Source: Rhizophagus irregularis
Taxonomy: Eukaryota; Glomeromycota; Glomeromycetes; Glomerales; Glomeraceae
Assembly: GCF_026210795.1 (NCBI RefSeq)
Contig: NC_089444.1
Coordinates: 4,268,501-4,332,500, forward strand
Direction: 5' to 3'
Length of the DNA: 64,000 bases
The notes beneath the pieces are model-generated. The model saw only the letters and a list, made by a program, of their open reading frames with translations. It was not told the origin of the DNA and did not search any database. Below, piece after piece: positions 1 to 64,000 of this stretch (position 1 is the stretch's first letter; every line of letters begins with the position of its first letter). A program made the translations under genes and the position numbers.

Positions 1-2061
1 ATTTAATGAATTTCTATCAATAATGCGTGATACTAATAAGAAGCACGCTCTAACGAAATTTGCTAAAATTTTCCTATCAGATTCATCTAAAAGATCCCAA
101 AGAATCGGTGTAGCATAAATCATGATGAAGGATCTCCATTGATCGGCTGTAAATGCGGAAAATCCATCTCCAGTTGCTATATTATCAGGAACTCTCCCTA
201 AATCGGCGGGTATTTTGATTCTTTTTGCCCGTTTTTCGATTAATTCGAGGTCAGATTTTGTTAATTTTCCGTTTTCAATCCATAGTCGCTTCACAATCCA
301 ACGAGTAATCCCGAGAAAAAGACAGTGCATCGGATCCACAATTAGGTGCCTAATCGGATTGAAATAAGGAAGCCTCAACATTTCTGACCAGCGTACATGT
401 GTATCAGAAACATGTTGTTTTCTTTCTTCATTGGATATGCAGCTCAGCCAACCTTCAGCATTACGTCGATGTTCATCTACACTTCGCTCTCTAAACCATT
501 CTCCTATATTATCAAATTCCCCGAAGTTTGGCCTTTTGTTATCACCATTTCTTTCAGCGCGTTTATAGCATCTATGGCAGCCAACTAATGCCGATATGTG
601 GCCACACAATTTTCGCGCCGCGGGGATATCGTTTGAACAGCAAATGACGGCTAATCTGATTCTCTTTCCTGTTGGATGTTTTGATGACACTGGTAAGTCA
701 AAACCATGCCAAAATTCTAGCAATACATCAACTATCGGGGCAAGGTAATGGTTTATATGGTGTAATTTAACTTCTGTGGGTCCCGGTAGTAGACCAAGTG
801 TGAGCATGTATTCCTTCTTGAATCTAATATCACGAGGAAGATTACAGATAACGCCATAAATCACACCACAACTATAAGTTCTCGAATCAAATGGCTGGAA
901 CCAGTCCAGGTTTAACATTATTCCCAGATGAGTATCTGCTGTTTCTGGGGCAAAAAATGGCGAAGGATCTGGGATATCATGTTGTGAGGGAAAAGTTTTC
1001 CAAATATCGCCGTCATAAATATCAAACATTAACCCTTGATTAACACTCCGATTTGTCCATTTTCGTAAAAGCTCTTCAAAACCTGCTCGTTGATACAATG
1101 CAACTAGCTGTGTCTTTAAGCATGGTAGAGGGTAAATCATTATCGGCCGCCAAATATATCCTTTAGATATTGGTACCTTTTTTAATAAGACTGTATTGCA
1201 AGATTTTTGTTGACTCTTTATCGGATGATTTGGGAACTCGACATTGTTGCATCTTGTGCTGGAGTCGGCTGAGCTTTTGGAAATGACTTCTGTTGGATTG
1301 AATAATTTATTACATTGGGGACATACTGCATAAGTATTTGATTTTTTAATAAATCCCATTAGTTTTTTTGCCATATAGGCAGATGAAGGAAAATTTTCAA
1401 ATCTATTCTTATCGATTTCCAATAAAACCAACTTGAAAAATTTAATTAACGCGTCGATTGCCGAATCGGATAGCTGGAATCTTGTTTGATACTTAAAAAT
1501 CCAAAGTAAAATCCATGTATCACTAAAGTTCACGCGTATATTAGAAGTTTCGACAGTATCATCAAAATCGGGAGCAGAAAATTGCTTCATAGTTAATGCT
1601 TCATCATCATCTGATAGCGTTTCATCATCAATTGGCCGAAAATCTTCATCACTATATTGTTGATCAACTTCTGCCGGGTTAATAAATTGATGCCTGGCAT
1701 GCCTAGCATCACGATTTTTAAGCGTTTCATCATCAATTGGCAGAAAATCTTCATCACTATATTGTTGGCAAGCTTCTGCCGGGTTAATAAATTGAAGCCT
1801 GGCATGCCTGCCATCACGATTTTTAATAGTTGCAGGATTCGATCCTGAAACTTTCCTTTTCTTTTTATCAGGTTCTTCCATTGCCAGCCGCAACTTTTCC
1901 TCCTTTGCATAGTGTTTTTCTCTCGTTCTCGACTCAGTCCACTTACCATTGCATTTTTTGCAGTTGCATGGCACTTGTGGTCTTACTTTCGTAGTTTTTG
2001 AAGCTACCGGTATAGATAATTGGTTTTTTTTAGATTGACCAACTGTTGTTTGTTCTCGCAT
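1..2061 (-). CDS. Tnp2-type transposase, partial (runs off left edge)
   Basis: Reading down from the ATG at 2061 the frame is open to the window edge, at least 687 codons, with no stop. The N-terminus has a Cys cluster (CNCKKC) typical of this transposon group, then an acidic linker with an internal duplication. The core has the Tnp2 hallmarks: CPQCNKLF, LNLDWFQPFDS, ICNLPRDIRF, LGLLPGP, a C-x2-C-type segment around GCHRC, and DPMHCLFLGI. Tnp2 proteins catalyse cut-and-paste movement of CACTA/EnSpm-like elements. The same protein type is encoded by the split plus-strand gene that starts near 4398, and the two align well in these motifs. It lies back-to-back with the four-exon gene starting near 2728. 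The family call is firm; whether the gene is complete cannot be judged because the 3' end is outside the window. Confidence 0.88.
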   Translation of the reverse strand, partial: MREQTTVGQSKKNQLSIPVASKTTKVRPQVPCNCKKCNGKWTESRTREKHYAKEEKLRLAMEEPDKKKRKVSGSNPATIKNRDGRHARLQFINPAEACQQYSDEDFLPIDDETLKNRDARHARHQFINPAEVDQQYSDEDFRPIDDETLSDDDEALTMKQFSAPDFDDTVETSNIRVNFSDTWILLWIFKYQTRFQLSDSAIDALIKFFKLVLLEIDKNRFENFPSSAYMAKKLMGFIKKSNTYAVCPQCNKLFNPTEVISKSSADSSTRCNNVEFPNHPIKSQQKSCNTVLLKKVPISKGYIWRPIMIYPLPCLKTQLVALYQRAGFEELLRKWTNRSVNQGLMFDIYDGDIWKTFPSQHDIPDPSPFFAPETADTHLGIMLNLDWFQPFDSRTYSCGVIYGVICNLPRDIRFKKEYMLTLGLLPGPTEVKLHHINHYLAPIVDVLLEFWHGFDLPVSSKHPTGKRIRLAVICCSNDIPAARKLCGHISALVGCHRCYKRAERNGDNKRPNFGEFDNIGEWFRERSVDEHRRNAEGWLSCISNEERKQHVSDTHVRWSEMLRLPYFNPIRHLIVDPMHCLFLGITRWIVKRLWIENGKLTKSDLELIEKRAKRIKIPADLGRVPDNIATGDGFSAFTADQWRSFIMIYATPILWDLLDESDRKILANFVRACFLLVSRIIDRNSLN
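1621..1830. repeat. 105-bp in-frame tandem duplication inside Tnp2 linker
   Basis: Positions 1621-1725 and 1726-1830 are near-identical 105-bp units, so the transposase gains a second 35-residue copy of a segment with NRD..RHAR and INPAE. A few substitutions separate the copies. The duplication keeps the frame. Confidence 0.9.
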
Positions 2062-2727
2062 CTTTAAATATAATGTGACTGAAAAATTAAAAAATGCGCG
2101 TTTACCCAATACGATGGTATACGCGGCATAACCTATTTAGGATAAATTAAATGATGTCACATACTCTCTCCCTACCGATAAATATAAACACGTAAATAAA
2201 AAGAAATTTTTTTTCACTTTAGCTGGTCTCCACTTCTCCACTCTCCACCTTTTGAAGTCTTTTCCGCCGAAATGGGCGACAAGGTTAGGAAAGACCACAA
2301 CAAAAAAGAAAGAGCTATGATAACTCAGGGACGTCATCCATGTGCAGACAAAAACCGCCAACCAAAGTCCAAAAAATATAGCACGGAAGAATCGTAATAT
2401 TAATAATATATTCTTAATTATTGTTTTGCGAATATTTCGTTATTTCGTTCGAATATTTATTTGAATATTTATTTGAATATTTATTTGAATACAAATTTAT
2501 TAATAAAAAGAAGACGCGCACACGAGAGACGTAAAAACGAATATTATCACCCATCTTCTTGTCCGTCGGACTCAGAAGAACAATTATCAATACGTAGGAG
2601 AGAGAACCGACAAGCAGGTTAATGTTTAATTAGAATTTAGAAGTCTTTTGACCTTTTTACTTTGTATCACTTTACACTACTTTACACTCCTAACTCGTAT
2701 ACATGTAATACGTTGATGCTGACTTAA
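2062..2727. promoter_or_regulatory. divergent intergenic region between transposase and plus-strand gene
   Basis: About 670 bp between two head-to-head genes, so it should hold both promoters. I see a run of ATTTGAATATTT repeats at about 2440-2495 and AT-rich sequence, but no convincing TATA box or other motif. The region 2100-2360 shows no coding signal in agreement with its neighbours. Confidence 0.4.
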
Positions 2728-3904
2728 TTGGAAAATTACGAACATGAAGTTGCGGGAACTTCTTACCATGTAACAAGTGATTCAGAATCGGCTTCCGGTG
2801 ACAAATCTGGTAATTCTGAGACCTTTGATGACGAATCTGGTAATGCTGATAGCGAATCGACTTCTGACGATCCCGATTCGATCTCTGACGATAGTGATTC
2901 CGATTCCAATTTTATTCCAAAATATTATTTTTCAAAAGACAAAATGCCACACGATCTTCGGGAGGCCTTGAGAGTAAGTGAAAGTTTAATTTATTATTGA
3001 AATTGTTAATTAATGTTGTTATTCGCAATTTAGCTGGAAGTGAAATGGCTATTAAGCCGGTTCCCGGATGAAGATAAGCTTAACCTTAATGAAACGTTTG
3101 AACAACAATCGGACCACGTGAATGAAATTATTGTACCGGCAATTATGGAATCATTAAATAAAACGATATTTCCAGTCGCCAATAAAGTTGTATACAGCAT
3201 GATACATTCATTACACCGACACCGACGAGAAGAATACAAACTTAAAAAAAGATCACCAGAATTCATAGACAAGCAAAATCGAAGACGACACTCCAATAGC
3301 CGAAGAAATTCAGTAAATATTATTAATTTCTGTCTTATTCTGTAGTAATTTAGTTTGTTTTATATACACTTTTTTTTTACAGAAACAAAAAAATAGGGCA
3401 AAAATGATTAATCACTTACGAAGGGTAGGCGATCCACTAATTCGGAAATTCAATAACGAACACCTGCAGCCAGTCATTAATCATAGTGCATATCACTCCC
3501 CCGAAATTTCCGAAACGGATGAAGAGAATCCATCCGGAAAAAGAAAAATAGTGATAAGAGATTTCAAATGGCGGTCGTCAACTGTAAGTAATGTCTTGAA
3601 ATTAATAACAATTAGCATAAATACTAACCATTTTTTTTCTTCTTATGCTAAGTGTCGTATATTTTTACGAAATTACATAGATCAGAAGATTTCTGAAAAG
3701 TCGAAGGTTCCTAAGAAGAGAAAATATGTTTATGATAACGAAAATTTTTATGACAAGGAAGAAGAGAAACCCTGCAATGCTCCTAAATGGACTTGTACCA
3801 AATATAAAGGTATATTAAAAACACACATTAACGATGCCTGCGGCCGTCAGTTTGGCAACGAATTACCATCAAGACCGAACGAATTAAATGACAATGAAAT
3901 TTAA
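2728..3904 (+). CDS. four-exon gene of unknown function, probable transposon accessory protein
   Basis: Four exons join in phase: about 2728-2973, 3034-3312, 3383-3583 and 3653-3904. Each intron has GT donors (GTAAGT, GTAAAT) and AG acceptors; the last has an ACTAAC branch point. The product is hydrophilic: an acidic Ser/Asp/Glu-rich N-terminus, a middle segment ending in basic RRR motifs, then a lysine/acid-rich tail with CNAPKWTCTKYK and a stop at 3902. No ATG lies in frame in exon 1 (a stop sits at 2725), so the true start is probably in an unseen upstream exon. The head-to-head layout with a Tnp2 gene recalls the second protein of CACTA elements (TnpA-like). I recognise no domain, so the function is inference. 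Confidence 0.6.
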
Positions 3905-4397
3905 TTTCTTAATGTGATTTGTTAAATTAGAAAAGTTAGATTATAGCTCATATTGATTGTTAAAATTAAAATAAATAAAAATCAGTATCATTTAGATTAA
4001 TTAAATATCAATTCATATATCAATGTATTAATAATAACCGATTTATGCTGTTGATTATTGAGTTCTGTTTATTTCCTATTTTCAATTAAATTGCTCGAAT
4101 ATTGACTAAATTGTGCCGGTTAAAAAAGTGCCCGATTAATGACGAAATCTTGCCGGTTAAAAAAAAGTGCCCGATTAATGACGAAATCTTGCCTAAGTTA
4201 AAAAGTGTCCGATTAATGACGAAATTGTGCCGGTTAAAAAGCGTCCGATTAATGACGAAATTGTGCCGATTTCCGCCATAAATTTACAGCAATCGGTAAT
4301 CACGCCGATTCAAAGTAATTTGAATAATCAGCATTAATCAGTAAATGATCGGCATTAATCGGATAGTCCGATTATTAACTGATTGATATCCGATCAC
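3905..4397. repeat. short subterminal-type repeats
   Basis: Four copies of CCGATTAATGACGAAAT, each with a CCGGTTAAAAA-like leader, lie at about 4105-4270. They are followed by several AATCGGCATTAATCGG-like inverted motifs to about 4400. CACTA-like elements carry such motifs near their ends, so this may be the right terminus of the element encoding the Tnp2 gene at 1-2061. No gene is seen here. Confidence 0.55.
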
Positions 4398-4721
4398 ATG
4401 CCGATTTTTAATCATTTGACCTGTGATACATTGTCTATAGGCAGTGAATCAGATAATGATCCAATTTCTGGAATTTCTGAAATTTTTGAAGACTATTCAC
4501 CACCTAGTTATGAACCATTTCAAAACCCACCATATTTAGAATCGAATTATGATCGATTTTTATGGATTTTACTTTGGATAATGAACTTTCGAACAAGATT
4601 CAATATCGCAGAGACAGCTACTGAGACTCTAATAAAATTTATGAAATTGGCCCTGTGCGAGTTCAGTAGTGACGATTTTAATGATTTCCCAGATTCGCTT
4701 TACTTAACAAGAAAGAAGCTT
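4398..4721 (+). pseudogene. Tnp2-type transposase, N-terminal piece (first of three)
   Basis: The frame from ATG 4398 encodes an acidic N-terminus, then WILLWIMNFRTRFNIAE and a KKL segment. These match the same position of the minus-strand Tnp2 protein at 1-2061 (WILLWIFKYQTRFQLSD). Compared with that copy the Cys-rich N-terminus is missing, so the true start may be upstream or lost. The reading frame stops right after the KKL codons because a 9.5 kb element begins at 4722. The continuation is at 14254. Confidence 0.75.
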
Positions 4722-4739
4722 CATCAGGAAATTTTATAG

Positions 4740-5290
4740 CGCGAAAAATTGCGTAAGTTTACGATTTTGTAAGTTTATGAAAGTTTATGGCATAATATTT
4801 CGAAAAATTTCAAAATATTACGTAAGTTTACAATTTCGTAAGATTTATGTGATATTACGGTTAAAATATTACGTAAGTTTACAATATCGTAAGATTTACG
4901 CAATATTACGGTCAAAATATTCTGCAAATTTACGAAACTGTAAACCTGCGTAATATTACGGTTGAAATATTTCGAAAATTTACGAAACTGTAAACCTGCG
5001 TAATATTACGGTTGAAATATTTCGAAAATTTACGAAACTGTAAACCTGCGTAATATTACGGTTGAAATATTTCGAAAATTTACGAGACTGTAAATCTGCG
5101 TAATATTACGGTTAAAATATTTCGAAAATTTACGAGACTGTAAACCTGCATAATATTACGTTTGAAATATTTCGAAAATTTACGAGACTGTAAACCTGCG
5201 TAATATTACGGTTGAAATATTTCGAAAATTTACGAGACTGTAAACCTGCGTAATATTCCGTTTCAAAAATTTACGAGATTGTAAACTGCG
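4740..5290. repeat. 50-bp tandem repeats, left subterminal
   Basis: About seven imperfect copies of a 50-bp unit containing TTACGAAACTGTAAACCTGC and GGTTGAAATATTTCG, with more diverged copies before 4920. Related but inverted sequence fills 13760-14235 at the other end of the element. Confidence 0.85.
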
Positions 5291-5657
5291 TATGCAGTAG
5301 AACGTATACAAGGGGCATGTGATACTATTGAATAATCAAAAATAATATAAACACCTTTTCTTTTATATAAACACCTTTTTTTTAAGTTTGGGAAAGCAAA
5401 TTTATTTTTATTTACGAATTTTTTATTATTTACAATTTTTATGTTAAAAATTAAAGTAAATTCTAATTTTTATTATAACTTAATAAAAAAATATACATTT
5501 GATACTTGTTCGCTACTATTTTATAAAATAGTACCCAGGCTGTACGGCGTGGACGTCAGTATCAGTCACAGCCCAAAAAAAAAACGTGAGTCTCCAGCCG
5601 ATATTTGGTATGGACTGGGCCTAGCTACTCACTTAATAAATAAAAAAATAAAAATAA

Positions 5658-6298
5658 TTATCTTCTACGATACGTAGGTAAGTTTCTCCTTCTCCTACGA
5701 TCGTCACGCGTATCTAAAATTGATCAAATTTATCAAATTTAAAATGTGAACGTAAAATAGAATGTAATATTAATTATAAAATTTTATTATAGTATAATTA
5801 CCCGGCCTCTCCCAAAATCTCGTTCTAAATTCGCGATAATATCTTTGGCCGGTACGCGTCCACAGCCGCCGCCCAGGCCGATCAGGGGTACCATTACGAT
5901 AAAGGACATAGTTCTAAATATCAAAATCAGTTTGAATATTCGGTAAATACATTTAATTTAAATGAATGTAATTTTATTTATTTACTTACATGGTAATCCC
6001 TGACGAGGTTCCTCCACTTTTGGCTGCACTGTTGCCCGGAAACCCTCGTTCGAAATATTCTATTTATTCTGATTCAATTAAATGGATTGGTTAATTTGAA
6101 TTTAAATTCTTTCTTAAAGAAAATTATAGATATTAGTCATATGAACCTATTGGCAACAGAGTCCCAAAAATCATGGCGGCTTCTACCATTAATATTATGG
6201 TAGGCGCGGTTTCTGTCGCGGCGTATGTCGACAAGTTCGTCCATCATAGCCCAGTTCCAATGGACGTTATAGGAACGACGACGTGTTTGGCGAGGCAT
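5658..6298 (-). CDS. Myb/SANT-like DNA-binding protein, four exons
   Basis: Start ATG at 6298. Exons 6298-6147, 6068-5990, 5913-5802 and 5713-5658 join in phase to give 132 residues. The first donor (GTTCAT) is weak; the others are GTAAGT and GTAATT. The protein has a basic start (MPRQTRRR), then a trihelix/Myb-SANT-like fold: W..MMDELVDIRRDRN, DFWDSVANR, GQQCSQKWRNLVRDY, then a basic tail (DDRRRRRN). Such proteins bind DNA; in several transposon groups a Myb-like protein works with the transposase. It is the only gene belonging to the 9.5 kb element around it. The splice model is mine; the domain call rests on the spacing of W, F/W and W. Confidence 0.68.
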
Positions 6299-6807
6299 TA
6301 TTAGATTTGATTTTATTTTTATAATTTGATTTTGGGATGAGTAAAAATTTGAAAGAAAGTCGTAAAATGTCACTTTAAATAAAATTTGAACAATACCTCT
6401 TTGGTTTGATTTTATTTCTCGTTTCAATTAAAATTTAATTTATTAGACTTTTCATCATTAAACATATTAATTAAATCTCATGCGGATATGGATTATCTAA
6501 ATATAAATATCATGATTCTAAATATAGATATAAATCACTTAATTTATTTTAATTTTTTTTTAAAAAAAAATCTTAGTTTGATTTCAATTAAAAATAATTA
6601 AAAATCATGTACATGTTTTGGTTATTTAAATATAAATATCAATATATTATATTTAAAAATAAAACAATTTATTATTAGCACATTCTATTGAATTTTTAAA
6701 AAAAAATCATCAATATATCATATTTAAAAATAAAACAATTATATTCTGATTAAATATTTTGCGTACATTTCTTAAAAAAAATCATAAAAAAAATCTTGTA
6801 CGTCGTA
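6299..6807. other. AT-rich spacer without a gene
   Basis: Upstream of the Myb-like gene, up to the left end of the Plavaka-like element. A short direct duplication (ATCAATATATCATATTTAAAA and neighbours) occurs at about 6640-6740. No coding signal. Confidence 0.5.
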
Positions 6808-7008
6808 CATGCAATTACTAAATATCATCCCCTTGTGATAAATAAAAAATTACGCAACACAAATTCAACACAAACTCAACACAAATTTAACAAATTTAAC
6901 GAAATTTGGCCAAAATTAACAAATTTTTTACCAGAATTATCAACACAAATTGAACACAAATTTCAGTCACGATTTATTTATGTCACGCCCGTGTTGTTAA
7001 TAATTAAA
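6808..7008 (+). repeat. left terminal inverted repeat of Plavaka-like element
   Basis: Matches the reverse complement of 12685-12886 at most positions. It contains several CAACACAAA motifs that may serve as transposase binding sites, as subterminal repeats do in CACTA elements. Confidence 0.85.
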
Positions 7009-7109
7009 TAAATAAATCTGCATTTTATTTATGATATGGAAAACGTGACCATAAATTCTTTTAAGGATATAATTTTATTAAAATAAATCAAAACTCCTAT
7101 ATCAAGTGA

Positions 7110-10091
7110 CTAAAAAATATATTTATTTACGAAATATTCATTTTGTTTATCAAATCGGGGTACTATGTGAACGACACCATGTATAGACTCTATAGCTACA
7201 AAGTTATATAATTCTATCAATTTTAAGTGAGGACATCCATATAAATATGGGTTCCTTTTAGATTTAAAATCGTACCATTGAATTAATGCGAGATTTAGCG
7301 GTGGGTCTGTTAATACTTCTGCTAACAATAAGGCCTATAAATAATAAATATTTATTAATACTTTTATAATAAATTATTACATAAATTGGAAAAATACCTG
7401 TCCATAACAAAGTCCTTTGTCTGATATATAATCATTTGATTCTTCAGAATCCATTGAAATAGCTATGTCGCTAAACCATACTTTATTATGATACCTGTTT
7501 GTAGCACGCATTATGGCACCATTTTCCAGTGTTACCGATCCGTATATGTTTATTCGGGTTTCACCAATAATTGTGAAACCATCAAGTAAATCTAGATATG
7601 AATCCAGACAACTTATAAATCTAGCAAAACCAGTCTGCATTTTATTGTCTACGGAATCTTTTTTTTCATTAAAAAATGTATTTGCATCTTGTAAAGAGAA
7701 TTCAAAGAGTCTTGCAGAAAATTTACAAGTGCGAGGTGTTTTTACCGGATTCACTGAATGTTGAGACATTCTAATAGATATTGCTTGACGTTTTATCTAT
7801 TAATTTAATTTCCATCTTAAGTTATATAATAAATATATACAATAAATAAAATTTTCAAATACTTACAGTTCGTAAAATCTGAGGTTTGACATCTTTTTTA
7901 TTGCTAATTCGGTAGGGTATTTTAACGAAATATTTGTGAAGACTTTCGTAAGTTTCTGTAGTATAGCCATTTATTGCGCCATAAGATCGTATTGAGTCAA
8001 TAATATGATAAACCCATGAATGCAATTTAGGTAACTTCAAATTGGAAGGAGAAACAAATTTAAAAGCCTTGACAAACATCCGGGCCCATCTATGTATTGC
8101 ATTCTAAAACTTAAATGTTAATTTAATTTATTTAATTTAAATTTTCAATTTTACTAAAATTTTAATACATACATTAAATTCCTCCAAGTCACTTTCACTA
8201 AATTCTTCATATCTACTTAAAATATACATTTCATTCCAATATTCGTACAATTTCGTAAGATCATCATTATTTACAAAATTATCTACTTCATTGTTATTTT
8301 CATCATATAAATTATCAATAACAAATATCATGACTTTCATCAAACTTCGATATTCATTAGCAGTTAATCTTGCAATTGACTGCAGTCCATTGGAAAAAAT
8401 TTTAATGGCGGGAAAACGTGGGATTGCTGCTAGACGGCGATCTACTTCTTCAACTAATTTATTACCATTAACATGTTGCAATTTTAAGATATCGCACGTG
8501 AAGATAATTTGATAACGAAATAAACCTAAATCTAAATGATGCATTCTGTCAGGAACAGTAGCCAAGTAGATATTTATATTCCTTGATAATATAAATATTT
8601 ATAATTAATAGATATATATGTTATTATAATTATTTCTACTTTTGCATACTTACGGTAAATCCCAAAAAAAATTATGTACAGATTCTATGCAAACAGATCT
8701 TTGTGTATCATTTTCAAAATGTTTACGCATTTCATCATGAGTTCTTAGTATTACATCGTTAACCGATAAGTCTATATTTGCAAGATTTTCCCTTTTAACT
8801 AAACAGGAGTGACATGGAAGGTTTGAATTGGAGGATTTATAAACTAAACAAAACTTGCGGCCTCCGGCCAATCTGCAATAATAGTTGAAACTCTAGGATA
8901 AAACCAGGTATTTTCATTATTTATAAAAAGGTCTATACCATCTTTTAATAAAATAATAGGTTCTAGTAAATGACGTAAAGATTTATGAAAGGTATCACGA
9001 ACCAGATCTTTATTTGCAGCTTCTAAAATTGGTAAATATCCCAAAAGTTGCTTTGCATCCTGTTTATTACGACGCCATATTGGGATATTACCTAATGTAA
9101 TATATATTGGATGCAATTGACTTTTTCCTAATGTATCTGTAGTTGTTGCATCTGAATATAAAATAATTGATAATAATTTGGAACCAGTAGGTAAGGATTC
9201 TTGCGTAGTTTTCCACCATTTTCCAGTGTTTTGTTCACTGTAAATACTTTCTCTATTATACTATAAAATAATATAAATAAATTAAAATAAATATTATTTA
9301 AATTATTGAATTAACTAATATTTACTATTTACCTCATAGTTTTCGTAAGATAGCGCAAAATTTTGTGTTATGTCAGGAACAGTTAAGATATTTTTGATGC
9401 ACTGTATTAAGTTTTGATAATAAAGAAAATAATCTTTATCTTTATGTTTTGTTATAAGAACTTTACTAAATTCTAAATTAGAAAACTTCATATTATTCAT
9501 AAATGCTCGTCCCTGTTCGATATTTTTTGGTAATGGTGATTCTGTAAGATTTGAATGTTTATTAAAAAAACGTATTATTTCATTACCACCTTTATTGTTT
9601 ATTTTATATTTCGTTACTAATAACATTAGATCTTTATAAGCATCATTAGGAAATTCTGTGCAAGTTTTGGTATTGAGATTTTTGGGTTCTTCAAAAATTT
9701 CAGGCTCTTCAGATGAATCTAATATATTTTCAAAGTTACTATCTTCAAGGCTCATCTCTGATATTGCACTTCCAATACTGTCAAATGACATATTTTGTAC
9801 ATTATTATCATCATTCACCTAAAATTATAAACCAAAATGAGTTAGTATAATTTGAGCTTTTTCTTTAAAAAGAATAATCTGGAATAACATAATTACCTCA
9901 ACTTTATCATTTTCATATTCACTACTTAGATTACTTCTTGTATCCATTTCACTGCTATATTTTTCACTATCATTATTATCATCATCATCTTCTACTTCTA
10001 CTTCTACATTTTTTAAGCATTTTTGGGCGTGTTGAGTATATGCAAAGCGTTGACTGAATATTCGCATACAAAGGGGGCATTTGAAACTCAT
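7110..10091 (-). CDS. Plavaka-like transposase with C2H2 zinc finger, seven exons, one frameshift
   Basis: Exons 10091-9897, 9818-9333, 9260-8654, 8581-8173, 8103-7867, 7796-7398 and 7334-7110 follow GT-AG sites and give about 850 residues. The N-terminus has a C2H2 finger (CPLCMRIFSQRFAYTQH), then an acidic linker. The core holds LYSDATTTDTLGKSQLHPIY, LGNIPIWRR, LLGYLPIL, ADWPEA and CHSCLV. A block RMHHLDLGLFRYQI follows, then SWVYH..DSIRSYG, and the C-terminus ends in AIESIHGVVHIVPRF..NEYFVNKYIF. These are the landmarks of fungal Plavaka transposases (cut-and-paste, CACTA relatives). In exon 3, near 8860-8875, the frame shifts by one base between WPEAASF and FCLVYKSS. Everything else is open. 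The TIRs that flank the pair of genes are its likely substrate. Confidence 0.85.
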
Positions 10092-11191
10092 GTTACTAAA
10101 TTAACGCGTCAAATTTGATGAAAAGTATCAATTCACTATTTAATTTATATGAGATTATGTGTGCTAATAAAATTATATTGCAAATTCATTGTAAAAATTT
10201 AATGAATTAATTGAATGGATTACAATTGATTGAGTTATTTGAATAGACACGACTACGCAAATTTACGCATTAATGAATGGAACTGGCTGTAAGAATCTGG
10301 TGGCTAATATCGCAGAATCATTCGCAATTTTACGCATTATAGCAAAATTTAAAATATGCGAAACACTCAGCAATTTTGCTGTCAGGAACTTGCCGAGTTC
10401 GTGGGTTGGCAAATCTAAAAATAAATGTAACAAGTCTATGATGTACCATATAAATATTGTTTATTATTTTATTTACTATTTCAATTTGCCGGCAACCTGC
10501 CAAGTGAATCCGACAGCAAAAGTGCTGAGTGTTTCACATATTTTGAATTTGCTGTAACGGGCTGTAAGAATTCGGATGGCTTATTCAATCGGCTAATCAT
10601 CTGATAATCAGCCGCAAATTTATTGGCTTAACACGGCAAATCACTTTTACAATAATGGACGGATGATCAGCCACAAATTTATGCGATAATCAGGTTATAA
10701 GCGCTCAAGATCACTATCAATCTGATCAGCCAAATGAGTTCACTGGCTGCAACTTTTTTTTTCCATGCATAAAAGCCCCAACATGTGTAACATGTTATTT
10801 TTTTATAAATTGGATTTGATTAATATTTCGATTGTACTATGTGCTTTTACGAGAGTTTTTTTTAAAGTTCTCTTATGAAAGTGTTACAATATTTTTTCGT
10901 AATATCACGATGCAAAATTTTTGCATTAGTACATTCATTTTTCGTAATATTTCGCATTAGTTCATCCATTTTTCGCAATATTTCGCAAGTTTTTTTTCTT
11001 TTTTAGTATAGAATGGCGGAAATTACCTTATGACAGCTTGCCTCCTTTTTCTGAATTTCTGATTCATGTATTTTCCCCTTTTTCCTCATCCTTTTCGAAT
11101 TTTCTAGTTCACCTTTTTCTCATATATTTCCTCTTTTTTCTCATATATTTCCTCCTTTTTCTCATATTTTCGTTTCAAATTTATTATCATA
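10092..11191. promoter_or_regulatory. divergent promoter region with a snap-back repeat
   Basis: This 1.1 kb lies between the two head-to-head genes of the Plavaka-like element. It includes an inverted repeat (see 10338-10556) and several TTCGTAATATTTCGCA-like repeats at about 10900-10990. A T/C-rich stretch with TTTTCTCATATATTTCC repeats lies at 11115-11170, just before the plus-strand ATG, and may be a fungal pyrimidine-rich promoter tract. No gene is supported. Confidence 0.45.
10338..10556. repeat. inverted repeat, MITE-like snap-back
   Basis: AGCAAAATTTAAAATATG, CGAAACACTCAGCA and TTTTGCTGTC at 10338-10383 pair with GACAGCAAAAGTGCTGAG, TGTTTCACATATTTT and GAATTTGCT at 10520-10556. The flanks carry a direct repeat GGCTGTAAGAAT (about 10285 and 10560), which may be part of the unit or a target duplication. 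Confidence 0.55.
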
Positions 11192-12608
11192 ATGGCTACA
11201 AAGCGTGGCGAGAAACGAAGAATTGACGATAATGAAAGATTTTCAAAACGTAGTACTGAGGGTAGCAAAGCTGAGAAGCGAGTGAGAATATCCGATGATA
11301 GTGTTGATGGTATATATGACATAATATGTATCATATTCTTTATAAAAGAAATTATATAATATATAGTTAAATTATATTTTATTGTTAAAGTTAATAAAAA
11401 AACAATAGAAAAACTATTAAGAACCAATTCGCAGATAATTTCTAAGCTTGAAGTTCTTATCACCGGACAAAAAAATCTCGAAACCCGTCTCTCGAGCATA
11501 GAAAAAAAGCTCAACGATAATAACAAAAATAATAATAATACAATAGATCCGGAGTATGTAAAGGTAATAAAGATGAATATTATTTAATGTAAACCTGAAA
11601 TGCTAACCTCGTTTGATTAGGAGCTCGTTAAGAAGGTGTCGAAAATTTTATTTGAAAATTTTGTTTATCCTTCGCAAGACGAGTACAAACTCGCTACTGA
11701 AAAATATTTAAAAGACGAAAATCCGGAATTTATGCGCCAGTTCAAAAAAATCAATGGATTATTTTTTTCGAAAAAAAAATTGCCCCGACTGTAAGTTAAA
11801 GCAATTATGAATTTTATTAAATTTCATACTAACATTTTTTTTTAATAGTTAGTACAACAACATAGAAGCATACGAGGGACGTTCACGTCTAGAGTTAAAG
11901 ACGTTATGTATTCTGTTTTCGAAGCGACTGGGCATAAATTACCGTCTATTAACACTCAGGCTAGTCCGTCAAAGATTCAGGAATGGAAGAGTAAGGCGGA
12001 GGTGAAAAGATGTTACAACAACCTATTTAAAAAGGTTAAAGATGGGCAACCTACGACATATATGTCGCTGATAATTGATAAGTTGCGAAAAGAAAATAAA
12101 AATCCCTCAAAAACACAAATAGCGTATGCGATTAGCATATGTGAAACGTACTTAAATCCTAATAATCAAAACATTCAAATGAGCGAAAGTATAATGAAGT
12201 CGAAGATAATCAACAACTTAGTAAGTTTTTAATTTACAATTTGCAAAATGTGAATTATTTGAATTACAGTTTATTTATTTATTTATTGATTTTTAGCAAA
12301 AGTTGGAAAATAGGGATAAATTTACACATTCGGACGATGATTCTCATGATGGTAATGATGTAGACGATGGTGGTGATAGAGCAGCTGACGATAGAGCAGG
12401 TGTGGCTGATGATGATGTGACTAACGATGGTAGGCCTAACGATGGTGCGGCTAACGATGATGCGGCCAACGATGGTACGGCCAACGATGGTGCGGCCAAT
12501 GATGGCATAGCTGACGATGATATACTTTCTATTGACTCTTATAACACGGAGGAGGAAGGTCGGTATGTAAATAGTTTATTAGAGAATTATGGGTTGCATA
12601 AAAAATAA
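11192..12608 (+). CDS. accessory gene of the Plavaka-like element, five exons, unknown function
   Basis: Exons 11192-11309, 11391-11563, 11621-11790, 11849-12220 and 12297-12608 use clean GT-AG sites with CTAAC branch points. The product has a basic N-terminus (MATKRGEKRR), a coiled coil (TIEKLLRTNSQIISKLEVL, LETRLSSIEKKL) and a basic alpha-helical middle. The tail is acidic and repetitive, with many DG and AND repeats. The exon 3/4 junction is out of phase by one base with these sites, so either a different site is used or the gene carries an indel. It sits divergently from the transposase inside the same TIRs, like the second gene of CACTA elements. No domain recognised; a DNA-binding or targeting role is inference. 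Confidence 0.6.
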
Positions 12609-12684
12609 ATATTATTTTTTATATATATCACACGTAATAGCATTTTTTTTACCATAATTAATATAGTTTTAATAAATAAAATGG

Positions 12685-12886
12685 TTATTAATTCTTAACA
12701 ACACGGGTGTGACATAAATAAATCGTGGCTGAAATTTGTGTTCAATTTGTGTTCAATTTGTGTTGATAATTCTGGTAAAAATTTGTTAATTTTGGCCAAA
12801 TTTCGTTAAATTTGTTAAATTTGTGTTGAGTTTGTGTTGATAATTTTTAATTTATCACGAGGGGATAATATTTAGTAATTGTGCAT
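12685..12886 (-). repeat. right terminal inverted repeat of Plavaka-like element
   Basis: Reverse complement of the left repeat at 6808-7008. It has one additional ATTGAACACAAATT unit and lacks a ~10 bp stretch present on the left. Confidence 0.85.
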
Positions 12887-12899
12887 ATACAATTTCTGT

Positions 12900-13745
12900 G
12901 ATTTTTTAAAATGCGGATTTCCGTAATTTTACGATATCGTATTTTCTGGCCAATCAAATTAGGCTGATCCTTGCATGTGATTTAATTATTTAATCATTTA
13001 ATCATGCACGCGTTTTTGTCTTATTTATTTTTGTTTCTTATTTCTTTATTCTTTTGTTCAATATTTTAATTTTTTTGTCTCTTCTTTCTATTATTTCTTT
13101 AATTATATACAATATATTTACATATATTTCATAATTTATTGCTTTGCAGGTATAGAAATATTTGTTTATTAATACTAATTATTTTCATTTTTTTTTACCT
13201 CTTTGTTATTTTGTATCGTAATACTAACAATAATATCCATGTTTCCTTTATTCCTTTTTACTTGTACTTTAATACTAACGATACTAACAATACTAACAAC
13301 ATGTTTATTTTTTCCTTTCTCTTTATTTCTTTATTCTTTTGTTCAATTACTTTGCAGGTATAGAAATATTTATTTATTAATACTAATTATTTTAATATTA
13401 ACGCGTTTTTTTTTTACCTCTTTGTTACTTTATGTCGTAATACTAACAATACTATCTACGTTTCCTTTATTTCTTTTTACTTGTACTTTAATACTAACGA
13501 TAATATCCATGTTTCTTTTACTCCTTTTACTGTTTCTTTAACTCTTTTTACCTTAATACTAACAATAATAACAATATTTCTTTTATCTTTATATCTAATA
13601 CTAACGTTACTATAGCTGTTTCTCTTCTTTTTACGTCTAATAATATTGTTACTCTACTCTTTCTCTTTTTTACTTTTATGTATTCTGTATATATTAATAA
13701 ATACTTGTAATTTTTTATGATTATATCTAATAAAACATACATTAT
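12900..13745 (+). repeat. T-rich region with duplicated unit and many TACTAAC motifs
   Basis: A ~160-bp unit beginning CTTTGCAGGTATAGAAATAT occurs twice (about 13142 and 13352). The heptamer TACTAAC, the ideal branch-point sequence, occurs eight or more times between 13210 and 13610, usually after TTTAA. Short translations are low-complexity and hydrophobic, so I do not call a gene. Confidence 0.6.
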
Positions 13746-13759
13746 ATAAACTTATAGTA

Positions 13760-14235
13760 CAGAAAATGAAGTATTATTTATCGAAATATTTTGAAATATT
13801 ACGAAATATTAAGTTATGTAAAATCACAGAATATTACGAATCGTCAAATTATGGAACATTACGCATCATAGAATTTCGAAATATTTTAAAAAGTTGCGAA
13901 GTATTACGCAGTAAAATTACGGAATATTACGAATCGTAAAATTACGAAGCCTTGCATACAGTAATATTTCGAAATATTTTAAAAAGTTACAAAATATTAC
14001 GCTTACGCAAACTTGCGGCGGGTCTGAAAACTTACGAAATATTATGTAAAATTACGAAATATTGCGAACCGCAAAATTACGGAATATTACAAATCGTAAA
14101 ATTACGAAGCTTTGCATATCGTAATATTTTGAAATATTTTAAAAAGTTACGAAATATTACGCTTACGCAAACTTGCGGCGGGTCTGGAAGCTTACGAAAT
14201 ATTATGATGTGTAAACTTGCGCAACTTTTCGCACT
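13760..14235. repeat. right subterminal repeats of the 9.5 kb element
   Basis: Imperfect repeats built from ACGAAATATT, AAAATTACGAA and CTTACGCAAACTTGCGG. A longer unit of about 160 bp occurs twice (about 13975 and 14135). Inverted relative to the left array at 4740-5290. Confidence 0.75.
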
Positions 14236-14253
14236 ATATAATTTCCTGATGTT

Positions 14254-15902
14254 GGGTTAAATGACCAATTTCATAGTTTTGTACCTTGTCCGAAATGTCA
14301 CAAATTGTATAAAAAAGAGGAAGTGGTAGATTTCAAACAAGAGGACAATCCTGCTATAATGAAATGTCAACACATAGAATTTACCAATTCTTCAGTTCGC
14401 AGATCATGTCTTTGCAATACGGCATTGTCTGAAAAAATTAGCGCATCGACAAATCGAACAATAATACGACCTAATTTAATGTATCCGTTTGCTGGAATCA
14501 ATCAACAACTTGCCACTATGTTTTGTCGGCCTGGGTTTGAAAATTCTCTCCGACATTGGGCTAATCGGTCGAATTTTGATAATATTTTGACCGATATATA
14601 TGATGGGCAAGTGTGGAAGAATTTTAAAGAATCGGACAATGAAGATTCGCCAAATTTTTTCAGAAGCGAAGTAGCCGATTTTCATCTTGGCTTGATGCTG
14701 AATCTTGATTGGTTTCAGCCATATGATAGTACCATTTATAGTATCGGTGTCATATACGCCGCTATATGCAATTTGCCACGCGATATCCGATTTAGACGTG
14801 AAAATTTATTGACTCTCGGCATTTTACCTGGGCCAAAGGAGGTCAGCCTACATAAAGCGAACCACTATTTAGCACCAATAGTTAACGAATTGGAAACACT
14901 CTGGGCTGGGTTAACACTAAATCGTACTTATGAATGCGAAAATGGAAAGAGAGTTCGTGGCGCTTTAATCTTAGTATCATGTGACATTCCCGCCACAAGA
15001 AAAATTTGCGGTCATGTTTCTGCCTTAGTTTCATGTCACAGGTGTGAGAAAAAAGCAAATTATGAAAATGGGCAGCATAATTTTGCTGGAATGGATGATG
15101 TAGGGTATTCTGCTCGAGATTCGAATGAGCACCGGCAAAACGCATTAGGTTGGCGAAGATGCAACTCAGACGCTGCTAGAAAGCGCTTCGTCAAAGAAAC
15201 TGGCGTTAGATGGTCCGAATTGTTGCGTCTATCATATTTTGACCCTATTAGATTTATTACAGTTGATCCAATGCATTGCTTATTTCTGGGCATTGCGAAG
15301 TGGATAGTAAAACGAATTTGGATCGATGGGGGTATTTTGACACCAAATTCTTTGAACAAAATTCAGAAAAAGATAGACGAGTTTCAGATACCATCTGATT
15401 TAGGTCGAATTCCAGGAAAAATTCATAGTGGAGAGGGATTCACCAATTTTACGGCCGATCAGTGGCAAATATTCTTTACAATTTATTCAACTGTATCACT
15501 TTGGGAACACCTTTCAGACGTAGATAGAAGAATCCTGGATCATTTTGTCAGGGTTTGTTCGATTTTGGTAAATTGGATTCTAGAATCTAATTTGGTGGAT
15601 GAAGTCCATAGAAGTCTTATCGAAATAGTCAAGCTCATTGAGAATCACCACGGCAGAGATAAGATCACACCGAATCTTCATCTTTCTCTGCATTTGCGTG
15701 ATTGCTCATCTGATTATGGACCATTATATGCGTTCTGGTGTTTCTCTTTCGAACGTATGAACGGTATTTTAGGTAAATATCCGTTAACGATTTTTTAACG
15801 ATTTTAACGATTTCAATATTAGCTTATAATTTATTGATTTCGCACTTTTAGGTTCGTTACCAAACAGCAACAGGAAAATTGAGTCTGAACTTATGCGTCG
15901 AT
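14254..15902 (+). pseudogene. Tnp2-type transposase, central piece (second of three)
   Basis: The frame enters at 14254 directly after the 9.5 kb insertion and is open through CPKCHKLY, LNLDWFQPYDS, ICNLPRDIRF, LGILPGP, CHRCEKKA, DPMHCLFLGIAKWIVKR and HLRDCSSDYGPLYAFWCFSFERMNGILG. A 79-nt intron (15773-15851, GTAAAT..TTTTAG) follows, and a second exon starts at 15852 with GSLPNSNRKIESELMRR. That exon is cut at 15902 by a hAT element. It corresponds to the catalytic core of Tnp2. An in-frame ATG at 14305 could be mistaken for the start, but the upstream CPKC codons and the KKL piece at 4719 show the protein began earlier. Confidence 0.85.
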
Positions 15903-18900
15903 TAGTGGTCCGATCCGGATATCTGTTTATCCGTAAACAGTTAATCCGTGAGTCATGTTACGGATACGGATGACTATCCGTGAAAAATTGAACAAATCCG
16001 GATAAATCCGTAACAGATAACGGATAATATAAATAAAAAAAAATTTTCAAACAAATTTAATAAAAATCTTATTTACTTGCTTTAAATTTCTTTAATGTCA
16101 CTTTATTTATTTATAGCTTTGTATATTATACTTTAATTACATATTAATTATTATTTATTAACTATTCTGAAGTATTACTTAATGGAAAAACTCCCCCAAC
16201 TAAGCGCCAATTTTTTTTTACAAAAAACCAAATTTTCCAATGTATTTGGCAATAATTGTGTTCTTTTTATGGTCACAACATTACCAGCTTCGCTAAAAAG
16301 TCTTTCACTTGGAGTAGAAGTGGCAGGAATCGCCAAGTACTTTCTTGCTAACTTTGATAATATTGGAAACCGGGCTTTATTAGTTTTCCACCATAATAAA
16401 GGGCAATCATCAAGGTGAATCTTGGGCAGAGCCAAATAATTAGTCACTTCATCAACGTAAGTGTGACTATTTTTAAACATTCTTGCCAACAATGAATTTG
16501 ACGAAGTTGGCCTAGATTCAGCCTCCTGGCTTTCATTAGTTAAGATTTTCATATTTTTATAGGCATCTTTTAATTGTTCATGAGTTTGAAGACGCAATGT
16601 TTCAGAGGCAAATTCTAAATCCTTGAATCGTGGATCTAACAAAGCAGCCAGCATTCTCTGCTCTTGTGGAACTTCCCAATAATGATTAATAGATTGGTAT
16701 AATGCTGCTTTAACACGTTTTTCGAGTTCAAAACAATTTTGTGGAGTATTAATGTTAATTTTTCTGTGTTTAGGTTGCTGAGTAATCTCATCCTCCGGGG
16801 CATCCTCATAACCAACATCATCATCAAAGGCAGTATTCGGGCTTGTTAGATCTATAACTTCCACATTAGAGTCATCAGGTATCATTTTATTACTAATTAC
16901 TGCCAAAAGACTATACATTAGACTAATTGTTGTATAATTGCTTCCACCTAGATATTCAGTTGCCCCAGCAAAATCCTCCAAGATATTTACTAGTTTATTC
17001 ATTGCTTGCCATTCATCATCAGTTAGATTTATATCTTTTAATCGTTTTCCATCTCGTCGTGTATTAGGATCAATCATCAAGGTAGACGCCAAAACATCAA
17101 TAAGATCTTTAATTTTTAATAAGCGTTTCCATGCAAGATAGCTGGAGTTCCAACGCGTTTCCACGTCAGCAATAATTCGAAGGTACTCATCATTTTTATC
17201 CAAATTCTATAATAGTATAGAATCGCATTAAGTTTTATTAGTAAATTGTGTAATTAGCCAATACAATTAATTTTATTAAATAAAATTGTTTAATTTAATT
17301 TCTTTTTTAGAAAAAATTATTTAAGTTACAAAGTATTCTATAATAATTTTAAACTATGGGATATAAATTATAAATTAAAAAATTAAAAATAAATATTACT
17401 TAGTTTATAAAATTTAACGAAAATTAAGATGAAATTATTACAGTTGTAATTAAAAATATGTGTAAATAGATATACTAAATTAAATTTTAACAATTTACTC
17501 GCCTCATTATTGGAACAATGGGTGCTTTTTTGAATCTCTAGAAGTTTTTCCGTTTGTTTGGGCGTTGTAAAAAAATTTATCAGTCTTTTGGCCCTTGCAA
17601 TTAAAACTTCGGCAGGGAGTAAACTTTTTCCCACAACTAGTTGAAGGGTGTGAGCTGCACATGGGAGTCGTGTAAGTTCACCCATTAGTTTCCCAGCGCG
17701 GACCATATTTGATCCATTATCAGTTGTCATTGAAAGTACCTTGCCAGTTAGATTCCAATTGGAGATAATATCACGTAAAACATTACAAATATTATCACCG
17801 GTATGAGGGTAAGGCACATATTGAATTGATAAGATCACTTCACAAAACTCAAAATTATTATTGATAAAAGAGCATGTAACGCCAATGTATCCAAGTCTAC
17901 TTCGGGCTGTCCATAGGTCTGTTGTTATAGAGTAGGAAATAACATTTTCGCTAAATATTTTAGTTAAGACAGTTTTAATTTGATTATATGCTTCAGCAAG
18001 TAATTGTTGAATTGTTTTATCACTTGGAAATCGATAATTTGGGTCAAATTCATGAATGAACTCGCTAAACCCTTCGTCATTGCATATACTAATTGGTCGA
18101 TTATCCTTAATCAAGATTCCAACAAATTTTCGGTCTCGGTTATTTTTAATATCTGGATTATTCCGTATTATTTCATCTATACGAAGCTGTGATAACTGAC
18201 CATTATTTTGTACCTCATTCATCTTTCTTTTATGACTTTCTTCAGTAATTTGATGTGTAGCAAGATGGGCAATAAAATTGCCAGTGGAATTATCAGAACC
18301 CATAAAATGTCCACATTGTTCTGCACCATTCTTTCGTTGAACTTGAGCTAAACACCTTACTATTCTTTTGTATTGTCCAACTGGTTTATACTGATCGAAA
18401 TATCCCCATATCCAACTTTGCCCTGGTGGTTTTGCATTTGGAATTAATACTAGCTGGTTGGTTATTTTATTTAACTCAATTTTTTCTGAGTTTTTATTAT
18501 TTTTATTATACTTTCTACTCTTAGCTATCTGCTGCCGGCCACTTGTATCAGTATCTGATTCTAACTCAATTACATGTGAAATTGGTTTTTTCCGTTTTAA
18601 TGGTAAGCTCTTTGATCCACTAGCTTCAAGGCTCAAAGCTTCTTCAACTTCAAGGTCTTCTAACTGCGGAATTTCTTCAAACCTATCACTAGACATTTTT
18701 TTTCTAGTCACAGTCACGCAAAGATAAATAGACAACGCGTAACGCGTTTTATGGTTATTTAAAAAAATGATGCAATATATAGGTGATTATGCATATTATT
18801 TCACATGACATATGCAGATTACGGATATCTGCAGATATCTATAGATATCTGCACATCCGCAATTTTTTATCTGTTATATAAAACTGCCATCCGGATATCC

Positions 18901-18949
18901 AGATATCCGTACGGATATCCGGATAATGCATCCACGGATCGGACCACTA
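15903..18949. mobile_element. hAT-A: complete hAT transposon with 8-bp target duplication
   Basis: Ends are perfect 15-bp inverted repeats, TAGTGGTCCGATCCG and its complement, and the target GCGTCGAT is duplicated at 15895-15902 and 18950-18957. Subterminal regions are rich in GGATATCC/ATCCGT words (about 15915-16025 and 18810-18930), likely transposase binding sites. One transposase gene on the minus strand fills the element. Removing it restores the host Tnp2 frame, so the insertion is recent. Confidence 0.95.
16175..18735 (-). CDS. hAT transposase, two exons, apparently intact
   Basis: Exon 1 is 18735-17503 and exon 2 is 17206-16175. With a GC-AG intron (donor GAG|GCGAGT, acceptor TATAG) they join in phase to 754 residues. 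A second ATG at 18696 could be the start. A BED-type region is at about residues 135-190 (SWIWGYFDQY, ..C..H). The RNase-H-like core has TTDLWTARSRLGYIGVT, then MTTDNGSNMV, LPCAAHTLQLVV, and DVETRWNSSYLAW. The C-terminal hATC dimerisation domain has YLAIPATSTPSERLFSEAGNV. hAT transposases cut and reinsert with 8-bp duplications, as seen here. No internal stop is present. Confidence 0.92.
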
Positions 18950-18957
18950 GCGTCGAT

Positions 18958-19739
18958 TAATGTTTGATAAACAAATCGAAAATATCATAAGTTCAGGTAT
19001 CGAAGTAAAAGGTCTTGAATTGCTAAACAGTCAGCGTACTATCGGGTCTCTTTCAGTTACTGATGAATTTTCGTCAGATGAGATGCATCGATTTTGGCTG
19101 AATTCACAAAATATTAAAGATTCACAGATTTCTGGCAAAGAAGGCTTCCCAGGTGAATTTCTTAAGCCGGTATCTCATAATATACTACTTTCAAGTGAAA
19201 TGTTAAATTTAATGGTCGAATATTACAATGCGACTTACGAATCATTTGGATTTCGGAGGCCTCTTGTAGAAGGTTTAGATAACGATATAATAATTAGGGT
19301 CAAAATTAACCAATTCGGAAGGTGTCGGATTGGTTCAGAAGTCTTTGGATCATCATTATCGTTAAGACATGTAAAAAGTTCGTACGTCTTAGCAAAATTT
19401 ATTACGGATGATGAAGATGTCGACACCTACCCAGGTCAAATTCAGTATTATTTTACTCACATAGTAGACTTTCCAGATGGTCCCGTCGAACATTTTCTAG
19501 CATACGTTCGTTGGTATAAACACGCAAATTCAACCAATATTCGATACTATTTCAGCAGTGATGAAATTTGTAATGTTGAGTTGTGGAATACCGAATTTTA
19601 TCCAATAAGTCGTGATTGTATAATACCTGTGCATCATATTTTAGGTAGATTTGTACCAGTAAGTTACCAAATCTCAAACCGGCAAAATGCAAGAGAGTAT
19701 TTAGCCGTAAATCCAATTAGTAGAAAATACCAATTATAA
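18958..19739 (+). pseudogene. Tnp2-type transposase, C-terminal piece (third of three)
   Basis: Continues the frame cut at 15902. With one copy of the GCGTCGAT duplication removed it reads RRLMFDKQIENII and is open for 260 codons to TAA at 19737. The three pieces sum to 2676 nt, or 892 codons including the stop, with no internal stop. The C-terminal part resembles the accessory region downstream of the Tnp2 core; I see no further named domain. Confidence 0.8.
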
Positions 19740-19872
19740 ACTTATAAGTTTTAGACATAAATTTATAATAAATTGAGTAATTGACTATAAATTTGGTGTT
19801 GATTTTTCCGAATTTCTGAATTTTAATGACAAATCATGTTTTTCAAAAGTTAATTTTGATGACTTTTTTTGT

Positions 19873-20540
19873 ATCAATCAGCCGTCAATCAAATATAATG
19901 ATTTTTTGCCGAATTTTTATCGAATTTTTATTGAATTTTTATTGAATTGTCAATTTTCCATAAATTGGAAGTACATATTTGAATATTGGGCAAATTTTAG
20001 GTTGATTTGCCATTTGTCTGATTTTTTTTTTGATTTCAACCAGCATCAATCAGCCGTCAATCAAATATAATGATTTTTTGCTGAATTTTTATCGAATTTT
20101 TATTGAATTTTTATTAAATTGTCAATTTTCCATAAATTGGAAGTACATATTTGAATATTGGGCAAATTTTAGGTTGATTTGCCATTTGTCTGATTTTTTT
20201 TTTGATTTCAACCAGCATCAATCAGCCGTCAATCAAATATAATGATTTTTTGCCGAATTTTTATCGAATTTTTATTGAATTTTTATTGAATTGTCAATTT
20301 TCCATAAATTAGAAGTACATATTTGAATATTGGGCAAATTTTAGGTTGATTTGCCATTTGTCTGATTTTTTTTTGATTTCAACTAGCATCAATCAGCCGT
20401 CAATCAAATATGATGATTTTTTTCTGGATTTTCATTAAATTGTCCGATTGGCATCAATCAGATGTGCTGATTTGTAATGTCAGTCGATTTTGGTCTGATT
20501 TTAGCTGATTTTCCATATGTCCAATTTTTTTGATTTCGAC
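19873..20540. repeat. 172-bp tandem repeat array
   Basis: Units starting ATCAATCAGCCGTCAATC begin at 19873, 20045, 20217 and 20388. Three are nearly identical, and the fourth decays toward 20540, where LINE coding sequence starts. It could be subterminal sequence of the Tnp2 element or a tail acquired by the LINE. Confidence 0.9.
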
Positions 20541-23500
20541 CAGTGTAAGTATGTGTATCAGTACATTGAGACATATCAATATTAAAATGTTTAATAACAG
20601 GTCGTTGTGTTTCATCTATTTCTTGAATTTTTCCAATAACTACAGAATTGTATTGTGAATTATAAAATGCTATTAAAGATCTATTTTTTTTACTAATATC
20701 ATATGATCGAGCCTCTTCTACATTATCAACACGAGCGTCAAATAAATGTGATATACTATGTCTCAAATGAATACTATCTGTAGTAATAAAATTCCTAATA
20801 TCTGTATACCATTTAGCTTCTTTCCGTTGTGAAGAAATAGGAATATAAGCTTTAATAAGTATTTCTTTCCATAATAATAAACGAGATTTATCACCAGAAA
20901 TAATTTGATCTAAAAATAAAATATTCTTTTCACGAAGTCTCTCCCTATGTTTAGAATAATATGCATTATCTACAACATCTTCTAAAGGAATTTTACCTCC
21001 TTTAATTGATGGAAAAGTATTATTATCTAAATTTTCTAACGAAATATTATTATCATAACATAATAAAAGCATATTAAGGATATAATTATTTTTTCGTGTA
21101 TGCGGAACACGATTATAAGGGAGTTTTTCTATCAGTGGGCGCGATGTCCATAATTGATCCTGTAAGGATTTTAAACGAATTTCAGTAACTTTTCCTAATA
21201 GACCATTGTCGTTAAGTTGAATACAAAAATCCGTAATTTTGGCTTGAAGTTGATTGTCATAAAAATCTCTATATCCATATATGTAGGGATTATCAAGTAT
21301 AGCGTTAGGCGCAGAGCGAGCGAATTTCAATTTGTTTTTAAACATCCTTCGAAAAGGAATAATTAAAGCTTCTGTTTGAGTTTTTGATAAAGCCATAACT
21401 TGCGACCAGTATTCAACTCTAGAGATGATAATTCTATTAAATATATATAAAATATGTTTATCAGTAATCTTCTTTTTATATATAAGATTAACTAAATGGT
21501 CTATTTCATTCTTGATCTTGAACATTAAATAATTTCCATCGTGTTCAATATTAAAATACACTCCTAGGATACGCATAGGTTCGTGTGGATGTTTGGCTTT
21601 AATATTAATTTCTTCACGACCAAACTTGATTGAAATTTTATCATTGTAATTATGAGAGTATTTACGCTTCTCAGTAGTAGTCCTCATCATAAGCTCAGAT
21701 TTTTCTTTGTTGATTTGAATATCGTTAAGACGATAAAATGTATCAGCGATGTATAACATCTTTTCCAATTTTGATTTTTCATCAGTAATCCATTGAGTAT
21801 CATCCATATACGCCATAATGGAGACATTTTGTTGATTAATAACACCTTCTTCTTGAACAACTGATTTTGATATGCAAGAAATATTATATCCCAATTGTTG
21901 TTTATCAATTTCTGCTAAAAGAGGATCGTAATAAATACACTAAAGCAACGGCGAAATTACTTCTCCTTGATCTATTCCTGTAAGGACATCATAAGGTGCA
22001 GTTTTTCCATATGCTGTGATTACTTGATTTTTTCTATCTTTAAAAAGTTCTAAAATGAGGGATGAAAAATCGTTAGGAATTTTAATTCTATCCATCACTT
22101 TTTTGAGTTGAAAGATGTTCACACGATCATAAGCCTTTCCCATATCCTGAGAGAGTATCCATAATTCATTATTATTATCGATTGAATCTTGAATAACTTC
22201 GTTCATAATCCTTATCGGTTCAAATGTTGATTGTTTAGGCAGACCAGCGAATTGATTTGCCTTTAATACATTATTATCTTTCAAAATAGTTGCTAAACGA
22301 TGATTTAGCAAAGAAATAAGTGCTTTTCGAGTAGTTTCCAAAAGAGTAATAGGGCGAGAGTTTGATAATTCACAATTAAAGGGTTTAAGTTTAGCAATAG
22401 GAAAGACCGTCGCTTCTTTCCATTGTTTTGGTAAATATCCCAATTCTATAATTTTACAAATCAAATAATATAAAATATGATTACAATCATCACTTAGATA
22501 TTTCAGCATTTCATTCGACACGCCAGAAGGTCCTGTCGCTTTTCCATTAGATAAATGTCAAATAATATCTAACCATTCATCAAAAGATGGAGCGTCCATA
22601 ATGCTAGAATATATATTTTCATTAATATGAGGCTGTGGTTTATATTGTTCTTTCCATCTGCCTTGTATTGGTTTCTTTCTATTAACAGAACCCGCCACTG
22701 TTTGAAAATGACGATTTGTTTCTTCCATCACCTGATTCTCATCTGTAATTAAAACTTCATTACCATTATGATCTTTCTTGTAAATTTTTTCAATTGAAAT
22801 GGAAACCATTTCTTTTTCTGTAATAGATTGAATCATTCTTCCTTGATCTTCTTTATAATTATCACATCGCTTCTTGATGTTAGAGATAATTTGTTCTTGT
22901 TCCATAATGTTAAGTTCAAGTTTAAAAACAATTCTCAATTGTTTTCTAATTTCATTAAGTTCGTCAAGATATCTATGGAACTGATCATTATCTAAGAAAT
23001 TAAAACTAGTATTAGAAGTGAATAACTCATATTTGTCTTTTAGTTTAATTATCGCGTTTTGATAATTAATCCATTTGTCAATCATTTCCTGATTTGGATA
23101 GTTTCTTAATCCTGTGATACATGAGTGGATTTCTTGAATACGATTAATGATATATCTTGAATCAAAGTAGACTGACAACTTTTTCTCAGGAGCACATTTG
23201 AATTTTTGTTTAATAACCTTTTTGTTTCTAATATTTTCGTTAGCAGATTTCATTATAAGTTGTCTAAGAGAATCCCACATATGATCAACATGTTTTCTTT
23301 TCGTGATCACTCGATCTTTTAATTTTAATCTTTCAATTTCATGATCCAAACCAGCATGGAAATTATTCCATGTGAATTCATCATCTTCCTGATCCATTTC
23401 ATCATATAAAACACAGTACGAGTTATTTTCTTTTTACTTTTGTTAATCTTAGGTAATGTTTTTCCTATAAACAATTGTGTATCAAGCGATAAAGTGACAG

Positions 23501-24323
23501 TATTATGATCCGTTGTAAAATGATCATTTTCTATTACAGTACTATTCAAACTTTGGCCAAGTATTGGTAATGAAACCCAGATATAATCTATTCTTGATTT
23601 TTCGTTAGAATCATTAGGCGGAATATACGTATGTATGGTTTCGTCATTTTCGTTAAATATTGGAATTGTATCTAAAAGGTGTCTGTTTTCTAGCATTTTG
23701 AACAATTTGAAATACCATCTATTAGAAATAAACGCCATCAAGTATTTTCTATAATTAATGTTGAAATCACCCATAATGATTATTTCCAAATTTCTGTTTT
23801 TCGCATCATCGATAATATTTTCGATATATTGATATAGCTTCTCAATTTGTGTTCTTTCTTTTTTATTAGCGTTAATGTACACCTGAATTAACCTAACATT
23901 TTTCTTTTGACTAAAATTTAAGTCTAGATATATAACACGGCCTTTATGACCAACTGCTTTATGAACAAATATATCGTATTTATCGCTAATGATAATTCCT
24001 ACACCTTGACCTTTACCCCCTTGTTGTGAATAATCAAAATAACCATGGAAACCAAATTGTTGTTGCCATATTTTCGATTGTCTATAAGAAAGATTAGTCT
24101 CAGCTAATCCATATATGTCAATATCATTGTTTTTCATTGCGTCTAACGTGAAAATTAATTTGTCTTTACTAAGGGTACGAATATTCGTAGTAGCTATTTT
24201 CGTTATTGAAGAATTTTTTAAAGAATTTTTTGTAATTAATGGATTGTTATTTTCTATTTGGGGGAAATTTTTTTGTTGTTGAGAAGTTGAACTAGAGGGA
24301 GATATTATATTATTGTTCATCAT
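20458..24323 (-). pseudogene. LINE ORF2: endonuclease and reverse transcriptase, broken
   Basis: From ATG 24323: an APE-type endonuclease with TTNIRTL, LAETNL, IIMGDFNI, SRIDYIW and TDHNTVTL, i.e. the catalytic Asn, Glu, Asp and His positions. After a one-base frameshift near 23395-23420 the frame continues from about 23397 with a helical linker. The RT follows, with LSQDMGKAYDRV and GIDQGEVISPLL, and with the catalytic AYMDD at about 21810. Two nonsense codons lie in frame: TGA at 22558-22560 and TAG at 21940-21942. ORF2 makes first-strand cDNA at a nicked target site. Its last residues (after about 20543) are translated from the adjacent tandem repeat, so the native C-terminus is missing. 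It cannot produce an active protein as it stands. Confidence 0.9.
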
Positions 24324-26534
24324 TAAAAATAATTATACGACAGAATCATCAAAAACTTCATCATTATCCCCAATAATGATGAAGCTGAAGGGCCGCCAGC
24401 TAACATGTTGTAAAGTGATGAAAGTAAGAATTTAGTTTCCTTGTGGTTTTCTTGTATTTGTTTTTGTTGTGCAACAATACTTTGGATATTTTGATCAGAT
24501 TTCTGAAATTGTTGTGATTGAAAAACGGATTTTTTTGCTAGTTCATCTTCATCTTCACTTGATTCAGAGTCACTTTTACAGCGTTTTTTCGCTGCTTTTA
24601 CTTCTGCACCAGAAACAGATTGTTGATTTTTCTTTTTCGTACTAGTTGGAACCAGATGCGCTTTATCACATTTAAGCGCTTGTTGTGCAGTAACAACTTC
24701 ACTAATTTGCTTGCCAGTGTCACCAATGAGTGATTCCATTTTAAGCATTTTGTCTTCCACCTTTCTTATAGTGCTAATAATTTGTTCCTTGAATTTTAAA
24801 AACATCGGATGATTATTGAAATCTTCACTATCGTCATCATCATTATCATGATTGCTGCGAGTTTTTCCTTGATCACGTGATCCAGATGGAATATTATTAT
24901 TAAATTTAGAACTATTTCTAGGCTTTTGTTTAGATTTAGCCGCATCCGCATACAACTTTTTTAAATTTTTCCAATTATCAGCGCCACCAACAAACCGTTT
25001 AGATTGAGATTTGTTAATATCTTTGTTAGTACAGTCTTTGGCCATGTGAGTGGGATTACCGCAAATATTACAAATGCGATCTTCCTCTTTACTCCAGTAT
25101 AATTGTCAAGTACTTGCGTTACCCTTTTTGAATTCAATTTTCATTTGTCTGGCTTCCACCAAATCATCTTGTGAAGAAAAATGAATGTAAGCATAGCGAC
25201 ATCTTTGATATTTACCTTGAATCATAACAGCTGGGATGAAACAAGTTTTCCCTTTACATTGGGTCATAACTTCCTTAAGATCATAACCACTAGTTTGATA
25301 ATGTAAACCTGATAATCTTAACGAGAATTGCTTCCTTTTTTCGCGTTCCTCCTTGCTCAATAATAGGGGTAAAACTCTAACTATGTTTTTATTAATATGA
25401 TAGCTCTATTGTTCATTAAAATAATCAATAGAATTAGCATCCTTATACGTAATGAAAGCAACTTGGTAAAGACCAGCACCTCGCGTATAAATTTTCTCAA
25501 TTTCACCAAGATCTTCAAAGGACTCACGAATTTCACGTACCTGCCTATACGCAGGAATGTCGATCACTTGAATTGTACGACTATTAGAATTTTGTGACGT
25601 ATCACTATTCTTATCATTTGTAGTAGCCACCTTCTCAGGCTTCAATGGGGTAGGTTGAAGTTTCACATTAAACACTTCACCCGAATCACCTTCTTTTTGC
25701 TCCTGAATAACAAGTTCCATTTTAAGAAATTGGTCAAATTTTTCTTTATCCAAAAATGATACCTTTACTCTTTGTTTACCTAACGGGGTAACTGGAAGTT
25801 GTTTGTTATACTGGATATTATAGGTTTGTAGCGCCTTTTTAATTTTAATAGTTTTTAAACCTTTTCCTCCAATAAGTTCACCATATGGAACAAGTGCAAT
25901 ATGTTCTTTAACTTTTTCTATAGTGATGATTGACGGGTCTTTGTTAAGATTACTAGGATCAACATCCATGGGCTGGGACCCTTGATCGGCTTGCAGATTA
26001 GTCTTATCCTGATTAGGCAAAACAACAGATTGTTGTTGATCCTTATGAGGATTTGAAACAATTTCTTTGTTAAGAGTTGGAACCTTATTGGTTCCATTCA
26101 CGTTGTTCACAATATTCTGCGGAGGTAAAGGAGGGTTACGTGACAATTCTTTTGCGACCGCTTTGGACTTTTCAGTAGCTTTCCCTTTGTCGTTACCAGA
26201 AGAAGATTTGGAGTTTGGACCATAAGTGTCCAAAACAATATTTTTTTCATGTCCATAGCACGTTCAGCTTCCATGGCTTCTGTCATCTTTTTATCAGACG
26301 TTGGTTGCGGCTTTTTCTGATAAGTTTTCCAAATACTCTCTTGATGAGTAGCAGTTTCCTTCGGTGCACTAAAGGTAAACTGATTTTCAGGACTAGTTGG
26401 CCTACTTCCACCTGCTTGGGAATTACAGCTTGAACTACGTGTTTGTCTACCACCTCTACCACCTCGTTTAGCGTTTCCAGACATTTTCTAAAAATTGTAA
26501 GATTTTTAATGTGGATTTTAAGCGTTTTTAACAA
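20541..26534 (-). mobile_element. non-LTR retrotransposon (LINE), decayed
   Basis: Encodes ORF1 (RRM-like plus CCHC) and ORF2 (APE endonuclease plus RT) in the order expected for a minus-strand LINE. The 3' end runs straight into the 172-bp array with no poly-A tail, so it is 3'-truncated or ends in that repeat. The 5' boundary near 26530 is approximate and no target duplication was found. Confidence 0.85.
24323..26484 (-). pseudogene. LINE ORF1: RRM-like and CCHC nucleic-acid-binding protein, broken
   Basis: Starts MSGNAKRGGRGGR at 26484. A frameshift near 26230-26250 leads to the main frame (26233-25406). That frame has an RRM-like segment in IQVIDIPAYRQVREIRESF and GAGLYQVAFITYKD. A TAG at 25406-25408 and a TGA at 25106-25108 interrupt it, with continued homology between and after them. 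A CCHC knuckle follows (CNICGNPTHMAKDC, about 25065), then an acidic, helical C-terminal region. ORF1 proteins coat LINE RNA. The C-terminal end touches the ORF2 start at 24323, a spacing usual for LINEs. Stops are consistent with C-to-T type transitions. Confidence 0.82.
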
Positions 26535-26539
26535 TTTGT

Positions 26540-28324
26540 AAGAAAGAGTTTTTTTTTTTTGCTGTAATGTTTCTTTTATTTTTATTTTATTAATGGGTTC
26601 CAGTTAGAAACCTAACATGGACGCGATTATAAGTAGAAAATTACATATAAGTCAAAATAGACAAAAATACTAACTAAACTACACGTGAAAATAATCTACT
26701 CAAACCGGTGGGCAATTGCTGTAATGTTTCTTTAACACCCAGATAATCATTTGTCATGAATTTGCAACAATTGTGGATATTTTTTATGTTGATCATTTGT
26801 TGATCATTGTCAAAAATTTTAACTCCGGCAAGAAATTTTTTGAATTTCAAGAAATTCTCTGTTGCCAATCATTCCCTCATTTATTATTGATCTAGCCATT
26901 TTGGTAAAAAAAGGTCTATTTAATCTTTAAGTACTTAGTACAGTACAGTACATTGAACAATCATTATGGAAACTTTTTGTGCTGAGTTCTTCTGTGCTAC
27001 TAAAAATCATTATTGGCTTGATAGATCATGAAGAAATTTACATTTCTTACTTTTATGTTGATCATCAAAAAATTTTTTTACATGAACAAAAAAAATTTCT
27101 AATATTTTCTAGTGAAATTAATTAATTATTTTATTAGAAAAAAAATCAAAAAAAAAATGGGAACTATTTAAATTTAAGCAAAGATATTATTTATTTTAGC
27201 AATAAATTAAAAAAAAATTTTTTTATTTTACGGAATAAAAAAATATGAACATTTTTAATTTTAATTTAATGTGGTAACACAGGCAACTAATTGATTTACG
27301 TTTTCGCATTTTTTTTATGAAAATTATTAATAAAAAACGTTTTTACAACATTTTTGTTAAAACAATTAAAAAACATTTACCTACTTTTTTTAAATAGGTC
27401 ACTTTTTTATAATTTTTTAATAATAGAATAAATTGAGCAATTTTTATTAAAATAATAAAAATTTTTTTAATTTAGAAAAAGAAATTGGCCAATTTTCTAT
27501 TGAAAAATAAAAATTTTTTTTTTCAATTTTTATAAAAAAATTGCCCAATTTTTATCATAAAAAAACTAGCAGCTACTTACTGTTAATTTGCATCATATAC
27601 CAATATATTAATATTAAAAAAAAATCACCAAAAAATTTTATCATATCTATTGCCCTATAAAAAATTTTCTGGGTAATTCCAATAAATGATCATTTTTCTA
27701 GTTTTCATTCCAAAAGAACTCCAATATGTGATCAATTTTCTAAAAATTTTTTATAGGGTTGTTATTAAAAAAAAAGAAACTTTTTTACAAATCTCATTAA
27801 ATATAATCTATAGATATAAAAAATTTTTATTAATGGTAACTAAAAAGAATCTTACTGAAACATTAATTATCTATTATCAATCTATCATTAATTAAATAGA
27901 AAAAAATCTTGGAAAATATTTTTCATAATGATCTATTACTAAAAAAAATCCAAAGATTTTTTTATATGCATCTATTAGTAATATCAATCAATTATTATTA
28001 AAAAAAATCTCAAATAAATTTATTATATCTGTCTATTATACTACCAATAAATTTGTTATTAAAAAAATCTCAGAAATTTTTTTATACTAATCTATTGAAT
28101 CTATTGTTATTAGAAAAAGTTCCAGGGAATTTTTTTAGATCCATTATATTATACCAATTTATTGTTATTAAAAAAATCTCTAAATAATTAAAACAAATAA
28201 AAATATTAAATAAATTAGCATATTTTATATTATTTATATATAACTAAAAATAATAACAATTACTCCTTCTTTTAATTAATAGCATTATTTAACATTTTTC
28301 TATATGCAATTTTACTATTACTAG
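26540..28324. other. AT-rich region, no gene supported
   Basis: Contains GCTGTAATGTTTCTTT twice (about 26560 and 26718). A minus reading frame of 64 codons (26674-26868, with GVKETLQQLPTGLSRLF) is not recognised. An imperfect satellite of about 60-65 bp (TTATTAAAAAAAATC..TATCTATTA) fills about 27590-28200. The same satellite continues at 44690-46200, on the far side of the hAT-B insertion. Confidence 0.5.
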
Positions 28325-28586
28325 CAGTGTTGGCCTTTTGGACTATTGGACTTTTGGACCATTGGACTATTGGAATATTGGACTTAGTCCATTCCAATTC
28401 CATTAAAATTTGGACTATTGGACTATAGACCTTGTCCAACAGCTATAAGTTTTATATGTAATTTTAGCAAGTATATAAATAATTATAAAAGTTATAATTG
28501 CAAATCATTTTTTATTGATATTTATTAAAATTTTTTATTGAATTCATCAATTATGCTTAGCATTTTTATTGATATCTAAAAATTTT

Positions 28587-29263
28587 TTAATTGTTACCTA
28601 AAATAAAAGCTGACAAATAATTGGGTTCCCCTAAACTTTCAATAAAAATATCTTGAAGTTTCCATTTAGAATTTTGATCTCTAGCAGGATGAGGCAAATT
28701 TGATATATTTGTAACTTTAATTTCAAGTTCTTCATCATCATCATTACTATCACTTTCATTATCATTATCATATTCTTCATTTGATTCATCTTCCAACATA
28801 TTAATCCATCTTGACACTACACTTCTCCAATTACTTTCAGTTTGAACATTAGCATCTGTTTCAATAAATTCACTTGATGATTCATCATCTGACACGTTCA
28901 GATCATCTGATGCATTTGGATCTTCGTTTTCATTTACTGGAAGTGCAACACCTGTACTTCGAAACTTTAATGCATCTTCATCAATTTTTTTTTGTTTAAG
29001 TTTTTGTTGCATTGAAGCACGTAACTGAGTCATTCCTAAAACCTTCTCATGCTAAATAATTTAAAAAAATATTAATAAATGATATAATTATATTTATTAT
29101 AATTAAATTACTAATAAAAATACTTACTGCTAAACGATTTTGCCGCTTTGAGTGTAACCATCCCATTGTGGAAAAAAGTCTTTCAAGAGATGCTGTAGTT
29201 ACTGCAATTGAAAAAATACGTTTAGCAACACGATAAAGTTCTTTAGAATAACCACGAACATAT
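28587..29263 (-). pseudogene. hAT-B transposase, C-terminal piece with hATC domain
   Basis: From the insertion border at about 29263 the frame encodes KELYRVAKRIFSIAVTTASL, ERLFSTMGWLHSKRQNRLA: the hATC dimerisation domain. A short intron lies at about 29045-29127. The second exon (from about 29033 to 28587) is Glu/Asp/Ser-rich and ends QDIFIESLGEPNYLSAFILG. The link to the piece at 37486 is inferred from order, strand and continuity of the hAT fold. Confidence 0.8.
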
Positions 29264-29329
29264 ACAGGTCGAACAGATGTCATTGTCGCAAAATTTGCCT
29301 GGAATTTTTCTGGCAAATTGAGAATTATC

Positions 29330-30235
29330 CCGGTAAATTGGGGTAAATTGTGTTACAATTTTGGGATAATGGAGGACTTACAATTTGGCAAATTTTGTCA
29401 AAATGGCGGAATTCCTACAGAATTCCTAATTCAAATGTTGAGAAATTTTTCAGTAAATTATCATTAAATTGTGGGAAATTTTAGGCAAATCTTTAGTAAT
29501 GATATGCAAACGAAGTGCAAATTGTGGTGAATTTAGTTAAATTTTTAGTAATTTTATGCAAACGTAATGTAAATTGAGGTGAATTTTAGGCAAATTTTTA
29601 GTAATTTTATGTAAACGTAATGCAAATTGTAGTAAATTTAGTCAAATTTTTAGTAATTTTATGTAAATGTAATACGAATTGTGGTAAATTTAGTCAAATT
29701 TTTAGTAATTTTATGTAAATGTAATGCAAATTGTAGTAAATTTAGTCAAATTTTTAGTAATGTTATGCAAACATAATGCAAATTGTGGTAAATTTAGTCA
29801 AATTTTTAGTAATGTTATGTAAACGTAATGCAAATTGTGGTGAATTATAGTGAATTTTTAGTAATTTTATGCAAACGTAATGCAAATGGTGGTAAATTGT
29901 AGTGTATTTTTAGTAATGTTATGTAAATTGTTGAAAATTTAGGTGAATTTTTAGCAATGTTGTGCAAACGTAATGCAAATTGTGGAAAATTGTGGTGAAT
30001 TTTGCATTTTTTCGGTAAATGTTAGTTAAATCTTTGAATAATTTAGTGAAATTTAGGATAATTTCGGACAATTGAGTGAAAATGTTTTACCGATTTTGGA
30101 CAATTGAGTGTAAACGGTATAAAATGCAACATTTTCGGAGACAATTTAGTGAAATTTTGCAATAATTTTGGACAATTGTGTGAAATTTAGTAATAATTTT
30201 AAACAATTTAGTGTAAACGCTGTGACAATTTAAAA
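29330..30235. repeat. left subterminal short repeats
   Basis: More than ten imperfect copies of a ~60-bp unit with TGCAAATTGTGGTAAATTT, TTTTTAGTAATTTTATG and AAACGTAA, changing after 30000 into TTTCGGACAATTGAGTG repeats. No coding. Confidence 0.85.
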
Positions 30236-30799
30236 CACTGATTTAATAATTTTACATAATTTATTACAATATTATTTATTAACAAATGCACAATTATTAT
30301 TTAACGATGAGAATCTATATTGATCTATATTCATCAGATATCCGATGATCTATGGATAATCCACACCTCTAATTCATTCATGTATCAAATGTCCAGTGCC
30401 GAAGTAAAAGCTGGTGAAAACTTAAAAAAGAAAAAAAAATGAAACATTAATATACGTTTCGTTGAAAAAAATCAAAATAAAAAACATTTCGAAGTATAAT
30501 ATACCTTCAAAATATTGAATTTTGGTATGTCCAAGGAGCCACCGAACCTAAAAAAAGAAAACATTTCGAAGGTATAACAAATATACTTGCCGTCCAAACT
30601 AGAATCTTCAATCCCATGGGATTTGGGCGGAATGTCAAAAGTGGAAAAATTAAGTTTGGGCGACCATAATTCCAAACCTTAGACAAACTGGACAAATCTG
30701 GACAAACCGGAAAAATCCCAAACCCAAACTGGACAAATTCCGTCCAATTCTGGATAAACTGGACAAATTCCAATCAAAAGTCAATTATTATGAATGATA

Positions 30800-31015
30800 A
30801 TTTTATTTTTTTATTATTTATGTATTTATTTAATCACGTTATAACAAAAATTATACAATAATATTAGTAAAGTTAATAAAACTGTCCATATATTAATCAT
30901 CTTGCAATTTTATTTTTTTATTATTTATGTATTTATTTAATCACGTTATAACAAAAATTATACAATAATATTAGTAAAGTTAATAAAACTGTCCATATAT
31001 TAATCATCTTGCAAT
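30800..31015. repeat. 107-bp perfect tandem duplication at transposase 3' end
   Basis: The block from TTTTATTTTTTTATTATT to TAATCATCTTGCAA occurs twice in tandem with no visible change. The higher-coordinate copy contains the last codons and stop of the hAT-C transposase. The identity points to a recent event. Confidence 0.85.
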
Positions 31016-33546
31016 AAGTCTTCAATATTAAAATTTTTGTCCCCATGTTCAATTCTTGAATCATTTGCATCAGTTTCATTTTCATTAATTGAATCTGAAT
31101 TTTTTACGTTTAATTGAATAAATTCGCCTATTTCCAAATTTAATCCATTTTCGTTCTGCAATTGCAAATCATCCTCCTCCTCAGTTTCATCACATAATCT
31201 TTCATCAAAAATTGGAAACGAATCATTTTCCTCAAATAAATCAATACCTTCTTCCATTGTGATGGCAATTTGACTAAAAGCAGCCGTAAATTCATCTTGA
31301 CTGATCTCATTTTTAACAAAATTTAATTCACTTGAAGCATTTGCAATTAAAAAAGAATGGATTTGAGCCATTGATTCCAGATGAGAGATATTAATCCTAA
31401 TTATTTAAATGATATTTCAGATACTCAAGTATAGTTAAATAAAATGATTAAATACATAAAAAAAGATTAAACTTACTTATTTCGCCTCTTACATAAATAC
31501 CAATTCAAAACTGAAAATACTCGTTCAGTTGAAGCATTGTGAGGCGTAATAGAATGGAGTTTTAATGCCAAAAGTGCAATATGCTTTTCGTTTTTTTTAA
31601 GTTCACAGGATGACCACCAATTTTTTACAGTATCAACAGATTCTACAAAATCATCATCAAAAGGTGGTTCCCGATTTTTATAGAGACTCATTTGAGATTT
31701 GAGAATTTTAGCACTTGTTTCTCCACCTCCAGTTTGCTTCCAAATTTCCAAAGCTTTACGTAAAACAACTTTCTTAAATGTATTATGTGTTAAACTATCA
31801 CCTATTACGGTAAATATCAAATAATACTTTTTAAATTTTTGAATAAAAAATGTTTTCTAATACATTTATGCTATAATTACCTCTATATGTTGGATGGAAA
31901 AAATAAGCTAAAAGATACAGATCAGTATCAAATTACTTCCATCGTTTATTGTATATAGCAATACAATCTCTACGGAACTGATCATTAAGAGGAGCAGGAA
32001 TATCTTGAACAGCAATAGCCATTTTTACCAACTCTATAAATACATCAGCTAAAATTGTGCCTTGAAATTCTACATCTTTTACTGCTCTTTTTACTGGAGT
32101 GATAAGATTTCGAAGTTGTTCTACATTAATCCAAAATTGCCGATCATTAATCAAATTTTTAGTTGTAATCGTACGTACAAAAATTTGCGGTTCTTGTTCA
32201 AGAACCTAATAAAAAATAATAAAATATTATTATTAATTTATTGCATTATTTTATAAAATGAAAATAAAACTTACAGATCGGATGTTATTTTCATTTCTCA
32301 AAAGAGATTCACAGCAATCCCATGCCGTTGACCATCTGGTTTTTGTAGATGTTTTCAAATTTCCACTGGTAGTAAATGTATGAAATATTTCGTCTCTAAG
32401 AGCAGCACCAGCAGGATAAGAATTCTTAAAAAAACTAATTATTTTTTGACAATCTGAAAGTACTTTTTTCGCCCAAGGATGGTTACAAATATCACTTGAA
32501 ATAAGTTGGATATGATGCGCAATGCACCTCATGGGTAAAATGTGTGGGTACTTTTCTGCAACTTGCCGTTTAGCAGCCATCATTGCAGATTCTGCATCAG
32601 TAATAATAGCAGAAAATTTTTCAGGACCGATTTTTTCTAAGACATCTAACATTTTCTTAGCGTTAAAGTCTGCTGTGTGTGAAAAACTTGATACATCTTC
32701 TAAAGAATAGATGTATTGTTTTCGTTCAGGTGTCATTATAACAAATGCATAAATTGAATGTTTTAACTGACTTGCCCAACCATCAACACCTTTAATAAAT
32801 AAAAAAAAAATTAAAATTAGATAAAATTAATTTAAAATTTGAAGTCATTAATAAGATACTTAACATAATGTAAGGTTTTTGGCCTTTCCCAATTTCTTTT
32901 CAATTTTTAAAGTAATATTTGCAAGTTCACCATCTAAATGAGTAGTTGCAAGGGCAGTTCGCTTAGGTGGGTTGTATCCACTATTTAGAGATTTAGTAAA
33001 ATCTTCAAAGTATGGAGAATCAGCCGCTACAAAAGGTATTCCTGAACAAACAAACCATCTAATAAGTGCTTTATCAGCCCGATTACTTTTTACTTCATCA
33101 ATTTTATCAATATCATAATAATTTTCTAAAGTTTTTTGATTATTAGTTATTTTTCATTTTTTATTTGATGTAGATGAAGTTTCTGAAGTTTCACGCTCAT
33201 TATCAATTTCTCGAAGAAAATTCAGTCGAATATCTTTAGGCACATGTCCTTTACATTTCATTGCAAGGTGACTCTTCATTTCGTTTGCTCTTCCCCGAGT
33301 CCATGAAGAATGACAAAAATTACATATGGCTCCCTTATGCTTTCCTTTTCCATTATTAATTTCCATAAAATATTGCCAAATATCTCCTTTAGGTCGTCCT
33401 CCAGGGTTTCCTGGTTGAGTTTCTTCATTAGGTTGATTAAGCGGTATACTTACTTCACTTGAACGTTCACTATCGCCATTTTTTGAACCCTGCTCACTTC
33501 TGTTTTCCCAAAAAGTGTCATCTAAGGCTTCTAAACGTATGTTCAT
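31000..33546 (-). pseudogene. hAT-C transposase, multi-exon, with nonsense codons
   Basis: Begins MNIRLEALDDTFWEN at 33546. A BED zinc finger (GDIWQYF, CNFCHSSWTRGRANEMKSH) precedes a TGA at 33154-33156 in the middle of a conserved lysine-rich stretch. The frame continues with KALIRWFVCSGIPF, GVDGWASQLKHSIYAF, ITDAESAMMAAKRQV, MRCIAHHIQLIS, TKTRWSTAWDCC and, after introns, a TAA at 31933-31935. The hATC domain is SITPHNASTERVFSVLNWYLC at about 31500, followed by an acidic C-terminus ending at 31000. Introns are short with GT-AG sites (near 32900, 32200, 31850 and 31400). Both stops could come from C-to-T changes in CGA and CAA. Confidence 0.87.
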
Positions 33547-35649
33547 TTATATTAATCACCAATAAGGTACGCGTTCTGTTGTGTAAAAATAAAGAACAGT
33601 TATGACTTACGAATTTATAATTAAAAAATTTTTTATTTCGATATTTTTGAAATGAAATTCAGGGGAAAATTCTGTATTAAGTAATTCAGATGGCAAATAA
33701 TCGTCTATTTGTAATTTTGTCCATCTTTTTCCAGATTTGGGATTATGACCGCCCAAACTAAATTTTTCCAGTTTTTCCATCATGGGATTTTAGAAGTTGC
33801 CGGAAAATCCCATTCGTCCTGGTATTTCCACCGGACAAATCCCAAACTTTTGGGTTTGGACGGCAAGTATAATAACAAACATTTCGAAGTATACCTTCGA
33901 AATGTTCCCCACTCCATTTCGGTTTTCCCTTTCTCTTTCCCCTTTCTCTTTCCCCTTTCGTCTTCACCTTTCCCTTTCATTTTTCCGTTCCTTTAACCTA
34001 CAAAAAAAAAAAATAAATAAACGAAACTTTAAACAATGTTTCGTTACATAACAAAAATCCAATAATTTCGAAGTTCTAATACCTTCGAAATGTTGAAACG
34101 GCATCCTGGAACCTAAAAAATGAAAACCGGAAGTTAGTAAACGTTTCATTGTAAATAAAAAAAATAAACTTCGAAGGTTCTTATATTTACCTTCAAAATT
34201 CTTCCGTACAGAAGGCGACCGGAAAATAAACTACAAAAATAAAGATAAACGAAACGTTAGTAAACATTTACTAACGTTTCATTAAACAAAAAAAAAAACA
34301 AAATTGATTCGAAGGTAAATATTTACCTTCGAAATCTCGTCCTGGAGGCGAAGCCATGGATCTATAAAAAAAAACTGAAATGTTAGTTAACGTTTCATAG
34401 AAAAAATTATTAACAAAAAAAACGAAAATATTACCTTTCACCCAAAAATTTCGTCTGGCGTTCCTACAAAAATAAGAAAAGAAACGTTAGTTAACGTTTC
34501 TTAAAAAAAATAAATAAAAATAAAGTTTCGCAACACAATGTTGCAAAACTTACTGGTTCGTTTCGAATTCCATCATCCAAACGTCCGAAATCTAAAAAAA
34601 GGAAAAAAAGAAACGTTAGTATCGTTTCTTTAAAAAAAAAATTAATAAAATAAAGTTTCGCAACACAATGTTGCGAAACTTACCGGTTCATTTTGAAATT
34701 CATCATCCAAACATCCGGAATCTAAAAAAAGGAAAAAAAGAAACGTTAGTATCGTTTCTTTAAAAAAAAAATTAATAAAATAAAGTTTCGCAACACAATG
34801 TTGCGAAACTTACCGGTTCATTTCGAAATTCATCATCCAAACGTCCAGAATCTAAAAAAAGGAAAAAAAAAGAAACGTTAGTATCGTTTCTTTAAAAAAA
34901 AATTAATAAAATAAAGTTTCGCAACACATGTTGCGAAACTTACTGGCTCGTTTCGAAATTCATTATCCAAACGTCCGGAACCTACAAAAGTAAAAGAAAG
35001 AAACATTAGTTAATCGTTTCTTTTAATAAAAAAAAAAAATAATTAATTAAGTTTCGCAACGATTCATTGTGAAACTTACTGTTCGTTTCGAAATACATTA
35101 TCCAAACGTCCGGCGTTCCTACAAAAAGAAAAAGAAAAAGGAAACTTAGAAACATTTCCTTACAAAAAATTAAAAATTTTTTTTTTAAAAAAAAGTTTCG
35201 AAGCAAAACGCTTCGAAACTTACCTTTCGGTTTCTCATTTCCCAAAGTCAAACCACCGAAAAATCTATAAAAAAAAAAAGAAAGGAAACGTCAGTATGTT
35301 TCCTAAAAAGAATTTAGAAAAAAAGTTTCAAGGCAAACACCTCGAAACTTTACCATTTCATTTTCTAAGTCGAGTACGCCAAAAAAACCTACAAAAAAAA
35401 AGAATTATTGGAAACGTTAGTAATGTTTCCTAAATTAAAAGATTTTTTTAAAAAAAGTTTCGAGGCGAACGCCTTGAAACTTACCGTTTCGTTTTTTCAA
35501 GTTGAATACGGCGAAAAGACCTATAAAAAAAAGAAGATATAGGAAACGTTAGAAACGTTTCCTAAAAAATAAAAAAAATATTAAAGTTTCGAATCGAACA
35601 ATTCGAAACTTACCCTTTTGTTTTTCTGAAAGGAAATTTCCGATATTTC

Positions 35650-35990
35650 TAATTTACGGTAAAAGGGGAAGGAAAGGGAAAAAGAAGAATGAAAAGGGAA
35701 AGGGGAAAACGAAAGGGAAAAGGATGAAAAGGGAGGAAGAACAAAAGGGGAAAGGGGAAAATAAAACAAAAAAGGAGGGGAACGAAAAGGAAAGGGGAAA
35801 TGGAATGAAAAGAATGAAAGGGAAAGGGAAATGGAACGAAAAGGGAGGGGGAGAACGAAAAGGAAAGGGGAAATAGAACGAAAAGGGAGGGGGAGAACGA
35901 AAGGGAAAGGGGGAAGGGGAAGGTGGGAGAAACAGGGAAGGTGAAATGGCGAAAGAAGGGGAAGTAAAGGCCGTGAGAAAAAAAAAATTA
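35650..35990. repeat. purine-rich tract, plus strand
   Basis: About 340 bp made almost only of A and G on the plus strand (GAAAAGGGAAAGGGG and variants). On the minus strand it is a CT-tract just upstream of the first micro-exons, so it may be a promoter-proximal pyrimidine tract or first exon. The 103-nt micro-exon at 33895-33997 has similar composition. Confidence 0.8.
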
Positions 35991-35999
35991 AGCTTTTGC

Positions 36000-36330
36000 T
36001 AAAAAAAGCTTAATTTTTTTTTTCGTTATACCGCAGCTAAGCTGCGGTAATTATTAAGTAATATCACGTGATGCACGTGATATAAAATTTATATAAATAG
36101 GGGCTTTTTCCCCGAAATAATTTTTTTTTTATTATAATTTTTTGATAGATGTATATATATACTTATATATATACATATATATATATCTATCTAATAACTT
36201 TACGAAAAGCCCCTCCTCTGTAAACAGGTAGAGGCCATAAAGTACCTATAGGGGGAGAGCCATTGCTGCTCCCTCCGCCTGTTTATAGTGACAAAAAGAG
36301 GGAGTCTTCAGTAGTAAGGTTTCGTATATA
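36000..36330. promoter_or_regulatory. cluster of hairpins with E-boxes, TATA-like box and a GC-rich structured segment
   Basis: Successive inverted repeats: AAATTAAGCTTTT/AAAAGCTTAATTT (about 35985-36020), ACCGCAGC/GCTGCGGT (36031-36049), ATATCACGTG/CACGTGATAT (36061-36083, two CACGTG E-boxes), and AGGGGCTTTT (36099) with AAAAGCCCCT (about 36205). A palindromic TATTTATATAAAT-like box lies at 36088-36101. Then TGTAAACAGG (about 36220) pairs with CCTGTTTATA (about 36282), enclosing GGGGGAG/CTCCC and CCTCT/AGAGG stems. The GC-rich segment stands out from its surroundings. A bidirectional promoter plus a small structured RNA is possible. Confidence 0.45.
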
Positions 36331-36419
36331 TAAATTAAACAACACATCGTGTTGATACATTGTTAATATTAACAATGTGAATTTAATGTTAAATAATGCG
36401 TTAGAATATAAATATTATA

Positions 36420-37480
36420 AATTTAATAATGTCTGTAATTTTACAAATAAATAAAAAATTATCTAATGTAATTAAGTGTAATGCTACGTTATCCTGTGTA
36501 ATTGTAGTATTTTTTTTGTGTTTTTTAGTGCAATTCCGCGTTTTTTAGTGCAATTCCGCATTTTCTAGCATAATGTTACATTTTCCAGTATAACGCGAAA
36601 TTTTCTAAAAAATATGATAATTGTGGTACTTTTTAGTGTAATGCTACATCGTCTAGTGTAATTGTGGTATTTTTTAGTGTAATGCTACATAATCTAGTAT
36701 ATTGCTACATTTTTTAGTGTAATGTGGAATTTTCCAAAAAATGTGATAATTGTGATGCTTTTTAGTGTAATTTGGTGAAATGCTACATTTTCCAGTGTAA
36801 TGCCATATTATTGAGCATTTTCAAAAAAAAAATGTAACATTTTAACATTCTGACAAAATGAAACATTTGACCAAAAAAACATAAAATTTGCTGAAAATAT
36901 GCAACATTTGACAAAAAATATAGAATTTTCATAAAAAAATGCACCATTTGCCAGAAAATCAGAATATTTGACAAAATTTGATTTTAATTGACAATGTTAT
37001 AACAATTTTATGAAATGTTGTTACAATGATATCACATTGAAGATAAAATGTGGCATTTTCATAAAAATGCACCATTTGCAAGAAAATTGGAACATTTGAC
37101 AAAAAAAAAGCAAAATTTAATTTTAATTGACAATGTTATAACAATTTTATGAAATGTTATTACATTTGAAATAAAATGTGGAATTTTCATAAAAATGCAC
37201 CATTTGCAAGAAAATTGGAACATTTGACAAAAAAAAAGCAAAATTTGATTTTAATGACAATGTTATAACAATGTTATGAAATGTTACGAAATGTTACATT
37301 TGAGATATAATGTAGCATTTTCCCAAATTTTCATAAAATTTGCTAAATTGGACAATGTTGTAACAATGCTATTCCAAAAAATTGCTCAGCGTAATGCAGC
37401 ATTTTCCACAATTTCCCACCATTTTCCAGAAAAATGTGGAATTTGCATTTTTTGAATTTTGGACAATGGTGCCCCTTCGA
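36420..37480. repeat. right subterminal short repeats
   Basis: Repeats of TTTTTTAGTGTAATGCTACA and relatives (36480-36800), then two near-identical ~130-bp units with ATAAAAATGCACCATTTGC and TTGACAATGTTATAACA (about 37030-37270). No coding supported. Confidence 0.8.
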
Positions 37481-37485
37481 CCTGT

Positions 37486-38864
37486 GATAATTCCAAAATT
37501 CTAAAACATTATTATTAAATTGTCGTGAAGTTGCATCATTATAGGGATATTTTTTTTGTCGATAAGCCTCTAATTCAACTAATATTACAGTTGGATCTTC
37601 ATTAAACCAAGCATAATAGTAATAAGTAACTTATTTACCAAGATGTGGAAAAGACAAAGTTTCAATTTCAGGATTAAATTTATTAATACGATATCCTGGA
37701 TGAAGTAAAAATGCCAATAATAAAGAGGTTGTTCCCAATCACTCCACCTTTTTTCAAGTTTTTTTAAAAGCTTGTTTTTAAGATTATTATTATCTAATGA
37801 ATGCAAAACTATAACTAAATTGCCAAAGCAATGGAGAACATCATGAAGTTGTGAATTATGTCGTTGAAGTTGATTAAGTGCAGCACAATAGGGAAGTACT
37901 AATGTTTCCAATTCTTTAAGCTTTTTCCACCAATTATTATCAGAAATGCAGTTAAGATATTCATTTGGAAAATCATAAAGATCATCACTTTCTTGTTCTT
38001 CAATTTTTGTTGCTAAATTCTAATAATTTTAATTTTTTTAGTAATAGAATAATATAAATTTTATTAAAAAAAATCAAGACTTACTTTTAATGCAGATTTT
38101 GATCGCAATAAACTTGCAAAACAATAATATTGGGAATTCCAACGAGTATCATTAGGTACAATTAATGCATAATATTTATTTTTATACATTGCTGCTTGCT
38201 TTTCTCGTAATTTTCCAATCCATACTTTTGCACGGTTAAAAAAACTAGCAATTGCAACAGCTTGCTCACCAACTTTTGTAAGAGAATTTGATTCTTTAAA
38301 TATATCACCAACACATAGATTCATTTGATGAGCAAACAGGGTAAAAATAGTTTATCACGATAAAGTAATTGAAGTTGTTTCCTATTAATAATATATTTAT
38401 AAATTTAATAATTAAATTAATTAATTAAAATTAATTAATTAAATATAATTAAAATTAAACAATAAAAAACTGAAAATACACACCGTGCAGAAGCATTTTC
38501 TGATGATGAATCTGTAATTAGCCCATTAACTCTTATATTTTCTTGATTCAATTCTGCAAAAAGTTGTTGTGTAATTCGAATAATCTCATTGGCAGTACCT
38601 CTATTACCGCCGCAATTGATTGCTTTCCAAATAATCATTTCGCCTGTAGGATGTAATAAGAACTATACCAAAAATATGTTGTTGTGCCATATTTTTCCAC
38701 CCATTAAAAGCAAGGGTTACACCAGACAAATCATTTTTAGCATTATCAAGTAATTTTGTTGAAACTTCGTCAGTTGCATCTTTTAAAATACGTCCTGATA
38801 ATACTTTTTGAGAAGGCAATGCAATCATTGGATTTAACCAATGAAATAAACTTTTAACTGCAGG
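37486..38864 (-). pseudogene. hAT-B transposase, central piece
   Basis: Reading from the hAT-D border at 38864: KSLFHWLNPMIALPSQKVLS, DLSGVTLAFNGWKNMAQQHI, a small frameshift near 38625-38650, then GLITDSSSENASAR. After an intron: NLCVGDIFKE and VPNDTRWNSQYYCFASLL. After a second intron: NWWKKLKELETLVLPYCAAL and KRWSDWEQPL. Another frameshift near 37690-37720 leads to WFNEDPTVI.VELEAYRQKK and NNVLEFWNYH at the border of the inverted-repeat element. These are the RNase-H-like core and insertion domain of hAT transposases. Confidence 0.8.
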
Positions 38865-39167
38865 TAGTGCTCTACATGAGCCAAGCCAGCTTGCAAGCTG
38901 GCTCAAGCTTTTCAAGCCAAGCCAAGCCAAGCCATGTTAAAATTGGCTTGACAGCTCACGAGCCAACTTAAAAAAGCTTGAGCTAGTTAATAGGCTTGGC
39001 TCAAAAAGCTCAAGCCATAAAACGGCTCAGCTCAAAAAGCTCAAGCTGGCTCGCAAGCTATTTAATCCAAATCAAAACGTTAAATAATTCAGTTTAAAAG
39101 TTAGTTTTATAATTTTTACATTATTTTATTTATTTAATGTTTACAATTATTTTTATTTACAATTTCA

Positions 39168-41798
39168 TTAATCATTTATAATTATTGATCCACCAACACC
39201 AGATTTCCACCAGCCTTTAAGGCACATTGTTTCTCGTATTGTTGATTTCTTAAGGCTACATCGTTTTTGAACAACTAAGTCTGTTCCACCCGAAAATATT
39301 CTTTCCACAGGAGCACTAGTTGCTATAAAAGATCAAAAATAATAAAATAATAATGTTATAAATTAATAAAATTAATATTATAAATAATAAATTAAAATAA
39401 AAAATACTAGGAACCTGGTATTGAAAGGTAATCACGAGCCATTTTTGATAAATTCGGGTACTCAATTTCATGCAACTATAAAAAAAATAATAAATAAATA
39501 ATAATATAATAAATTATATAATAAAATTAATAAAATAAACATTAGTGTACCTTCCATCACATTAAAATATCAGTTTTACCAGGAGCTACTCCTTCATTTA
39601 GATAAATGCTAAGTTCATCTTTTTCTTCAATTTTTCGCTTTTTGAAGTTATGACCAAAAAGTTCATCATCTGCATCATCAGATGGCTCTACATTTTCTGA
39701 AATATTCGGTTTATACGTAGTTTCCCATAAATTTGTAACTTGTTTTCTTGCCTCTTGAATAAATGACTCTTCCCACATATTGTCTTTATAATATTGAATC
39801 TTTATACGAGGATCTAGTACTATTATTAAAAAAACAACAATTAAATATTAACTATAAATATATGTATAATAAATTATGTAAAGTGGATAAATTTACTTGT
39901 TGCAGCCGTGTATATTAATCCACTTGTAAATGTATAATATTTTTTTATTTTTTCAATTGATTGTTTTAATGCACATAAAATCTCATCATTTTTGCTTTCA
40001 TTATCATCATCACTATCATCATCCTCCTCCTCCTCATCCTCCTCCTTATCAGATTCTTTTCTTTTATCATATTCATCCTCGAGTTTATCCAATAAAAAAT
40101 TATACATAGGTATAGTATAAGATAATGTCGGGTATTGTTGACTAACACTTAAATCCGTGCATTTTTTATAATGCTATATTATAAAAAAAATTTAATTATT
40201 AATATATACATAAATAAGATATGTACACAATCAAAATAACAACCTGCAATATTCCACGTATTTCTAAAATACGTTCCCATTCCTCTTCCAAAAGTATGTA
40301 TTTTTTTAAATCTTTATCTGCTGATGCTGTATTGTGCAAAGGCTGTATAATTAAAAATTATTAAATTTAATTATAAATTAAAATAAATATTAATAAAATT
40401 ATATAAATCAAAACCTGTTTTAGTGTTAATGCTCGTTCTAACATAATCTCAGTAGAGTTCCACCTGGTAGACACGTCAGGTATCAGCTCGAGTGGTACCA
40501 TATTTGCTGCAATACATTGTTGTTTGAATTTTTTCCGACGTTGGGGTGATGCTCGGATCTTTACAATTACCTTACGAAGCTTTAATTTAATAAAATTAGT
40601 TAACCATACAAATTTTAACTATGCTTCACAATACTATATTACCTTGTATATGGTATCTTTCAAATTGTCTTCCGTGTTTTCAGCTTCTTCAAAAGAATTT
40701 TCATCTTCATATAGTAGTGGTACTTGAAGATTATCAATTAATTTCTTTGCAGCTAAATTTATTACGTGTGCAAAACAGCGAACACGTTGATTTTTTGGAT
40801 CAAATGTAATGCTTTTTTTGGTTAAAGATTGAGAAATTTTATCAAGCATTACATCCATATTAGATGCGTTATCACATGCAACTGCTAAAATCTACAAACA
40901 GAACAAATCCATTAGTTGGTTAATCATAAAAAAAGAAATCATAGTAAAGATAAGTTTACCTTAGTTGCTATTCCAAAGTCTTCTAGTGATTCTAAAAATT
41001 TACTTGACAAGTTTATTCCCGTATGAGGACCTGACAGTATACAAAAATCTAACGTAGTACATTTCAATTCCCAATTTTCATTTATCCAATGTACACTAAT
41101 ACCGAGAAAAGGGATTTGATTTTTACTTGTCCATGCATCAACGGTAAAGGAGAGACGACCAGGTGTTTCCTATTTGATAGTTTTATTGATTTAAATAAAA
41201 ACAAGTATTGAAATTTTAAATGTAATAAGATTATTTTATTACCTGTAGTTCTTGTCGAAATCTTTCTTTTGCATTTTTGAAATTTTCGGTTAAATCTCGT
41301 CGTAAAGTGTTAGCACAAGGAATGTATATGCCAGGCCGAATAAATGAAATCATATCTTTAAATTCTTCATTTTCAATAACGTTAAAAGGCTGATCATTTA
41401 TTATGACCCAACAAACTGTTCTTTTTCTAAAACCTTTTTGACTAAACTAAAAAAGTGTACAATAATAATATTAATATTAAATTTAATATTGATCAATAAA
41501 ATATACTTGCATTTTCTTTTTCAGCAGTAACTGTATATTTATCCATTTCCCCAACTTTTCTCTGTTTTTGTTCTTTTTGTACTCTCCGAGCTTCAACAAT
41601 TTTTGGATGTTTTGCGATATGGCGCCAAAGTGTAGAAGTTGATTTATCTCCAAAGTTCTTAGAGCAGTAATTACAATACCATCTTTGAGTTTTAAAAGTA
41701 AAATATTGATAAGCTTCCGATCTTTTATTAGATGATAAGGAGCTATTTTCATTTTCGTCAACTTCGATAGCAGGAGAGATTTTTGAAGATGAAGACAT
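39168..41798 (-). pseudogene. hAT-D transposase, many exons, one nonsense codon
   Basis: Start MSSSSKISPAIEVDENE at 41798. A BED finger follows (WYCNYCSKNFGDKSTSTLWRH). Further exons give RKRTVCWVIINDQPFNVIEN, then LSFTVDAWTSKNQIPFLGIS, then LAVACDNASNMDVML and VRCFAHVINLAAKKLI, then DVSTRWNSTEIMLERAL. A long acidic stretch (39960-40060) precedes VLDPRIKIQYYKDN. A TGA at 39557-39559 sits where the family has a Trp (..DIL-W-WK). The hATC domain ends the protein: LSIPATSAPVERIFSGGTDL, to TAA at 39168. About nine short introns separate the exons. Apart from the TGA the gene looks complete. Confidence 0.88.
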
Positions 41799-42099
41799 TT
41801 CGAAAGAATAAAGCAATAAAAAAGTAAATGTGCCGTTCCTATACTCCGTATTGTATATTTTTTTATACCACCTGTATTTAAACAAATATACGGCACAAGA
41901 AAATAGCACCTGACAATATAAAAATGACACATTTAGTAATAGAGAATATTTTTTTTAACGTTTTTCATTTTTTCTTTGTCAAATTTAACGTACATCAGTG
42001 TATGAACTGTATGATGTACCAATTAAATGCTTGAATTAGATCGATTCATCATGTGACATTCTAGTGATTATCGTATAATCAATCTTTTTTTCTCATTTA

Positions 42100-42600
42100 C
42101 GATATAGGTAATTTTTTTCTTTTAACGTACAGCTTCTGACAGCTCGTTTTTCTCTTTATGAACACAGAATCTCGGTAAATATTTCTTATTTCTATACTTT
42201 TGTCTTTTAACGAACTATACTAACAGTTCATTATTTTTTTTTTTCGTTTTTGTAGGTCTGAGATTTCTATTTTAAAGACTGGGGTAAAACTGAACTCATT
42301 TCGAAGGTATAGTATCTTCCAAAATTGTTTTTTTTTATATTACGAGATATTAACTATTATTGCTGATTTTTTTTTTCTTTTGTAGTCTTGTACTCTTAAC
42401 CTATCGACTTGTTAATACAAGGGGTTTCTATAAAGCATAAAGCGGTAAGTATCTTTGCAAAACTTACTGCATGTATTTATTTTTTAATAAGAACACATCT
42501 ACATTTTTATTTTTTGTTTTTATAGGTTTATAGAGTATCGATTAGGAATGTTTGACATTGAGTCAGTTTCATTATGAAACTTGTTTTAAACAATTTTGGA
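42100..42600 (+). other. micro-exon-like array on plus strand of hAT-D
   Basis: Candidate exons 42168-42174, 42256-42306 (51 nt), 42386-42444 (59 nt) and one from 42526. They are bounded by TTTTGTAG or TTTATAG acceptors and by GTAAAT, GTATAG and GTAAGT donors. The intron at 42175-42255 has GAAC..TATACTAACA..GTTC, a hairpin presenting the branch point. The donor at 42307 lies between ATTTCGAAG and CTTCCAAAAT. The design matches the array at 30370-35640. No protein is recognised. Confidence 0.45.
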
Positions 42601-43027
42601 GAATTTATATATGTATTTTATTAAATAAAATATTTATAAACGATATAATAAAATAATCAATGAAATAATTTAGATATTTTAAACTATTTAATGATATAAT
42701 GATTATAAGTACAGTGGATGATTATTGTTAATTTAACGTCCAATTAATTTTTTTCTTTAGTTGTTTAGCGAATAGCAATTATCGATGGATACTATCCGAA
42801 ATGATCTCTATATAAACTTAAATAAAACTCGAGCCAGCTCGAGCCAGCTTGAGCCCAGCTTGACTCAAGCCAGGATTTTTCATAGCTCGGCTTAGCTTGA
42901 ACAACTCGAGCCAAGATTTTTTGTGGCTCGGCTCATTACAGGCTTGACTTGCCGCAGTTTTCTGAGCCAAGCTCAAGCCATGCTCTGGCTCGGCTCAAAC
43001 CGGCTCATGTAGAGCACTAACTGCAGG

Positions 43028-43488
43028 ATCCTCAATCCATCGGAATGCAAAGCCACATGAAACAGTTACATCCAATAAAAGTTATTCAAGTTTCTGTTCT
43101 TGAATAATTGTTAATGGACGGAATATATAATTATCCAGTGTAATCTCATCCAAATTTGATGTTTCTTCTTCAAGTATTGGATTATCATTGTCATCATCAT
43201 CAGATGATTCTGTACGACATCTTTTTTTAAATGGTTTACTCTTCGCACCATCTTTTGCTGCGTCATCAAGAAGTTTTGCTATTTGTTGTGAACTATATTT
43301 CTGCGCAAAATTTGGACAGTTTTTAATATGACGTGCATAGTATTTGTAAACTTTAACTTATATGCTTCATCTTTTCCAATAATACTAATACAAGCTCGAC
43401 ATACTGCATACTTGTTGCTTTTATTTGCCTTTTTTGCTGCATGTAAAACTACAACATATGGTGTTAAAAAATGTGGTTGACGGCCCAT
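43028..43488 (-). pseudogene. hAT-B transposase, N-terminal piece with BED-type finger
   Basis: Starts MGRQPHFLTPYVVVLHAAKK at 43488, with CRAC and, after a one-base frameshift near 43335, HIKNC: a BED-like zinc finger. Then an acidic linker, a TAA at 43082-43084 (in a QKLE context; a C-to-T change of CAA is the simple reading) and FAFRWIEDPAV at the hAT-D border. Order and strand place it upstream of the piece ending at 38864. Confidence 0.78.
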
Positions 43489-43862
43489 AATATTATGATA
43501 ATTAAAATTAGAAATGGGTACCCTTATCTTTTCTTTGTTTTATTTTGAAGATGATCGCAAAAAGAGATTAAATAAAAAAATTTTTTTTTTATATTTTTCA
43601 ATCAATTGATCATCCTTTTAACCAATTATGGTTAATTTACAGCACAAATTTATGTACATGTATGCTTTTTTAATTGTAAAGAATTAAAATTAATTTTAGC
43701 CGGCATTATAAAATTGGCCAGAATTATGGTATATAAAATTTAATTCGGCCAAATTTATGAGGACATAGTCCATTTGAATTGGAATTGGACTGGATATCTC
43801 CATTAGGTCCAAAGTCCAATAGTCCACTATTGGGAATTGGACAATGTCCAATTCCAATACTG

Positions 43863-44059
43863 ATTACTAGTATTTAAACAAAGGATATAAATTCATAATG
43901 ATGGCATGTAAACAATTTACTCTAATCTAGTATTTAAAATATCATCAACTATGTCAATAGGATTAAATTCTATATTTCTTTATAGTATTAGGTATATTTA
44001 GTTCTTTACACAATCCATTTTCTCCATCCTAAAAGATTGGATTTTGTAAATCTATAAAT
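43863..44059. other. flank between hAT-B and MITE, no gene
   Basis: AT-rich sequence that begins with the second copy of the ATTACTAG target duplication. Nothing else is seen. Confidence 0.5.
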
Positions 44060-44356
44060 AGGACCCCGGATATCTCCAAAACAGGTCATAAGTCACACTT
44101 TCGGCAGATTGGCCCATTTTTCAGGGGGCTCAAAAAATCGTTTTTGTAAATATCTCGGCATCCAGTGGTCCAATTTTGATGAACATTTTTTTAAATTGTA
44201 GAGCTAAATGAGGGCTACAAAATAAAAAAAAGTTCATTAAAATTGAATTACTGGATGCTGAGATATTTACAAAAAACGATTTTTTGAGTTTCAGCAAAAA
44301 GGGGTGTTTTTGGCCAAAAGTCCATTATGACCTTTATATTAGATATCCGGGGTCCT
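44060..44356. mobile_element. 297-bp snap-back MITE
   Basis: 16-bp ends AGGACCCCGGATATCT in inverted orientation; target CTATAAAT duplicated at 44052-44059 and 44357-44364. The two halves are inverted copies over most of the length (for example AAATCGTTTTTGTAAATATC against GATATTTACAAAAAACGATT). The 8-bp duplication suggests mobilisation by a hAT-like enzyme. No coding capacity. Confidence 0.92.
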
Positions 44357-44689
44357 CTATAAATCTTAGTAGTAGTATATGGCGATGTGTTAAATTTCGA
44401 ATTTAAAAAATTTAAAAGCAGTTTTCAAATAAAAAAAAAAAGTTTATATTATTTATATTAATGTTAAGTATATTAAGTTTAAAAGTAGTTACAATTATAT
44501 AAAGTCTAAAAAATATAAAAGTAATTACATAAAAAGTTCATGTAAAGTCTAAAAGTCTAAAAATTCCATATGGTAAAAGTCATTTATGGCACCATACAAC
44601 AATGTGACAAGATGGTCGGGATGTTGAAAAAAATGACATAACTACCTAAGGTTCAAAAGTCTGCACCACTACTAAAAAACAATCATTAA

Positions 44690-46530
44690 CTTAATAAGTT
44701 AATAATAGTCTATTACCAATCTACTGTTATTAAAAAAGGGTCTCAAGAATTTTTATTATATCTATTTATTGTCTACTGGTATTAAAAAAAAAATTACCAA
44801 AACTTTTATCATATCTATTGTTATTAAATAAAAAAAAATCACAGAAAATTCTATATCTATATATTGTACTATACTGATCTATTGTTATTAAAAAAAACCC
44901 CCAGAAAATTTTTTTATATCTATCTATTGTATTATACCTTATAAAAAATTTTTATCCGAATATTTCCATTATTTCTCTGTGTCTTCCGTAAAAATTCTGT
45001 GATAATGATACATTCACGGATATCTGTGTTAGCGAGATGAAAATTTCCATGATTTAAGGTTATTAATTCCATGAAAATGATACATTCATGGAAAAAACAT
45101 GGAAAGATAAAACACGGATCAGATTTTTTACAGGGATACTGATCCATTGTTATTAAAAAATGATTCCAAAAATTTTTTATACTTATTGTTACAGTATTGT
45201 TACTAAAAAAAATATCAGAACAAAGAATTTTCCATCTATTATATTCTGATAGAAAACTTATTTTACCAAACTATTTTTTTTTTACCAACTTATTATATTA
45301 AAAAATTCCAGAAAATTCTTTTTTATACCATACTGATCTATTGTATAAAAAAAAATCCCAGAAATTTTTTTTGTATCCATTATACTATATTGATCTATTG
45401 ACTCTAGTCTACTCCAGAATTAATTGATTGGCATTTTGATCACAAAAACTAAAAACTAACCAAAATTTGCGATTAAAGTTCAATTTTGAGCAGATGATTG
45501 ATTGATCGTGATAAACTATTAACCAACCAATTAATTAATAGTTTGTTGTTTTTGTTTATTTCCGTCAGTATTATCTACTTGATCAAAACGATCTATGTTT
45601 TTGGTGGTTCACGTTGAATGGTCAGTTGGTCATCTTACAGTTAAATTTATTGGTCATAATTTTTAATGTAACTGATCAAAATCACGATCAAAAGTAGAAA
45701 AAAAAATTCAGAAATTTCTTTAATATATCTATCTATTATATATACTATACCGATCTATTATTAAAAAAAATCACAGGAAATTTTTTTATATCTATTTATT
45801 GTATTATCCTAATCTATTGTTATTAAGAAAAGATTCCAAAAATCATTTATACCTATCTATTCTACTATACTCATCTATTTTTACTAAAAAAAAACACAAA
45901 GAATTTTCTCTCTATTATGCTATACCAATCAATTTGTCACAAATCTCAGAAATTATTTTTTTACCAACTTATTGTATTAAAAAAATTCCAGCAAACTTTT
46001 TATATCTATCCATTATTCTATTGATTCTATTGTTAAAAAAAATCTCAAAATATATTTATACCAATCTATTATTATTAAAAAAAAATTCCAAAAAATTTTT
46101 TATATCTATTCATTATACTATACCAATCTAATATAAAAAAATCCTAGAAAAATTTTTTTATATCTATCTATTGTATACACTGATCTATTCTTATTAAAAA
46201 ATGATTTCAAAACTTTATCAGTAAGTTTCAAAGCAAAAAAGTGCTTTGAGCTTTTTTTAAAAAATTAAATTAATATTTTTTTTGTTGTTTATTTGAATTA
46301 ATAAATACCACTTTCCTATACTAAACATATGAGTAAAAAAATTTTAACATTTTTTTTTTATATTAACTAAATTAATTAATCAGTTATGATCAGTAAGATT
46401 ATTAATATTATTATTGAATCAACCTCTAATTTTTAGCATAAATTTTATTTTCAGCATTAAAACTCACAGATCCAAATGTACACTAGTTTATAATAAATAA
46501 AATTTTTGTTAACCAGTAAAAAAAAAAAAA
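44690..46530. repeat. degenerate ~60-bp AT-rich satellite
   Basis: Irregular copies of TTATTAAAAAAAATC, AGAAAATTTTTTTATAT and CTATCTATTGTATTATAC, interrupted by unique sequence at about 45400-45690. Same family as 27590-28200. Short frames (for example around 45800-46130) are satellite translations, not genes. Confidence 0.75.
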
Positions 46531-46534
46531 AAAA

Positions 46535-46690
46535 AAAACTGTACATGTACATGTACATGTACAGAGAAAGTGAACATTCACTATGGAAACTTTTTGCACT
46601 GAGTTTAACTGTGCTGCTCAAAAAGAATGTTAACTTGACAGATCATGAATAAATCAACATTTTTTAATAATATGTCGATCATTTTATTAA
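46535..46690. repeat. diverged copy of the 26935-27075 sequence
   Basis: Shares TATGGAAACTTTTTG, CACTGAGTT, TGTGCTGCT and GATCATGAA with 26935-27075 in the same orientation. Both copies begin near a GTACAGTACA/GTACATGTAC run, and a poly-A run of about 22 precedes this copy. Confidence 0.6.
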
Positions 46691-47640
46691 AATATGAAAA
46701 AATTGATTTTTTTAATTAAAAACGTCCAGCTTAACGTTTTTGTGATTAAAAAATCAAAAAAATTAATTTTTTTTTTTAATTAAAAACGTTCAGCTTGACG
46801 TTTTTGTAATTAAAAAATCAAAAAAATTAATTTTTTTTTTAATTAAAAACGTTCAGCTTGACGTTTTTGTAATTAAAAAATCAAAAATATTAATTTTTTT
46901 AATTAAAAACATCAGGCTTGATATTTTTGTGATTAAAAAATCAAAAAAAAAATCAATTTTAAAAACGTCAGGTTTAGCAATTGCAATTTGGCATCAGTTC
47001 AGGTTGTAACATCAATATAACCTGGATGACTAATATTATTATTTTATTAAAAAAACGTTGCAAAAACGTTTTTTCTATAAGATTGTATTAGAAAAAAACG
47101 TTTCGCAATGTTTTTTTTGATATTTTATTAAAAAACATTGCGAAAACGTTTTTTCTATAAGATTGTATTAGAAGAAAACGTTTTACAACGTTTTTTTTTG
47201 ATATTTTATTGAAAAACGTTGCGAAAACATTTTTCTATAACATTATATTAGAAAAAACGTTTTGCAACGTTTTTTTTGTCATTCTATTGAAAAACGTTGC
47301 GAAAACGTTTTTTCTATAGTATTATATTAGAAAAAACGTTTTGCAACATTTTTTTTGATATTTTATTGAAAAACGTTGCAAAAACGTTTTTTCTATAACA
47401 TTATATTAGAAAAAACGTTTTGCAACGTTTTTTTTGATATTTTATTGAAAAACGTTGCAAAAACGTTTTTTCTATAACATTATATTAGAAAAAAACGTTT
47501 TGCAACGTTTTTTTTGACATTCTATTGAAAAACGTTGCGATTTTGATATTTTATTGAAAAATGTTGCAAAAACGTTTTTTCATAATGTTATATTAGAAAA
47601 AACGTTGCAAAAACGTTTTTTCATAATGTTGGATTAAAAA
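46690..47640. repeat. two palindrome-rich tandem arrays
   Basis: 46700-46960: about four copies of a ~65-bp unit with AAAAACGTTCAGCTTGACG. 47040-47640: about seven copies of an ~80-bp unit with GAAAAACGTTGCGAAAACG and TTAGAAAAAACGTTTTGC; each unit can fold on itself. No coding. Confidence 0.85.
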
Positions 47641-49285
47641 AAACATTTCGCCCATTTGTTATTAAGCAATTTGATAATAAATAATGGGTTCACTCCTGTT
47701 TTAAATTGATTTAATAAAAAAATGTGTGAACCTGTTTGCCATTAAAAAATTTAATAATAAATAACAGGTTTGCACAGTTTTTAATTGATTTAATAATTAA
47801 ATAGTGCGAACCTGTTTTTTATTATCTAAATCACTTAACAAGAAATGGTTCACGTCATTTCTTTATTAAAACCATTGTGCATACCCATTATTTGTTATCA
47901 AATTACTAATCAAAAATAATGGGTTCGCACCATATTTATTATCAAATTGCTAATAATTTAATATGTAATAATGTGAACTTTTAAAACTTCAAAGATTATT
48001 AAAATTAATTTTAACCCTTACAATTTAAGGGATTGTTAAATAAATTATAATGTTTAAAAGCTCACTAACTTGTACTTAATTACCCTAGTTAATAAATCAT
48101 ATTAAATGTTACACAACATTAGTAATTAACATGGATTATAAGAAAACGTAAAGATCAGGTGCAGAGGCGCAGATGAATAACGCACAATTCAATAAAAGCT
48201 ATGAAAACAGGATTTAATGCAAGTTCTACTCGTCCAAAACGTGAAAGACCAATCATTAAGTAAATTATGCCAACCTAGAATCAATACACCTTCTAAATAT
48301 GAACACAAAGTGCTTAACACATTATTTGAAAATAAAACATCATTAAATTCTTTATAACTTACTTTAGCACCTCCCTCATCTGATATTCAATGATATTCCG
48401 ATCAATTTAAAAATAGGAAACTCAATGATTATTGCAAGTTGTCAAGTCAGATTAAACGTTTTTTTCACAAGTTACATATTATTCAATAATAGTAACAGTT
48501 TTCACTAACGCAAATCCTAAAAGAAAAAAAGTTCAATTCGATCTGAAAATAAAAAAATATGGAACATTAAAGATATGGAACAAACTCAAGTAGATGAAAA
48601 ATATGAAGATGCTACAGATACATCAAAAGTTATTTTGATAATGAAGAAATAGATGAGGTTAAGATAGAAGCGTGCATTGATTTAAAAAAATATTAAACGT
48701 TTGCTGCTATATTTAATTAATTCTACTAAAATAACAAGTGTTGAGAGAACATCCTTTCTCCTCCAAGTTTTTCATTAATGTCTTCTTTGGAGAAAATTCT
48801 CTATAATTGTCCGTTAGTATCATTAATATAAGTCAAAGACGAGCTCTTTGAGATGTGTAACTTTTTTTTCTAAGATACTTCAGAAAACAATTAGTCAACA
48901 TGAACATAACATACGAATTATTTAGGTACAAAACATCGCAAAGATATCCAAAAACATGATATTACATGGCAGTTTTGATGAGTTTGGGTTTAATGCTGAA
49001 ATGCTTCATAATAAATATCAAAAACTCAAATCAAATATTTGGGTATCATCCATTTGGTTGGAGCAAAAATATAGTCTAGAGCAATGATAAGTTAGTTTAT
49101 CAAAAGCCTAAAATTGAGTATAATTTTACATTTATTAAGCGGTCAAATAAACTTTAATGCAAAAAATTAGTTAAAACAAAAATAGAACTCATACATGGTA
49201 TATTAAAAATACATAGAGTATTCCTACTTTTCTCACGATTATTTCTAAAAAAGCATAAAAGCCCAAAAATATTTAAAATAATTTA
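47641..49285. other. region without a supported gene
   Basis: 47640-47960 holds repeated TTATTAATAAATAATGGGTT and GCGAACCTGTTT words in both orientations. 48120-49280 shows mixed composition and short broken frames on both strands, possibly an old pseudogene, but I recognise nothing. Confidence 0.4.
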
Positions 49286-50794
49286 TTAATTAATATGATC
49301 ATCTATACGATAATTAAATCTATTCCTCAAACATTCAAAATCTTTGATTACTTTATCATTTTTATATTTATTAATCAGTTTTAAATAATTCCCGCTTTCG
49401 TAAATAGGATCAATAGTAAATAGAGAAAGTGCACTTCTTCCTCTCCAATTTTCTAAGAATTCCTCCAGAATATCTAAAGAAAATTCGAATTTGTTACTAA
49501 ATCTAATTTCATTAAAATTAGGTGGTGCCGATCTAATTAATATATTTAATAATTCATCCCCATATTCCAAATTCTCTTCGTAAGTATCCTCATCGTTATC
49601 GAATATAACTATTAATAATGATTTTAAATTTTGACATCTTTTTAGTAGTTTTTCGAGTTCAATGAAATTCTCCTTTGTTGGTGAAATTAAAATTGACAAA
49701 TATTCAATTAAAGGACAATTTTTATAAACTTTACGAATAAAATTGAGAGAACTTTCATTAAAGTTATCGTTTTGAAGTTCAAAGTCGATAATGTCATGAG
49801 GTTTGAGTAAGATTTTTTTGATAAGCCCTCCACTATTTTCAATTAAACTAGAAGCTACATTTATCTCGTTATACTCTATATTAAGGATTTCAAGTTCGGG
49901 ATAAACCTGCTTTTTCAATGTTTTTAATTGTTCTTTACTAAGAAAAAGATTTTCACCAATTATTAATGTCTTTAGTTTATATAATTTTAGAAGTACCTCT
50001 AAGAAAAGTGGTTGATCATTATCTTCTACATAATAGAAATATATTCTTAAATAATTGAGACTTTCTGCTTTCTTTTCTAGAGCAAAAAAACTATCTTTAT
50101 AAAGATGTTCTGTAATAAAACTATTTAAAAAATCATCTATCCATTCAAAATGCTTTAAGTTCTTCTGGACTTCAATTAATTTAACAATCCCAGGATTAGG
50201 GCTGTAGTCTGTATTAATAACGACGAGTTTCTGTATACGTTGACAGAATTGGGATATTCCATAAAAGTATGAAGAATCAATGGATGTATCACATTTTAAT
50301 TCACAAAGTAAATCAAGACAATTCTTATTTTCTGGAAAGTAAAATATTTGATGTTCAATTGATCTCATATCTAAATATTTCAAATCTTGACATTTTTTCA
50401 TAAAGAAACAATAAAATTCTTGTTGTATAATAAATTTGTAATAATTTGATTTTGATCCAATAGAAATTATATTATTTATAGTACTTATGTTGATACTTCT
50501 GCAGAAGGATAAATAATCAAACATGATGGGTTTAACTATAATTGAAGGAGATCGGATTCTTTCCTCTGTTATGAATTTTTTAATATTATTAAAAAAATAG
50601 CTAGTAATAATGTTAAACAAATAACTTTTATTTCCATAATTGATATCACTATAGGACCAAGGATACCTCCATAAAATTGGAACGGCTGTTTCACACCAAA
50701 GTCTATTAACCATTAGACATGAGAAGAGGGATTTTGGATCATTTTGTAATTCTTCAAATATCAAGAAGAGAATGTCCTTATTGAGATTAGGCAT
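49286..50794 (-). CDS. F-box protein, leucine-rich C-terminal region
   Basis: Single-exon frame of 502 codons from ATG 50794 to TAA 49286. The N-terminal F-box is at residues 1-45: MPNLNKDILFLIFEEL, then a CLMVNRLWCETAVPILWRYP segment. The rest (about 60-500) is a series of irregular leucine/isoleucine-rich units (LKYLDMRSIEH, LKTLIIGENL, LEILNIEYNEI, LIEYLSILI, LKSLLIVIF) that resemble a degenerate LRR fold. F-box proteins bring substrates to SCF ubiquitin ligases through Skp1. Large families with this layout are typical of arbuscular mycorrhizal fungi. It has no stop, no frameshift and no intron, and is the best candidate host gene here. A partial copy of its 3' end lies 3.6 kb away (53,410-53,800). 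Confidence 0.9.
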   Translation of the reverse strand: MPNLNKDILFLIFEELQNDPKSLFSCLMVNRLWCETAVPILWRYPWSYSDINYGNKSYLFNIITSYFFNNIKKFITEERIRSPSIIVKPIMFDYLSFCRSINISTINNIISIGSKSNYYKFIIQQEFYCFFMKKCQDLKYLDMRSIEHQIFYFPENKNCLDLLCELKCDTSIDSSYFYGISQFCQRIQKLVVINTDYSPNPGIVKLIEVQKNLKHFEWIDDFLNSFITEHLYKDSFFALEKKAESLNYLRIYFYYVEDNDQPLFLEVLLKLYKLKTLIIGENLFLSKEQLKTLKKQVYPELEILNIEYNEINVASSLIENSGGLIKKILLKPHDIIDFELQNDNFNESSLNFIRKVYKNCPLIEYLSILISPTKENFIELEKLLKRCQNLKSLLIVIFDNDEDTYEENLEYGDELLNILIRSAPPNFNEIRFSNKFEFSLDILEEFLENWRGRSALSLFTIDPIYESGNYLKLINKYKNDKVIKDFECLRNRFNYRIDDHIN

Positions 50795-53400
50795 TTTATT
50801 TAAAAAACAAAAGAGAGGTTTAAAATAATTTTTTGAAAGTTAAAGATTTTTAGTCGAAGTAGAGCTATATTTATGTAATAAAATACCGGAATCGAGCTCC
50901 GCCAAATTTTCCAAATTAGATTATTCTGCGTGACCGTAAATTTTAATACAATAAGGTTTCACAACAACGAAAATAAATAGTAAACACTTGATCGGTATGA
51001 ATACGAAAAAAGGAAAGGCCAAAATTTTAAACATAGTAATGCCAGGACCATCCAAGGCATTAATTATAAACCGCAGCAATATATTTATTGTAGGTATATA
51101 ACACAATGTTTATTATTGCATAGTTCTTTGTAGATATTTTATTATTTTATAATTCGGGTAATAAACTCCCAATTCAACAGTCATATGTAACGTTTAGTGT
51201 TACATAGTTCTCTGTACTACATTTTTTATGATTTTTATAATTTTGGAAATAATTTTATTTATAGGTTTCTTAATGAAGATCATTTGTGTTGATCCAAATT
51301 GGAAATGTAATTTTACTTGAGAAATATTAAGTTTATGATGGCTAATAATAACATGAGACGGTTATTAGTGTTTCAAGACCGGTTTTCCGTCTCCGGTTTC
51401 AGACCAATTTAACCAGAGACTGGTTTGGAAAAATTCTCTGTAATAAGATTTTAAACCGGTTTGGCATGTCAGACCGGGTTTCAATCTACCTAAAAAGGAA
51501 ATATAAGTTAAACCGATCTTGGTTTCTTTAGGCCAAACCGGTTTGAAACCGGTTTTGAAGACCGGTCTATAGTTATTATGTACCTCCCCACTAGACCCCG
51601 GCCTTACAACATAAACAATATTTATATATCGTTACGTTACATTTATTCAGCACTGTACTTCTCAATACTTGGCCTGACGACCAGTCGACCGCCCCTGCCA
51701 TCGCCGAACAAGAGGCATTCATATAGAATTTTTTTCTTTTGCAAAATTTGTAGGATAGCGAAATAAATTTTGTGTTTTTAATTATTTATTTTAAGTTTTC
51801 GAATGAAACTTTTAAAACATACTGCAGGATTCCCAGTTTACGAGATCGGACCGGATTCCTACAAAATAGGAAAAAAAAAGTTAGTAAATAACAATTTTAA
51901 GATCAAAAAATTAGGTTACTTTTAGCAGTTGAAAAATTAAAAACAGTTAAAAATTTTTATTATTCTATGTATTTTTTTAATAAAAGTTATTTAAGATTTA
52001 AATTATCAGATCAACGAATTTTTCTATTCGCATAGATTTTACTAACTAAATTAATTTTTTTATTAGTAGGTTATTTTATTATTCCGATTTACTGTATAAC
52101 TAGACTAAAAAAATAAATAAATAAATGAAAGTATCCTATAGAATTGTATGATTTATTTTTTGTTTTAAAAAAATATGATTATTGTTTAAAAGATTATAAA
52201 ATTTCTTGCCATATTTAAATTATGTAGTAACTTTTACATCGATACATTGATATCGTTCATATAAAATAACTTATTAGAATTTTTTTATTAAGTCAGACTG
52301 ATTGTAAAAAAAATTGAATTAAATTGTGAAAATAATTTGTCTAAGATCTCTTTTTTCATTGGAAATTAAATTAAAAAATATAATCCACCTCTACGAAAAG
52401 TCACATGATTTGAATAATTAAAAAAGTTAAAAATTAATTATTGAAATTAATTTTTATATATATAAATATTAAAAAATGTAACAATAATATTATTATTTAT
52501 TAAATTAAATATATGTATAAAAACAATAAGAATTTTCTACTACTTAATTTACATAATATGTAATAACAATATTTTAATTTTAATACATCAATTTACATGG
52601 ATTCCCTGCGACAGACGCGTTCATCAATTATTGAATCCCATGATTTTATATGATGTCATATGACATCATAAAAGGGAGGAAAAATTTTTCTTTTTTCTTT
52701 TTGTAGAATACCGGCCAGGATACTTCCAAAATTTCTTCCTTTATGTTATTTTTTTTTGCAGTTTCTTTGGTACATCATTTTGGAGGACCTAAGTAAGTTT
52801 TTGAAAATGTCTCAATAACTTTCTTCAAAAACGGTTTATTGCATTTTTTTATAGAACTATCTTAAGGAATAGTACTATTATTAAGTACGTAAGTCCAAAT
52901 GACTTTAAATATATTGTTTCTTCCATTGGAATATTGATGATCATGTTAACGCAATTGAATTAGGTGACAAAATATTTGTTGTAATTTGTATTATTTCTTT
53001 TTTAAGTTATCTAAAAAAGAAGTCTCAAAATTAAAATGTCAAATGACTTTTTTTTTAAAAAAAAATAAAAAGAACTTAATCGAAGTTGGATAAACTTGCA
53101 ATTTCGTTCGTTATTTGAATTTTTTCAGATTTTATTAGCTTCTAATCTGCATTATTAAAAATTAAAATCATATTGTAAGCATGATAAAGTTAACATTCAG
53201 TTATACTTTATTTCTCTTTAAAAAAAAAAGAAACTTCATTCATTAAAATTCATTTGATTATATTTATTTACCCATTTATCTGTTGATTAATTTGTGATAA
53301 TACCTATAAAATTTTCATAATTGATAAAAATTGTCATTTTCAAAGTATGGCGACAGAAATTGTTTGACCTAAAATTATATACAAAAATAATTTTCCTATT
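50795..53400. other. intergenic, AT-rich, with a MITE-like repeat and isolated splice-like units
   Basis: 51340-51580 contains several ACCGGTTT/AAACCGGT words in both orientations, including AAGACCGGTTTT near 51380 and AACCGGTTTTGAAGACCGG near 51555, probably a small MITE. Single exon-like units with the micro-exon style occur at 51820-51870 (minus, TTTGTAG acceptor) and 52710-52790 (plus, TTTGTAG and TTTTGCAG acceptors, GTAAGT donor). No gene supported. Confidence 0.45.
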
Positions 53401-53409
53401 TTTTATAAC

Positions 53410-53800
53410 AGTATAACTCATACATGGTACAATTGGTACATACTACTTAGTATATTAAAAGTACATAGAGTAGAAATTTCTTACTTACTTACGATTAATT
53501 CATGATAATAATACAGTTAAAAGCCCAAAAATAATGTTTAAAATAATTTACTAATTCCATAATCATAACGAAAATCTTTGATTATCCTATTACTTTTATA
53601 TTTATTGATTATTTTGTATAATCCTCTCCTATGTAATTAGAATCAATAGTAAATATGGAAAGTGCACGTCTACCTAACAATTTTCTGAGAATTCCTTGAA
53701 TTTCCTACCAAATTGGTGCCGATCTAATTAATATTTTTAATAATCCCCCCCATATTTTAGTAAGTATCATCATAATTACTATTTAATATAACTATTAACA
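53410..53800 (-). pseudogene. fragment copied from the 3' end of the F-box gene
   Basis: Aligns with 49190-49620: shared blocks include ACTCATACATGGTA, AAAAGCCCAAAAATA, AAAATCTTTGATTA, AATAGTAAATA.GGAAAGTGCAC and GGTGCCGATCTAATTAATAT. It has many substitutions and deletions, and no long frame. It covers the last ~110 codons plus 3' flank. It breaks off at about 53,800, where unrelated sequence starts. Confidence 0.8.
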
Positions 53801-53842
53801 CCGCAGACGCCGCCGAATAGGATATATTTGGGGCTATCAAAT

Positions 53843-54482
53843 ATGACGACTAGGAATCAAAAATTGACGGAAAAGGCCCTTAAAGAAATGGTCGAAGGAA
53901 ATAGTCTGGCTGAAGAGGAAATCGTGAACATGATTAAGAAATGGCGAATCAGAGAAAAGGATGCATACTCAGAGGATAGTGATGAAAGCGAAGGAGATCT
54001 TGAGTTTAACATATTGGAAGAATAAATTAAATACGCTCATTATAAGGTACCGACAAACGAGGAGGATGATAAAATTCCAAAGTTAAGAGAGAAAATAACA
54101 GAGCTGGAAGAAATTTTTGAGGCAGTCAACAACGAGATAGAATGGGAGAAGAGAGAAGATACAAGCAGAAGCCGCAACTATAGTAAGGGTCGAAAACGGT
54201 TTCGATGCGAAGGATAAAAGTCAGGAATTTAAAAACTGGGTGATGAAGGAAAACAATTTTCTTCTCTTGGAACAGAAAATCATCAGTTTAGCGGAACAAA
54301 ATGAGATTCTGCAAGAATACACCACGCTCAACAATGATTTCCAAAAACGACTCGACGAAAACTATATGACCGATGAAAGAGAGATTGGAGAGAAACGACC
54401 GATATTGGAATCGCCATGCGCAGAAAATTCGAAACGGAAAGAAGAGAAGACGGAAAAGAAGAAGAAGAAGAAGGACCAATAA
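53843..54482 (+). pseudogene. coiled-coil protein fragment, frameshifted, probably transposon-derived
   Basis: ATG 53843 opens MTTRNQKLTEKALKEMVEGN and ends at 54023. The homologous-looking frame resumes near 54060 in another register and again at 54240-54482 (EQKIISLAEQNEILQEYTTL, ending in a run of KKK). The whole stretch is charged and helical, with higher GC than its surroundings. I recognise no family; transposon origin is inferred from position beside a Gypsy LTR and from decay. Confidence 0.4.
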
Positions 54483-54584
54483 GGTTAGGAAGAGGAAAAG
54501 TATAGCAATTTGCATTTGAATCGAAGTCACGTGATTTTACGTAAAAAATTATTCCGATAGAAAAATTCTGTTCACATTTCATAT

Positions 54585-55182
54585 TGTAACACCTGAGCCC
54601 ATAGAGAATTATGTTTGCCACCTCAGGTATTAACAAAATGACTCTTTATTAATAATATAAATAAATACAATAATATGCTTGGTTTAATAACATTAAATAA
54701 TAAAATAATTCATAACAAAATTCGTCCCCTTTTCTCTCAAAAGGTGATCTTCACGCCCTTTTATGTTTGTTTTTGTGTACTAAATTCATAATTTCAATTC
54801 ATGGATTTAAATTATTAAAGTATTTCCATTGTTTTAAAGTATTTCCATTATCTTAATTTTGTATCCATTTGATCATCATAAACTCCTGAATTATGATTTA
54901 TAATATTAACGTAGTGATCAACAAATTATTCACTTGACATCTCAGATCACTTGATTTCATTCAATTTAGTATCTTTCGGATCTTCATTTATCCTTAAATC
55001 TCGTGACTAATAGTTTATGGTCATCACGGACCAATCACCTCAATCCATGTGATTATTAGTTTAACGACTTCTCGGTCCAATTAAAATAAAAATAAAAATA
55101 AGTTAAAATTTTATACACTAAGACTAAATATAATACTGCGCCTCACAATTAATAAATTTACTAGATATACTACGGCATTACA
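54585..55182 (-). repeat. 3' LTR of the Gypsy element (598 bp)
   Basis: On the plus strand it starts TGTAACACC and ends GGCATTACA (imperfect TGTAA/TTACA ends). It directly adjoins the polypurine tract. The five bases before it are CATAT, a possible target duplication; the other flank is not visible. Boundaries are inferred from TG..CA and the PPT, without the partner LTR. Confidence 0.7.
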
Positions 55183-55197
55183 ACTATCCCCCGCATA
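55183..55197 (-). other. polypurine tract
   Basis: Minus strand reads ATGCGGGGGATAGT just before the LTR, the usual primer site for plus-strand DNA synthesis. Confidence 0.7.
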
Positions 55198-55218
55198 AAA
55201 ATTTAATGCCCACATTAA

Positions 55219-55287
55219 ATTTATTCTAAGAATCGAACTCGTGTCTCGAAGTGGTAGGTGCGAATTATACCACTAAATCAAACATGC
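55219..55287 (-). other. tRNA-Gly-like degenerate sequence
   Basis: Minus strand shows GCATG at the 5' end, then ATTTAGTGGTATAATTC (D-arm and box A of tRNA-Gly), CTACCAC where the anticodon loop would be (ACC), and GAGTTCGATTC (T-loop and box B) at the correct spacing. Anticodon and T stems and the acceptor end do not pair properly, so it is a relic rather than a working tRNA. It lies inside the element between the integrase stop and the PPT. Confidence 0.5.
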
Positions 55288-55519
55288 ATTGTCACTTGAC
55301 TCAGCTGCGTTTTAAATATTCCTTTTTGCTGCGTCTACATCTGCGGTTTATCATGTGTTTGTTAAGTCTACGGTTTTCCTGTACCGGATTTCACTTCGGT
55401 CTTTCTTAGGAAATTTTCATTAGTTTTTCCTATTTTCGAAAATTATTTTTATGTCATGTGATTTTATTTCACATGATTATAAATTATCTTTATTTTTCTA
55501 AGTCCATTGATGATAGTTA

Positions 55520-57301
55520 TCATTTACTCATCGGTGTATGGTAAGTCTTTAATAATTCTCCATTTACAGGTATCTTCTTGATGACACCTTTAATATTTTT
55601 AATTCTATAAGCTCCATTCGGTAGTATTTCATGAATGTAAAATGGTCCCAACCATTTTGATTCTAATTTTCCCGATAGTTGTTGTGCTTTGGCTTTATCA
55701 TAGAGTAGTATTTTATCTCCAATTCCAAAGGTGTGTTCTTTGATTATTTTTCTGTCATGATACTCTTTTTGTTTTGTTTGAGATTTCAGTATTTGTTCTT
55801 TGGCTTCATGTCGGATTTTTGGTAGTTCTTCTAATAATCCAACTATTCTATCACTTAGGTTAATTTCTTTGATATTTTCATCCATTATTGTCCGTACATT
55901 TCTTCCGTATGTTAAATAAAATGGTCGAATTCTTGTTGAACTATGCTTTTTATTTCGGTAAGCAAATAATATGGGTGCTATCCTTTGATCCCAATCATCT
56001 TTGGTTGATAATTTTGCTAATGCTTGACCTAATGTTCGGTTGAATCTTTCAACAAGTCCGTTTGTCTCTGGATGATAACTTGTAGAAAAATTCCATTTAA
56101 TTTTGAATTTTTCCATTAATTCCTTAATCATTTCATTATTGAAATGACTTCCTCTATCACTCAATATTTTCATTGGACATCCATGTCTACAAATGATGTC
56201 TTCATAAATAAATTTTGATACTTCTTTGGCAGTTGCTTCTTTTACTGCTTTGGCTTCTGGCCATTTTGTAAAATAATCCATTGCTACTATGATGTATTTA
56301 TTACCATTTGTTGTTGTGTTCAATGGTCCAACAAAGTCAATCCCGATTTGATACCATGGTTCTACTACTTTAATTGGGTGTAATTCATTTTTCCCTTGTG
56401 GTTTTCCTCTTCTTTGACATTCATCACATGTCCTTACATATCTTTCAACATCATTCAGCATATTTTCCCAATAATATTTATCTTTTAAATTATCATAAGT
56501 ACTTTTGATTCCCATATGTGCCGATAATTCATGACTGTGAGCTAAATATAGTGCTCCCATCTTTTCAAAGTCTTCTATTATTCTTATGTTTTTACCATTT
56601 TTCTCAATATGCTTTTTACCATCAGTTACTCTGATGTTATCCTTAATCTCAACATTTTTAACCTCTATTGGTGGTTTATCTCCATCTAATTCTATTACTT
56701 TATTATATACTCTTTCCCAATCTGTGTCATTATTCGATATTTTAATATTAGCATATTTTTCTCCTTCGTAAATATCTTGACATTCTTTAAATGATTTCAC
56801 CATCTCCATATATCTTTCTTCATCTAATAATGGATATGATGTTTTATGTCCTTGATCCTTTTTCGAATGTTCTCTACCTTTGTAATTTTCCCAACATTTT
56901 TCATTTTCTAAAAATATCACTATTGATTCATCAATTATCCTTTTGTTCCTAAATACTTCCTTTTCTAATAGGTGGTTCTCATATCTTGTTATGTATCCTC
57001 TGTCGAATGATGGTGTTTGTTGATAAAAGTACTCACTATAGGGACTTTTATCTAATATTAACCAATCCTCATTATCATGTTCTTCCATTCTCCTGTTGAT
57101 TTGTTTGACAACTTCCTTCCTGAATTCCCATTCTATACCTTTCTTTGGTATTTTATACTTATCATTGTCCTCTCTTCTCCTTTTAAAGGTGTTAAACCTC
57201 ACACTTTGTCCTACTTTTTCAAATTCTTTTATAAGTTTATTTACAATGAATGTTTTTCCAGTACCATCAACTCCACATATGATTATTATTTTAGGTCCCA
57301 T
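55520..57301 (-). CDS. thymidylate-kinase-like domain fused to Gypsy integrase
   Basis: 593 residues from ATG 57301. Residues 1-205 form a P-loop kinase: Walker A GVDGTGKT at 10-17, LILDKSPYSEYFYQQ at 81-95 (the DR-x-x-x-S motif of thymidylate/deoxynucleoside kinases, here DK), and a charged lid-like segment KKDQGHKTSYP at 147-157. After a linker comes the integrase: H257-x4-H262 and C292-x2-C295 zinc site, then the catalytic D322 (IDFVGPL), D382 (SDRGSHF) and E418 (NGLVERFN), with the 35-residue spacing between the last two. A C-terminal GPF-containing segment (WLGPFYIHEILPNGAYRI) follows at about 555-572. The integrase inserts the cDNA. The kinase part could phosphorylate dTMP or another deoxynucleotide for reverse transcription; that is inference. 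The start overlaps the preceding small frame by 11 nt. Confidence 0.88.
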   Translation of the reverse strand: MGPKIIIICGVDGTGKTFIVNKLIKEFEKVGQSVRFNTFKRRREDNDKYKIPKKGIEWEFRKEVVKQINRRMEEHDNEDWLILDKSPYSEYFYQQTPSFDRGYITRYENHLLEKEVFRNKRIIDESIVIFLENEKCWENYKGREHSKKDQGHKTSYPLLDEERYMEMVKSFKECQDIYEGEKYANIKISNNDTDWERVYNKVIELDGDKPPIEVKNVEIKDNIRVTDGKKHIEKNGKNIRIIEDFEKMGALYLAHSHELSAHMGIKSTYDNLKDKYYWENMLNDVERYVRTCDECQRRGKPQGKNELHPIKVVEPWYQIGIDFVGPLNTTTNGNKYIIVAMDYFTKWPEAKAVKEATAKEVSKFIYEDIICRHGCPMKILSDRGSHFNNEMIKELMEKFKIKWNFSTSYHPETNGLVERFNRTLGQALAKLSTKDDWDQRIAPILFAYRNKKHSSTRIRPFYLTYGRNVRTIMDENIKEINLSDRIVGLLEELPKIRHEAKEQILKSQTKQKEYHDRKIIKEHTFGIGDKILLYDKAKAQQLSGKLESKWLGPFYIHEILPNGAYRIKNIKGVIKKIPVNGELLKTYHTPMSK

Positions 57302-57530
57302 TTTTACATAATTCTGATAATTTTAGCTTGTTTACTTTACTTAATATCACCCCTATTTGTAATATTTCCTCTTGAGTTTCCAATATTAATGGTCTTTCTT
57401 CACTATCTTCAAAATTTTTGGCTTTGAATTTATAGTTATAATTTATCCTGTTTAATTCCTTTGTTATACCTTCTAAATTTTCGATTATATCCTTTATTTT
57501 ATGATTTGTATTTCTTACCACTTGTTCCAT
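57291..57530 (-). CDS. small frame between RNase H and kinase-integrase
   Basis: 79 codons, MEQVVRNTNHKIKDIIENLE to KLSELCKNGT. Predicted helical and charged. It starts 37 nt after the RT-RNase H stop and its end overlaps the kinase ATG (AAAATGGGACC..). Unknown function; it may be a linker of the polyprotein read after frameshifting, or a separate small protein. Confidence 0.45.
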   Translation of the reverse strand: MEQVVRNTNHKIKDIIENLEGITKELNRINYNYKFKAKNFEDSEERPLILETQEEILQIGVILSKVNKLKLSELCKNGT

Positions 57531-57566
57531 TTTTATTTTTGAAAAGTAACTCTTTTACCCATCTAT

Positions 57567-59050
57567 TTATATTATTCTTGATAAGGCATCTGCGTTTTTA
57601 TTTTCTTTTCCTGGTCTATGGGTTATTTCAAAATCATACTGTTCCAATTCCATGACCCATCTTGATCTCTTTCCTTTTGGTACTTTTGCAGTCATTAATC
57701 CCTTCAAAGCTGCATGGTCTGTTACTACCTCAAATTTTCTATTGATCAAGTATTTATGGAAATGTTGTATTCCCCATACAATTGCATAACATTCTTGTTC
57801 GGTTATTGGCCATCTTTGTTCTGTCCTGTTTAAACTTTTACTGGCATATTCTATTACATATTCTTGACCTTTATCATCTTTTTGAGCTAACACTGCCCCT
57901 AATCCTACTCCTGAAGCATCTGTAATTAATATAAATTTCCTTAACCAATCTGGTTGTCTTAACACCGGTTCTTCGGTTAATTTCCTTTTTAATATTTCTA
58001 ATGCTTCATGTTGTTTGATGCCCCATTCAAACTTTTCATCTTTTCTCAATAAAGATGTTATTGGTTTTACTATTTTTGAAAAATCTTTAATAAATTTTCT
58101 ATAATACGTACATAACCCTAATATTGACCTTACACCTTTTATATTTATAGGTGCTGTTAATTTTTGTATCTTTTCAACCTTTCCTGGACTTGGTTTTAAT
58201 CCATTCTTACCAACTACATGTCCTAAAAATTCTATTTCTGTTTTCCCAAATATACATTTCTTTAACTTTAGTATTAAACTGGCTTCCTTTAATTTTTCTA
58301 ACACTAACTTTATGTGTTTTAGGTGGTCTTCGAAATTTTCCGAATATATCATTATATCATCAATGTATACTATCACAAATTCATTTAGGTACTCCTTTAA
58401 TACTTTATCCATTAACCTTTGAAAACTTGCAGGTGCATTTGTTAACCCAAATGGCATGACATTATATTCATATAATCCTGCTGAGCATATGAATGCTGTT
58501 TTCTCAATATCTTCCTCAGCCATTTCTATCTGATTAAACCCTGATGCTAAATCTAGACTGGTAAACCATTTTCCTGAACTTATCCTTTCTAATTGTTCAT
58601 CAATCCTCGGTAATGGATATGCATCTGTTATTGTAACTTTATTTAATTTTCTATAGTCGATGCAAAATCTATAATTTCCTGACTTTTTCCCTGCTAAAGT
58701 CACTGGTGAAGACCATGGACTTCTAGATTCTCTAATTTTTCCCAATTTTAACATCTCGTCAACCTCTTTTCTGATGAATTTACCTTTTTCATCATTTTCT
58801 TTGTACCTCTTTTGGGCTATTGGTTCAGTACCCCCTTTTAATCTGATTTCATGTTTTACTAGGTTTGTCCTATTATATTTTTCACCATCGTACTCAAATA
58901 TATCCTTATATTTTTCTACTAATACTTTTAATTTACCTTTTTGTTCATTGGTTATGTCCCCTACTTTAAATTTTTCAGTAAATTTTTCATGGTCACTTTT
59001 GTGCTTCTTTATCGTCTCTTCAGTATCATTCTGACCAAGACTTATACTTT
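57567..59050 (-). CDS. Gypsy reverse transcriptase and RNase H
   Basis: The frame is open from about 59050, in -1 register to the protease, without an ATG until 58754; synthesis is probably by frameshift from the protease frame. RT motifs: SPWSSPVTLAGKK, FCIDYRKLNKVT, FTSLDLASGFNQI, MPFGLTNAPASFQ, VYIDDIMIYS (catalytic YIDD) and FLGHVV. RNase H: LITDASGVGLGAVL, TEQECYAIVWGI, VVTDHAALKGL, HRPGKENKNADALSR. It copies element RNA into cDNA and removes the RNA. All catalytic Asp residues are present. Confidence 0.95.
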
Positions 59051-59569
59051 AAAATTTTCATCTTCCTGACCTTCATGGTCATCTTCATATATGTTATACA
59101 ATTCATCCTGGTATAATTCTTCTAATATTTCCTCTTCATCAAATGTTTCTTCAAACCCTTTAATGGTCCTTTGTGTGTATTTTACTGGTATATCCATAGT
59201 TTCATCATTCATTCTAATTATTATTGTTTTATCTGTGTAATCTATATTTGCTTTGAACATATCTAATACTCCATTTCCTAACACAATTTCGTTTTTTCCT
59301 GAATCAATTACTTCAACCTTAATGGGTATTTCTTTATCCCCAAATTGTATGTATATTGTCGTGGTACCCCTAGATGCTAATTTATCCTCATTTATCATCA
59401 CACATCTTACTGTACTCGGTTCCTCAATTTTTAGGTCCATTTCATCCATTATCTGACTAGTTATTACATTTACTGCTGCTCCTGTATCAAACATTATGTC
59501 CTTTAATTCTTGGTTTATTATTAATTTACCCCTTAATGCAGTTAAATGTTCTGCTTCAATGTTGTTCAT
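59042..59569 (-). CDS. Gypsy aspartic protease
   Basis: 175 codons from the first ATG. The retropepsin core is KDIMFDTGAAVNVI (catalytic D28-T-G) with a later EIVLGNGVLDMF, matching the hydrophobic-x-G flap/helix pattern. It matures the polyprotein. It is in the same frame as Gag, separated by the Gag TGA and four sense codons, which suggests stop read-through. The C-terminal tail is acidic. Confidence 0.9.
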   Translation of the reverse strand: MNNIEAEHLTALRGKLIINQELKDIMFDTGAAVNVITSQIMDEMDLKIEEPSTVRCVMINEDKLASRGTTTIYIQFGDKEIPIKVEVIDSGKNEIVLGNGVLDMFKANIDYTDKTIIIRMNDETMDIPVKYTQRTIKGFEETFDEEEILEELYQDELYNIYEDDHEGQEDENFKV

Positions 59570-59581
59570 TGATTCTTGTAG

Positions 59582-62500
59582 TCAATCTGTTTGTGGATAC
59601 CTTCTCATTCCTTCATAATATATTTTCCTTTGCTCTGGACTCATGTTTATAATTTGTGAAAAGGTTGCATTTGCTCTGGTATTTTTCAGATCCTCTATTA
59701 TGTTATATTCTGGTATGTTCCTCTGAAATGCGCTTGTCCTATGGATACCTTCAACACGTTCATTTTTACATTGTTTTGCATAGTGACCTCTTTGTCCACA
59801 ATTTCCACATGTATTATTATTTCTCCTTGCTTCTTGTGCTTTCCTCAGACTTTCATCAGTGAATCCTCTTTTTGGTAATGCTGCTGCCCTTTCCTCTTGG
59901 CTTGCATATTTATTATTCCTTCTTCGTGTTTGTTCTTGGTCAATTTCCATATCTACATCTCGATTACTTGACCTATTCTTTATGTTACTTCTCGTTTGTC
60001 TTTCACCAATATAAAAATCTTGATCAACATGGTTAAATGTTACATCATTATCTCGGTAATACGGGTCATCATAACTATATCCTTGGTCATAATTATCCTG
60101 ATAATCCTGACTATCATAATCATATTGGTCATATTGGTCATTATAATTATCATATTCCACTACATTGAATCCTCGATTATTGTTTTGGTGGTTTGGTGGT
60201 CTGTTATAGTTATTTGGTCTTCCATTATAGTTATTTGATCTTCTATTATAATTTTGATTATTTGGTCTTCCATAGTTTCTTTGACCATTATTTACCCTAC
60301 ATTCATTTGCATAATGTCCTGGTTGTTTACAATTATAACATGCTCGAGGTGGTGGTCCTTGTCTATTATTATTGTTTGGTGGTCTCTTTTGCCCTCCAAG
60401 TTGATTTACTAGTTTTACCTCTAATTTTTTAAACATGTCGGCAAGGTCATCCTCATAATTTTTCTCCAATGGTTTTTCAAATATATTCTTTGGTTTGTCA
60501 TCTTGTATATCGATTCCTTTTCTTTGGGTACTAACTGATATACCACGTGTCTTTCTTATTAATTCATTAGTAGCTTCCTCTTCTCTTCTTGCTGTATTCA
60601 CTGCATCATTTAAATTTGCTGGGTTTTGTCTTCTGACTTGATATCCCAATGTTGGTGTTAATCCTTCGATATAATTATCCACTTGTAATTCATCATCTAA
60701 TGCATGGCCTCTGGTAGCTATCCTTAATATTTGTCTAAACCTTATCGTATATGCCTCAACATTTTCATTTACTCCTTGTGTTATTTTCCTTAATTCTAAC
60801 ATTTTCCTTTTTCTAACATCTTCCCTGGTAAATCTTTGTTTAATCCTATGTTTTAAATCATTATCATTATCGTTATCTTGCCAATTTACCAAATGACCAT
60901 TGTTTGCTTCCTTCTTTTCATTATACCATTGTGCTGCTGCACCTTTCAAACAGGTAGCTGCCATTGCTGCTTGTCTAGCTCCATTTACTCCTGCTGCTTT
61001 TCCTATAGCAGTAAATGCTGTTTCAAATTGTCTTACCCAATCGTTTATGTCTTCTTCTTCCCTTCCATAAAATTGTGGCATACTAATTATTCCTCCAGCT
61101 ACATTTCCTGCATCCTCAATTGCATTTGCTAATGGGTTGGCTGCGACTAATCCAGCCCAATTACCTCCTATATCATGTCCCGTTGCTGCTAGTAAAGCCG
61201 CTCTAAAATCTTCCCTTACTTCAGCTCTTGTTGCTCCCATAATTATTGGTACTATTGGTAGAATTGGTGGTATCGGTGGTGTTAAAGGTGTTTCAAATAA
61301 ATTTTCTATATTATAATCAGATATTTCACTTTTATCCTCAGAGTTTGATTCTGAACTTTCACTTGAGTCAAAACCAGGTCTATTTATAATGTTTTCTTCA
61401 TAAGGTTCTTCAAAATTTTCATTGTTATCGGTATCATTTGGATTTAAAATTTCTCCGTCTTTTCCAGATCCATCTGATTTTTCATTATCAGATTCATTTC
61501 CACTACTTTCACTATCCTCAATTCCAGCTTGCTGTTTTAGAAATTTATCTAATATTCGCCTTAAATTTTTCTCCATTTCATTTTTATTTCCTTGGAATAT
61601 TTCAATAAATTCTTGATCCAATATTTCTCCATCAGTATATCCCATACTGATTAACCTCAATAACTCTCCATTAGTTATTCCTATTTTATTATCATCACAT
61701 ATTTGTTTTAATCTTTTAACCCTGATATCAATTTCATTTTCGTCATTTTCACAATCCCTACACTTGGTTTTTCCTTCGTCAAATTTATTGTTTATCCATC
61801 TTATTCCACATTCATTACAAAATGTGGTATTTTCATTTATCCATTCATATAATTTTATCCTTAATTCTTTGTCATTCGTATCAATTTCCTGGAAATATTT
61901 TTCCATAAATTCCATTGTTAATATTATACTATTGCTTATCCTGAATTTTCTCATCCTTTCTATTTCTGACACATTTAATTCGTATCCTAATTTTTCTAAG
62001 TCATCCTTTAATTCTAATAATTCTTTTTGTTCACAATTTTTACATTGTCCAATGTCTGCTATCATATCAGGTAACTTTCTATTTCTACAATTTCCACATC
62101 TCAATGTTTCTTTTGTTAACCATTCATTTATTTCATCTTTTAATTTTTCATCACTTAGTCTCATTAATTCGAAAAATGTACCTAAAAAGTCTTCTGTTAA
62201 TATCAATTCTATCCTTATCCTTAGGTCCCACATTCTTTGTATATCCTTGTCAGTGAACCTTCCACCCATTTCTTCAATTTTTCTTTTTAATGATTCCACT
62301 GTCCATTCGACATCATCCTCTATTTTTATTTCATAATGTATACTACCATCACTGTCCTCTAATTCATAACTTTCAGGACTATCACTTTCTGGGTCCTCAG
62401 GTTCCCTTGTAAATTGTTTGGTATCAATAAATCTTTGTCTTACTTTTGATACATATCTTATCCATGCATCACCTCCTTCTTGCGTGTCTGTCTCACATCT

Positions 62501-63148
62501 ATTCTGATATTCTATCTGGAGTAATAATTCAATTACCTCTTCTTTCCTCAACAGATCTTCTGTTTCTTCATATAATAGATCCCTGAATAACTTCATTGCT
62601 AACTTCTTAACATGTATTGCTTTCATTTCATTTTCCAATATCGTGTTATACCAATCCCAAAATTTTTGAAATCTATTTTCAACATCCCAATCTTCTAAAA
62701 TGTATCCATGTTTCATTATTTCTGGACATCCTATTAATCGATCAAATACTTCATTTTCCAAGTTTCCTTCAATACAATCCCTTACAATTACTACAATTAT
62801 TATTCTCAATCCTTTTTCCTTCATTTTTGGTTGTTGTCTGTACCTTATTGATTCAATTATTCTATCTACTATATTCCTACATTTTCCCTTATGTATTGTA
62901 TCCTCCCTTTCTCTATTGTCCATACTTAATAAATTCAATAATTCTTTATGTGTTACATTATTGTACATTAGTATTGTATCCTCAAATTTAAATAAAGCAT
63001 CCCAAAATTTCTTGAATGCTGCTGATACTTCTCTTTCTATTGGATTACATATTTCACATGCTAAACATTCCTCTGGTTCTATCACTCCTAGGTCATGTTC
63101 TTGTTTATGGTTTATATATTCAGCGTTCCAAACATGGTACCATTCCAT
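59582..63148 (-). CDS. Gypsy Gag, long form with extra N-terminal zinc modules
   Basis: 1188 residues from ATG 63148. Residues 1-590 are an extension rich in charged helices with Cys pairs (CLACEIC, CGNC..CKNC, CNEC..CRDC), in which a ~95-residue unit ending in a Cys-ribbon is repeated. A low-complexity acidic stretch is followed by the retrotransposon gag domain at about 700-880 (AAQWYNEKK, VEAYTIRFRQIL, NYIEGL). The tail is Asn/Tyr/Gln-rich with two CCHC knuckles, CYNCKQPGHYANEC and CGNCGQRGHYAKQC. Gag packages the RNA. The length is about two to three times that of usual fungal Gags. The stop TGA is followed by CTA. Confidence 0.9.
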   Translation of the reverse strand: MEWYHVWNAEYINHKQEHDLGVIEPEECLACEICNPIEREVSAAFKKFWDALFKFEDTILMYNNVTHKELLNLLSMDNREREDTIHKGKCRNIVDRIIESIRYRQQPKMKEKGLRIIIVVIVRDCIEGNLENEVFDRLIGCPEIMKHGYILEDWDVENRFQKFWDWYNTILENEMKAIHVKKLAMKLFRDLLYEETEDLLRKEEVIELLLQIEYQNRCETDTQEGGDAWIRYVSKVRQRFIDTKQFTREPEDPESDSPESYELEDSDGSIHYEIKIEDDVEWTVESLKRKIEEMGGRFTDKDIQRMWDLRIRIELILTEDFLGTFFELMRLSDEKLKDEINEWLTKETLRCGNCRNRKLPDMIADIGQCKNCEQKELLELKDDLEKLGYELNVSEIERMRKFRISNSIILTMEFMEKYFQEIDTNDKELRIKLYEWINENTTFCNECGIRWINNKFDEGKTKCRDCENDENEIDIRVKRLKQICDDNKIGITNGELLRLISMGYTDGEILDQEFIEIFQGNKNEMEKNLRRILDKFLKQQAGIEDSESSGNESDNEKSDGSGKDGEILNPNDTDNNENFEEPYEENIINRPGFDSSESSESNSEDKSEISDYNIENLFETPLTPPIPPILPIVPIIMGATRAEVREDFRAALLAATGHDIGGNWAGLVAANPLANAIEDAGNVAGGIISMPQFYGREEEDINDWVRQFETAFTAIGKAAGVNGARQAAMAATCLKGAAAQWYNEKKEANNGHLVNWQDNDNDNDLKHRIKQRFTREDVRKRKMLELRKITQGVNENVEAYTIRFRQILRIATRGHALDDELQVDNYIEGLTPTLGYQVRRQNPANLNDAVNTARREEEATNELIRKTRGISVSTQRKGIDIQDDKPKNIFEKPLEKNYEDDLADMFKKLEVKLVNQLGGQKRPPNNNNRQGPPPRACYNCKQPGHYANECRVNNGQRNYGRPNNQNYNRRSNNYNGRPNNYNRPPNHQNNNRGFNVVEYDNYNDQYDQYDYDSQDYQDNYDQGYSYDDPYYRDNDVTFNHVDQDFYIGERQTRSNIKNRSSNRDVDMEIDQEQTRRRNNKYASQEERAAALPKRGFTDESLRKAQEARRNNNTCGNCGQRGHYAKQCKNERVEGIHRTSAFQRNIPEYNIIEDLKNTRANATFSQIINMSPEQRKIYYEGMRRYPQTD

Positions 63149-64000
63149 TTTTAATAAAATTCTCTAAAAATTTTCGCGTCTTTTACTTTTTATCCTTCTT
63201 TTATATTTTATTTGACCTATACTGGGCTTGCCTTTACCTCATTTGTTCATTACTGAGTATGGTAGTTTACAGGTTTGTACAAATAAATTTATATTCCATA
63301 AAATTTTCCAACCTAAGGTTGAAGTGTGAATCCATATTTGATTTGTCCGATTATTTGTTGTATTTCCAAGACTGATGTATCTTTCCTCGGTGTCAACAAT
63401 TCATTTAATAAGTGGGAGATTCAAATCTCCCTCTTTCATATGCTCCTACTACGCCTCTAATTCTATTATATCCTAAAATTTACTGTGCTTTGATAATCTT
63501 TAATTAATAATCTCGACACCTGTATTGACATTTTATATAATTTTACTACGCTACAAAATCTCTTATCATTTATATCCTTATTAATTTTTAATAACTTTCC
63601 TTGAATATATTTGTCCAGCAAACATTATTTTAATTTTTGTTAACGTTAATCATGATTCTTCTTGGGTACCCTCACACAGAATTGTTTTTGGAAGTTCACA
63701 CAGAACTATTCTCAATTGATCACACAGAATACCTCAATTGAGTTCACACAGAAAAAGCTCACACAGAACTATTCTCAATTGATCACACAGAAAACCTCAA
63801 TTGAGTTCACACAGAATTACCCTACCATCGTATTTATAGTGTCGGTTTTTGGGTACACTTTTTATCCTTAACTTAACCTCAATTATTTATAAAAATTATT
63901 TTTAATCCTTAATTCATGGAACTTATTTACAATTTTCTATTAAAACCCCTTCTAACTTGATTAGCCTCGCTTTTCCCTTGATAATCAATTACTACCATAC
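63149..64000 (-). other. 5' leader of the Gypsy element
   Basis: No gene. At 63670-63820 a ~64-bp unit with ACACAGAACTATTCTCAATT and CCTCAATTGAGTTCACACAG is present twice; the short word CACACAGAA occurs six or more times. Primer-binding site not identified, as the LTR edge is outside the window. Confidence 0.6.

Follow-up and report, generated by a model that had tools for sequence, protein, structure and literature searches.

Retroelements are thought to depend on the dNTP pools of their host. The exception known to us is dUTPase, which merely keeps dUTP low. dUTPase-bearing Ty3/gypsy elements occur in basidiomycetes (PosPlaTy3) and in bdelloid rotifers (Juno, Vesta and TelKA) (PMC2864245; PMC5408684), and retroviral dUTPases favour dTTP over dUTP in reverse transcription, chiefly in non-dividing cells (PMC4531489). 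Nucleotide enzymes have been recruited by fungal and rotifer Ty3/gypsy elements and by retroviruses, and their site within Pol varies (PMC2864245; PMC5408684; PMC6431247; PMC4531489). Furthermore, one report describes a captured ORF3 in bdelloid LTR elements, encoding a GDSL esterase or a DEDDy exonuclease (PMC5408684). Judged by title and abstract opening, none of the open-access papers found in our literature searches reports a retroelement with a thymidylate or other nucleotide kinase; such an element may have been described before, for instance in a repeat database. The kinases named in the accessible part of a study of Rhizophagus transposons belong to expanded host gene families (PMC8647823).

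Here we analysed a Ty3/gypsy element of Rhizophagus irregularis in which a domain of the thymidylate-kinase family precedes the integrase. On balance, we lean slightly towards the reading that this lineage took up the domain as a fourth enzymatic module of Pol, a working dNMP kinase aiding reverse transcription.

The element and its proteins

The window, i.e. the whole stretch of 64,000 nucleotides that was analysed, carries a Ty3/gypsy LTR retrotransposon that is very young, i.e. recently inserted. Pfam matches and ORF order revealed the Gag-PR-RT-RNase H-IN arrangement. Repeat comparison located the 3' LTR (600 bp, 54584..55183, minus strand) and, outside the window, a second LTR of 600 bp (G000:C16:4332909-4333508) that is 100% identical to it. 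The LTR termini read TG..CA, each placed 1 base inside the end. Given these ends, a target-site repeat ATAT was seen by eye on both sides of the element, which, being 4 bp long and consisting of A and T only, is a weak criterion alone. The element spans about 10.4 kb; the genome assembly searched comprises 32 contigs totalling 146.7 Mb, with 29% G+C. Neither a tRNA nor an Rfam family reaching its gathering score was found in the 64-kb window, and Pfam matches (E 1) of the element's proteins included no dUTPase domain in a scan that excluded 58755..59048, 5' of the RT start codon.

Gag is encoded on the minus strand at 59582..63163 with an ATG at 63148, and was identified by a Pfam Retrotrans_gag match and two CCHC knuckles. 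About 700 residues of the Gag reading frame (59582-63148) without significant Pfam match precede Retrotrans_gag (residues 729-831). The aspartic protease ORF follows at 59042..59581 (minus strand; Pfam gag-asp_proteas, 31.7 bits) in the same frame. The gag UGA stop (59582..59584, minus strand) is followed by CUAC in the protease frame, a context type known for stop-codon readthrough. This UGA-CUAC junction was identical in 3 of 3 elements examined, namely those of the window (59578-59584, minus strand), L080 (position 485 of the reverse complement) and L081 (position 1058 of the reverse complement), and the gag UGA is a candidate readthrough stop in a fungal Ty3 lineage.

The RT-RNase H ORF comprises 493 codons (57567..59048, minus strand; Pfam RVT_1, 143.8 bits; RT_RNaseH, 125 bits). 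Its frame and that of the protease share 7 bases at 59042-59048, AATTTTAAA; L081 carries the same stretch. A -1 slippery site was considered for this overlap and found poorly supported, since the frames fit poorly and L080 is gapped at the place. Between RNase H and the ATG of the next large ORF, a small ORF of 79 aa was found (57291..57530, minus strand). It gave 32 genome matches, all within the window's subfamily as judged by coordinates, and was open in 21 of 28 copies examined with a pN/pS of 0.29; in some copies retaining the kinase ATG it was deleted or shortened. An intron between RNase H and kinase found no support, since by eye the copies lacking the 79-aa ORF showed no clean intron edges.

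The kinase-integrase ORF occupies 55520..57301 on the minus strand, a strand left unstated in the preliminary description. It starts with an ATG at 57301 and comprises 593 codons, or 600 codons from stop to stop. The motifs pointed out in that description, namely GVDGTGKT, DKSPYSEYFYQ and a basic lid-like stretch, are all present. The full integrase it had placed in the same open frame was found as well: the H2C2 zinc-binding domain (Integrase_H2C2, residues 251-299, 56405..56551, minus strand, 63.9 bits) and the catalytic core (rve, residues 318-411, 56069..56350, minus strand, 42.3 bits) both exceed their Pfam cut-offs. In the translation, 35 residues separate the catalytic D of SDRG from the E of NGLVERF, in agreement with D,D-35-E, and a GPY/F module is present downstream of the core.

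The N-terminal domain

By profile, the N-terminal domain (residues 1-207; 56681..57301, minus strand) belongs to the thymidylate-kinase family. The best PHROGs profile was phrog_761, thymidylate kinase, with 51.3 bits and E 2.7e-13 over residues 3-195; the runner-up, again thymidylate kinase, reached 21.9 bits and guanylate kinase 14.4 bits. All 21 aligned copies matched phrog_761 (best E 3.2e-15). Escherichia coli Tmk, used as a control, scored 132 bits and is therefore itself a member of phrog_761. These results bear out the family named in the preliminary description. A profile built from 72 phage relatives gave 24.7 bits for the window domain, 16.9 for E. coli Tmk and 9.0 for a phage guanylate kinase, and a profile-profile comparison returned a probability of 97.8%, limited to 85 columns.

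The curated models count against a dTMP kinase. The window copy missed Pfam Thymidylate_kin (PF02223; 21.3 bits at a cut-off of 27) and fell far short of NCBIfam dTMP_kinase (TIGR00041; 23.6 bits at a cut-off of 83.25). Genome-wide, two stretches of the kinase family passed 27 bits with PF02223, C6:4454486 (27.7) and C16:4182955 (28.4 counting neighbours); the remaining kinase copies listed in that search stayed below. The only curated Pfam cut-off reached by the window domain was that of AAA_28, a generic P-loop model (27.3 of 27 bits). At E 0.01, AAA_14 matched 21 of the 21 copies, Thymidylate_kin 20 and AAA_28 7; Pfam separates Tmk poorly from generic P-loop models. An unrelated P-loop family, named at the outset as the finding that would speak against a thymidylate kinase, was thus not encountered: the profile match is to thymidylate kinase, although AAA_28 just reaches its 27 bits.

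Sequence searches of the PDB returned only P-loop pieces from various families. tblastn against phages gave 43 weak matches (E 0.2-7), with names ranging from thymidylate kinase and guanylate kinase to FtsY. No close relatives were found in viral_contigs, where a phage-kinase query was included, or in genome_contigs, both of them non-fungal collections. Plasmid records yielded 1,230 matches at E 1, and the 20 listed concern the integrase part only.

The structure prediction that had been proposed as a check also points to thymidylate kinase. The fold model, guided by 41 phage Tmk relatives, resembles dTMP kinases, and all 50 matches listed in a fold comparison are dTMP kinases. With Foldseek, on the other hand, the top two matches were deoxynucleoside kinases, with query-normalised TM-scores of only 0.36-0.55. 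AlphaFold run on the whole ORF as a single sequence gave no usable model (pLDDT 33).

Alignment A2 comprises 21 copies and leaves out, from 22 other-subfamily loci, L065 (stop inside) and L070 (P-loop mutated). Invariant or nearly so are the P-loop Gly, Asp and Lys, FN..KRR, EW.FR..VV..IN, KSPY, SF.R and the lid stretch FLE..CW.NY..RE. The P-loop, GVDGTGKT in the window copy (residues 10-17; 57251..57274, minus strand), fits GxDGxGK[ST] in 21 of 21 rows; the rows had been picked with this pattern, so that its invariance is partly by choice. Without such selection, it was found in 27 of 28 copies of subfamily A, the window's own, and in 21 of 22 other-subfamily copies, counting L065, in which the stop lies elsewhere. 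The two P-loop mutants, L041 and L070, count against a working kinase. Another five of the 28 subfamily A copies deviate in one of four further motifs.

Where Tmk has its DR motif, the window copy reads DKSPYSEYFYQ (residues 84-94; 57020..57052, minus strand). The copies read DKSPY or NKSPY here, with Lys replacing the Arg in 21 of 21, which again counts against a canonical Tmk and is one reason why dTMP is not fixed as the substrate. A P-loop kinase of the same superfamily acting on a deoxynucleoside (salvage), dGMP, dCMP or a nucleic-acid end would agree with DK in place of DR, with the two top Foldseek matches and with the scores of the window copy below the curated Tmk cut-offs. We consider such a substrate unlikely, albeit the most serious competitor: thymidylate kinase is by far the best profile and also the next one, well above guanylate kinase, the 50 listed fold matches are uniformly dTMP kinases, and the GxDGxGK P-loop is of the Tmk type.

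Recurrence, selection and exchange

The 593-aa protein is present in 30 full-length copies in the same assembly, 29 of them 96-100% identical and one 91%; 22 are free of stops and 8 contain one TGA. The kinase domain alone gave at least 151 matches, partial ones included, with identities from 100% down to 35%, a lower bound as 150 of 175 candidates were scored. Other kinase subfamilies share about 55-61% identity with the window domain; many of their copies lie in frames that stay open for 704-708 or 777-779 codons. Since 30 full-length copies exist and the kinase occurs in diverged subfamilies, the arrangement is not due to chance, and a one-off fusion, with other copies lacking the domain, was dismissed. 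For an artefact of assembly or annotation joining a host kinase gene to a transposon, no support was found, and we regard its probability as negligible: the full-length copies lie at separate places, the LTR pair is intact, and the host Tmk is another gene with several exons.

This host Tmk is a normal-looking gene on C13, with matches spread over several exons. At L047 (G000:C24:3288271-3288729), the host has a further thymidylate-kinase-like gene, whose P-loop is degenerate. A recent copy of the present host Tmk gene was ruled out as the source of the domain, since the two are separate genes and little alike; an ancient host origin is possible.

The position of the kinase differs between subfamilies. 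In six other-subfamily elements (L080, L081, L163, L164, L165 and L051) it is the C-terminal portion of the RNase H ORF, with the integrase encoded by a separate ORF. RT lies within this RNase H-kinase ORF in L080, L081 and L163, is interrupted in L164 and L165, and is represented by partial sequence in L051. All five kinase-free Ty3 elements read (L166-L170) likewise have a separate integrase ORF. Such an ORF was thus seen in 11 of 11 Ty3 elements from outside the window's subfamily, kinase-bearing and kinase-free alike. A separate integrase ORF is thus unconnected with kinase presence. In the window's subfamily the ORF boundary is shifted, and therefore the kinase is joined to the integrase. 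Judged from these ORF layouts, the kinase is a Pol module rather than part of the integrase as such, and the integrase fusion is special to the window's subfamily. The kinase-integrase fusion of the preliminary description therefore holds for that subfamily and gives way to an RNase H fusion in the six other elements.

Ty3 lineages lacking the kinase are common in this genome, which counts against our main reading. Of 150 RNase H matches that were scored across the genome, the 61 best belong, as judged by coordinates, to other Ty3 lineages with no listed kinase; in five of these, the region from RNase H to integrase showed no P-loop pattern. In L166 and L167, from another Ty3 lineage, a Cys-rich insert of about 300 residues was observed at the Pol position of the kinase. 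The window RT was compared with 87 places, all at least 61% identical. Three of these were without a kinase match directly downstream: C13:673416 and C4:2355483, both broken copies of the window's subfamily, and C25:3505491.

Selection was analysed within and between subfamilies. For the window's subfamily, 28 kinase copies were pooled (28 of 30 loci; L033 and L046, whose match is one codon shorter, were left out), yielding a pN/pS of 0.124. Of the codon variants, 43 were synonymous and 30 nonsynonymous, and no stop was among them. Pairs from the other subfamilies with dS >0.1 (pS up to 0.45) had a dN/dS of 0.06-0.20 among the pairs listed; the three closest gave 0.28-0.42 with very few changes. 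Pairs with the window copy are near saturation and gave 0.11-0.24 where computable. In eight copies covered full length, the kinase pN/pS was 0.33 (5 synonymous and 7 nonsynonymous; few changes) and that of the integrase 0.13 (12 synonymous, 6 nonsynonymous and one stop); the higher value for the kinase counts against our main reading.

The low pN/pS and dN/dS among copies nevertheless indicate that the domain was kept by selection across many rounds of transposition. The earlier conclusion from the intact frame, that it had been kept, agrees with this purifying selection, the pooled pN/pS being low and dN/dS mostly near 0.1, and the dN/dS comparison of other copies it had called for gave the values stated for the diverged pairs. 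An accidentally captured passenger without function would sit well with the many kinase-free lineages in this genome; it is nevertheless very improbable, contradicted by a dN/dS near 0.1 and by the presence of the domain in diverged subfamilies. A decaying passenger in particular is ruled out by purifying selection. Among integrase copies, in-frame TGA codons recur at residue 497 (L018, L020, L023, L038 and L039) and at residue 459 (L040 and L045). Codon 497 is CGA in the window copy; recoding at 497 and 459 was rejected, and the TGAs look like CpG decay instead.

Comparison of L163 with L165 revealed an exchange. Their identity is 97-100% in windows spanning residues 151 to 566 of the L163 ORF, which end just before the kinase, and 40-76% in windows covering the kinase; in the integrase, the first 46 residues are 70-75% identical, followed by 87-100%. 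Between L163 and L081, the kinases are 87% identical, the RTs 68% and the integrases 61%, and L163-type kinases occur in three more copies (L067-L069). The breakpoints lie at domain edges, as expected of a self-contained cassette. Read from these identity profiles, one cassette-like kinase exchange took place between elements of different subfamilies.

This exchange also bears on the reading that catalysis was lost and the domain persists as an NTP-binding or structural part regulating RT, integrase or particle assembly. The replacement of the DR Arg by Lys speaks for it, as does the change of fusion partner, which is IN in one subfamily and RNase H elsewhere. P-loop and lid residues are retained, however, at a dN/dS near 0.1, and a partner-specific part would hardly be exchanged between elements whose RTs and integrases differ as much as those of L163 and L081. 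We regard such a regulator as rather improbable, below the kinase with another substrate.

Proposed function and comparison with known systems

A kinase-like domain that is kept intact and swapped between elements suggests a possible contribution of the elements to their own supply of DNA building blocks. The domain would be a working (deoxy)nucleoside-monophosphate kinase, with dTMP as a first guess. Cut from Pol, or carried with it, the kinase might enter the particle beside RT. By analogy with the dUTPase elements, it could there raise dTTP or another dNTP precursor locally, in reverse transcription, where dNTP pools are low. Somewhat short of an even chance, in our estimate, is the wider proposal that the element carries its own deoxynucleotide kinase as the fourth Pol enzyme, used in the particle for the last dNTP precursors, and that the cassette is traded between subfamilies. 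Raising the dTTP pool and regulating integration, the two roles put forward in the preliminary description, are hypotheses. A role at integration is disfavoured as the common function because of the RNase H fusion in other subfamilies; the integrase fusion leaves room for such a role.

A conserved, selected and exchanged nucleotide kinase in Pol would signal that the supply of dNTP precursors limits retrotransposition in this host. If the cassette reading is true, nucleotide supply would be an evolvable and traded trait of retroelements, because subfamilies exchange the kinase cassette. The system lends itself to testing: the domain is small, its natural variants are numerous, and Ty3 lineages devoid of it can serve as controls in the same genome.

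The window domain is of the same family by profile as the thymidylate kinases of phages and bacteria (phrog_761, E. coli Tmk), and its predicted fold is similar to theirs. They differ in being free-standing, in having the DR motif and in their low identity to it (13-25% and 20-30% in two comparisons). The three phage copies examined adjoin a dUTPase or ribonucleotide reductase gene or lie one gene off. The bdelloid ORF3 elements likewise share a captured enzyme among retroelement types, but their ORF3 is separate, whereas the kinase of the window's lineage is a module of Pol.

The dUTPase-bearing Ty3/gypsy elements are a close parallel. In these elements, too, an enzyme of nucleotide metabolism was taken into Pol, at a place that varies by family. 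There, the enzyme removes dUTP and lies either at one end of Pol, N- or C-terminal, or in the interval separating PR from RT; the lineage of the window carries a Tmk-family P-loop kinase between RNase H and IN. The same place is occupied by the dUTPase of non-primate lentiviruses, and the retroviral enzyme is unrelated to the kinase in fold and reaction. The idea put forward for retroviral dUTPases, that dTTP is favoured in reverse transcription, is the same as that proposed here for the kinase.
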